A DNA stretch of 36,493 bases from a virus: positions 1-36,493 of the IMG/VR virus record IMGVR_UViG_3300027987_000122; one strand, written 5' to 3'. Made by a program: the position numbers and the translations under genes. This document shows positions 1 to 36,493 of this stretch, piece after piece; positions within the stretch are counted from its first letter, which is position 1, and each line of letters begins with the position of its first letter. The notes under the pieces were generated by a model. It did no database searches and was not told where the DNA came from. It was given only the letters and a program-made list of their open reading frames with translations.

Positions 1-190
1 GCGGGTATATGCTCGCGATCGCTGGGTAACACGCGTTGGCGTATTCGGCGCGTGTCCAGTCGGCGCCGAGCAGTGAGCGGTGAAGCTGGTCGTTGATCAC
101 TCGCTCACACTGGGCGCGAGCCTTTGAGTCGGCGCCCAAAGCTCTGAGGCATAGGTTCTCCAACTGATAGTCCGTGATGGTAATGGTCAT
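1..190 (-). CDS. Small phage protein, MTIT family copy 2 (partial, runs off window)
   Basis: The reading frame opens with ATG at 188-190 behind a strong AGGAGG ribosome site (about 201-206) and stays open to the window edge, giving 63 codons. It begins MTITITDY and contains CLRALGAD and ARAQCERVIN. The same blocks (MTIT, CLRALGA, AR-x-x-CERVI) occur in the upstream neighbour at 262-474, so the two are paralogues made by tandem duplication; 16 bp of DNA are identical between them (96-111 and 290-305). I do not recognise a function. It is the last visible gene of the leftward operon. Confidence 0.7.
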   Translation of the reverse strand, partial: MTITITDYQLENLCLRALGADSKARAQCERVINDQLHRSLLGADWTRAEYANACYPAIASIYP

Positions 191-217
191 GGCCTTGTAT
201 CCTCCTAATGCCCCAAG

Positions 218-242
218 CCCCCACGAATTGAATCGACGGGGG
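218..242 (-). other. Weak stem-loop between the duplicated genes
   Basis: Five C residues (218-222) and five G residues (238-242) flank a partly complementary interior. It sits where the terminator at 519-545 sits relative to the other copy, but lacks a clean U-tract. It may be a decayed copy of that terminator. Confidence 0.3.
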
Positions 243-248
243 CGGGAT

Positions 249-269
249 GCGGGTGGGTGAGTCAGTCTC
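249..269. repeat. 21-bp direct repeat, copy A (copy B 550-570)
   Basis: A 21-base sequence beginning gcgggtgggtgagtcag occurs here and identically at 550-570. On the minus strand each copy covers the stop codon of a gene (262-474 and 563-685). The repeat marks the boundary of a duplicated segment that includes a gene end and the hairpin after it. Confidence 0.8.
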
Positions 270-474
270 TCTGCGCCTCTGCTGCGTCAATCACTCGCTC
301 ACACTCGGAGCGGGCCTCAGCGACCGACATGGTCAGATTGGCCAGGCCCATGCCGGGCTCCGCGTCAGACTGCTCTGCACCAAGTGCTCGGAGGCAGATG
401 GCCTCTTGCAGGGTGTCACCAGCGTTGGCGGATTCGGAACGCAGTGCGTGGATTTGGGTATCTGTGATGGTCAT
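262..474 (-). CDS. Small phage protein, MTIT family copy 1
   Basis: A 70-residue protein. The ATG at 472-474 was chosen because AGGAG lies just upstream and because the resulting N-terminus MTITDTQ matches the paralogue at 1-190. Compared with that copy, it has extra residues before CLRALGAE and between that block and the conserved ARSECERVI. It is rich in Ala and Glu, has no membrane segment, and is probably helical. Function unknown. A terminator-like hairpin lies directly upstream at 519-545, so it may need its own promoter or read-through. Confidence 0.72.
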   Translation of the reverse strand: MTITDTQIHALRSESANAGDTLQEAICLRALGAEQSDAEPGMGLANLTMSVAEARSECERVIDAAEAQRD

Positions 475-518
475 GTCGTTGCTCCTGGTTGCTGCCAGCT
501 CCTTGCTGACACCCGAAA

Positions 519-545
519 AGCCCCCAGGACGAAACCTTGGGGGCT
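519..545 (-). terminator. Rho-independent terminator for the leftward operon
   Basis: Read on the minus strand, AGCCCCCAAGG, a short loop and CCTGGGGGCT form a GC-rich hairpin with one bulge, followed by TTTT. It lies between the end of the gene at 563-685 and the start of the gene at 262-474, so it would end or reduce leftward transcription there. Confidence 0.65.
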
Positions 546-549
546 GGAG

Positions 550-570
550 GCGGGTGGGTGAGTCAGTCTC
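550..570. repeat. 21-bp direct repeat, copy B
   Basis: Identical to the 21 bases at 249-269 and likewise over a leftward gene's stop codon (TGA at 563-565 on the minus strand). Confidence 0.8.
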
Positions 571-685
571 CCCGGCAGCGCCTCCACAGCCACCGGGCGC
601 CAAACCACAGGCCGATCGCTAACATCGCGGCGAGCGGCAGGAGTCGCGCTATCAGCTCGCCCGAAACTTGGATCGTCCAGGTCAC
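563..685 (-). CDS. 40-residue single-span membrane protein
   Basis: The GTG start at 683-685 has GGGGAGGA just upstream and overlaps the TGA of the previous gene (GTGA), as in most neighbours; the longer upstream extension lacks this. The protein is MTWTIQVSGEL followed by a hydrophobic stretch of about 20 residues (roughly 12-34) rich in Leu, Ala, Trp and Gly, then a basic tail RRCRGD. It is likely an inner-membrane protein with the tail in the cytoplasm. Very small phage membrane proteins can be holins, antiholins or superinfection-exclusion factors; nothing here decides which. Confidence 0.65.
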   Translation of the reverse strand: MTWTIQVSGELIARLLPLAAMLAIGLWFGARWLWRRCRGD

Positions 686-990
686 GAGTCCTCCCCGCGC
701 TTTCGTTCGTCGGCAATGATGGCTGCGAGTTTGTCCCCGGCGCGGTACTCCGCGCTCCGCCATGCTCGCAGGGCCGTGTTGCTAGCGGCCAGGTAGACGG
801 GGTGGTTGGTCAGCGTGTGCGACGGCTTTGCGTCACTGACAGGCAGTTGTTCGGTCAGCGCCTCGAAAACTTTCGCGGTGACCCGCCGCGCCGCTAGGTA
901 TGCGGCTTCGGCTTCGCCGTACTCTCGGCGCAACTGAGCCTCTTTGGCGCGAGATTTGTTCACTGCTTGTGGCATTGTCTTGTGACTCAT
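682..990 (-). CDS. Hypothetical protein, helical, 102 aa
   Basis: Starts at ATG 988-990 with GGAGGA eight bases upstream and overlaps the preceding gene's stop as ATGA. The N-terminal half is charged and Ala-rich (MSHKTMPQAVNKSRAKEAQL), predicting an alpha-helical protein; the C-terminus is acidic and basic (ADERKRGEDS). No known motif. It is coupled to the membrane peptide gene downstream. Confidence 0.68.
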   Translation of the reverse strand: MSHKTMPQAVNKSRAKEAQLRREYGEAEAAYLAARRVTAKVFEALTEQLPVSDAKPSHTLTNHPVYLAASNTALRAWRSAEYRAGDKLAAIIADERKRGEDS

Positions 991-1160
991 TTGGATTCCT
1001 CCGCAGTGAGACTCAGGCCACGCTCCAGGTCGCGCATCGCATCGGTTGACGTGTGCCTGGCAGCCCGCATCGCGTCGGCCAGTAGCCGCCCAGCCGGTGA
1101 CTCGTCTGGTTCTGTGACAGCACGTGAGTCTGTGTAGGATAGGCGCTTTTCGGCGTTCAT
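987..1160 (-). CDS. Hypothetical protein, 57 aa
   Basis: The start at ATG 1158-1160 is preferred over the longer upstream frame because GGAGGA precedes it and it overlaps the upstream stop as ATGA. The protein MNAEKRLSYTDSRAVTE... is hydrophilic with a helical C-terminal half containing LLADAMRAARHTSTDAMRD. Not recognised. Confidence 0.65.
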   Translation of the reverse strand: MNAEKRLSYTDSRAVTEPDESPAGRLLADAMRAARHTSTDAMRDLERGLSLTAEESK

Positions 1161-1414
1161 TGCGAATTCCTCCAAGTGAGCAGAGCCTTGTCTAGCTCGT
1201 GGCAAAGGTCGCTCAGCCTGCACAGCTCCAGCTGCGCCGGCGGCTCTTCGCCAATGCGGGCCGCATGGTCCCAATTCGAGTAGGCGTCGCCGAAGTCATC
1301 GGCCAGCTCCCCCAGCAGTGAGCTGACGTAGCGGGTGGCTGCGCACAGCTCGGTCACAGTCTGTCGCTGTGCATCGGTGCGCACGATGAGGCCCTTGGGC
1401 GCAGCGGCGTTCAT
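1157..1414 (-). CDS. Hypothetical helical protein, 85 aa
   Basis: I place the start at ATG 1412-1414, which overlaps the upstream gene's TGA as ATGA; an ATG 12 bases further upstream (1426) is the alternative. The protein is helical with three Cys residues and a C-terminal segment LCRLSDLCHELDKALLTWRN, which looks like a leucine-rich amphipathic helix. No function recognised. It belongs to the same coupled chain as its neighbours. Confidence 0.62.
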   Translation of the reverse strand: MNAAAPKGLIVRTDAQRQTVTELCAATRYVSSLLGELADDFGDAYSNWDHAARIGEEPPAQLELCRLSDLCHELDKALLTWRNSQ

Positions 1415-1551
1415 CGGCGCACCCATTCGTAGGTGTGTCCGTTGACCCGGTATTTTCCGCGCAGTTGCGGCACGTCGTGCTCGCGCACCGGTCTCCCGTG
1501 CTCATCTAGCTCTTGGAAGCGCTCCCATCCGGAAACGTCCTTGTAGCTCAT
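1411..1551 (-). CDS. Hypothetical protein, 46 aa
   Basis: Starts at ATG 1549-1551 and overlaps the upstream TGA as ATGA. The sequence MSYKDVSGWERFQELDEHG... ends with KYRVNGHTYEWVRR, a pattern of alternating hydrophobic and polar residues that suggests a small beta-rich fold. No family recognised. Confidence 0.6.
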   Translation of the reverse strand: MSYKDVSGWERFQELDEHGRPVREHDVPQLRGKYRVNGHTYEWVRR

Positions 1552-1865
1552 CGTCGCACCTCGCAGCGCTTGGCGACGCCGTCCGACGTGGAGCATACCC
1601 ACCCCTTGTCATGCGACAGTCGAGGGGCGTGAGGGGCCGCCGGAGCTGGCGGCCCGACCGGGAGCAGGTAGTCGGCAGGAGACAGCGTCTCAGCCCTCGC
1701 CACGCCCACCCCGAGCAGCACACAGGCGCCCAATGCCAAGCCAACCACCGACCGCACCACACGAGCATAGCGACGGCTCTGGACAGGTGCCTCGACAGGC
1801 TCCGTGGTGTGGATGAGTGAGCGGAATTGTGACAATTCAGCGTTGACTTGATTGATGTGTGACAT
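1548..1865 (-). CDS. Single-pass membrane protein with C-terminal cysteine pair, 105 aa
   Basis: ATG at 1863-1865 with GAGGT about eight bases upstream. Residues 1-30 are hydrophilic, 31-35 basic (RRYAR), about 36-57 a hydrophobic span (VVRSVVGLALGACVLLGVG), then a Pro/Ala-rich stretch and a C-terminal segment with two Cys (CSTSDGVAKRC). The arrangement fits an N-in, C-out inner-membrane protein, and the two Cys could form a disulfide outside the cytoplasm. It is the first gene after the operator region at 1911-1938. Function unknown. Confidence 0.68.
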   Translation of the reverse strand: MSHINQVNAELSQFRSLIHTTEPVEAPVQSRRYARVVRSVVGLALGACVLLGVGVARAETLSPADYLLPVGPPAPAAPHAPRLSHDKGWVCSTSDGVAKRCEVRR

Positions 1866-1892
1866 GTGCGTACCTCAGTTTCTAGCGATGTC

Positions 1893-1904
1893 GTGGCGTA
1901 CCAC
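1893..1904. promoter_or_regulatory. GTGG-CGTA-CCAC inverted repeat in the leader of the leftward genes
   Basis: A perfect 4-bp inverted repeat around CGTA lies between the TCAAG operator cluster and the start codon at 1865. It could be a second protein site or a small mRNA hairpin. Short, so low confidence. Confidence 0.3.
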
Positions 1905-1910
1905 GTTTAC

Positions 1911-1938
1911 CTTGATTCCGTCAAGAACTTTTCTTGAC
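1911..1938. promoter_or_regulatory. TCAAGA operator cluster upstream of the leftward genes
   Basis: Three half-sites follow one another at the same 5-bp spacing: CTTGA (1911-1915), TCAAGA (1921-1926) and TCTTGA (1932-1937). The last two form a perfect palindrome, TCAAGA-N5-TCTTGA, extended by one more pair (GTCAAGA/TCTTGAC). The same palindrome lies over the -10 boxes of the rightward promoters at 3131-3147 and 5005-5021. On the minus strand the right arm contains TTGACG, usable as a -35 box, but no good -10 is seen 16-18 bp on. Probable repressor or activator site shared by both directions. Confidence 0.6.
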
Positions 1939-2052
1939 TTTAGATGGGAGGCCACCGATTCGGCGTGGCCTCGCCGCCCTATCCGCACAGCGTCGCGGAC
2001 CCGTCGTGACTGCTTCGGCGCCACACCCTAGAGCTGCGTCTACCCCAACCCC

Positions 2053-2355
2053 TCACACCCCAGCCAGCCGCCGCGCCTCCTCCCACAGTCGACCCTTATC
2101 GTCGCTCCCCATCACCGCAGCATGAATGCCGTGAGCCAGCTCCCACCGAGCATCCCACACGAGCTCCGACGCCCCCTCATCCGCCACAGGGCGCACCTCA
2201 ATCCCCCCATCATTGCCCCATGTGAGCGTGAACTGCACACCCGAGTCCCTCAGTGTGGTGATAGCGTCCAGAGCCCACCAATCACCCAGGGTCTCATGGG
2301 TCCCCGATTCGTAGGTGGCAGAGTGGAGCTTGATGCATTCGATGTAGATGGTCAT
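2053..2355 (-). CDS. Hypothetical protein, 100 aa
   Basis: ATG at 2353-2355, with GGAGA nine bases upstream on the minus strand. MTIYIECIKLHSATYES... has an acidic, tryptophan-containing body (WWALDAI, LVWDARWELAHGIHAAV) and looks like a compact soluble mixed alpha/beta protein. No family recognised. It is the most promoter-proximal leftward gene, separated from the next by a 187-bp control region. That gap (1866-2052) contains no gene of its own. Confidence 0.65.
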   Translation of the reverse strand: MTIYIECIKLHSATYESGTHETLGDWWALDAITTLRDSGVQFTLTWGNDGGIEVRPVADEGASELVWDARWELAHGIHAAVMGSDDKGRLWEEARRLAGV

Positions 2356-2364
2356 GCGCGGGTC

Positions 2365-2384
2365 TCCTTGACTTGAGTTAAGGA
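2365..2384. promoter_or_regulatory. Imperfect palindrome TCCTTGAC-TTGA-GTTAAGGA
   Basis: Eight-base arms with one mismatch around TTGA, just upstream of the start of the gene at 2053-2355. The arms contain CTTGA, related to the TCAAG half-site of the operators at 1911-1938, 3131-3147 and 5005-5021 but with a different spacing. Possibly a degenerate operator for the leftward transcript. Confidence 0.35.
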
Positions 2385-2678
2385 ACTTGCTGAATCAAAC
2401 TGACAGCTAGACTCAATGCAGGGCACATGCCAACGCAGCGACCCGATGCTACCCGGCTTGCGTGGCCTTCCGGAGAGAGCGACGATTCAGCGAATCGACG
2501 CGTTTTCGCGCTGTTCCGTGACGCTGAACAGGCCGGCAGTGACCAGAAGCGAGCTGAGAGATGAGAGGAAAGGAGCTCCACTCCCTCTCCAACTGGTTGA
2601 ACCACTGACGCTTTACGTCACCGGTTTCAGCGCTTTCGCCTGCTGCGCCGGAAAGCCTAGCAATGCTGCGCACTTGCA

Positions 2679-2697
2679 GGTGACAATTCTCGTCACC
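2679..2697. promoter_or_regulatory. GTGAC-N7-GTCAC palindrome, copy 1
   Basis: GGTGAC-AATTCTC-GTCACC: six-base perfect arms with a 7-bp centre identical to copy 2. A further half-site, TTTCGTCACC, follows about 15 bp downstream (about 2710-2719). Confidence 0.6.
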
Positions 2698-2790
2698 ACG
2701 TGTGCCCAGTTTCGTCACCCCGCCCATGCGAACGGAAACTCATGCCGGAATGCACATCGCTCCCGGGCGAGTATCCGCGCCCATGTGCAG

Positions 2791-2806
2791 AACGACAATA
2801 GTCGTT
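2791..2806. promoter_or_regulatory. AACGAC-AATA-GTCGTT inverted repeat
   Basis: A perfect six-base inverted repeat around AATA in the divergent region. Its GAC/GTC arms resemble the neighbouring GTGAC palindromes, but its spacing differs. Possible protein-binding site. Confidence 0.4.
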
Positions 2807-2915
2807 CATGCAATTCCGCGCACTTGCGCTCCTGGCCGCTGTTAACCCGCGCCGATTGCGCCTCGGGGGGTTGCGTTTCGCGCTGCGTCAGGTGTAGCCC
2901 GGTGTGCTCCGATGT

Positions 2916-2938
2916 GTGGTGACAATTCTCGTCACCAC
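2916..2938. promoter_or_regulatory. GTGAC-N7-GTCAC palindrome, copy 2 (best match)
   Basis: GTGGTGAC-AATTCTC-GTCACCAC: perfect eight-base arms. It is followed by GCGCTGCGTCAACGTCG, which reappears in near-identical form after copy 3, so a longer unit of about 82 bp was duplicated. Confidence 0.65.
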
Positions 2939-3000
2939 GCGCTGCGTCAACGTCGACTGCTCGCTGCGCCTACGTGTGGCGAGATGTGTGCTGGTGTGTG

Positions 3001-3017
3001 GTGACAATTTTCGTCAC
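3001..3017. promoter_or_regulatory. GTGAC-N7-GTCAC palindrome, copy 3
   Basis: GTGAC-AATTTTC-GTCAC, 82 bp from copy 2, preceded by the same TGTGTG stretch and followed by GCACAGCGTCAACGCCG. Ninety-nine bp upstream of the -35 box of the first rightward promoter. Confidence 0.6.
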
Positions 3018-3055
3018 AAAGCACAGCGTCAACGCCGCGCCGCTCGAGGACACCC

Positions 3056-3093
3056 GGCACCCCTGGGGGAGAAGGGGTCGGTGAGGGGGTGCC
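3056..3093. other. GGCACCCC / GGGGTGCC stem-loop
   Basis: Perfect eight-base GC-rich arms (3056-3063 and 3086-3093) with a 22-base G-rich loop, immediately upstream of the first rightward promoter. It may act as a terminator of any transcript entering from the left or as a structural element. Confidence 0.4.
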
Positions 3094-3115
3094 ACCACCT
3101 CTCGCGAAAATGCCA

Positions 3116-3147
3116 TTGCCAAAAAACGCGTCAAGGATTATTCTTGA
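3116..3147 (+). promoter_or_regulatory. Rightward promoter P1 with operator over the -10 box
   Basis: TTGCCA (3116-3121), 17 bp, TATTCT (3139-3144). The palindrome-like TCAAGG-N5-TCTTGA (3131-3147) overlies the -10 box, the classic placement for a repressor. Only seven bases separate the -10 box from the ATG at 3152, so the predicted start site falls on the A of the ATG and the mRNA would be leaderless. P2 at 4991 has the same -35, spacing, operator and ATG distance. Confidence 0.72.
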
Positions 3148-3151
3148 TGGC

Positions 3152-3367
3152 ATGAGCAACACGATGAGCATGGGCTACGGCTCCTGGTTTTGGGCTGTCG
3201 GAATGGCGCTGGGCGGAAAGCGGACTGGCAGGCCCTGCTACCCGCGTCTGGCGATTGGCATGAACGACGAGGGAATGCTGGTCTGGTTCCAGGACGGAAA
3301 AGAAGAGCAGGGCATCCTCTTCGACCGCGATGACATCGAGGCTTTGGACTGGGAGATTCGAGAATGA
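3152..3367 (+). CDS. DUF2829/Tad2-like protein, 71 aa; candidate anti-Thoeris factor
   Basis: ATG 3152 is chosen because the P1 -10 box ends seven bases upstream; there is no ribosome site, consistent with a leaderless mRNA. Residues 12-27 read SWFWAVGMALGGKRTG and the C-terminus reads FDRDDIEALDWEIRE. The pattern A-L-x-G-K-R early and (E/D)-D-x-x-A-x-DWE at the end is typical of DUF2829 proteins, which include Tad2, a phage protein that sequesters the cyclic ADP-ribose-type signal of Thoeris defence. A paralogous C-terminus is in the gene at 5027-5416. Being first behind an early-type promoter suits a counter-defence role. Family call is by eye; function is inferred. Confidence 0.55.
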   Translation: MSNTMSMGYGSWFWAVGMALGGKRTGRPCYPRLAIGMNDEGMLVWFQDGKEEQGILFDRDDIEALDWEIRE

Positions 3368-3801
3368 CGGAAGTGAAGTGGACGGTGCACAAGACGCTGA
3401 TGCGCAGCGAAGGCTACGAACTGCAGCGGGATGGCACGTGGGAGTTGTGGCCGGTGTTGTCGCGCAGCGCTCGCTTCATGAACGAGGGAGACGCCGAGCG
3501 GGAATGCAGGCGCCTTGGGTTGAAACTGGTGGACGAGTTCACCGAGGAGAAGCCCGCGTTACAGCCGGCGAAAACGCGGGTGAAGCTGACGTTCAACGGC
3601 ACCTTTGAAGCCGTGAACGACTGGAAAACGAGAGCCACGCCAATCCACGCGCTGCCAATCTGGGAGAACAACGTCCCGTTTTGCACACGTGACGACTGCC
3701 CCGAGTACGACGGCAAGCGCTGCAAGTTGATGGGATTCAGGCCAGACGGTATCTGCGAGCCGACCGTTGAAGCGATGGGCAAACTGCTGGAGGAGTCATG
3801 A
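3364..3801 (+). CDS. Hypothetical protein with C-terminal four-cysteine motif, 145 aa
   Basis: Overlaps the upstream gene as ATGA. The N-terminal half (about 1-65) is a small mixed-fold region with GTWELWPVLSRSARF and a helix EGDAERECRRLGLKL. The C-terminal part has CTRDDCPEYDGKRCKLMG and then ICEPTV, that is C-x4-C-x7-C-x10-C, which could bind zinc or an iron-sulfur cluster. The phrase DCPxYDGKRC...ICEP is one I associate with uncharacterised phage proteins. Function unknown. Confidence 0.68.
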   Translation: MTEVKWTVHKTLMRSEGYELQRDGTWELWPVLSRSARFMNEGDAERECRRLGLKLVDEFTEEKPALQPAKTRVKLTFNGTFEAVNDWKTRATPIHALPIWENNVPFCTRDDCPEYDGKRCKLMGFRPDGICEPTVEAMGKLLEES

Positions 3802-4067
3802 AACAAGCAAAGATGCTTACTGAGCACGGCGTGTTGGTGCTGCGTATTGCCGAGCGCCTCTGTGCCATGCTCGCCATCCAGGAGAAGAAGCTCGAGGCAG
3901 ACCTGGCTGCGTTGGAGAGTGAGCGCGCCAAACCAACCATCGAGTTCATGATAGAGACAGGGCAGGTGTACCCGCCGTACAGATGGGTGGTAGCACTCTC
4001 GCCGAGGTCCCGCGCCGAGGCCGAAGACTACGCCGCCAAGCGCGGCTGCAAGGCGGTGTTCAAGTGA
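3798..4067 (+). CDS. Hypothetical helical protein, 89 aa
   Basis: ATGA overlap with the gene before it. Residues 10-45 form a long helix (HGVLVLRIAERLCAMLAIQEKKLEADLAALESE), probably a coiled coil, followed by YPPYRWVVALSPRSRAEAEDYAAKRGCKAVFK, which looks like a small beta-alpha unit. No family recognised. Confidence 0.66.
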   Translation: MKQAKMLTEHGVLVLRIAERLCAMLAIQEKKLEADLAALESERAKPTIEFMIETGQVYPPYRWVVALSPRSRAEAEDYAAKRGCKAVFK

Positions 4068-4429
4068 GCCACAGTGTTGATGAACAATATGATGTCTACA
4101 AGGAGAGTAGACGCAAAGCGCGCAAGCCTCATGGTTGCCACGCCTGCGGTGAGACAATTCGCAATGGGGACAGCTACACCGTAGCCAGCATCGTGTTCGA
4201 CGGCTCGGCGCGCTCTGTCAAACGATGCGCTCGCTGCCAGGTTCTCCATGAGCACTTGCGTGAGCTCGGTGCCATGTACGACATGTGGCCAAACGAGCGA
4301 CTCGCATGCGGAATCCTCTACGAGGACGAGTGGGGCCGGGTGCCCGATGACGTTGCGCGGCTGGCCTTTGCGCTTCCCGGCGAAACCGCTTGTCGGGTCG
4401 TGACCGATGGTGGACATCCTCTTCGCTGA
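4064..4429 (+). CDS. Zinc-ribbon phage protein, 121 aa
   Basis: GTG start at 4064 overlaps the previous stop as GTGA. The segment ARKPHGCHACGETIRNGDSY, followed about 25 residues later by CARCQ, gives two Cys-x2-Cys knuckles around a short beta sheet. This matches a common family of small phage zinc-ribbon proteins with the theme KARKxHxCxxCGxxIxxGxxY. Such proteins likely bind nucleic acid or protein; no specific role is known to me. The 3' end overlaps the next gene by 23 bp. Confidence 0.68.
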   Translation: MSHSVDEQYDVYKESRRKARKPHGCHACGETIRNGDSYTVASIVFDGSARSVKRCARCQVLHEHLRELGAMYDMWPNERLACGILYEDEWGRVPDDVARLAFALPGETACRVVTDGGHPLR

Positions 4430-5021
4430 CCCAGACGGCTGCTACGCCGGTATGCCGATCTGGGACGAGTGCAGAGACGCCAGGCTCTACCTGGGGCCAG
4501 GCCCGGTCGTTGCTCATCCCCCATGCAACCTGTGGGTCAACCTCATGGCGCAATGTTACCAGCGTTACGGCCGTCCCGATCACCTGCGTCCTGCGTGGTA
4601 CCCAGGGGGCACCGACGGCGGCTGTTTCGAATCTGCTCTGTCCTCCGTGCGGCGCTGGGGAGGCGTCCTCGAGCATCCGGCTTTCTCCCACGCTTGGGCA
4701 GCACACGGACTTCAGCGCCCGGTTCCTGGTGGCTGGTGTGTGCGGCACACCGCCCATGGAAGGGAGTGGACCTGTGAGGTCTGGCAGGCAGCCTACGGGC
4801 ACCGCGCACGCAAGCGAACCTGGCTTCTCTACAGCGGCAAACAGGAGCCCTTCGAACTGCGCTGGGAGCAACCCACAGGTACCCACCAGGTGGGCTGGTT
4901 CGACCGCATCAAGCCGACCGTCGGCAAGCGCGAGGCTTCCGCCACCCCGGTCGAGTTCCGCGACGAACTCATCCGCCTTGCAGAACACTCTTGCCAAACC
5001 GCAATCAAGAACCTATCTTGA
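4407..5021 (+). CDS. Methyltransferase-like phage protein, 204 aa
   Basis: Contains VVAHPPCNLW (residues 34-43), GGVLEHPAFSHAW (85-97) and YGHRARKRTWLLY (130-142). These blocks define a frequent phage family that looks like a reduced DNA methyltransferase fold: HPPC resembles the catalytic Pro-Cys loop of cytosine-C5 enzymes and RARKRTW resembles their Q-R-R-R motif. A usual SAM-binding FxGxG motif is not visible, so SAM binding and activity are uncertain. The stop codon lies inside the operator of promoter P2, so the promoter for the next gene is embedded in this coding end. Confidence 0.6.
   Translation: MVDILFADPDGCYAGMPIWDECRDARLYLGPGPVVAHPPCNLWVNLMAQCYQRYGRPDHLRPAWYPGGTDGGCFESALSSVRRWGGVLEHPAFSHAWAAHGLQRPVPGGWCVRHTAHGREWTCEVWQAAYGHRARKRTWLLYSGKQEPFELRWEQPTGTHQVGWFDRIKPTVGKREASATPVEFRDELIRLAEHSCQTAIKNLS
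4991..5021 (+). promoter_or_regulatory. Rightward promoter P2 with operator over the -10 box
   Basis: TTGCCA (4991-4996), 17 bp, TATCTT (5014-5019). A perfect palindrome TCAAGA-N5-TCTTGA (5005-5021; arms extend to AATCAAGA/TCTTGATT) covers the -10 box. Seven bases separate the -10 from the ATG at 5027, as in P1, so a leaderless transcript is expected. The promoter lies wholly inside the 3' end of the methyltransferase-like gene. Confidence 0.75.
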
Positions 5022-5026
5022 TTGGC

Positions 5027-5416
5027 ATGAGACGCATTGCGAAAGACACGCCGGTCGGAACGCGGGTGCTGGTAGTCCGCGACGACTATTCGATCGCGCG
5101 AGACACGACCCGCGATATTCCTCGCGAAGTTGCCATGCTGAGTCATCAGCAATCTTGCTGGTTGGTTGACCTCTGCGGCGAGTTCCCGTGCGCCAGCATC
5201 GACCGCGTCTACCTAGACGAGCCAGAGCCAGGCACCTGCGCATGGGCCCACGTACAAGCATTGGCAGGGAAGCGCGTGCGAAGGAGCTGCCATGTGTTGT
5301 TGTACGGTTTACATGGCGACGGATTCGCTTGGTTCAGAGCCGACGGAAATCCTGTCCGTGGGTTGTATTTGGATGCAGAGGATGCTGAAGCCACCGACTG
5401 GGAGATCGCCGAATGA
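5027..5416 (+). CDS. Two-part protein with C-terminal DUF2829/Tad2-like domain, 129 aa
   Basis: The ATG at 5027 is set by promoter P2. Residues 1-66 form an extra N-terminal region (TPVGTRVLVVRDDYS...) with no recognised family, possibly a small beta barrel. Residues about 70-129 repeat the pattern of the 3152 gene: WAHVQALAGKRVRRS early and YLDAEDAEATDWEIAE at the end, with GDGFAWF matching DEGMLVWF. It is therefore a paralogue of the 3152 product with an added domain. If the Tad2 assignment holds, it would be a second, differentiated sequestering protein; the ligand cannot be predicted. Confidence 0.55.
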   Translation: MRRIAKDTPVGTRVLVVRDDYSIARDTTRDIPREVAMLSHQQSCWLVDLCGEFPCASIDRVYLDEPEPGTCAWAHVQALAGKRVRRSCHVLLYGLHGDGFAWFRADGNPVRGLYLDAEDAEATDWEIAE

Positions 5417-5682
5417 AGCAACGAAGCACAGTCATCTTGTGGCGAGCAGGGCCGTTCGGGCTCCCGCAGGCAGTGAAGGCTCTGAGCGCCGACGAGAAGC
5501 GCGTCGTGCTCGCCCCGGGCGAAGGATGGCACCCGACGCGTTCGCCGAAGTACAAGCGCCACGGGGCTGTCTACTCGTTCTTCGGCACTGAGCTCGAAGC
5601 TCTGCTGCACCTACGCGAGAAGGACAAGGCGCCGCGCCAGGGGCTTCTCGAGCGGATAGCAGAGCTCGATGGCGAGGCGTAG
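5413..5682 (+). CDS. Hypothetical protein, 89 aa
   Basis: ATGA overlap with the Tad2-like gene before it, so the two are co-translated. The protein has a short N-terminal strand (STVILWRAG), a basic middle (HPTRSPKYKRHG) and a C-terminal helix (TELEALLHLREKDK...LLERIAELDG). Not recognised. The tight coupling suggests a function linked to the upstream protein. Confidence 0.65.
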   Translation: MKQRSTVILWRAGPFGLPQAVKALSADEKRVVLAPGEGWHPTRSPKYKRHGAVYSFFGTELEALLHLREKDKAPRQGLLERIAELDGEA

Positions 5683-5857
5683 ACGCCGCTACTGCACAGT
5701 CTTCAGCGGGGGGCCGAAGGCCTGTTACCCGAACTACGTCCAAGCCAAGTACAACGCCGACCTGATGGCGGCAAAGCATCCCTCGATGCTGTTCGAGGTG
5801 TTCAAGTGCTCCGCGTGTCGCGCGTGGCACGTCGGAAAACCCAAGGAGCGCCAGTGA
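5669..5857 (+). CDS. Small zinc-finger-like protein, 62 aa
   Basis: Overlaps the previous gene by 14 bp. Basic start MARRRRRYC, then CYPNYVQAKYNADLMAAKHP and KCSACRAWHVGKP near the end. The Cys-x2-Cys-x2-WHxG ending with upstream Cys residues matches a widespread small phage protein type that probably folds around one zinc ion. Likely nucleic-acid binding by its charge; no specific role is known. Confidence 0.66.
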   Translation: MARRRRRYCTVFSGGPKACYPNYVQAKYNADLMAAKHPSMLFEVFKCSACRAWHVGKPKERQ

Positions 5858-6150
5858 AAGAGTTCCAAAACAACCTGTACCGGGTCCGCGTTGGGCTGCA
5901 GCGCAAGGTGCTCTCCGTCGACCTTCTGTCGCAAGACGACCCCGGCAGCTCCCGTGAGGTCTTCGTGCGCGCCATGAACCCTCATCACGCCCACCAGAAG
6001 GCGCTGAACATCGTGCGGACACGAGCCCGCACAGTGCGGAGGGAAGCGCTCCAGCGCCGCGCCCTGCTGGCAGCAGTCTTCCAGCGGTTCGTGGAGTCAA
6101 CCACCCAGAAGCAGTTCTCAGAATGGCTGAAGACGGAGATGTCCAAGTGA
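5854..6150 (+). CDS. Hypothetical basic protein, 98 aa
   Basis: GTG start at 5854 overlaps the preceding stop as GTGA; the longer upstream frame would run through the previous gene. MKEFQNNLYRVRVGLQRKVLSVDLLS is beta-like and NPHHAHQKALNIVRTRARTVRREALQRRALLAAV is a long Arg-rich helix. Could bind nucleic acid; unrecognised. Confidence 0.64.
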   Translation: MKEFQNNLYRVRVGLQRKVLSVDLLSQDDPGSSREVFVRAMNPHHAHQKALNIVRTRARTVRREALQRRALLAAVFQRFVESTTQKQFSEWLKTEMSK

Positions 6151-6536
6151 AGTTCGCACGCGTGCCGTTCATTTCGGCCAGTGGCGAGAGACAGACACTG
6201 GTCTACTGCACCGAGTGCAGTGAGGGCATGCCGGCGTGTGTCGACCGCGGCGGCGAGGAGCTGCTGGACGCATGGGAGCAGTCGCACGTGTGTCCAGGCG
6301 GGGGCTGCGACTTTGGCACTGACCCGGAAGACTCCGAGCACTTGCTGGAACTGAGACAACTCATCGACAGCGTCTCGGAGTTGTTCGGCGAGAGAATCCA
6401 CCAGGCCATTCGAGACGAGGGTGACTACCCAAGACTACTGCGTCTCTCGCTGCGAGAGGCATGGTCGGCTGGGTACCTCGCTGGTCAAACGCAAGACGGT
6501 GTACCGCAACGCAATCCGTGGGGGTACGCGTATTGA
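6147..6536 (+). CDS. Hypothetical acidic protein, 129 aa
   Basis: GTG 6147 overlaps the prior TGA (GTGA); ATG at 6123 is the alternative. The N-terminal third has YCTECSEGMPAC and then CPGGGC, four to five Cys that may bind a metal. The rest is acidic and helical (ELRQLIDSVSELFGERIHQAIRDEGD) and ends in a Tyr/Trp-containing tail (NPWGYAY). No family recognised. Confidence 0.64.
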   Translation: MKFARVPFISASGERQTLVYCTECSEGMPACVDRGGEELLDAWEQSHVCPGGGCDFGTDPEDSEHLLELRQLIDSVSELFGERIHQAIRDEGDYPRLLRLSLREAWSAGYLAGQTQDGVPQRNPWGYAY

Positions 6537-7294
6537 CCAAGCAAGTCGAATTCACGCCTGAAGAGTGGCGCGAACAGCCGAGTGGCGTGCGGCGTAAAGT
6601 GACCCATGAGTGCGACAATCCAGCCGACTGCTACGTGTTCGTTTGCCGCGACACGCAGGGCTTCTCATGCGGCCGGTACAGTTGCCAAGCGGTGGGGAGC
6701 GCTGGCGACAATCGGTGCTCCGAATGCTGGTGTCGGCGCGAAAATGCGCTGAAGCGCGAGCGCGTCGACGCCAGCGATCGAATTCACTCGGTCACGTTCG
6801 CCCACAACGAGGGTTGGGCGCTTTACTCACCGTGCAAGCGGTACCGGTATGCGCTCGCATGGCCGACTGGATGCAACCAGCACCGAATCGCGCTTCTCGT
6901 TGCCGCCAACCCAAGCACAGCAACCGAGCACGACACCGACCCGACTGTCGCTCGATGGGTGGAGCGGTGCGCTCGCATGGACTACGGATGGGCGCTCGTC
7001 GCGAACGTCCGAGCGTGGCGAGAGACCGACCCGGCGAAGGTGCCCGCGGACCCGGAGGCGATCGAGCACTCCCCCGCCGTCAACGACGCGTTCATTCTCG
7101 AGTTGGCCAAGCTGTCGCAGTTGGTTGTCTGCGGCTGGGGAAAGCTCGGGGGCGAGCGCGGCACTGAGGTGCTCTCGACGCTCAGCTACGAGGGCGTGAG
7201 GCCCCACGCGCTGAAACTCAACCGCGATGGTAGCCCCACGCATCCACTGTACCTGAGCTACTCGCTGCAGCCTTTTCCGATGAGGTCGATGTGA
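6533..7294 (+). CDS. DUF1643 family protein with Cys-rich N-terminal extension, 253 aa
   Basis: The TTG start at 6533 overlaps the upstream stop as TTGA, in line with the ATGA/GTGA couplings around it; an upstream in-frame ATG (6461) would overlap the previous gene by 76 bp. Residues about 85-253 carry DUF1643 hallmarks: LLVAANPSTA (121-130), HDTDPTVARW (133-142), VANVRAW (156-162), VVCGWGK (198-204) and HPLYLSY (237-243). Residues 20-70 hold eight Cys, possibly a zinc-binding add-on not usual for the family. DUF1643 has no established activity, although it is common in phages. Confidence 0.72.
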   Translation: MTKQVEFTPEEWREQPSGVRRKVTHECDNPADCYVFVCRDTQGFSCGRYSCQAVGSAGDNRCSECWCRRENALKRERVDASDRIHSVTFAHNEGWALYSPCKRYRYALAWPTGCNQHRIALLVAANPSTATEHDTDPTVARWVERCARMDYGWALVANVRAWRETDPAKVPADPEAIEHSPAVNDAFILELAKLSQLVVCGWGKLGGERGTEVLSTLSYEGVRPHALKLNRDGSPTHPLYLSYSLQPFPMRSM

Positions 7295-7755
7295 CACGCA
7301 ATCCCCAATCAGAACAGGAGGACTGCCCCAACTGCGTAGATGTCCTACCCATCGGCGACTGGCAGGACATCTACGCGCTCGACCAGCACCACGCAATCGT
7401 GATTTCGCGGATGCGACGTGATGAGGAGCGAGTGATGGCAACGGAAGAACAGAACGAAGAATGGGCAATCGTCGAGCTCATGGGGCATCGCCGCTTGGCG
7501 GGGCGCGTGAGCGAGGTCAAACGCTTTGGTGTCGAGCTTTTGCGTCTAGACGTGCCTAAGGCAGACGGATTCACTACGCAGTTCTACAATGGAGCGGCGC
7601 TGTACTGCGTAACGCCGACCACCCAGGACATCGCGCGCGCCGTGGCCGCTGGTTCGCAGCCGGCCCCGGTCAGTCGATTCGAGTTACCTCCGGCTCGTAC
7701 CGCGGTGAACCCAGAAGACGGCGAGTCAGAAGACGACGAACTTGGGGGTTTCTGA
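7291..7755 (+). CDS. Conserved phage protein (WAIVELMGH type), 154 aa
   Basis: GTG 7291 overlaps the previous stop as GTGA. The recognisable conserved part starts near residue 57: EWAIVELMGHRRLAGRVSEV, GVELLRLDVP and FYNGAALYCVTP. This block is a common uncharacterised phage protein; ATG 7435, preceded by GGAGCGAG, would start just ahead of it and is an alternative start. The first 48 residues contain CPNC. The C-terminus is acidic. A small beta-rich protein of unknown role. Confidence 0.68.
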   Translation: MTRNPQSEQEDCPNCVDVLPIGDWQDIYALDQHHAIVISRMRRDEERVMATEEQNEEWAIVELMGHRRLAGRVSEVKRFGVELLRLDVPKADGFTTQFYNGAALYCVTPTTQDIARAVAAGSQPAPVSRFELPPARTAVNPEDGESEDDELGGF

Positions 7756-8096
7756 TGAACAGCACGATGGACATCGACAAGCTGAAGGCGCACATGGAGG
7801 AGCAGGCGCAAAAAGAGAAATTCTATGAAGATCCAGCCCGCGCCCACTACGAGCCAATCGTCGCGGAGCTCAGGGCGCGGGTGGCGGAGCTGGAGCGCAA
7901 ACTACAACGGCACAACCATGGCGCACTGATGGACTATCAAGCGGCAACAACTGCGCTTGATGCGCTTGGTCTTGGCGCCGCGCCAACAACTAGGGAAGCG
8001 ATCGACATGATCGTAGCGGCACTGCATGCGCGCCACGTCGACCCGCGCATCGCCGAACTGGAGCGCATGGAGGATGGGCTCGATGACGAACAATGA
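7755..8096 (+). CDS. Coiled-coil hypothetical protein, 113 aa
   Basis: ATG shares its A with the upstream stop (TGATG). Residues 1-50 are a charged helix (DIDKLKAHMEEQAQKEKF, then VAELRARVAELERKL) with heptad spacing. The second half has a small Ala/Leu-rich domain. No family recognised. Confidence 0.66.
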   Translation: MNSTMDIDKLKAHMEEQAQKEKFYEDPARAHYEPIVAELRARVAELERKLQRHNHGALMDYQAATTALDALGLGAAPTTREAIDMIVAALHARHVDPRIAELERMEDGLDDEQ

Positions 8097-8679
8097 CGAA
8101 CGATGGTGCACTGAGCCGTGGCACCAGGAGTTTACCATTGGCGTGGAGTTCTTCGGGAGCACCAAGCCTATCATGGTACCATTCCACACTGGCAAATGGC
8201 TCCGTCGCGCAGCTGTTGTTGAGCATGTGACAGAACAGGCGAAGCGCATCGACGACCTGGAATCCCAGCTCAATCAGCTGAAGCACGACCGTGACGGCTG
8301 GAGAGACCTCTACACGGTGACGGCCGAGGAACAGGCGAAGCGCATTGCGGAGTTGGAAGCCCAGTTATCTGTCAGCGTGTTCGTGCGGGATCTGAGCGAC
8401 GAGGAACTCCTGACGATTCGCGCGGACCGCTGGCGAGATGCACACAACCGGGAAGAGGCAGACGAAACGGAAGCGGCTGCTATTCGCGCCTGCATCGCTG
8501 CCGCCACTCGCCTGCCCGAGGGTGCAACCCGCGCCACGCAGCGAATCAACGGCGCTGGATGCCTCGGGTTCGAAAGCTCCGACGGGTCCGAGTCGGTGGC
8601 GCTCGCGTTGCCAGATGGGCCGGCGGTGGTGCACATCGTCGTCGTTCCGGACCCAGACGCCGACCTTGACTGGAGCTAA
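8083..8679 (+). CDS. Hypothetical coiled-coil protein, 198 aa
   Basis: I place the start at ATG 8083 (MTNNDERWCTEPW), which overlaps the previous gene by 14 bp; the upstream extension is out-of-frame shadow. Residues about 45-105 contain two similar heptad segments, EQAKRIDDLESQLNQL and EEQAKRIAELEAQL, followed by an Ala/Glu-rich helix and a C-terminal beta region (VALALPDGPAVVHIVVVPDPD). Not recognised. Its stop is just downstream of the -35 of promoter P3. Confidence 0.66.
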   Translation: MTNNDERWCTEPWHQEFTIGVEFFGSTKPIMVPFHTGKWLRRAAVVEHVTEQAKRIDDLESQLNQLKHDRDGWRDLYTVTAEEQAKRIAELEAQLSVSVFVRDLSDEELLTIRADRWRDAHNREEADETEAAAIRACIAAATRLPEGATRATQRINGAGCLGFESSDGSESVALALPDGPAVVHIVVVPDPDADLDWS

Positions 8680-8694
8680 GCAAGAATCTAAGCT
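8666..8694 (+). promoter_or_regulatory. Rightward promoter P3 (leaderless type, degenerate operator)
   Basis: TTGACT (8666-8671), 17 bp, TAAGCT (8689-8694). The same geometry as P1 and P2. GCAAGAATCTA at 8680-8690 aligns with TCAAGAACCTA of P2, but the right arm TCTTGA is absent, so the operator is only half kept. The ATG at 8701 lies six bases after the -10 box, again giving a leaderless prediction. Confidence 0.55.
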
Positions 8695-8700
8695 ATGATC

Positions 8701-9036
8701 ATGCCGCGATACAGCGTAAGACTGGCAGAGATCGAAGCGGGGCTCCAGGACAGCCTGACGGCGCTGAAGACGCTTCGGTCTGACCTGGAGTGCTCACCCG
8801 AGGACAAGGTGCGCGGGCAGCACGTGGACAGGCTGCTCGAGCTCCTGGAGGCGTCCGGCAAGCGCCCGATGTGGGTAGAGGAGATCCAGGGACGCCTCGG
8901 CTGCACGGCGAACACCTGCTACACGATTCTGAGCCGGCTGTGCAAGGACGGCAAGGTCACCCGGATCACGCGGGGGTGCTACATCCACACCAGCGTCGGC
9001 CAGGACGTGATCGACAAGCTACGAGAGCACCTGTGA
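8701..9036 (+). CDS. Winged helix-turn-helix protein, 111 aa; candidate regulator
   Basis: Two ATGs (8695, 8701) are available; 8701 matches the -10 to ATG spacing of P1 and P2. Residues 1-50 are an amphipathic helix region (RLAEIEAGLQDSLTALKTLRSDLE). Residues about 57-95, MWVEEIQGRLGCTANTCYTI and then LSRLCKDGKVTRITRGCYI, read as helix, turn, recognition helix and beta wing. It is likely a DNA-binding transcription factor. Its own promoter carries half of the shared operator, so it is the best local candidate for the protein that binds TCAAGA-N5-TCTTGA; that link is inference. Confidence 0.62.
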   Translation: MPRYSVRLAEIEAGLQDSLTALKTLRSDLECSPEDKVRGQHVDRLLELLEASGKRPMWVEEIQGRLGCTANTCYTILSRLCKDGKVTRITRGCYIHTSVGQDVIDKLREHL

Positions 9037-9296
9037 GCAGATGGTCGAAGTCGCTGACCTACCCCGGCACGGAGGGGCGAACAGAGAGCCTGATGCGCTG
9101 GGAGCACCCGGACGCATCTCTTACGCTCTACACGAAGAACGGTGACTGGTACGCGAGGTCGCATCTGTGGTCCGGTGCGCTGAACGCAAGGGACGAGGAC
9201 GAGGCGAAGCGACAGGCCTTGACCAAGCTGGGGAAAGCAGCGAAACGAATCACTGAGGCGGCGCGGGAAGCGCTGAGAGGAAATCATGGACCATAG
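9033..9296 (+). CDS. Hypothetical protein, 87 aa
   Basis: GTG 9033 overlaps the wHTH stop as GTGA. The N-terminal half is beta-like with aromatic residues (MRWEHPDASLTLYTKNGDWYARSHLW) and the second half is a Lys/Ala/Arg-rich helix. No family recognised. Co-translated with the putative regulator. Confidence 0.63.
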   Translation: MSRWSKSLTYPGTEGRTESLMRWEHPDASLTLYTKNGDWYARSHLWSGALNARDEDEAKRQALTKLGKAAKRITEAAREALRGNHGP

Positions 9297-9519
9297 CAGA
9301 CGAAAGCCGAAACAGCGAGTGAAGGACGACGTAAGGGCAGCGACGCTCCGAACGTTCCTGTGCCCAAAGTGCGGAAGCACTGAGTTCTACGCAGCGCGCG
9401 AGAACAGCGGCGAGTTCAAGCGCCGGTGCAAGGGTCAGGGGTGCAAGGTCATCTGGTCCCCTGAAGACGACGATGCGCACCTTGGGCCCGCCGCAGAGCC
9501 TGAGCCCCAGCCAGCCTGA
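9286..9519 (+). CDS. Zinc-ribbon protein, 77 aa
   Basis: Overlaps the previous gene by 11 bp. A basic N-terminus (RRKPKQRVKDD), then FLCPKCGSTEFYA and RRCKGQGCKVIW give a CPxC...C-x4-C zinc ribbon at about residues 26-57. The tail is Glu/Pro-rich. Probably nucleic-acid binding. Its last 71 bp overlap, tail to tail, the end of the leftward gene at 9449-9688. Confidence 0.65.
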   Translation: MDHSRRKPKQRVKDDVRAATLRTFLCPKCGSTEFYAARENSGEFKRRCKGQGCKVIWSPEDDDAHLGPAAEPEPQPA

Positions 9520-9688
9520 ACATCTCAGCGAGCACCGCCTTCGCCTGGTCTTGGTCCAGGCAGTAGGGTCTGAACAGCGCTCCAGGCCGCTGTAGCGCCT
9601 TGGTCTTCGCGTACCGGTAGAACTGTTTGACTCCCGGGAACGCCCGGAGGATGTCTTCGCGTTTGCAGTACCAATCTTGCTCCGTCAT
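9449..9688 (-). CDS. Hypothetical protein, possibly DNA-binding, 79 aa
   Basis: ATG at 9686-9688 on the minus strand. The first 60 residues, WYCKREDILRAFPGVKQFYR onward to FRLAG, have the look of a helix-turn-helix-type small regulator; the last 20 residues are read antisense to the zinc-ribbon gene and may be less constrained. A promoter TTGCTG-N17-CATAAT sits upstream, giving a 5' leader of only a few bases. It lies back to back with the gene at 9703. Confidence 0.5.
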   Translation of the reverse strand: MTEQDWYCKREDILRAFPGVKQFYRYAKTKALQRPGALFRPYCLDQDQAKAVLAEMFRLAGAQALRRAQGAHRRLQGTR

Positions 9689-9691
9689 GGT

Positions 9692-9728
9692 ATGAGCTCA
9701 TTATGAAGCTAGTTCCTCTCACCAGCAA
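9692..9728 (-). promoter_or_regulatory. Leftward promoter and ATGAGCTCAT palindrome between divergent starts
   Basis: On the minus strand, TTGCTG (9728-9723), 17 bp and CATAAT (9705-9700) form a good promoter whose -10 covers the start codon of the rightward gene at 9703. A perfect 10-bp palindrome ATGAGCTCAT (9692-9701) sits between the two start codons. In the rightward sense TATGAG (9691-9696) lies six bases from the ATG and could be a weak -10. Rightward and leftward expression here must compete. Confidence 0.5.
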
Positions 9729-10239
9729 CATCTGGTCGCAATACGCCAGTTGGTACCCGGAAGGAATCGCCCCGGCGCCGCCGAAAGAGGGCATCTTCGT
9801 GGCGGAAAACGGTGTGCTGCTGGGTGGGGTGGGGATCCAGGAGACGGACATGACGCTGTTCCTGCTCGGGCTTCGACTGGCGTCTGGGCTCAGCATCTCC
9901 GTGACAGTGAAGGCGCTGCGCATGATCGCGAACGCTGCGCGAGGGGCCGCGGCGATGCGCGCCAAGGTGGCAGTGTTCGACCTCGGCACTATTTCTGAAG
10001 AAACCATCTTGCTGTTCGAGGGTCTGGACTACAGCCGGCGTTACACAGCGCTGCTCATCCACACCCCGACCGCCGAGGACGACGCGAAGCCGTCGAAGGT
10101 GGCTACTGAGGAAGCTCCTGCTCCTGAGCAGGTTCCTGATGCCGATGAGGCGTCACCAGACGAGGAGCCTGTGGTTCCCCCGAGGAAGAAGCGCCATCTT
10201 CGGCCAAAAACCCCAAAAAAGAGCCGAAAAAGTCGATGA
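9703..10239 (+). CDS. GNAT-like N-terminal domain with disordered tail, 178 aa
   Basis: ATG 9703 has no ribosome site and is 14 bp from the divergent start codon. Residues 1-125 look like a small alpha/beta domain: GIFVAENGVLLGGVGIQETD, then a helix KALRMIANAARGAAAMRAK, then VAVFDLGTISEETILLFEGL. This resembles reduced acetyltransferase-fold proteins of phages, but no CoA-binding QxxGxG/A motif is seen, so activity is doubtful. Residues 128-178 are Glu/Pro- then Lys/Arg-rich and overlap tail to tail, by 137 bp, with the gene at 10103-10489. Confidence 0.55.
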   Translation: MKLVPLTSNIWSQYASWYPEGIAPAPPKEGIFVAENGVLLGGVGIQETDMTLFLLGLRLASGLSISVTVKALRMIANAARGAAAMRAKVAVFDLGTISEETILLFEGLDYSRRYTALLIHTPTAEDDAKPSKVATEEAPAPEQVPDADEASPDEEPVVPPRKKRHLRPKTPKKSRKSR

Positions 10240-10489
10240 TGCGGTGCCAGTTTTCATACCCCATGAAGAGGGTAGCCGCCAGAACCCCCGCGCCGAACAT
10301 GCGCCACGGTTTCGGTAGGCGCCGCACGCCAGGAATGAGGCTCGTGGGCAAAGCGTCTGGCTCGTCGACGCGGAAGAACTTCGGGGTGGTCAAAACCTCG
10401 AAGTCGTCGTCGCACTTGCTGGCGTGCGCGCGGTATTGCTCCCGAGCTTTGGAGGTGCGGGCGCGGATCTTGTCCGCGAGCTTACCCAT
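10103..10489 (-). CDS. Membrane protein, 128 aa (third gene of leftward island)
   Basis: ATG 10489 overlaps the preceding gene's end by eight bases. Residues 1-60 are basic and hydrophilic, about 64-78 (MFGAGVLAATLFMGY) a short hydrophobic span, 82-95 (HRIIDFFGSFLGF) a second amphipathic or membrane segment, and the tail is Gln/Pro/Glu-rich. The last 137 bp are shared with the opposing gene, and that part of the protein may be unstructured. With its coiled-coil and lipoprotein neighbours it could belong to a lysis or envelope module; no endolysin is present to support this. Confidence 0.58.
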   Translation of the reverse strand: MGKLADKIRARTSKAREQYRAHASKCDDDFEVLTTPKFFRVDEPDALPTSLIPGVRRLPKPWRMFGAGVLAATLFMGYENWHRIIDFFGSFLGFLAEDGASSSGEPQAPRLVTPHRHQEPAQEQELPQ

Positions 10490-10775
10490 GGAGCCTGTAG
10501 AGTGGGGAGAGTTCTTCGGCCTTCTGCTTGTCGAGTGGTTTCCCGAGCGCGTTGTCGACGAGGAGCTGCACGGCGACGGTCAGCTTGTCGACGGACTCTG
10601 TCACGCGCCCAAGTTCGGCTGCAATCTCCGTCACGCTCTCCTCGATCGCAGCCAACCGGGCGTCGGTGTGGATGCGGTCTCCGGAAGCGTCCTCGCGGGC
10701 CTTCGACTGGTTGTGCGCGACGCGCTCGATCGCCTCATCGAGACCCTTGATGGCGTTGAAGGTGTCGCGGTCCAT
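10482..10775 (-). CDS. Coiled-coil protein, 97 aa
   Basis: ATG at 10773-10775, three bases after the stop of the lipoprotein gene. Residues 10-75 are a long heptad helix (LDEAIERVAHNQSKARE...LAAIEESVTEIAAELGRVTESVDKLTVAVQLLVDN). No membrane segment. Likely oligomeric and probably a partner of one of the two membrane-associated neighbours. Not a recognised family. Confidence 0.6.
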   Translation of the reverse strand: MDRDTFNAIKGLDEAIERVAHNQSKAREDASGDRIHTDARLAAIEESVTEIAAELGRVTESVDKLTVAVQLLVDNALGKPLDKQKAEELSPLYRLHG

Positions 10776-10778
10776 GGG

Positions 10779-10997
10779 TTATTCCGCGAGCGCCTCTTCG
10801 AGAGCTGCCGCGCACTCGCTGAGCTTCGCCCCTCGCCGGCAGAGGTCTTGGGCCTTCTCGGCGCCCGGGAGACTCGCCGCTTTCGCGCAGATGTCTTCTC
10901 GGGCTTCATCGGCGGCGCTGCGGGCTTCGCTTACGGCGCTACCGACGCAGGCAAGGGAGACGAGGAACGGGCACAGGCACAGAAGAGCTGGTTTCAT
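10779..10997 (-). CDS. Small putative lipoprotein, 72 aa
   Basis: The start is placed at ATG 10995-10997, because the resulting N-terminus MKPALLCLCPFLVSLAC is a lipoprotein signal peptide with Cys17 as the lipidation site (lipobox S-L-A-C). A longer form starting at 11033 would bury this signal. The mature part is about 56 residues, helical, with three Cys (37, 53, 62). In phages of Gram-negative hosts small lipoproteins can be outer-membrane spanins, but those are usually Pro-rich and paired with an inner-membrane spanin, which is not clear here. Confidence 0.55.
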   Translation of the reverse strand: MKPALLCLCPFLVSLACVGSAVSEARSAADEAREDICAKAASLPGAEKAQDLCRRGAKLSECAAALEEALAE

Positions 10998-11038
10998 TCC
11001 CGGACAATGGCACGCATTGACGCGGTGGTCCATAGCCC

Positions 11039-11461
11039 ATGAGCAACGCAGTGCTTTGGCTACCGGGCAAGTTCGAGTCGTTGAACGTTGCTCTCGACCA
11101 GCGACGCCGCAGTTTCGGCAAAGGCGACATGTACGCCCAAGAGCGCAAGAAGGTTCTTCAGGCCATTGGATGGCGGATTCGGAAGGAGAATCTAGCCGTG
11201 TTACCGAAGCCGGTTCACGTGTCGATGCTCCACTGCCGCACGGATCGGCGCACGGATCCCGACAACTTCATCGCGGTGGCGAAGAAACACATCCTGGACG
11301 CGCTGCAGCGAAGCGGTTGCCTGGAAGGCGACGGGTGGGCGCACATCAGCGGATTCACAGACTACTGGGAGCGAGTCCCGGCAGACAGGGCGGGTGTTCT
11401 CGTCCTGTTCCAAGAACACACGAAACAAGGAATGATCGAAAAATGGACCAATCTGTTCTGA
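11039..11461 (+). CDS. RusA-like Holliday junction resolvase, 140 aa
   Basis: The block RRTDPDNFIAVAKKHILDAL (residues 70-89), followed by GCLEGDGWAHISGF (93-106), matches the RusA endonuclease pattern DxDN...K...D.L......D. Candidate metal-binding acidic residues are Asp73, Asp75, Asp87 and Asp98, with Lys83 also conserved in the family. RusA enzymes cut branched DNA junctions symmetrically; phages use them to resolve replication and recombination intermediates before packaging, which suits its place ahead of the terminase. The length is normal for the family (about 120-140). It starts six bases from a divergent alternative start. Confidence 0.82.
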   Translation: MSNAVLWLPGKFESLNVALDQRRRSFGKGDMYAQERKKVLQAIGWRIRKENLAVLPKPVHVSMLHCRTDRRTDPDNFIAVAKKHILDALQRSGCLEGDGWAHISGFTDYWERVPADRAGVLVLFQEHTKQGMIEKWTNLF

Positions 11462-11649
11462 ACCACATCCGACGCGCAGCGAAGAACCTCAGCGAGATCC
11501 CAGCGCACATGCGTCCGGCAGCCGTAGAGATGGCCGTCGGGATGGCTGCCTCCGCGGACGCGGCGAAGAAGAAGGCGGAGTGCGAACGGCAGCTGGCACT
11601 ACCAGCTACCACTCCACAGCCACAGGATGCAGTGGCGGAAGAAATCTAG
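11443..11649 (+). CDS. Hypothetical helical protein, 68 aa
   Basis: ATG 11443 overlaps the RusA-like gene by 19 bp. The long frame upstream of this ATG is antisense or out-of-frame shadow. MDQSVLNHIRRAAKNLSEIP... is Ala/Met-rich and helical with a Lys/Glu patch (ADAAKKKAECERQL) and a Pro/Thr tail. Unrecognised. Confidence 0.6.
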   Translation: MDQSVLNHIRRAAKNLSEIPAHMRPAAVEMAVGMAASADAAKKKAECERQLALPATTPQPQDAVAEEI

Positions 11650-11681
11650 CAACGACCTGAATCGCGTGGTAGGTTTTTGCG

Positions 11682-12134
11682 ATGGCGGATGACCTGCTCG
11701 ACGACATGCGAGGGGAACTCGGGACAGGTCCAGTTCGGGACAGGTTGACCGAGGACATCAGCACCCAGGAAGGCCTTCGGCGCATCTTCTCTGAGCTTCT
11801 GCACGACGGCCTGGCCATCATGCACGCAAGCGGGAAGTTCGCCGAGGTCGACCCGGAGGAAGACAGCTGGGAGCCACCCGAGGACTGGGTCGAGCGCGCC
11901 GGAGGCAACCGGGAGCAGGCCACTCAGGCCTGGCGGGTCGCCAGGTACGCGTTGATGCCTTCGAACAAGGCGCCAATCGGGCTGAAGCTGAACCAGGAGC
12001 GCACGATCGGCATCTTGCTGAACCAGGCCCGCAACATCGACGAGCGCAAGCGTCTGCTCGTCCACCAGGTGGAGATGCCGGCGATCACGACCACCTACCG
12101 GGTGGTGAAGGACGACGATGGCAAGCGACGGTGA
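11682..12134 (+). CDS. Hypothetical protein upstream of terminase; small-terminase candidate, 150 aa
   Basis: An acidic N-terminal helix region (DDLLDDMRGELGTGPVRDRL), Trp-rich middle (EDSWEPPEDWVERAGG) and a C-terminal helical segment (GLKLNQERTIGILLNQARNIDERKRL). No helix-turn-helix is evident, so a small terminase role is suggested only by position. The alternative is a replication or recombination accessory protein. Overlaps the next gene by 17 bp. Confidence 0.6.
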   Translation: MADDLLDDMRGELGTGPVRDRLTEDISTQEGLRRIFSELLHDGLAIMHASGKFAEVDPEEDSWEPPEDWVERAGGNREQATQAWRVARYALMPSNKAPIGLKLNQERTIGILLNQARNIDERKRLLVHQVEMPAITTTYRVVKDDDGKRR

Positions 12135-12513
12135 CTTCTTCGCGGCGGCAGACTGGTACCGTAACGCCGAGACGGGCGAGGCGGCCATCCGTATCGTAGA
12201 AAAGGGGCGCGAGTACATGCGCCTACATCGCACGCAGCAGGTCATCACGGTCCCGTACCGTGCCACCGAGTGGATCCCCGACGTGGAGCGAAAGCCGTTC
12301 ACTGACGTCGTCGTGGCCCGGGCTGCCCACGCAGCCGACATGGAGGTCTGCCGCGGGCTCGGTCTGTTCAAGCTCGGGCAGCAGTCGTGGGACTCGTTGA
12401 GCGAAGAGCAGAAGGCGTCTAGAATCCAGCGCAAGCCGTTGCCGGCGCCGCAGATACGAGCCGACTTGCAGGCGAAGATCTGGGAGGTGCTGGGAGAATT
12501 CACGAGGAGCTGA
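12118..12513 (+). CDS. Hypothetical protein upstream of terminase, 131 aa
   Basis: MASDGDFFAAADWYRNAETG... is a mixed-fold protein with a basic patch (EYMRLHRTQQVITVPYRATEW) and a C-terminal helix (PAPQIRADLQAKIWEVLGEF). Not recognised. Like its neighbour it lies where a small terminase subunit would be expected, and it is an alternative candidate for that role. Confidence 0.62.
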   Translation: MASDGDFFAAADWYRNAETGEAAIRIVEKGREYMRLHRTQQVITVPYRATEWIPDVERKPFTDVVVARAAHAADMEVCRGLGLFKLGQQSWDSLSEEQKASRIQRKPLPAPQIRADLQAKIWEVLGEFTRS

Positions 12514-12806
12514 TGGCAAACGAAGACTTCCCGAGGCTGGACCAGAAGCTGGGCGACTCGCCCGTCAAGAAGGGCTTCGAGGCGGACTACATGAATCGCG
12601 AGCTGGTTCCAGTTGTGCGCCGCCTGATTGACCTGGTCGAGGCTTTCATGTCGAGGCCGCAGCTTCCGATTCGTGACACGACGTCTGGGGTCACGGACGC
12701 GTTGCTGGACGAGTTCGGCGACGACCCGGTGAGAGACGGCTGCCTTATCGTGTCGGAGTCGGGGCAGGTCTACGTGCGCGTCAGCGGCTCCTGGCAACTC
12801 GTGTGA
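12513..12806 (+). CDS. Hypothetical protein, 97 aa
   Basis: Its ATG shares the A of the preceding TGA (TGATG). Helical N-terminal half (ADYMNRELVPVVRRLIDLVEAFM) and a C-terminal beta hairpin-like segment (CLIVSESGQVYVRVSGSWQLV) of a type common in small phage structural proteins. Coupled by GTGA to the terminase. Role unknown. Confidence 0.63.
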   Translation: MANEDFPRLDQKLGDSPVKKGFEADYMNRELVPVVRRLIDLVEAFMSRPQLPIRDTTSGVTDALLDEFGDDPVRDGCLIVSESGQVYVRVSGSWQLV

Positions 12807-14329
12807 AGATCCACTACCGCCCCAGCGACTGGCAGACGCGCTTCCACCTGCTGGACACGAACGAGGCGCTCGGGGCGGGCGCGGCCGGCCCTGGCAAGTC
12901 GTTCTGCCTGAGCATGGACCCGATCCAGCAGCTCCGGGTAGAGGACGCTCGGATGCATTGCGACCCGAGGTCTGTCACGCACCCGGAGGACCCGCTCTGG
13001 AATCAGATCCTCGAGAACCCCATCGCGCACGGCGAGTCTCAGGGCTGGGCGCTGTTCCTGATGCGCACCTCGCCGCGCTTGGAGCAGCGCATCGCGAAGA
13101 TGCGGACCGTCTTCCTGGCGATGGATCCGCACGTCAAGGAGGACAGGCAGCAGAGCATCTTCACGTTCTCGTGCGGGTTCCGCTACCAGTTCGGGCACTG
13201 CCACCTCTTCAACGACTTCGAGCGGTACATGTCGAGCGAGTATTCCTGGATTGGCTTTGACGAGCTCGTTCACTTCGAGGAGGAGCAGTACTTCCAGATC
13301 AAGTCCCGCCTTCGGTCGAGTGACCCCGTCATGCGCGGGATGGTCAAGACGCGGGCCATGTCCAACCCGGTGATGCGGCTGGAAGCGAACGAGACCTTCG
13401 TGAATCGAAACCCACAGTGGGTCCGCGAGTACTTCGTCGACCCCGCACCGGAGGGGAACACGCTCATCGTCAGCGAGGCGACGGACGAGAATGGCGAGGT
13501 CTTCGAGAACACCAGGATCTACTTGCCAGCCAAGCTCGACGACAACCCAGACAAGGAGTTCGTCGAGACCTACAAGCGCAACCTGCTGCACTCGAAGCCG
13601 CACATGCGCAAGGCGCTGCTGGAAGGGGATTGGTACCTCACCCCCGGGTCGTTCTTCGAGGACGTCTGGGACCCGCAGATGACGATCATCCGCCCCTTTG
13701 CTGTGCCGGATGACTGGCCCGTGTTCCGCTCGATGGACTGGGGCTACAAGGCGAAGGGCTGCATCCACTGGTGGACACTCGACCCCGACGACAACCTGAT
13801 AGGTATCCGCGAGTTCACGTTCCAAAAGAGGCTTGCGCTACAGGTCGCCGAGGACACGCGCGCCGCCGAGAAGGCCATGGGTCTGTGGGGGTACCGCGGC
13901 TCACGCATCACCGGCCCAGCCGACACACAGCTCTGGGAGGACCGCGGCGGGTCAGGGAGAACCAAGGCGGAAGACTTCGCTTCTGTCGGAATCAACTGGG
14001 TCCAGGCGAACAAGAAGTCCAGGAAGCGAAACGCCCGGTTCATGACGGAGCGCCTGCACGCCACGATGACGCGGCGGCGCAAGGGCGGGCTGTACCTGTT
14101 TTCGAGCTGCATCATGCTGGCGCGCACGATTCCAGCCATGCAGTCCAACAAGGAGGACATGGAGGAGCCCGCCGACGGGGGGGAAGACCACTGGCTGGAC
14201 TCCGCGTTCTACGCGTGCAATTACGCGTCCTACGGTCGCTCCGGGGTTCCCCGGATGGACTCGCGCTTCCGCCCCGACGACGACGATGAGCCAGAGGACT
14301 TTCGCGGACGCCTGGGGTATGGCATTTGA
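12803..14329 (+). CDS. terL: Terminase large subunit, 508 aa
   Basis: GTG 12803 overlaps the prior stop as GTGA. The ATPase has a Walker A-like GAGAAGPGKS (residues 24-33, Lys32) and Walker B WIGFDE (149-154, Asp153-Glu154). The nuclease half shows RSMDWGY (309-315, Asp312), GPADTQLWED (371-380, Asp374) and EDHWLDSAFYA (461-471, Asp462/Asp466), the spaced acidic residues of the RNase H-like fold. It is the motor that packs DNA through the portal and cuts the concatemer. Length is typical. Its TGA stop lies within TTGACA at 14326-14331, a possible -35 box. Confidence 0.9.
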   Translation: MKIHYRPSDWQTRFHLLDTNEALGAGAAGPGKSFCLSMDPIQQLRVEDARMHCDPRSVTHPEDPLWNQILENPIAHGESQGWALFLMRTSPRLEQRIAKMRTVFLAMDPHVKEDRQQSIFTFSCGFRYQFGHCHLFNDFERYMSSEYSWIGFDELVHFEEEQYFQIKSRLRSSDPVMRGMVKTRAMSNPVMRLEANETFVNRNPQWVREYFVDPAPEGNTLIVSEATDENGEVFENTRIYLPAKLDDNPDKEFVETYKRNLLHSKPHMRKALLEGDWYLTPGSFFEDVWDPQMTIIRPFAVPDDWPVFRSMDWGYKAKGCIHWWTLDPDDNLIGIREFTFQKRLALQVAEDTRAAEKAMGLWGYRGSRITGPADTQLWEDRGGSGRTKAEDFASVGINWVQANKKSRKRNARFMTERLHATMTRRRKGGLYLFSSCIMLARTIPAMQSNKEDMEEPADGGEDHWLDSAFYACNYASYGRSGVPRMDSRFRPDDDDEPEDFRGRLGYGI

Positions 14330-14349
14330 CACAGCAAGGTGATATCTAA

Positions 14350-14466
14350 ATGGAAATGACGTCGAACCAGAACGAGCGCCGCTTCCGCAAGTGGCTCGCC
14401 AACACGTTTCTGGACGTGCTGCTGTACTTCCACGGTCTGAAGCGGAGGTTTTTGGGGCATGTCTAA
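14350..14466 (+). CDS. Small basic protein, 38 aa
   Basis: A short gene: ATG 14350 has AAGGTG about ten bases upstream and the frame MEMTSNQNERRFRKWLANTF... ends at TAA 14464-14466. It has a basic helix (ERRFRKWLANTFLDVLLYFHGLKRRF) that is amphipathic. It fills the gap between terminase and the next gene and overlaps the latter by eight bases. It could be a small head or packaging accessory; function unknown. Confidence 0.5.
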   Translation: MEMTSNQNERRFRKWLANTFLDVLLYFHGLKRRFLGHV

Positions 14467-14653
14467 TCGCGAACCTGAGTGCAAGCTGTGCATCGTCTAC
14501 GACGAACTAGTTCCGTTTGGCCCAGAGGAGTGGGAGAACTTCAAGGCGGCACGGTTGCCCGAGGATACCAAGCATTTCAGTTTTCGAAGCACGGAGGTGG
14601 GTTCCGGTGATTGGTTCTCGAAGTACCTACCCGAGGTGACCAAGGATGGCTGA
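14459..14653 (+). CDS. Hypothetical acidic protein, 64 aa
   Basis: ATG 14459 is preceded by CGGAGG. MSNREPECKLCIVYDEL has a CxxC, followed by an acidic, aromatic body (FGPEEWENFKAARLPED, WFSKYLPEV). Overlaps the portal gene by eight bases. Unrecognised; perhaps a small head accessory protein. Confidence 0.58.
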   Translation: MSNREPECKLCIVYDELVPFGPEEWENFKAARLPEDTKHFSFRSTEVGSGDWFSKYLPEVTKDG

Positions 14654-16835
14654 GGAAGACACCGAAGGTCCAGAGTACGGCGAGGAAGCGGAGGCTCCGG
14701 ACTCGGAGCGTCGGTCAGACGTCGACCTGGAGCCGCCATTCGACTACGAGGACACCGACCCGAACCTGGTCGAGGTGTTCGACAAGACGGACGAGGGGCG
14801 CAAGGCTCTGCGCGAGCTCGGGCGCTACGTGATCGAGACGTTCGATTACGACTGGGAGGCAGGGTCGCGCCGGCGGGAGATGCTCGCCGAGGACATTCGC
14901 CAGTTCGCCGGTGACCTTCCGCCGAAGGACTTCCCATGGGAGGGCTGCGCCAACGCGAACGTGCCCATCATGATGACGAACCTGGGCCTGCTGCACAGCA
15001 GGCTGATGGGCGAGATTTTCGGCGACTGGGTCAACGTGGTCGGGGTCAGCCCGATCGGGTCCGATGACGAGGAGATCGCCGACGCGGTGTCGCGCCATTC
15101 GAACTGGCAGATGCGCAGTTCTGTGCCCGACTTCAAGCGCCAGAGCGACCGGGCGATGATGGCGTTCCTGTTCGCGGGGGACGTCACCTGGTACTCGTAC
15201 TGGGACCAAGAGCGCCGGGTGAATCGGCACGTGGTGCTGACCCCAGACGAGTTCGTAAAGCCCGCATCGCACGTCTCGACGCTGCCGGACTACAGCGACC
15301 TGCCGCACTACACGTGGGTGAGGCAGATGCACCGCCACGAGCTCGAGGCGCATCTCGACCTGTGGAGCAACGTAGACCGGATCATCTCGCTGGGACCCGA
15401 CGACAGCGAAGAGGACCCCGACTCCCCGACGCTGGAGGCGGTCCGGGATGTCCAGGGGCTCGACTTCGACGGCGTGTCGGGGTCGATGGCGAACTTCGAC
15501 GAGAAGGACGCATTCGGTCGGGTCATTCCGATCGGCGTAAATAGCACGTTCAAGGTGCTGCACCACTACGGCTGGATGCGGTTGCCCGGGCAGGACAGAG
15601 ATCGCTGGTGCCAGGCGATCGTGCACTACGAGACTAGCCGGGTTCTGCTGCTGCGCATCTACGAGGAGGAGGACTGGCGCGACCGCCGGCGCTTCGACGT
15701 GGAGCGCGCCGAATGGGAGCAGTACCGCACGGCGTACTTGCAGCATCAGCAGCAGGTCACGTCGGCCATGGCGTTCGGCGAGGCGATCGCCAACCAGGAT
15801 ACCCTGCTCCCGGAAGACGCTGCAGCGGTGGAGCAGACGCTGGCGCAGGTGCCGGATGCGCCCACGGCGCCGCAGTGGATGGAGCATCCCGACGCGAAGC
15901 CTGAGCCGGTGCAGTCGTATCCGATCTACGACTTCGCCCACGCGGTGTGCATCGAGAACCTCGTAGGGGCCGACGGACTCGGGATGGGCCGCGTGGAGGG
16001 CGACTTCCAGCGAGCTGCATCGACTCTGCTGTGCCAGGGCATCGACGCGGCGACGCTCGGGAACGCCTGGACGATCCTGCACCACAAGAGCCTGGACTTC
16101 GGGAAGACCAAGCCGAAGATTCGCCCCGGGGCGATGATCCCGGTAACCGGTGTTGCTCCAGGAGAGATCGCCGATTCGCTGATCGAGCTCAAGCCCCCCG
16201 GGGCGAATCCGCAGGTGTTCGACGCGCTGAAGATGATCCGAGAGTTCGCCGAAGAGGCTGTGCAGGCGGCAGAGGTGCTCGGCGGCGCTCCAGGCAAGTC
16301 TGGGGAGACGGCACAGGGCCTGAGCTCGCGCCTCGAACAGGCAACGAAGCAGCTCGGCATCTACGCGATGCGGTTCGCGATCGGCTTGCAGCAGGTGTAC
16401 CGAAACAACGCTCGCCTGAACGCGATCTACATGCCCGAGTCGGAGCTTGTGATTATCAACGACGACCGCGTACCTCGACCTGGCTTCGAGATTCGCAGGG
16501 AGTGGTACGAGCGTGGCTACCGGTTCGAGATACTGAGCAACCTGCGTTTCTCCTCCGAGGCGCAGCGAATCGGTGAATCGGACCAGATGATGTCTCTGGT
16601 GATGAATCACGAGATTCTGAAGCAGAACTTCGCGATCCAGTACGCCGTGATCAAGGAAGCCTTCGAGGCTCGAGGGAAGCACCATCTGGTGAAGCTGCTC
16701 GGAGCTCCCCCGCCGGCGCCCGAGACGTTCGTTCCGCCCCCCCCGCCGATGCCACCAGGTGGCGGGATGCCAGGCGGCACGCCCGGAGCAGAGGGTCCGC
16801 CACCAGGTGAACCGCCACCGCTGAGGGTCGCATGA
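14646..16835 (+). CDS. Portal protein, 729 aa
   Basis: The N-terminal 40 residues are acidic and disordered. Then RRREMLAEDIRQFAG...FPWEGCANANVPIMMTNLGLLHSRLMGEIFG (about 75-125) matches the start of podovirus portal proteins, where the PW/F-x-G-x-x-N-x-x-V-P block enters the wing domain. The centre has stem- and crown-like helices (ALKMIREFAEEAVQAAEVLGG; SGETAQGLSSRLEQATKQLG). The C-terminus is a Pro/Gly-rich tail (about 690-726). It forms the dodecameric vertex ring that docks terminase and tail. Position after terL and before scaffold is canonical. Confidence 0.82.
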   Translation: MAEEDTEGPEYGEEAEAPDSERRSDVDLEPPFDYEDTDPNLVEVFDKTDEGRKALRELGRYVIETFDYDWEAGSRRREMLAEDIRQFAGDLPPKDFPWEGCANANVPIMMTNLGLLHSRLMGEIFGDWVNVVGVSPIGSDDEEIADAVSRHSNWQMRSSVPDFKRQSDRAMMAFLFAGDVTWYSYWDQERRVNRHVVLTPDEFVKPASHVSTLPDYSDLPHYTWVRQMHRHELEAHLDLWSNVDRIISLGPDDSEEDPDSPTLEAVRDVQGLDFDGVSGSMANFDEKDAFGRVIPIGVNSTFKVLHHYGWMRLPGQDRDRWCQAIVHYETSRVLLLRIYEEEDWRDRRRFDVERAEWEQYRTAYLQHQQQVTSAMAFGEAIANQDTLLPEDAAAVEQTLAQVPDAPTAPQWMEHPDAKPEPVQSYPIYDFAHAVCIENLVGADGLGMGRVEGDFQRAASTLLCQGIDAATLGNAWTILHHKSLDFGKTKPKIRPGAMIPVTGVAPGEIADSLIELKPPGANPQVFDALKMIREFAEEAVQAAEVLGGAPGKSGETAQGLSSRLEQATKQLGIYAMRFAIGLQQVYRNNARLNAIYMPESELVIINDDRVPRPGFEIRREWYERGYRFEILSNLRFSSEAQRIGESDQMMSLVMNHEILKQNFAIQYAVIKEAFEARGKHHLVKLLGAPPPAPETFVPPPPPMPPGGGMPGGTPGAEGPPPGEPPPLRVA

Positions 16836-17059
16836 AGCTGGACCTGGACTGGCTGCATTCGCGTGGCACGAACGAACTGGTCGCATTCCTGAAGGTGTGC
16901 GAGAGCCACGCATTGGAGCGACTGCGTGCGGCGGCGCGCTGCTCAGAAGACGCGAATGTGAGGCAGGCTGAAGCCACAATCGCAGCAAACGAACAGCTCC
17001 GTGACACGATCGAGATATCCATCAAGCAAGCAAGGACCCATGACGACGAAACCGATTAG
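16832..17059 (+). CDS. Hypothetical helical protein, 75 aa
   Basis: ATGA overlap with portal. MKLDLDWLHSRGTNELVAFL... is one or two amphipathic helices with several Glu/Ala residues. It overlaps the next gene by 20 bp. Small helical proteins between portal and scaffold occur in many phages; the role is not known. Confidence 0.62.
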   Translation: MKLDLDWLHSRGTNELVAFLKVCESHALERLRAAARCSEDANVRQAEATIAANEQLRDTIEISIKQARTHDDETD

Positions 17060-17834
17060 AGCCTACGTCCCGCAATCCTTCACCGTGAACGACCGTCGGG
17101 GAGAGGATGATCCGGAAGAGGAAACCACCGAAGAGGCGGACGACAACCCGCACCGGGTGCCGGCGGCGCTGCGGGACATGGCGACCGTCATGGGCAAGCC
17201 GGTCGAGGAACTGGTGAAGCTCAACACCTACTACCTGGAGCAGGAGGCTAAGCAGATCTCTCCACCCGGTGCTTTGGGGCTCCCCCCGCTGCTGGACGAG
17301 AAGCGTCTGCGCTACCGGATGATCGACGACGTGTTCAAGCGGCAGCCGCTCTTCGATTACGTCTACGTCTGGCAGCTGCCCGAGACGGAGCTCGACTTCG
17401 GGGAAGAGCACATCCTGGTTCCGGACGAGGTGAAGAACCGGATCGCAAAGTCGATGCCACGCGGGGTGATCGTGGCGGCTGGGCTCGGGGCGCTCGACGT
17501 GCTGCGTTCGAACTGCATCGAGCTCGGGCACACGGTGACGTTCATGCGGTTCTCGCCGTGGATGCTTCCGATCGGAGTTGTGGGCAGCACGCCGGTGACG
17601 CTCCTGCCGCTGAAGGTCTCCGCGCTGCGCGATTCGGAGGAGCTCGGGGCGGCGTTCGCGAGCGGAGACGTCAAAGTGTGCTTCGACGAGGAGGAGGGGC
17701 TCCACTACTACGACCTTGGCAAGCGTGCCACCACGTGGTGGCAGCGCATGAAGTCGAGACTGCTAAACTTCTTCAGCGGTGTGACGAGCACAAGACGGAA
17801 ACCCATCCATGCGGATGACGACGAGGACAGCTGA
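17040..17834 (+). CDS. Head-operon protein with GroES-like beta domain, 264 aa
   Basis: ATG 17040 has AAGGA about four bases upstream. Residues 20-35 are acidic; 40-100 helical (LRDMATVMGKPVEELVKLNTYY). Residues about 105-216 follow a co-chaperonin pattern: YVYVWQLPE, HILVPDEVKNRIAKSMPRGV (124-143), IVAAGLGALDVLRSNCIELG (144-163), HTVTFMRFSPWMLPIGVVG, and LKVSALRDSEEL. This parallels GroES (I-P-x-x-x-K...G-x-V-V-A-x-G...G-D-x-V-x-F...x-x-D-I-L). It may help fold the capsid protein with host GroEL, or use the fold structurally. The GroES relation is a by-eye call; a virion role is equally possible. Confidence 0.5.
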   Translation: MTTKPIRAYVPQSFTVNDRRGEDDPEEETTEEADDNPHRVPAALRDMATVMGKPVEELVKLNTYYLEQEAKQISPPGALGLPPLLDEKRLRYRMIDDVFKRQPLFDYVYVWQLPETELDFGEEHILVPDEVKNRIAKSMPRGVIVAAGLGALDVLRSNCIELGHTVTFMRFSPWMLPIGVVGSTPVTLLPLKVSALRDSEELGAAFASGDVKVCFDEEEGLHYYDLGKRATTWWQRMKSRLLNFFSGVTSTRRKPIHADDDEDS

Positions 17835-17836
17835 CG

Positions 17837-18718
17837 ATGCCTGACGAAGACCTGTTTGACACCGACGAGGTTTTGGACCTCACCAACGAGCAATCGGACC
17901 TGATCCGGATCGACTCCCCGGAGGAGGCCGACGACCCCAGCGAGCGTGAAAAACCGAGCGACGACGAGCCGTCAGATCGCCGCGGTCGCCGCAGAGAGCG
18001 CGGGCAGCTGCGTCAAGAGCTGGACGAGTACCGCCGTCGAGAGGCGGAATGGCAGCGCCAGCAGCAGGAGCTGAGAGACCGCCTGGCTCGAGTCGAGGGG
18101 CGCGCTTCGGCGCAACCGGAGCATCAACAGCCGGACCGTCTGATGGAGGACATCCGAGCGACCTACGAGCGCGAGAAGGAGATTCGTGCGCAGATCGTCG
18201 CGGAGGGCGAGAATATCACTCCGGAGCGCCACCAGAAGCTCTGGCAGGACGCGATGGAGAACGACATCCGCCGCGGGGAGCTGCTGGCCATCAGCGCGAA
18301 CCGCAAGGCAGGCGTGCGCCCCGCAGACCCCAACGCGGAGTACCGAGCGATCGCCATGGCGCAGTACGGCGACATCATGCAGCACCCAACCGCAGGCAGA
18401 TACCTGGCCGCATTGCGGGAGGCGGAGCTCGCCAAGGGCGCCAAGGATGGCATGGACCTGTTCAACCGGGTTGCAGAGCGCACCCGCATCGAATTCAAGC
18501 TCGGCGGCTCTCGTGCCCCCACCACGGCGGCACGAGAGCGCCACTCGGACCGGCGCTTTTCCCCCGGTGCAGCACCCCCCGCGCCCCGCGCAGTCAGGAT
18601 GGACAAGGAGCAGGAGCAGCTCGCCGAGGCCTTCTACGCGGACAGAACTGAGTGGTCTGACGAGAGAAAACACCGCGAATACGCACGGATGAGAGCAAAA
18701 CACTCTCGAACCGCTTGA
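17837..18718 (+). CDS. Scaffold protein candidate, 293 aa
   Basis: The N-terminus is strongly acidic (MPDEDLFDTDEVLDL...SPEEADDPSE), then Arg/Glu-rich coiled coil (about 55-95: RRERGQLRQELDEYRRREAEW, QRQQQELRDRL), then helical segments and a short basic C-terminal helix (about 265-293, ERKHREYARMRAKHS) that in scaffolds contacts the capsid protein. Composition, size and position just before the capsid genes fit a scaffold. Its TGA stop lies inside the -35 box of the capsid promoter. Confidence 0.7.
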   Translation: MPDEDLFDTDEVLDLTNEQSDLIRIDSPEEADDPSEREKPSDDEPSDRRGRRRERGQLRQELDEYRRREAEWQRQQQELRDRLARVEGRASAQPEHQQPDRLMEDIRATYEREKEIRAQIVAEGENITPERHQKLWQDAMENDIRRGELLAISANRKAGVRPADPNAEYRAIAMAQYGDIMQHPTAGRYLAALREAELAKGAKDGMDLFNRVAERTRIEFKLGGSRAPTTAARERHSDRRFSPGAAPPAPRAVRMDKEQEQLAEAFYADRTEWSDERKHREYARMRAKHSRTA

Positions 18719-18742
18719 CACGTGAACAGCGTTCTGTAGGCT
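18715..18742 (+). promoter_or_regulatory. Promoter for capsid genes
   Basis: TTGACA (18715-18720), 16 bp, TAGGCT (18737-18742). The perfect -35 overlaps the scaffold stop codon. A transcript would begin near 18749 and leave about 105 bases of leader before the GTG at 18854. Unlike P1-P3 it has no TCAAGA operator and is not leaderless. Extra transcription of decoration and capsid genes relative to scaffold would make sense. Confidence 0.55.
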
Positions 18743-18860
18743 TGCAACATCGGCGAACGGTCTTGCAAGCCGCCGTCTGTTCGGCGCCCATACCCGATTG
18801 GGCCGTCTGACACTTAGGGTCCCACCGCTGGGAGCAGTAGCGGAAGGACGGCAGTGTCAG
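18739..18860 (+). promoter_or_regulatory. Structured leader ahead of the capsid genes
   Basis: Four inverted repeats in 122 bases: GGCTTGCAA/TTGCAAGCC (18739-18747, 18763-18771; perfect, 15-base loop), GCCCA/TGGGC (18786-18790, 18799-18803), TCCCA/TGGGA (18820-18824, 18829-18833; 4-base loop), and an outer CTGACACT/AGTGTCAG (18807-18814, 18853-18860). The outer right arm contains the GTG start codon (18854) and the loop contains the ribosome site GGAAGGA (18842-18848). This could stabilise the mRNA or gate translation. Confidence 0.55.
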
Positions 18861-19312
18861 TAGCGCGTGGTAAGAGCAGAATCGTTCGACGAGACCCAAC
18901 CCCAGAGCTCGACGAGGAGCTTGTGGCGGATGACTTCGCCTGGATCAACGGGCGGCCAGACATGGCCTACGCCTGGGCGAACAAGGGGGACGGGCACGCG
19001 GGCACGGTCGGCGACTACGAGTGCCGCGGCTACAGCGTAGCCACCTACGAGGACGGCGGCGTTCGACCACGCATGGTTTCCGCTCGCCACATCGTGGTCG
19101 GAAACGAGATCACGCGCGGCGGCATGGTGCTGATGCAAATCCCCAAGGCGGAGCGCGAAGCGGCAGAAGCGAAGGCGCAAGCACGCCTCGACCTGCTCGA
19201 CCGACGCATGCTCGGGCGCCGCGGGGCAATGGACGGAACGTATCTCGCGACTGCCATCTCCGAATCGGCTGGCAACCCGCAGTACGTGAATTACGCAGTA
19301 CACGACGAATGA
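18854..19312 (+). CDS. Capsid-associated protein candidate, 152 aa
   Basis: GTG start with GGAAGGA about six bases upstream. MSVARGKSRIVRRDPTPELDEEL is charged; the middle (DFAWINGRPDMAYAWANKGD, ECRGYSVATYEDGGV) is beta-like and the C-terminal part is a Glu/Ala/Arg helix. It sits between scaffold and decoration genes behind its own promoter, so a virion head role is likely; no family is recognised. Confidence 0.62.
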   Translation: MSVARGKSRIVRRDPTPELDEELVADDFAWINGRPDMAYAWANKGDGHAGTVGDYECRGYSVATYEDGGVRPRMVSARHIVVGNEITRGGMVLMQIPKAEREAAEAKAQARLDLLDRRMLGRRGAMDGTYLATAISESAGNPQYVNYAVHDE

Positions 19313-19321
19313 GGACCCGAA

Positions 19322-19951
19322 ATGGCTGACAATCTCGCACGTTACGGTTTTCGCTGGTGGGGCAGCCAGGCCGACTCTGGTGGATTCCCGAAGCTCATGA
19401 GGGGCTTTCTGGCTTCCGGACACACCTACACCCCGAACGGCGGCAGCGCCTGCGGCATCCGCGTCGGTGACCCCATCCGTCAATCCACGACCGGGAACCT
19501 TGTCATCGCCGATGGCGTCGAGGGCCTTGCCGGGGGTCTCACGATCAAGGGCATCGTGGCCAACATCATCCAGTTCTACAACGGCGTGGAACTGCAGCGA
19601 GGCTCCGACCGCATCCCAGCTGGAAGCGGTGTGTGGGGCACGAACCTCGAGATCCAAACCATCGTGCAGTACATCCCTGTCGCAGGGAACATCTTCGAGG
19701 TGGACATCGATGACGCTGCGGCGGCCAACGACACCTTCGCAGAGATTCAGGCGATGGGTGGCCACTTCTGCGACCACCGGCTGCAGACGGCAGCGGCGGG
19801 GTACGTGACCCCGAAACTCGACATCAGCGTTCAGAGCACGTCGACCCAGCAATGGACGATTCTGGGCCCGAGCCCCACCGGGTTGAACCGGGATTTCGCT
19901 GGGCTGAACACCAAGGTGCTCGTGGTCTGCCACGAACCACAGCCTGACTGA
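19322..19951 (+). CDS. Head decoration or minor capsid protein candidate, 209 aa
   Basis: Preceded by GAGGA. MADNLARYGFRWWGSQADSGG... is Gly-rich and beta-rich: YTPNGGSACGIRVGDPIRQS, IVANIIQFYNGVEL, IVQYIPVAGNIFEVDIDDAA. The motif of a short N-terminal arm followed by a beta domain with GDPV/I and asymmetrical loops fits proteins that coat HK97-fold capsids. It lies immediately before the capsid gene, the usual place for decoration proteins. Confidence 0.62.
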   Translation: MADNLARYGFRWWGSQADSGGFPKLMRGFLASGHTYTPNGGSACGIRVGDPIRQSTTGNLVIADGVEGLAGGLTIKGIVANIIQFYNGVELQRGSDRIPAGSGVWGTNLEIQTIVQYIPVAGNIFEVDIDDAAAANDTFAEIQAMGGHFCDHRLQTAAAGYVTPKLDISVQSTSTQQWTILGPSPTGLNRDFAGLNTKVLVVCHEPQPD

Positions 19952-19961
19952 GGAGACGACC

Positions 19962-20876
19962 ATGGCAGTGACGATGAGCGGAACGCTGTACAACACCCTC
20001 AAGCCGGTGTTGGACATGATCATGACGGACGAGATCCCCAACGAGAAGGGGGCGCTCGTCCACAGGCTTTGCAAGGTCACCAAGATGAAGGACGCCTACG
20101 AGGACGTCCTCGACACTGGTGGCCCGGGCCTCATCTCCCAGACGGAGGAAGGCGAGGAGTTCGGCACCGGAACGATCCGCGAGGGCACCAAGTGGCGAGT
20201 CATCGCCCGCAAGTGGGGCCTGAAGCTCCTGGTGTCTCGGGAGATCGTGGAGGACTCGAAGTACCCGGACGCCATCAAGGCAGCTCGTCGGCTCGTTCGT
20301 GCGTTCATCAAGACGCGCGACATCGACGCGACGCAGATGTACGCCCGTGGCTTCAACACCGCCTACCCGGGCGGAGACGGCCTGCCGCTGTTCAGCGCCT
20401 CGCACACCCTTCCCGGCGGAACCGGCACCTACAGCAACCTGCTGTCGACTGCCGCGCTGTCGAAGACCAGCTTCGCCGCTGCCGTCAAGGCCGCCTACAA
20501 GCTTCCGGGCTACGACGGCACGACCGACGGCCTGGAAATCAAGGGCATCACCTACCCAGTCGACCTATGGGACACCGTTGAGGAGCTGTTCAACTCGGCA
20601 TTCGTGCCGGAGGACAACAACTTCGCCAAGATCAACGTGGTCCAACACGGCTACAGCAAGATCAAGAAGGTGATGAACGAGCACTGGACCAGCACCACCA
20701 CCGCGTGGTCCCTGATGACCAGCGCAGACGGTGGGCCCGAGGTGCGGATGCGCCGCCCGATGACCAGCAAGACCTGGGAGAGCAACTCGCAAGAGCTGCT
20801 GAACTTCCTCGTCTCGTCTCGCTGGGGTCGGTTCTGGTACAACCCCCGCGCCGTCCTGGGCAACGCCGGGTCGTAA
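19962..20876 (+). CDS. Major capsid protein, Mu gpT-like, 304 aa
   Basis: GGAG precedes the ATG by eight bases. The segment YPGGDGLPLFSASHTLPGGT (residues 135-154), followed by GTYSN, is a hallmark of Mu-like gpT HK97-fold capsid proteins. The N-terminal region has EEGEEFGTGTIREGTKWRV, the flexible loop region; the C-terminus (FLVSSRWGRFWYNPRAVLG) fits the final strand. It assembles the icosahedral shell with the scaffold upstream. Length is close to gpT (about 300). Confidence 0.85.
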   Translation: MAVTMSGTLYNTLKPVLDMIMTDEIPNEKGALVHRLCKVTKMKDAYEDVLDTGGPGLISQTEEGEEFGTGTIREGTKWRVIARKWGLKLLVSREIVEDSKYPDAIKAARRLVRAFIKTRDIDATQMYARGFNTAYPGGDGLPLFSASHTLPGGTGTYSNLLSTAALSKTSFAAAVKAAYKLPGYDGTTDGLEIKGITYPVDLWDTVEELFNSAFVPEDNNFAKINVVQHGYSKIKKVMNEHWTSTTTAWSLMTSADGGPEVRMRRPMTSKTWESNSQELLNFLVSSRWGRFWYNPRAVLGNAGS

Positions 20877-20885
20877 GTAGCAAGA

Positions 20886-20897
20886 GGGCCATGGCCC
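20886..20897. repeat. 12-bp palindrome GGGCCATGGCCC after the capsid gene
   Basis: A perfect palindrome in the 43-base gap after the capsid gene; overlapping GGCCATGG-like repeats follow (20930s). No U-tract, so not a clear terminator. It may be a processing or pause site. Confidence 0.35.
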
Positions 20898-20919
20898 GTG
20901 GCCCAGAGAGGCTTGGACC

Positions 20920-21207
20920 ATGGCCCGAAGCATCCCCAGCAACCACGCAGAGAGTCGCCGCCCGGACGTCAGGTCACGCTGCGACTACTGCGGTGCGGAC
21001 TGGCTGCGCTCCAAACTGCGCCGCGACGCCGACGGTCTGCTCTACTGCCCCGACGAGGGTCGCGGCCGCTGTCGGGGTGCTCTCGACGCTGCTGTCGCTG
21101 AAGCGTCGGAGAATCTCCCCACCTACGAGGTGCACGAAGACGCCGTGAGCGAACTAGTCGACACGACCGGTTCGCTGCGCCTCAGCGACATCGCGGGGTT
21201 TGAATGA
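20920..21207 (+). CDS. Zinc-ribbon head protein candidate, 95 aa
   Basis: GAGAGG lies upstream of the ATG. CDYCGADWLRSKLRRDADGLLYCPDEGRGRC (residues 21-51) forms a CxxC...C-x7-C metal site; the rest is an acidic helix. Small zinc-ribbon proteins directly after the capsid gene are common in this kind of phage operon, but no function is known. Coupled to the adaptor gene by ATGA. Confidence 0.62.
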   Translation: MARSIPSNHAESRRPDVRSRCDYCGADWLRSKLRRDADGLLYCPDEGRGRCRGALDAAVAEASENLPTYEVHEDAVSELVDTTGSLRLSDIAGFE

Positions 21208-21929
21208 CCGTCTCGGCAAGCGTTGGGCGCCAGTTCACGATCGACCAACACGTCGCGCGCTCCTACCGCACGGCGGGGCTCATCATGTCTCGGGAGACTC
21301 CGACGCTCGAGCAGCTGCAGGAGGGTCGGGAGTTTCTCGAGGTCATCATCGACGCGCTGGCGAACCACGGCGTGTTCGCGAAGGCGCTGATGTTCGTCGA
21401 ACTGCCCCTCGTCGACGGGACGCGCATCTACGAGCTGGATTCGGCTGTCCAGGAGGTGCGCGGCAATGCCATGCTCATCCAAGCGGACCAGGTCGGCGCA
21501 GCCCCGAACTACGGCTCAGGAGAAGTGCAGATCAATCAATCCACGTCCGCCGCCTGGCACATGCTCAGCGACAAGACAGCTGAGGGGCAGCCGCAGCAGT
21601 TCTGGATCGACCGGCAGCCGGACGGACCAGTCAAGGCGTCGTTCTGGCCTGTCCCGGATGCCACGATGGACGGAGCTGTCGTGAGATTCCAGGTGGAGCG
21701 CCACCTTGCCGACTGCGACGACGGGTCCGCCACGCTCGATGTGGAGCCGTGCTGGAACAAGTATCTGCTCTACGAATTGGCCACGATGCTGGCTGAGGCG
21801 GCGTCGCGCCCCGGCGAGAAAATCGCCTGGCTCAAGACGCAGTCACAGAACGAGTTGCCGTTGGCAATGTCGAAGGCCACGGCGTCCAGTTTGGGGCAGC
21901 TCGTGTACTGCCACGGAGGTGACCGATGA
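21204..21929 (+). CDS. Head-tail adaptor, P22 gp4-like, 241 aa
   Basis: The N-terminal part AYR-like RSYRTAGLIMSRETPTLEQL, then EGREFLEVIIDALANHGVFA (about 40-59), then FVELPLVDGTRIYELD, matches the helical-bundle start and beta loop of P22 gp4 and T7 gp11-type adaptors. The stretch AAWHMLSDKTAEGQPQQFWI (about 113-132), followed by PVKASFWPVPD, is also typical. It would bind under the portal ring and receive the tail. Coupled to the genes on either side by ATGA. Confidence 0.68.
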   Translation: MTVSASVGRQFTIDQHVARSYRTAGLIMSRETPTLEQLQEGREFLEVIIDALANHGVFAKALMFVELPLVDGTRIYELDSAVQEVRGNAMLIQADQVGAAPNYGSGEVQINQSTSAAWHMLSDKTAEGQPQQFWIDRQPDGPVKASFWPVPDATMDGAVVRFQVERHLADCDDGSATLDVEPCWNKYLLYELATMLAEAASRPGEKIAWLKTQSQNELPLAMSKATASSLGQLVYCHGGDR

Positions 21930-23575
21930 AGCTGCTTGCAAGCCTGATGGCGGGATTCGCTGCTGCAGCGAACGGAACGGCGCGCATCTACCAGCGTGGC
22001 ACGTCCACCGAGGTGGCATACTACCAGGACTTCGAAGGCGACACCGTCGTCGCCGCTACCACCGAAGTGGACCTGGACGCATACGGCTCCGCCAAGGTCT
22101 ACGTAGACCAGTACGTGCGGGTCATCGTGAAGAACTCCGCCGGAACCACGCTCTACGACTACGTGGACGGGGATTCCGCGTCCGCCACCGAGCTGCGCAG
22201 CTTGGCCTTCAACGGCACTGACTACGGGACCGCCGCGGTGGCCCCAGGCAATCCGCTCACCGTGAAAGCAGCGTTCGATAAGCTGCTCACGAGCTTTGGA
22301 ACGACCGACTTCAACGTCCTGATCGGAGGGTCCGCCGTAACGCTGCAGAGCTTCGTCGCAAACTCGGCCGGTATCTACTTCAACGTCCAGAACCCCGACT
22401 ACTCGGGCGGCGCGGCGGGGGACGGAGTCACCGACGACACCGACGCGATCGAGGACGCCATAGCTGCCGCGGCGGTGAGCGGCGGAATCGTGTTCTTCCC
22501 AGCCGGAACCTACGTCACGACGAGTGAAATCTCAGTTCCGGAGAACGTCATCCTGCAGGGGGTTGGTTCCGGAGCGAGCATCGTCTACTGCGACGCATCC
22601 GGTGCCGAAGACGTCTTCAGCTGCTCATCCGCAGACGGGTCGGCGTCTCGGTCGTTTCGCGACATCACCATCTTCAAGAGCTCTGCGTGCAGCGGCGCGT
22701 ACGTCAACTGCGGAGACGTGGAGACGTACTTCGAGCGCTGCGTCATCGGTGGCGGCACAGCGCCCGGTGGACACGTGCTTCTAGGCGACGCCCGCAAGAC
22801 CGTGCTCGACTGCACGCTGAACGTCACGCAGGACCGTTCCGCGGTCTACTCAGCAACCAAGGACGACGCCGAGCTCGTCATGGTCGACACGCGACTCGTA
22901 GCTCAGGTCGGCACGTGGACGACTGGGTTTGCTGTGCTCGACACCGGGCCGCTGCAGGTGGCCAACTGCAAATTCGTCAACGACTCCGTTACGGGAACGA
23001 TTCGCAACATCGATGCGAGATACGGAGGAACGGTCATCGGCTGCCACTTCGGTGACCCGACGGTCGGAGAACTGTTGCACTGCATGCTCATACCCGAGTC
23101 AGGCTCCGGATACGTGCTCACGGAAGGCTCGAACCACTTCGGTGACGGAACGAATCCGAGCTACACGAAGCCGTTCGTGCTGCCGAGCGCGGTCGAGTAC
23201 AGCGATTCGCTCCTGAGCAGCCTGGCGGAGAGATGGCTCGAGGTCGTCGACAACAGCACCACAGTCACGTACCCGGCTACCTATCAGGAGCACGGTGTGT
23301 GGGTGGTGCGCAAGAGCTCTGGCGGCTCGACTGTGACGTTGGTGGTCCCGTACCCGATTGCGGAAAACCAGAGGATGACCATCGTCTTCATCAACAAGAC
23401 AGCGAGCACGTTCACGCTAAACGTGAACGACGCAGATGGTCTGCTCGTGAGTGCGTCTGCTGCCGTTGGAAACGCGCTGGCGTTCAATCTTCAGGCGGCG
23501 ACGCGTGTAGCGAGCGACACGACTGAGCCGCTGCAATGGGTTCCGTGCGGAAACGGAATAGTAAACGCGGCGTGA
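21926..23575 (+). CDS. Tailspike, pectate-lyase-type beta helix, 549 aa
   Basis: ATGA overlap with the adaptor. Residues 1-85 form an N-terminal particle-binding-type domain (ASLMAGFAAAANGTARIYQR..., VDLDAYGSAKVYVDQYVRV). The pectate-lyase superfamily entry motif is clear: GDGVTDDTDAIEDAIAAA (165-182) and GGIVFFPAGTYVTTS (186-200). Then about 250 residues of parallel beta-helix repeats (DITIFKSSACSGAYVN, YFERCVIGGG, QVANCKFVND). The C-terminus is a beta domain. It probably binds or degrades a host surface polysaccharide; catalytic residues cannot be assigned. Unusually, it lies between adaptor and tail plug genes. Confidence 0.75.
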   Translation: MKLLASLMAGFAAAANGTARIYQRGTSTEVAYYQDFEGDTVVAATTEVDLDAYGSAKVYVDQYVRVIVKNSAGTTLYDYVDGDSASATELRSLAFNGTDYGTAAVAPGNPLTVKAAFDKLLTSFGTTDFNVLIGGSAVTLQSFVANSAGIYFNVQNPDYSGGAAGDGVTDDTDAIEDAIAAAAVSGGIVFFPAGTYVTTSEISVPENVILQGVGSGASIVYCDASGAEDVFSCSSADGSASRSFRDITIFKSSACSGAYVNCGDVETYFERCVIGGGTAPGGHVLLGDARKTVLDCTLNVTQDRSAVYSATKDDAELVMVDTRLVAQVGTWTTGFAVLDTGPLQVANCKFVNDSVTGTIRNIDARYGGTVIGCHFGDPTVGELLHCMLIPESGSGYVLTEGSNHFGDGTNPSYTKPFVLPSAVEYSDSLLSSLAERWLEVVDNSTTVTYPATYQEHGVWVVRKSSGGSTVTLVVPYPIAENQRMTIVFINKTASTFTLNVNDADGLLVSASAAVGNALAFNLQAATRVASDTTEPLQWVPCGNGIVNAA

Positions 23576-23578
23576 ACC

Positions 23579-25015
23579 ATGGCTCAGGAGCGCATCCCAT
23601 TCATCCCGGCTGAAGAGCAATCAGCCAGCGAACTTGCTGGAGCTGGCCGGGAAGCGTTCAACGTTGTCGTGGATGGGCGCGGCTGCGTGCGGCGGCGCCC
23701 CGGTATTGCAGCCTATGGAACCGGTGCCGTCATCGACCCGGATGGTCTTTCCGGGGTGCACGTCACGAGCAACAACGAGATCTTCGTCGTCGGAGCTTCG
23801 TCCGGAACGCGTTCGGTATACAGGGTAACCGAAGGTGGTCACGTCGACCTTCCGGACCGTGTCACCGGCGGGCTTGTGCCTACGTTCGCCGAGACGCAGC
23901 GCATCCTGGCAATCGCGGCGGGGCGCGACATCCTACGCGTAGACCTGAACGACTACAGCGCCACCAATCTTGGAGGCAACCCGCCCAAGTCCACGCACGT
24001 CATCGCTCACGCCGCCCGGTTGCTCTGCCTCAACAGTGGGCAGGCCGACAGCAAGAACCGCATCTCGTACTCGTCGGTGCAGAACGGTGACTCCTACGCT
24101 GGCCACGAACTGTGGAACGGAGACGGGGGGAGCGACTCCGGGTTCTTCGAGGCCAACGCGCGACCAGACCCGAACCGGGCTCTGTGGGAAAACACCAACG
24201 AGGTGTTCGTGTTCGGACGCTCGAACCTTCAGGTGTTCACGACCGACCCGCGCTTTCGCTACGTGCCAAGCGCCACGAGGGACTGGGGTATCTCCGCCCC
24301 CTACTCGGTGATCAAGAGCGACCAGTCTTTCGGGTGGCTCGACGATAAGCGCCGCTTCGTCTTCAGCGATGCCCGAGAGTTCGAGCCGATCGGTTTGGCC
24401 ATGAAGGGCGAGATCGACGACATGGAGAATGTCGAGGACTGCGTCGGGTACCGCCTGTCACTGGGACAGGTAGACGTGCTCTGCTGGGCCTTCCCGAGCG
24501 CGGGGCGTACACTGACATACCAGTCCGGCGTTGGCTGGGGCAGGTGGGCATCCTGGGACGAGGACGGCGCAAACTGGAAGACGTTCCCAGTGCGCGGTCT
24601 CGCCCGGCTCGCGAACGGAACCCATCTCGTCGCACTCGCTAACGGGCAGCTCGGTCAGATGTCCTTCTCCACCCCGACAGACCTCGGGGACAAGATCAAT
24701 GCGTCGATCACTACCGGCTTCATCGACCACAACACCGGGAACATCAAGGACTGCACCGAAGTGCAGCTCATCATCCGCCGCGGTCAACTCGCCCCGTCAC
24801 AGGAGCCCATCGGCTGGCTTGAGTGGAGAGATGACCTTGGCGTGTTCAGGAGGTCTGCACCGGTGCGCTTCGGCAGCACGTCGGACCGCGAGACCGTGGT
24901 ACGCTTTTACTCGTTGGGCACGTACCGTCAGCGCCAATGGCGGTTCGTGTTCAGTCACGCAGCCCACGACTTCCAGCTCGCCGCAGTACACGAGACCTTC
25001 GAGGTAGTACCCTGA
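23579..25015 (+). CDS. Tail stabilisation protein, P22 gp10-like, 478 aa
   Basis: Residues 25-45 (AFNVVVDGRGCVRRRPGIAAY) and the centre EVFVFGRSNLQVFTTDPRFR (208-227), DWGISAPYSVIKSDQSFGWL (235-254), then DDKRRFVFSDAREFEPIG, match the beta-propeller pattern of P22 gp10 packaged-DNA stabilisation proteins. These plug the tail after gp4 and hold the packaged genome. Length is close to gp10 (about 470). Its position after the adaptor is as in P22. Confidence 0.72.
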   Translation: MAQERIPFIPAEEQSASELAGAGREAFNVVVDGRGCVRRRPGIAAYGTGAVIDPDGLSGVHVTSNNEIFVVGASSGTRSVYRVTEGGHVDLPDRVTGGLVPTFAETQRILAIAAGRDILRVDLNDYSATNLGGNPPKSTHVIAHAARLLCLNSGQADSKNRISYSSVQNGDSYAGHELWNGDGGSDSGFFEANARPDPNRALWENTNEVFVFGRSNLQVFTTDPRFRYVPSATRDWGISAPYSVIKSDQSFGWLDDKRRFVFSDAREFEPIGLAMKGEIDDMENVEDCVGYRLSLGQVDVLCWAFPSAGRTLTYQSGVGWGRWASWDEDGANWKTFPVRGLARLANGTHLVALANGQLGQMSFSTPTDLGDKINASITTGFIDHNTGNIKDCTEVQLIIRRGQLAPSQEPIGWLEWRDDLGVFRRSAPVRFGSTSDRETVVRFYSLGTYRQRQWRFVFSHAAHDFQLAAVHETFEVVP

Positions 25016-25935
25016 TGTCTGTTCGCAACCTGTCCTCAATCGTAGACACGTCACAGCTGAAACCAACCAGCAACAGCACGACCATCGGAGGCAAGACCTA
25101 CACGTCCCCCGCGGTGGACTTCAACCCGGTATCACAGACGGTTTCGGCTGGCACCGGTAAGACCTACACGCTGCCGGCGCAGGGCGGAACACAGAGCAAC
25201 ACCGTGCCGCTCACGTCGCAGATCGGAAACCACCAGCAGAACCCTACTCTCGGCCCGGTTGAGCAGAAAAATCCCGCCGCGAACCTCACCCCTGTGATCG
25301 CCACGTTCGACCCTTCCGCCTTGCCCGGTAAGCTGTCGACCGCCATACAGAATCAAGGTGGGCTCTACGCCGCGGTGCAGAACGCCGCCAACGCCCCCAA
25401 GGGGATGGTGGACGGTACCAATCTGGGCGACAGGGACGCGCAGGCGCAGGCGCTCGCCGATGCGCTGGTAGCTCAAGGTGGAACGTATGGGGCGATCCAC
25501 AACGCCTACCCGAGCGGAACACCGCTCCCAACCATAAACGATCTCCCAGGCGGCGGGAGCGTCACATCTGGCAGTGGGGGCGTCCCATCGGGCGGCTTCA
25601 ACCCTGTGATCGACTCGTTACCCGGTGCTGGAACCGGAACCGGTGCGCCGCCCAAGAACACCCCGAGGCTGCCAGTGCCAACCGGAGTTCCTACAGCGCA
25701 GCCGTCATCGTCTCCAGGCGCAGCCGGTGTTCCTGTAGCACAACCGTCATCGTCTCCAGGCTACGACCCGACGCCTCAGGTCCTCGCGGAGATACTGCGC
25801 AACGCGCGAACCTCCGGGACCCGCGGATACGTGGACATGCTGCACAACAACGCACCGACCACGATGGACAGGCAGGCCGGCATGTCTGCGCCGGTGATGG
25901 AACCGGTCACCACACAGCGCGTCGTAGGACAGTAA
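25015..25935 (+). CDS. Low-complexity virion protein, 306 aa
   Basis: ATG overlaps the previous stop (TGATG). Rich in Pro, Ser, Thr, Gly and Asn with few long helices: TVSAGTGKTYTLPAQGGTQS, GGSVTSGSGGVPSGGFNPVI. Residues about 230-250 hold a 14-residue tandem repeat, VPTAQPSSSPGAAG/VPVAQPSSSPGYD. A flexible structural or tail-needle-adjacent protein is plausible given its place between the tail plug and ejection protein genes; no family is recognised. Confidence 0.6.
   Translation: MSVRNLSSIVDTSQLKPTSNSTTIGGKTYTSPAVDFNPVSQTVSAGTGKTYTLPAQGGTQSNTVPLTSQIGNHQQNPTLGPVEQKNPAANLTPVIATFDPSALPGKLSTAIQNQGGLYAAVQNAANAPKGMVDGTNLGDRDAQAQALADALVAQGGTYGAIHNAYPSGTPLPTINDLPGGGSVTSGSGGVPSGGFNPVIDSLPGAGTGTGAPPKNTPRLPVPTGVPTAQPSSSPGAAGVPVAQPSSSPGYDPTPQVLAEILRNARTSGTRGYVDMLHNNAPTTMDRQAGMSAPVMEPVTTQRVVGQ
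25678..25761 (+). repeat. 42-bp tandem duplication inside the low-complexity gene
   Basis: Two copies of a 42-base unit encode VPTAQPSSSPG and VPVAQPSSSPG. The last 18 bases, ccgtcatcgtctccaggc, are identical in both (25702-25719 and 25744-25761), so the duplication is recent. Confidence 0.6.
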
Positions 25936-25938
25936 CCC

Positions 25939-27360
25939 ATGGCAGAAAGCCTTGCTTCAAAAGAGGCGGCGTCGAACCCGTACGAGCGCACCGCTGGAGT
26001 CAAGTACCAGGAGCACTTGTCTTCGATGCCGCTCGTGGGCCACCTGTTCGGCGACCCGGGCGTCGACGCGCGCGAAGCGACGTATCGGTCACAGGCGAAC
26101 GCATACGCTCAGCAGGGCGACATCGCTCGCCAGCGCACAAAGGCAGCACAGCAAGCCGGTTACCAGATGGGGCAGGGCTACCGCGATGCCCTGCAGAGCC
26201 AGTACAACACGCAGCCCGGGTACGGAGAGAACTGGTTCGGGCAGAACCAAGGCTACTTCGCATCGGGCGACAGCGCTCTTCGCGACGCCTACAACCCAGG
26301 GAACTACACCAAGCCCGGGGACGCCGAGCAGTACTGGAACGGAGTCGCTGGTTCGCTGCGCGGAGCCACGAATACCACCGGGGCGCTCGCTGGAGCCGAG
26401 GGTCGCCTGATGGGCGGACCTTCGACGGTCGAGCAGTTCGTCAACCGCAACCTGAACCAGTTCCAGGCCCCAACCTACACCGAGGCTGCGCTTGGACAGG
26501 CTCAGCAGCAGGGCTCGACCGCGGGACAGCGCAGCGCGGAGCTCTACGACCAGTTTCAGGCCAACCCGAGTGGGCTTTCCGGCTACTACGACCGGGCCGT
26601 GCGCGACTCGACGCAGGACATCAACGCGTCGCTGGCAGCTCAGGGCGTCCTCGGTAGCAGCGTCGGAGCGAACACCGTGGCAGACGCCGTGGCGGGGCTG
26701 CGCGCCGAGCAGGCTCGAGCAGAGGGCGAATACGGTCTCGAGCAGTACCGCGTCGCGAGTCAGCTTGCCCAGGGTGCGGACCAGGGCATCGACCAGGGGG
26801 CACGGCTTACGGCAGACCTCGCCACCGCTGCGGACTCTGCTGCGCTGGCGAAGATGCTGGGCGGCGTGTCCGCCGGAGAGGCAGCTTCAAACCAGGAGCT
26901 GGCGCGCACCCAAGCCTTCGGGAACCTCGCGAGCTCGGCAGACAAGCTCGACATTGACCGTCTGTTGGCGGGGGGATCGCTTTCCAGCGCTTCCCAAGAC
27001 GCCGCGTTGCAGCGCTACCTGGCACAGACCAGCGCGGCAGGGCAGCTCGACCAGGCGCAGCTCGCCCGCATCATGGCCGGTACCGACGCTTCGCGCACCG
27101 CACAGCAGCTGCAGCAGAGTCGCGAGCAGGACGCCCTGGCGGCGATCTTCCGCGGCGAACAGGCGGACATCGCCCGAAACGACTCCTACGCGCAGTATCT
27201 CCAGGGCCTGGACGACCAGTACTTCGATGCTGTGATGGCCTCGAAGCTGGGTGCTGTAGGTGTGCGTCCTACCGGTGCTGAACAGCGGGCGAACCAGCTC
27301 GGAGAACTCAGCCAGGGCGTGAACGTAGTTGCTTCGCTCTACTCCGGAGGCGCTGGATAA
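25939..27360 (+). CDS. Ejection (internal virion) protein candidate, 473 aa
   Basis: Very rich in Ala and Gln and almost wholly helical, with phrases such as GLSGYYDRAVRDSTQDINAS, LAAQGVLGSSVGANTVADAV and TDASRTAQQLQQSREQDALA. Composition, size and order (first of three consecutive large internal proteins) are like the P22 gp7/gp20/gp16 and T7 gp14-16 sets that leave the head with the DNA to build a conduit across the envelope. No enzymatic motif was seen. Confidence 0.6.
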   Translation: MAESLASKEAASNPYERTAGVKYQEHLSSMPLVGHLFGDPGVDAREATYRSQANAYAQQGDIARQRTKAAQQAGYQMGQGYRDALQSQYNTQPGYGENWFGQNQGYFASGDSALRDAYNPGNYTKPGDAEQYWNGVAGSLRGATNTTGALAGAEGRLMGGPSTVEQFVNRNLNQFQAPTYTEAALGQAQQQGSTAGQRSAELYDQFQANPSGLSGYYDRAVRDSTQDINASLAAQGVLGSSVGANTVADAVAGLRAEQARAEGEYGLEQYRVASQLAQGADQGIDQGARLTADLATAADSAALAKMLGGVSAGEAASNQELARTQAFGNLASSADKLDIDRLLAGGSLSSASQDAALQRYLAQTSAAGQLDQAQLARIMAGTDASRTAQQLQQSREQDALAAIFRGEQADIARNDSYAQYLQGLDDQYFDAVMASKLGAVGVRPTGAEQRANQLGELSQGVNVVASLYSGGAG

Positions 27361-29114
27361 TGCCGTTCCGATTCACCGACATCGCTGCCTCGACTCCGCC
27401 AGAGCGCAAGCCGCTGGTTCCGATCGACTTCTCCGGTCTGCGAGCACTCGCCGAGCGGCGCGCGGCGGCAGAGCGTCAGCAGCAAGACCTCGCGTTCAGT
27501 CGCGAGCAAGAGCAGCAGAAGCGCGAGCAGTTCGACGCGCTGCGTCAGCAGACCGAGCGATTCCACGAGGACCAGTACGCCAACTACGAGGCGGATCGTC
27601 AGCTCGAGCGAGAGCAGGACGAGGCGAAGGCCGCCGCGGCGCGCCAGAAGAAGCTGCTGGACTCGATGAAGGCAGCTCAGGAGCTCGGGTGGAACCGCGA
27701 TTATGACGGCATCGAGGACACAGTCGGAGAGCAGATCCGTCAAGCCGGCGGAAAGCTACAGTGGGTAGACCCGAACGGGAACATCCACGGAGTCGCGCAG
27801 AAGGTCACGCCCGACGCGCCGGTTCCAGACAAGCCAGCTCCGAAGCTGACCCCTGCTCTGCCTGGAGACATGCCTGCTCCGGTTCCAGACAAGCCTGTCG
27901 AGACGATGACGGACCAGGAAGTCGGGGCGTCGCTCGACCAGGTTGGCGCGAACGCTGACAAGGGCGTGCTTCCTGGTGACATACCGGTTCCAGAGAAGCC
28001 GGCGAAACCCGAGCAGCCGAAGATGACTCCGACTCAGGAGCTCGTCCAAGACGTGAAGGCGGCTCAGAAGGAGCTTGGTCCCGGAAGCTCCGTCACCATC
28101 TCGAAGCAGGTGAAGCCGGATGAGAAGGGCCCCGCTGCGCCGCTTGCGGTCAGCGGACAGGAAGACCCGCGCGACTCGATGGTGCTGGAGGCGGTGATGC
28201 CTGACGGTCGAGTCATCGAGCTCTACTCACCGAAGGCCCGTCGCGAGCAACACACGCGCGCCTTCGCCGACTTCGCCGCGAACGCCGAGAAGGGCATTGC
28301 GAAGCCTGGAGACAAGAGCGACTGGCAAACCGCTGCGAAGATCGTGATGGGAAGCGGCAAGCCGTACCAGGCGATGGTGCAGGACCAATACGCGCTGTTC
28401 AACCAGATGCAGAAGTACCGCTACGGGCTCGAGGGGGCTCGCATGCAGGCTTCTGCTCGGGCGGCTACTGCCACATCGCAGCAGGGGCGATACCAAGAAT
28501 CTGCGTGGGACAAGGGAAAGCAGCAGTTCGGAACTCGCGTTCCGAAGGTGAAGACACTGATCGAGAACTACGAGTCCTCGGTGCAGCTCGTCGATCTGCT
28601 GAAGGATCCGAACCTGACGCGCCAAGGCTTGGCACAGGCAACGGGTCTTGCGCTGCAGGCCGCTGGGCACGGCAAGACGATGTCCGAGGGGGAGCAGGTT
28701 CGGATCCTCGGAAAGGACTCGCTGTACCTGGCTGGCCAGGACTTCCTGCAGCGTAACCTGGAGCCAGATTCACCGGTTCCAGATGGGATCCGAATCCCAA
28801 TGCTGCGACTCGCACTGGAGCGAAAGAAGCTGCGTTCCATCGACATCAAGCGAGAATACGACGGGACGGTGAAGGCCTACTTCGACGCGCGGCAATCCCG
28901 AGAGCGCGGCGACGAGTGGTCGAAGGGTTTCCGCAACGGTGCGATGGAGCAGTTCTCGCAGGTTTACGACGACAAAGGGAACCCGCTCTACAACGACAAC
29001 GACTTTGAACAAGCGCCGACTCAGCGTCAGCAGGCAGGTACGGTGAAGGCAGCGAAGGACCCATCACTGGACGATCCGGCGTTCCTCGAGTTGCTGGGTG
29101 GTGAGGGCAACTGA
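27360..29114 (+). CDS. Ejection (internal virion) protein candidate, 584 aa
   Basis: ATG shares the A of the preceding TAA (TAATG). Residues about 25-105 form a long Gln/Glu/Arg coiled coil (LRALAERRAAAERQQQDLAF, SREQEQQKREQFDALRQQTE). Residues about 150-215 are a Pro-rich linker with three PVP(D/E)KP repeats. The C-terminal 250 residues are helical and charged. Middle gene of the three-gene set of probable ejected proteins. No known catalytic domain. Confidence 0.6.
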   Translation: MPFRFTDIAASTPPERKPLVPIDFSGLRALAERRAAAERQQQDLAFSREQEQQKREQFDALRQQTERFHEDQYANYEADRQLEREQDEAKAAAARQKKLLDSMKAAQELGWNRDYDGIEDTVGEQIRQAGGKLQWVDPNGNIHGVAQKVTPDAPVPDKPAPKLTPALPGDMPAPVPDKPVETMTDQEVGASLDQVGANADKGVLPGDIPVPEKPAKPEQPKMTPTQELVQDVKAAQKELGPGSSVTISKQVKPDEKGPAAPLAVSGQEDPRDSMVLEAVMPDGRVIELYSPKARREQHTRAFADFAANAEKGIAKPGDKSDWQTAAKIVMGSGKPYQAMVQDQYALFNQMQKYRYGLEGARMQASARAATATSQQGRYQESAWDKGKQQFGTRVPKVKTLIENYESSVQLVDLLKDPNLTRQGLAQATGLALQAAGHGKTMSEGEQVRILGKDSLYLAGQDFLQRNLEPDSPVPDGIRIPMLRLALERKKLRSIDIKREYDGTVKAYFDARQSRERGDEWSKGFRNGAMEQFSQVYDDKGNPLYNDNDFEQAPTQRQQAGTVKAAKDPSLDDPAFLELLGGEGN

Positions 29115-31915
29115 TGCCTGCCCAAGACGTGCAGCGCTGGAGGGATGCGGTTGCGTCCGGGAAGCTCCCGAACGGGAATGCGCTCACGCCTGCGCAGAAG
29201 ATCGCGCTTCAGAAGCGCATCGAGGAGTACGAGGCCACGGCGCCTACGAACCCCGAGACTGTCGCTGCGGCGACCGCTCCGCCTTCGGGTGAAGGCCTCC
29301 GCGCATCGGAGCTTCAGCAGCCAACGCAACCTGCACCGTTGCTTCCGGACACCCAGCAACCTGGCTTCCTCGGCTGGACTCCTGGCACGGAATCCACTGC
29401 ACCGGAGCCACAGACTCCGGAAGTCGTCACGCTCAACCCTCGCGAACTGTCCGGACAGGAGCAGACCGTAACCACAGACCAGGCGCGGCTTGCCGAACTG
29501 GGTATGAGCCGACACCCTGAAGAGCTCGCGATCCCACCCGGGAGTGTGCTCGAGCAGACCGTGCCAGGCGCGAACGACGAGTTCGAGTGGAACCAGGCGA
29601 CGCAGAAGCACGAACCGGTGAAGAAGGACGAGTTCCGCGACGAGTCGCTGCGGAACCTGTCGAAGGACACCCGGCTCGACACTCCGATCTACAACCCGCC
29701 GTCGAGCGCGGCAGGGTACATGACAACGGTGTGGCACGTGGAGCCAACCCCCGAGTACGTGATGGAAGCGTTCAAGCACTCTCCCGAGTTGCGCGAGCGC
29801 GCCAACGCCACGAGTATCACCGAGCAGACCAATCTGAAGGAGAACGACCAGGCATACAAGGTCGCTGCAGACCTCATCTGGCAGGACGCTCTGCGCCGCG
29901 CCAAGGAGCAAGGTCGAGGCATCATCCGCGGCTCGCAGGCTGGTGACGGCGTCGCATCCCGGCTTGGCGCTGCGATCATGAACGACTTCGTTGTCCCTGC
30001 GCACCAGTTCGCCGCGAACATGGTCGACTCCGCCACGCTGGGCTGGGGTCTGCGTGGCTCGGGGAAGCTCGCCGAACTGATGGGCGCTCCGGAAGGATTC
30101 TCCGAGGAGATGCAGGACACCGCGGACATGGCACCACGCGGCACCAGGCTGCTCGGAGGAATTGCAGGCGCGATGATGCCAGGGTCTGGCCCAAGCCGAC
30201 TGTTCAACGCCGCGAGCGCCAAGATGGGAACACAGTCACTGGCGCAGATCCCAGGTGGTCCTGGCCTCATCGGTGGCCTGATGAAGGCTGGCGCAGCCGG
30301 AGGACTCACTGGCGGCGTGGAGGCTACCTCTCAGGAGATGGCGGAGCAGTTTCTCGGATCGCGCGAGAAGGCCATGTCCGAATCGCTGCGGAACGTCATC
30401 AACTCGACGCTGGTTGGGTTTGGGCTGGGATTCGGAGGGGAACTGCTCGGGCGTGGTGCTGCGGCTCACGTGCAGAGCAAGCGCGCCGCAGACCCTTCGC
30501 TTCGGAAGTTCGAGGACGCCGGCGGAGATTACCGACTCACCGGGGTGAAGTACGCCAAGGACCTGCAGGACTACGTTGACAGCTACGCGGCAAAGACGCG
30601 CGGCGACGTCGGCGCTGCAGAGCCGCTACCTGGTTACGTGGACCGCGTCTTCGAACCAATGGCCCGCCAGGCAAAGGCCGGCCGAGAAGGCGTCGTTCAG
30701 AAGGCACACGACAGGATCGGCGCATTCCATGCATCCAAGGAAGGGCAGGTGAAGCGTGACACACAGAAGATCTGGGAATGGCTCCGCGCGCGCATCGCCG
30801 AAGCCAGGGGTGGCAGCATCCACGGTCAGCCGATGGGCGGCCAGAAGCCCGGGTATCTCGAGGAGGAGTTCCGGAACTTCTCGATGGGCAAGCGGATCAC
30901 CAACCCCGGTCAGGTAGGCCCGAAGTACGAGGTAATGAAGCTCGACGAGGCACGCAAGCTCATGGGCAACGAGTGGCTCGACGGCATCAAGCCAACGCGC
31001 ACCAAGACGATCAAGGGCGAGAAGCACGTCGTCGATTGGGACCCGGACGAGTTCATCGCGATCCGTGCCAGGCCACACGACGCTCGCGCCATCGACAATG
31101 CGGCGAAGGCGTTCCACTCGCGTATCGCAGACTCGAAGCTGGCTGGAGTTTCTGACCAGGAAAAGGCTTGGGCTGAGCTTGATGCAATCGTGCGTCAACA
31201 GCGCGACAAGTCCAAGGCTTGGAAGGAAGCTCATCGGAAGTCGCAGGTCGAGTTCCGCGAGATGAATGACACCCTGTACGATTCCGGATTCACCAGGTTC
31301 CGAGGCGATCTGGACAAGTACCTCGAAGAAGGAATGCCGGGACACTCTGTGGTCGATCCGAAGGACATGGCTCGGGCGCGCCAGACTCTGAGCAGCTACG
31401 GCGACCCAGAAAGCACGGAAGCAGCAAACCGCGCCTTGGAGTACCTAGCCAGCAAGGCTGGACGCGCCCGGGAACTGCTGAACATCGCACAGCTCCGAGA
31501 GGGGCAGAAGCTCAAGGCAAAGGCAGCAGGGGCGAAGCCGCACGTCGGAGCCACCGCACACGGTGGGTTCGTATCGACCGGTGGCGGCATGGCGCGCTGG
31601 GCAGCAGACAGGCTCTACGGGCCAGCGAAGGTGGCAGGCAGCACGCCTCCGGCGCGCTCGATTGACTTCGACGCGCTCAAGAGCATCGACCTGAATAAGC
31701 TGCCAAGGTCGGTGTTTGATTGGTTGAAGTCGCAGCGCGGGCAGCGCGTGAACATCGACGAAGTGGTGCGCAACGCGTTTGGACTGCGGGGTGGCGCACC
31801 TGCTAGGATTGCCGGAGCTGAGGATATGGCGAACCTGCAGACCCTGATTGACGTGGCTTTTATCCTCGAAGGCGTGAAAACCGATGAGCCTGCTCGAAAC
31901 GTTTCTGACAAATAG
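29114..31915 (+). CDS. Large ejection protein candidate, 933 aa
   Basis: TGATG overlap with the previous gene. Residues 1-120 are Pro/Thr/Glu-rich and flexible. Residues about 345-400 and 430-450 hold Gly/Ala-rich hydrophobic stretches (LLGGIAGAMMPGSGPS, GGLMKAGAAGGLTGGV, STLVGFGLGFGGELLGRGAA) that could insert in a membrane. The rest is long charged helices. It is the largest and last of the three-protein set, as T7 gp16 and P22 gp16 are in theirs. No transglycosylase motif was recognised. Confidence 0.6.
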   Translation: MPAQDVQRWRDAVASGKLPNGNALTPAQKIALQKRIEEYEATAPTNPETVAAATAPPSGEGLRASELQQPTQPAPLLPDTQQPGFLGWTPGTESTAPEPQTPEVVTLNPRELSGQEQTVTTDQARLAELGMSRHPEELAIPPGSVLEQTVPGANDEFEWNQATQKHEPVKKDEFRDESLRNLSKDTRLDTPIYNPPSSAAGYMTTVWHVEPTPEYVMEAFKHSPELRERANATSITEQTNLKENDQAYKVAADLIWQDALRRAKEQGRGIIRGSQAGDGVASRLGAAIMNDFVVPAHQFAANMVDSATLGWGLRGSGKLAELMGAPEGFSEEMQDTADMAPRGTRLLGGIAGAMMPGSGPSRLFNAASAKMGTQSLAQIPGGPGLIGGLMKAGAAGGLTGGVEATSQEMAEQFLGSREKAMSESLRNVINSTLVGFGLGFGGELLGRGAAAHVQSKRAADPSLRKFEDAGGDYRLTGVKYAKDLQDYVDSYAAKTRGDVGAAEPLPGYVDRVFEPMARQAKAGREGVVQKAHDRIGAFHASKEGQVKRDTQKIWEWLRARIAEARGGSIHGQPMGGQKPGYLEEEFRNFSMGKRITNPGQVGPKYEVMKLDEARKLMGNEWLDGIKPTRTKTIKGEKHVVDWDPDEFIAIRARPHDARAIDNAAKAFHSRIADSKLAGVSDQEKAWAELDAIVRQQRDKSKAWKEAHRKSQVEFREMNDTLYDSGFTRFRGDLDKYLEEGMPGHSVVDPKDMARARQTLSSYGDPESTEAANRALEYLASKAGRARELLNIAQLREGQKLKAKAAGAKPHVGATAHGGFVSTGGGMARWAADRLYGPAKVAGSTPPARSIDFDALKSIDLNKLPRSVFDWLKSQRGQRVNIDEVVRNAFGLRGGAPARIAGAEDMANLQTLIDVAFILEGVKTDEPARNVSDK

Positions 31916-32096
31916 CCTCCACGACATCAAGGTCACCAAGATGGAGGTGACGAACCGCAACGGGGCGGACCAACCCACGGAGATCGTCTACTCGAGAATC
32001 GACGAAAGCGGCAACGAGGCCGTCGTGTTCACAGTAACCGTCACCTACGACGTGACAGGCCTACTCGTCGACACCGTCACCAAGGTAGCAGGGTAA
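31884..32096 (+). CDS. Small beta-rich virion protein candidate, 70 aa
   Basis: Overlaps the large ejection protein gene by 32 bp. MSLLETFLTNSLHDIKVTKMEV... followed by EIVYSRIDESGNEAVVFTVTVTYDVTGL is mostly beta strands. Short proteins of this kind often lie among tail genes. Function unknown. Confidence 0.58.
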   Translation: MSLLETFLTNSLHDIKVTKMEVTNRNGADQPTEIVYSRIDESGNEAVVFTVTVTYDVTGLLVDTVTKVAG

Positions 32097-32101
32097 ACCA
32101 C

Positions 32102-32506
32102 ATGGCAAACGCACTATTCACAGCAGCGCTGGCGAGCTTTCTGACCGCCGGCAACTCTTGGGCCAGCGACCACCGCTTCGTTCTCGTGGACGAGGGCACC
32201 GATACGCCGGTACCCGCAACAGACGACTTCCTGGACGACATCGCAGCAGGCGCCCGCGTGGCTGTCTCCGGGGCCCTACAGAACCCGACCAGCACTGGTG
32301 GCGTTGCCGACGCCGACGACATCACCATCAGCGCAGTGACAGGAGCAACTGTGGAGTCTCTGGTCTGCTACCAGCACACCGGCACAGACTCGACGAGCGA
32401 ACTGGTGCTCTACATCGACACCGCGACGGGTCTGACGTACACGCCGAACGGCTCGGACGTGAACCTCATCTTCGACTCGGGCGCGAACAAGATCTTCAAG
32501 CTGTGA
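32102..32506 (+). CDS. Virion structural protein candidate, 134 aa
   Basis: MANALFTAALASFLTAGNSW looks hydrophobic at the N-terminus but is more likely part of a fold common in phage tail-region proteins: VLVDEGTDTPVPATDDFLDD, AAGARVAVSGALQNPTSTGG, VADADDITISAVTGATVESL. That pattern (small protein containing ...FLDDI...R...L...) recurs in phage tail modules and is probably a virion protein. Coupled by GTGA to the next gene. Confidence 0.62.
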   Translation: MANALFTAALASFLTAGNSWASDHRFVLVDEGTDTPVPATDDFLDDIAAGARVAVSGALQNPTSTGGVADADDITISAVTGATVESLVCYQHTGTDSTSELVLYIDTATGLTYTPNGSDVNLIFDSGANKIFKL

Positions 32507-33093
32507 AACTCAACATCCACGGAACCGTCGAGGACGAGCGTAGCGGCAACCCGCGATTCGTCCTCAGTCTCAACGGGCGCCGCCTGTTCGCTGCCAAGGC
32601 GGACAGGCTCAGGGCCCTGTCACAGGCAATCCAGGAGGCACTGCGGACCGGCGTCGAGCACGGCGTAGGCAAGCACCCTAACAACATCAGTGTGCGCATC
32701 GAGGGCCCGATGGCGCTGTGGATTCAGGGCGGGCAGCTCATGTTCGAAGTCGCCAAAGAGTACATGCAGGAGCTGCAGTCGGCGCTACACAACCAGGCGG
32801 GTAGGCTCGAGGAGATTGTAGAGCGCGAGCGCATCGTCTCCGAAGGGGCGCTGCTGGCGCGCACTGGTTCCCCCATCGGGATCACCGACAACCCGATACT
32901 GCAGTCCGACATCTCGAACTACGCCCGCGACGACCGCACACTGCGAAGGGCGCTCCCGGGTGTCCAAAGCGCATTCGTTGCTGGTGTTCCTCGCATCGTT
33001 GGCGGGACTCTGACACGCGTGCAGCGCGCGCTTCGGCTGCGCCCAGAAGAACGACACGCATTACTCGCACGGATTGGAGGCTCCAATGGATGA
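32503..33093 (+). CDS. Hypothetical virion-region protein, 196 aa
   Basis: GTG 32503 overlaps the previous stop as GTGA; the longer upstream frame is antisense-like low-quality sequence. N-terminal beta region (LNIHGTVEDERSGNPRFVLS, LNGRRLFAAKADRLRAL), then helical segments (LIGGQ-type region around MALWIQGGQLMFEVAKEYMQ, LQSALHNQAGRLEEIVERERI). Not recognised. Confidence 0.6.
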   Translation: MKLNIHGTVEDERSGNPRFVLSLNGRRLFAAKADRLRALSQAIQEALRTGVEHGVGKHPNNISVRIEGPMALWIQGGQLMFEVAKEYMQELQSALHNQAGRLEEIVERERIVSEGALLARTGSPIGITDNPILQSDISNYARDDRTLRRALPGVQSAFVAGVPRIVGGTLTRVQRALRLRPEERHALLARIGGSNG

Positions 33094-33505
33094 GCAGGAC
33101 TTCGCAAAGGCCGCAAAGGCAGCACTCGACAAGCATCTCCCGGCGGTGCAGGCCGCAAAGGCGCTGCTGAAGAAGGGCGACAAGACAGCAACCAAGGCCC
33201 TGCGAGAGGCACGGCAGGCGGCGCAGAAGGCCAAGTCCGAGGCGCTAAAGGGGCGCCCCGCCCTGCGCAAGAGTAAGGCGTTCACGAAGCTCGAGCAGGC
33301 GGCCGCGCTCCACGAGGGGCTTTCGTTGGAACAGTTGACGGCTGAGGTCGCCAAGTGGACCGCGGAGCTTCGCGGTGCCAAGAAAAATCTCGATGCCGCA
33401 CGACATGCGCTGTCGAAAGCCCACAGCAAAGCCAAGGTGGAGCGTCTCCTCGCGGGTGCCTCAGAGTCCGAGAAAGAGCAACTGCGGCAAGTTCTCGGGG
33501 AGTGA
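33086..33505 (+). CDS. Lys/Ala-rich helical protein, 139 aa
   Basis: ATG 33086 has GGAGG seven bases upstream, so it is preferred over TTG 33074. The protein is almost all Ala, Lys, Glu, Leu and Arg (AAKAALDKHLPAVQAAKALL, KKGDKTATKALREARQAAQK) and is predicted to be one long coiled coil. Could be a tail-associated rod or a histone-like DNA binder by charge. Not recognised. Confidence 0.6.
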   Translation: MDEQDFAKAAKAALDKHLPAVQAAKALLKKGDKTATKALREARQAAQKAKSEALKGRPALRKSKAFTKLEQAAALHEGLSLEQLTAEVAKWTAELRGAKKNLDAARHALSKAHSKAKVERLLAGASESEKEQLRQVLGE

Positions 33506-33561
33506 TGGCCGAGGTCCTCCGCTCAACCGTGCTGATGGACGTTAAATGGCAATACTTTTGA
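33505..33561 (+). CDS. Tiny ORF, 18 aa, coupled by TGATG
   Basis: ATG 33505 shares its A with the preceding stop (TGATG), encoding MAEVLRSTVLMDVKWQYF and stopping within the next gene's start region. It may be a translated coupling peptide or just a chance frame; no function is claimed. Confidence 0.25.
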   Translation: MAEVLRSTVLMDVKWQYF

Positions 33562-33875
33562 TTGCTGCTGAAGGTCCGCGACGCGGTTGCGTGCGCTCAG
33601 TCAAGCCCGACAACTACATCTTGCTCCGCCGTGAGCGCTTGCCTTGGCTGCTAGTGCTGCGCGTTGACGATGCTGCGTTGGCCGGATGGGATCCGCTAGA
33701 GCGCCCTGCCCCGCAGTATCCAGAGGGACGCTTCCCGGACACGCCTGCTACGATGCGGGCGCTCACCAACGTGGCGCATCAATCTGGAGCTACTGACCGC
33801 CAATCGTCGGCAGGTGGCAGCATCAACCGGAGTGATCGAATGCCGCAGCGGAATTGGCGGCGCGAACTGGAATGA
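33546..33875 (+). CDS. Hypothetical protein at start of tail-fibre module, 109 aa
   Basis: Begins MAILLIAAEGPRRGCVRSVK; residues 1-75 read as normal protein (WDPLERPAPQYPEGRFPDTP), while the last 30 residues (VAHQSGATDRQSSAGGSINR) look like out-of-frame sequence. The next frame (33814-34170) reads as normal protein from about 33772. The two may therefore be one protein split by a frameshift, or two overlapping genes. GC content and codon choice shift downward here relative to the operon before it. Confidence 0.45.
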   Translation: MAILLIAAEGPRRGCVRSVKPDNYILLRRERLPWLLVLRVDDAALAGWDPLERPAPQYPEGRFPDTPATMRALTNVAHQSGATDRQSSAGGSINRSDRMPQRNWRRELE

Positions 33876-34170
33876 CGTTCGGCGTGCATTTGAGCACCGT
33901 GTTAATCCTGGGCAAGCACCTCCAGCGTACGGAACACCCGGTCGCAGTCAGGGGGCGCTAGAAGCAGCGCGCGCAGGAGTCACCTGGTCCGATCGCATTG
34001 CCGCGCGCAGTGTCGAACTGGAAGCGTTGCGCGCGCAGGAGGACGCCAATGCTGCTACACGCGCTGAGGCGAACCGGCTGCGGCTGCTCGCTGCGCGCGT
34101 GGACAACGGCTCGGCAGGGCAGCGATTGCTATTGCGTCAGGCGTCGCAGCTGTTGGAGTCGCTCCAGTGA
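33814..34170 (+). CDS. Hypothetical helical protein, 118 aa (possible frameshift partner)
   Basis: GTG 33814 gives MAASTGVIECRSGIGGANWND..., with a C-terminal Ala/Arg/Leu helix (LEALRAQEDANAATRAEANR, LRLLAARVDNG) and ends LLLRQASQLLESLQ. In-frame coding-like sequence extends upstream (INLELLTANRRQV), suggesting that the true N-terminus lies in the 33546 frame via a shift near 33770. The stop overlaps the GTG of the tail-fibre gene (GTGA), implying coupling. Confidence 0.45.
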   Translation: MAASTGVIECRSGIGGANWNDVRRAFEHRVNPGQAPPAYGTPGRSQGALEAARAGVTWSDRIAARSVELEALRAQEDANAATRAEANRLRLLAARVDNGSAGQRLLLRQASQLLESLQ

Positions 34171-36493
34171 CCGCGTTTCTGTATGAAATCGGAACCGGCG
34201 GGGACTATGGCGACGCGGATACCGCGATTGCCACGGAGGCGTACGACGCGGATACCGCGGGGGACCAGAACGAATTTCGGTACATTGGAGACTGGAGCGG
34301 TGGTGCAGACGGCGCGATCGTAATCTCAGCTAGCGATGGCTGGGTAACGTCTGCGGCGAACAACATTACGCTCAGCGCCGACAGTGCGAATGCGGCTACT
34401 GGGCAGTGGGATACTGGCAAAGCGATCGTTGCTGCGTCGGCAGGACACACGATTACTAACGATCAATTTCTCACGATTGAGCGTGTGCAGGTGCAGGTCG
34501 CCAACGACGGCAGCAACTATGGCTTGTTGTCGACTGAGGATGCGTTGGTTGACGGATGTTTCTTTCTAGCAACTGGCAACGAGGGGCGCGGGTGGCGTAG
34601 TGATACGCACTTGGATGTACGCTCATCCGTGTTCGCTGCGAGTGCAAACACGTTCGCCTGGGGTACCGTTGCCGTAACCGGTGCTGCGCGGGTCCATGCG
34701 AGCACGTTTCACAACTGCGACTACTATGCGGTCATTTTCGCCGGCACGACCGTCGACGCTGTGTCGATCGGAGATCTGACGAACGCATCCAGCCTGAACA
34801 TAGGCGGCACATTCAACACCACGAACATCAACACCAGCACTCCGACATTCGCGGCAGGCACGCTGAATTACACGCTAGATGCTGCGGATTCGACGTGGGC
34901 AGTCAACGGCACAGATCTAGATTCGGACGCGAACCTTCCGGTAACCGTCGACATCAACGGTGTTGCGCGTCCGGCTTCGGCGCCGGCGGTTGGAGCCGCG
35001 GAGCCGCTGGCTGGTAGCGGCTACACGCTCAACGCAGAAACGGGGACCTTCAGCGTTTCTAACGCGGCAGCTGCGCTGCTTGCTGGGAGGTTGCTGTCGG
35101 CGCAGTCGGGAAGCCTCGGGCTCACCGGCAACGATGTCGTGTTGCGCGCAAACCGAGTACTGCCTGCTGCGGATGGCTCATTCGCTACAACCGGAAGCGC
35201 GGTCAATCTGCACGCTGGGCGAACGCTCACCGCGCAATCAGGCGGGTTCTCGCTCTCTGGATTCGCTGCTTCGTTGCTCGCGCACCGGGTGCTCCAGGCC
35301 TCTCCGGGGTCGTTCGCGTCGACGGGCTACGACGTCGCATTTTCGAGCGGACGAATCCTGCAGGCTTCCGAGGGGCAGTTCGGCGTATCCGGGCTTGACG
35401 TCGCGCTGCTACACATCGCCAGGCTCGTCGCTGACGCGGGCAGCTTTGGTGTCACCGGTCACGACGTTGGTCTGACGGTCACGGGCAAGTCCATCCAAGC
35501 GGAGGCTGGGCAATTCGTGCTCTCGGGTGCCGCTGTCGCGTTCCTTGCCAACCGACTTCTCGCCGCTGCCCCAGGCGCGTTTGCCGTCACCGGGCACGAC
35601 GTCGGTTTGATTGGCGGCGCCGTGCTCGCGGCCGAGGCTGGTGTTTTCGGTGTCGTTGGCAACGCCGCGGCGCTCGTTGCGCTGCGAAGGATTTTGGCTG
35701 AGGTCGGCGCGTTCGGTGTGACGGGCCACGACGCTGGTTTGCTTTCCGGCGGGCACCTCAGCGTGACGGCTGGCGACTTCTCGGTGAGTGGCGCCGCGGT
35801 TGCGTTCGAAGCGCTGCGCAAGCTTGCTGCCACGACCGGCGACTTCGTCGTCACAGGACCAGCTGTACAGCTCTTGGCCAAGCGCCTGCTGACAGCCGAA
35901 CCGGGCGCGTTCGTGCTCACCGGATACGACGTCGGGCTCGACTCTGGGAAGGGCATCCAAGCAAGCACCGGAGCGTTTGCGCTTTCCGGCGGCCAAGCGG
36001 CGCTCTCGTTTGCGCGCTTGCTCGCTGCTCAGCCTGGTGTGTTTGCCGTCACCGGGCACGATGTCGGTCTCGTGTGGTCCGTCGCTCAGCGCCCCCTACT
36101 GCTCGAGGTCTCGTTCCGCCGAGCCGTGATCCTCGACGTCACCTTCGGATCGGACATGACTGAAAGCAGAACAGCCTTCGTTGGTGGGCGCGAGTCGTCC
36201 GAGATCAAGTTCAAGGACCCGGAAGACAACAACGCGTTGTTCGATCCTCCAGTCGTCAAGTTCAAGCTTCGACGTCCTGACGGATCTGACGGGTACGACG
36301 AGATCGAGTTCATCTACGGCGTCGACGCCGAGATCATCAAGCTCGGGACCGGACACTACCGCATCGAGTGGGCATGGATCCGCTCCGGATACTGGCAACC
36401 GCGGTGGCAGGGTCTAGCGGACCAGCAAGACATTGAGAGCGCCATGGGCGCCCATGAGCAGACGTTTTTCGTCAAACCATCACCGTTCACTTC
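34167..36493 (+). CDS. Tail-fibre protein with 16 short repeats (partial, open at window end)
   Basis: GTG 34167 overlaps the previous stop as GTGA. I read the frame by eye for 775 codons without a stop. Residues 1-280: a beta-rich, Asn/Ala/Thr-rich domain that looks like a beta helix or beta sandwich (VQVQVANDGSNYGLLSTEDA, ARVHASTFHNCDYYAVIFAG). Residues about 288-638: 16 copies of a ~22-residue repeat with core G-x-F-x-V/L-T/S-G-x-D/A-V. Residues 640-775: a domain with FKDPEDNNALFDPPVVKFKL, typical of separate phage virion proteins; ATG 36155 could be an internal start. Probably a receptor-binding fibre. Confidence 0.65.
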   Translation, partial: MTAFLYEIGTGGDYGDADTAIATEAYDADTAGDQNEFRYIGDWSGGADGAIVISASDGWVTSAANNITLSADSANAATGQWDTGKAIVAASAGHTITNDQFLTIERVQVQVANDGSNYGLLSTEDALVDGCFFLATGNEGRGWRSDTHLDVRSSVFAASANTFAWGTVAVTGAARVHASTFHNCDYYAVIFAGTTVDAVSIGDLTNASSLNIGGTFNTTNINTSTPTFAAGTLNYTLDAADSTWAVNGTDLDSDANLPVTVDINGVARPASAPAVGAAEPLAGSGYTLNAETGTFSVSNAAAALLAGRLLSAQSGSLGLTGNDVVLRANRVLPAADGSFATTGSAVNLHAGRTLTAQSGGFSLSGFAASLLAHRVLQASPGSFASTGYDVAFSSGRILQASEGQFGVSGLDVALLHIARLVADAGSFGVTGHDVGLTVTGKSIQAEAGQFVLSGAAVAFLANRLLAAAPGAFAVTGHDVGLIGGAVLAAEAGVFGVVGNAAALVALRRILAEVGAFGVTGHDAGLLSGGHLSVTAGDFSVSGAAVAFEALRKLAATTGDFVVTGPAVQLLAKRLLTAEPGAFVLTGYDVGLDSGKGIQASTGAFALSGGQAALSFARLLAAQPGVFAVTGHDVGLVWSVAQRPLLLEVSFRRAVILDVTFGSDMTESRTAFVGGRESSEIKFKDPEDNNALFDPPVVKFKLRRPDGSDGYDEIEFIYGVDAEIIKLGTGHYRIEWAWIRSGYWQPRWQGLADQQDIESAMGAHEQTFFVKPSPFT
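34212..34259 (+). repeat. 15-bp direct repeat gacgcggataccgcg (two copies)
   Basis: Copies at 34212-34226 and 34245-34259, 33 bases apart, encode DADTA twice near the fibre N-terminus. A short tandem duplication. Confidence 0.55.
35028..36080 (+). repeat. 16-copy ~66-bp protein repeat in the tail-fibre gene
   Basis: The consensus is L-x-A-x-x-G-x-F-x-V-T-G-x-D-V-x-L-x-x-x-R. Copies 9 and 16 share gtttgccgtcaccgggcacga, so some units were exchanged recently. Copies alternate between GHDVGL-type and AAVAF-type endings, suggesting a paired higher-order unit of about 44 residues. Confidence 0.75.

Follow-up and report, generated by a model that had tools for sequence, protein, structure and literature searches.

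An uncultured virus carries what seems to be one small module in two copies, in each of which a promoter overlapped by an operator-like palindrome directly precedes a gene for a minimal Tad2-like domain of about 60 residues. The reading offered here, namely that this module was duplicated and that its products counter host defense, can be given as a whole a probability of about one half. The window, i.e., the whole stretch of DNA analyzed, is the entire IMG/VR uncultured-virus record IMGVR_UViG_3300027987_000122 (36,493 bases). Its large terminase (12803–14329) shows ~28% identity to those of HMO-2011-type phages of marine alphaproteobacteria, and no near relative of the record was found among phage records, with the terminase search included. 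The features that bear on the argument are as follows:

1921–1937, no strand: third perfect copy of the palindrome TCAAG-N7-CTTGA, upstream of the minus-strand ORF 1548–1865
3116–3144, plus strand: sigma-70-type promoter TTGCCA-17-TATTCT, its -10 ending 7 nt before the ATG of w71
3131–3147, no strand: operator-like palindrome TCAAGGATTATTCTTGA, overlapping the -10 of the w71 promoter
3152–3367, plus strand: w71, an ORF of 71 amino acids, probably a minimal Tad2-like protein by profile-profile comparison, with no Pfam hit
4991–5019, plus strand: sigma-70-type promoter TTGCCA-17-TATCTT, its -10 ending 7 nt before the ATG of w129
5005–5021, no strand: operator-like palindrome TCAAGAACCTATCTTGA, overlapping the -10 of the w129 promoter
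5027–5416, plus strand: w129, an ORF of 129 amino acids with a C-terminal, probably Tad2-like domain paralogous to w71
8666–8694, plus strand: promoter TTGACT-17-TAAGCT, of similar layout and without a palindrome, preceding a winged-helix gene

Both ORFs are present where the sequence-only reading had placed them, and its claim that they are paralogous, with ALxGKR at the front and DxEAxDWE at the end, is borne out: w71 and the C-terminal half of w129 are 43% identical over 63 residues (E 2e-12 in a single comparison), and can thus be taken as true paralogues. Among the residues they share are A-L-x-G-K-R-x-x-R-x-C near the start of the domain and D-x-E-A-x-D-W-E-I-x-E where it closes, and a search of the whole record recovered only these two copies of the domain. 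The N-terminal region of w129, about 66 residues long, matched no family in Pfam, PHROG, NCBIfam or PDB searches. The stop codon of each gene overlaps the next ATG (ATGA), and the genes downstream of w71 are dissimilar from those downstream of w129; hence, the duplicated unit was the gene with its promoter rather than any longer block.

A mechanical sigma-70 scan of positions 1500–9300 found only the promoters at 3116–3144 and 4991–5019, with about one expected by chance, while perfect copies of TCAAG-N7-CTTGA number exactly three in the window (starting at 1921, 3131 and 5005), whereas 300 trials of a Markov null over the whole window gave 0.02 on average and never more than 1. As each -10 lies only 7 nt before the ATG, the transcripts of w71 and w129 may fairly be inferred to be leaderless or nearly so. 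The two genes had been proposed each to stand first behind a repressible early promoter; the promoter and the palindrome are there, while "early" and "repressible" are readings of the layout. A candidate repressor or regulator acting at the palindrome, one among possible others, is the winged-helix protein encoded at 8695–9036, which resembles AbiEi-type antitoxin regulators (AbiEi_4, E 5.6e-5, just under the Pfam cut-off) and whose own promoter nearly touches its start codon. Elsewhere among viral contigs, the promoter–operator module turned up no more often than chance would allow: the 20 contigs returned by a scan for it were judged to be chance matches, because each locus has a single palindrome. 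As a separate observation, the long gap upstream of w71 holds three copies (2680–2696, 2919–2935 and 3001–3017) of another 17-bp palindrome, GTGACAATTNTCGTCAC, which has a 5-7-5 layout like that of TCAAG-N7-CTTGA and is operator- or iteron-like.

The family to which the two proteins belong is not apparent from direct searches. Neither gave an hmmscan hit to PF11195, the Tad2-like family, even at E 10 (the curated cut-off being 25 bits), and direct searches of PHROGs, NCBIfam and solved PDB structures returned nothing meaningful for either. Their relatives were equally elusive: a search of viral contigs yielded only a chance match in an unrelated ORF (L001); tblastn of phages gave hits at chance level, the best of which (L017) lies inside a long unrelated CDS; and the 19 contigs from a scan for the N-terminal motif were judged to be chance, since none of the 19 runs on into the C-terminal motif. 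The lack of Pfam, PHROG, NCBIfam and PDB hits favors the view that there is no kinship with Tad2 at all, and that w71 and w129 are ordinary small phage paralogues whose DxEAxDWE and GKRxxR segments are convergent. Further points on its side are that the bare DxEAxDWE motif mostly retrieves an unrelated terminase, in which it lies mid-protein, and that, when a plain HMM was compared with sequences in which the motif was kept and the rest shuffled, w71 was marginal (161/3000) and w129 not significant.

Convergence is nevertheless improbable in light of what the motif retrieves when its position is considered and of how the whole domain aligns. Two sets of Tad2-like proteins were assembled for comparison. 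For the first, SPO1 Tad2 (gp34.65) was located with PF11195 and then used to collect ten further phage DUF2829 proteins, giving 11 members chosen without regard to the C-terminal motif. The second came from a scan for DxEAxDWE across viral contigs and genomes, which recovered eight proteins above the Pfam Tad2-like cut-off (L090, L091, L071, L044, L093, L165, L141 and L124), the shortest with a form of about 50 residues (L165), and several more below the cut-off for which PF11195 was the best hit; four further stretches tested gave no hit. As eight pass the cut-off and others have PF11195 as their best hit, a DxEAxDWE ending near the C-terminus is typical of Tad2-like proteins, and proteins with such an ending mostly prove Tad2-like when tested.

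Since the hhalign result varies with the details of the alignment (19% against DUF2829 with full-length untrimmed inputs and 56% with another trim), the comparison was run against shuffles in which the C-terminal motif was held fixed and everything else scrambled. Against the 11 SPO1-Tad2-derived members, the alignment of w71 and w129 gave an HHalign probability of 70%, with residues 7–63 matched to 5–72, and 1/400 of the motif-kept column shuffles reached the real score. Adding the eight motif-found members, for 19 that pass Pfam, raised the probability to 95% (0/400 shuffles), and a set of 20 members gave 96% (0/300); the eight motif-selected members alone gave a weaker result, with 21/400 shuffles reaching the score. 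Thus, the real score is beaten by none or nearly none of the shuffles even where the members were chosen without the motif. Moreover, in both w71 and w129 the N-terminal block of 19 residues aligns best where homology would place it, with A4, G11, K12 and R16 in register with PF11195 and SPO1 Tad2; with the combined profile its shuffle frequencies are near 0.01, at scores far below those of family members. The C-terminal D-x-x-A-x-D-W is likewise held in common, as DIEALDW and DAEATDW in the two window proteins. Taken together, these comparisons suggest that the domain is very probably a remote, minimal relative of PF11195/DUF2829, which would make w71 and w129 divergent versions within an already described family. 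The kinship that the sequence-only reading had asserted therefore holds as a remote, whole-domain, profile-profile match and not as one visible to hmmscan, PHROG or solved-structure searches, and the profile check against Tad2 that it had called for turned out positive at 70% and 95%, with 19% and 56% in earlier runs under other trims.

Structure prediction leaves this kinship neither confirmed nor refuted. AlphaFold2 models from two-sequence alignments reached a pLDDT of 64 for w71 but only 31 for w129, too low for a usable model; the order of elements predicted for w71, helix-strand-strand-strand-helix, is compatible with a reduced Tad2 core. A Foldseek search with the weak w71 model did not find Tad2 among solved structures, though the PDB holds it, which counts on the side of convergence, and a viral structure library returned only weak matches to the same model.

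Placed beside SPO1 Tad2 (PDB 8SME/8SMF/8SMG), which is likewise a small phage protein, the window proteins differ in lying under all direct detection thresholds and in the length of the domain, ~60 residues as against 73–89. The more consequential differences concern the pockets. In Tad2, the gcADPR pocket is formed from the beta1-beta2 loop, the beta3-beta4 loop, beta4, the beta4-alpha3 loop and alpha3, whereas the cyclic-dinucleotide site is an insertion between beta2 and beta5 (PMC12043709). Both w71 and w129 lack the GWNGKG loop and the PSQ segment, which are assigned to the Tad2 pocket regions by alignment and not from structural contacts; where GWNGKG would stand, in the beta1-beta2 loop, they have CYPRLAIG and CHVLLYGL. 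The beta2-beta5 insertion is absent as well, a domain of ~60 residues having no room for it. Some members that pass Pfam similarly lack GWNGKG (L091 and L124). Because these three elements are missing, kinship carries no known ligand over to w71 and w129.

This bears directly on the proposal of the sequence-only reading that the two proteins act as nucleotide sponges to counter Thoeris or other cyclic-nucleotide defenses, each binding a different signal, with the downstream genes forming an anti-defense island. The remote Tad2 kinship speaks for it, as does the variation of ligands within the family: SPO1 Tad2 binds gcADPR, and the ModTad2/MoTad2 protein (PDB 9EIB) of the same Pfam family binds His-ADPR (PMC13299392). 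The latter, however, matches SPO1 Tad2 directly (E 2.5e-17), whereas the window proteins match no solved chain. With GWNGKG, PSQ and the cyclic-dinucleotide insertion all absent, and with the weak model finding no Tad2, binding of a Thoeris signal or cyclic nucleotide is not supported, nor is a separate ligand for each protein. A role in sequestering immune nucleotides might be held in common with the sponges Tad1, Acb2 and Acb4, none of which had a Pfam match in w71 or w129; each sponge has its own structure, and Acb4 is without structural homology to Tad2 (PMC11722364, PMC12043709).

Nor do the neighboring genes lend the sponge proposal weight. Those in line with w71 and w129 are unassigned or correspond to DUF1643, phrog_29525, a Cys-rich protein (phrog_19515) and phrog_12600, and Pfam and PHROG searches found no anti-defense homologue among them, only unassigned PHROGs or DUF1643. 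The gene at 4407–5021 (phrog_12600, E 1e-45) has relatives of 47–63% identity in 12 unrelated viral contigs, none of which has a w71/w129 paralogue or a PF11195 match, and of 29–40% identity in microviruses, a 10.9-kb Xanthomonas phage, a 6.6-kb Rhodobacter phage, where it is annotated "putative DNA methylase", and tailed phages. Its presence in such different phages with no Tad2-like match marks it, from its sequence relatives, as mobile cargo that crosses phage classes, and it lends no support to an island. The anti-defense island was accordingly set aside, and the sponge proposal as a whole is distinctly improbable. As an aside, the product of the gene at 6461–7294 has its DUF1643 domain (residues 129–263, E 3e-24) preceded by ~120 residues with several cysteines.

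A further alternative, unlikely but deserving a serious hearing, is that the Tad2-like fold is here put to a non-nucleotide use, either binding a host protein as the anti-CRISPR AcrIIA7 does, or regulation. The missing pocket motifs are consistent with it, and a Tad2-like domain is likewise present in PDB chains labeled either AcrIIA7 or inhibitor of type II CRISPR-Cas (9KZR and the 8KBI group), which match SPO1 Tad2 by sequence; since, in addition, ligands differ between Tad2 proteins, the domain evidently serves more than one end. In 9KZR, ~48 residues precede the domain, resembling the arrangement in w129. Against this, neither w71 nor w129 has a phmmer match to AcrIIA7 among PDB chains at E 10 or a sequence match to phrog_643, the "transcriptional regulator" group that would stand for the regulatory version. 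That label is an annotation rather than tested evidence. It enters the argument through one Pfam-passing Tad2-like protein, L093, which also matches phrog_643 (E 3e-12); unless the label is mistaken, the Tad2-like proteins include some regulators.

Given the precedent of SPO1 Tad2 and MoTad2 as counter-defense proteins in this family (PMC12043709, PMC13299392) and the position of the promoters, counter-defense through binding of a ligand or protein would be the likeliest role of the pair. Under the duplicated-module reading, a unit of promoter, overlapping operator and ~60-residue Tad2-like domain would have been duplicated, with w129 gaining its N-terminal region; both proteins would be made early from leaderless transcripts under a common repressor, might form small oligomers, and would act against host defense through a small ligand or host protein that they bind. 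A bolder version, in which the pocket of the co-regulated pair has been remodeled to sequester an immune signal new to Tad2 and the extension of w129 serves in sensing or targeting, is very unlikely.

The novelty of this record lies in how far the domain has been reduced and has diverged, and in the operator common to both genes; N-terminal extensions and paired units occur elsewhere. Extensions before the Tad2-like domain are common, with annotated members running from 163 to 226 amino acids. Similar in form are minimal proteins encoded in a Patescibacteria MAG and in viral contigs (L039, L090 and L165), which have the same short domain and an EDxEAxDWE end; L090 and L165 retain a W behind R-R and clear or far surpass the Pfam cut-off, whereas in the window proteins that position is Y or H and the cut-off is not reached. 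Tad2-like domains constitute a growing class of phage counter-defense proteins, and if the link holds, a minimal branch of the family with an altered pocket escapes current annotation. Screening ligands against such minimal forms could reveal which part of the fold is required for binding, and the common operator points to joint deployment of the two copies by the phage. The presence of two copies in one phage was rejected as a novelty: 433 Tad2-like places occur in 428 phage records, so that some phages have more than one, and in one viral-contig protein (L039:7857–8220, approximate) two minimal Tad2-like units stand in tandem, the second with a sub-threshold PF11195 hit (E 3e-4) and the first with none.
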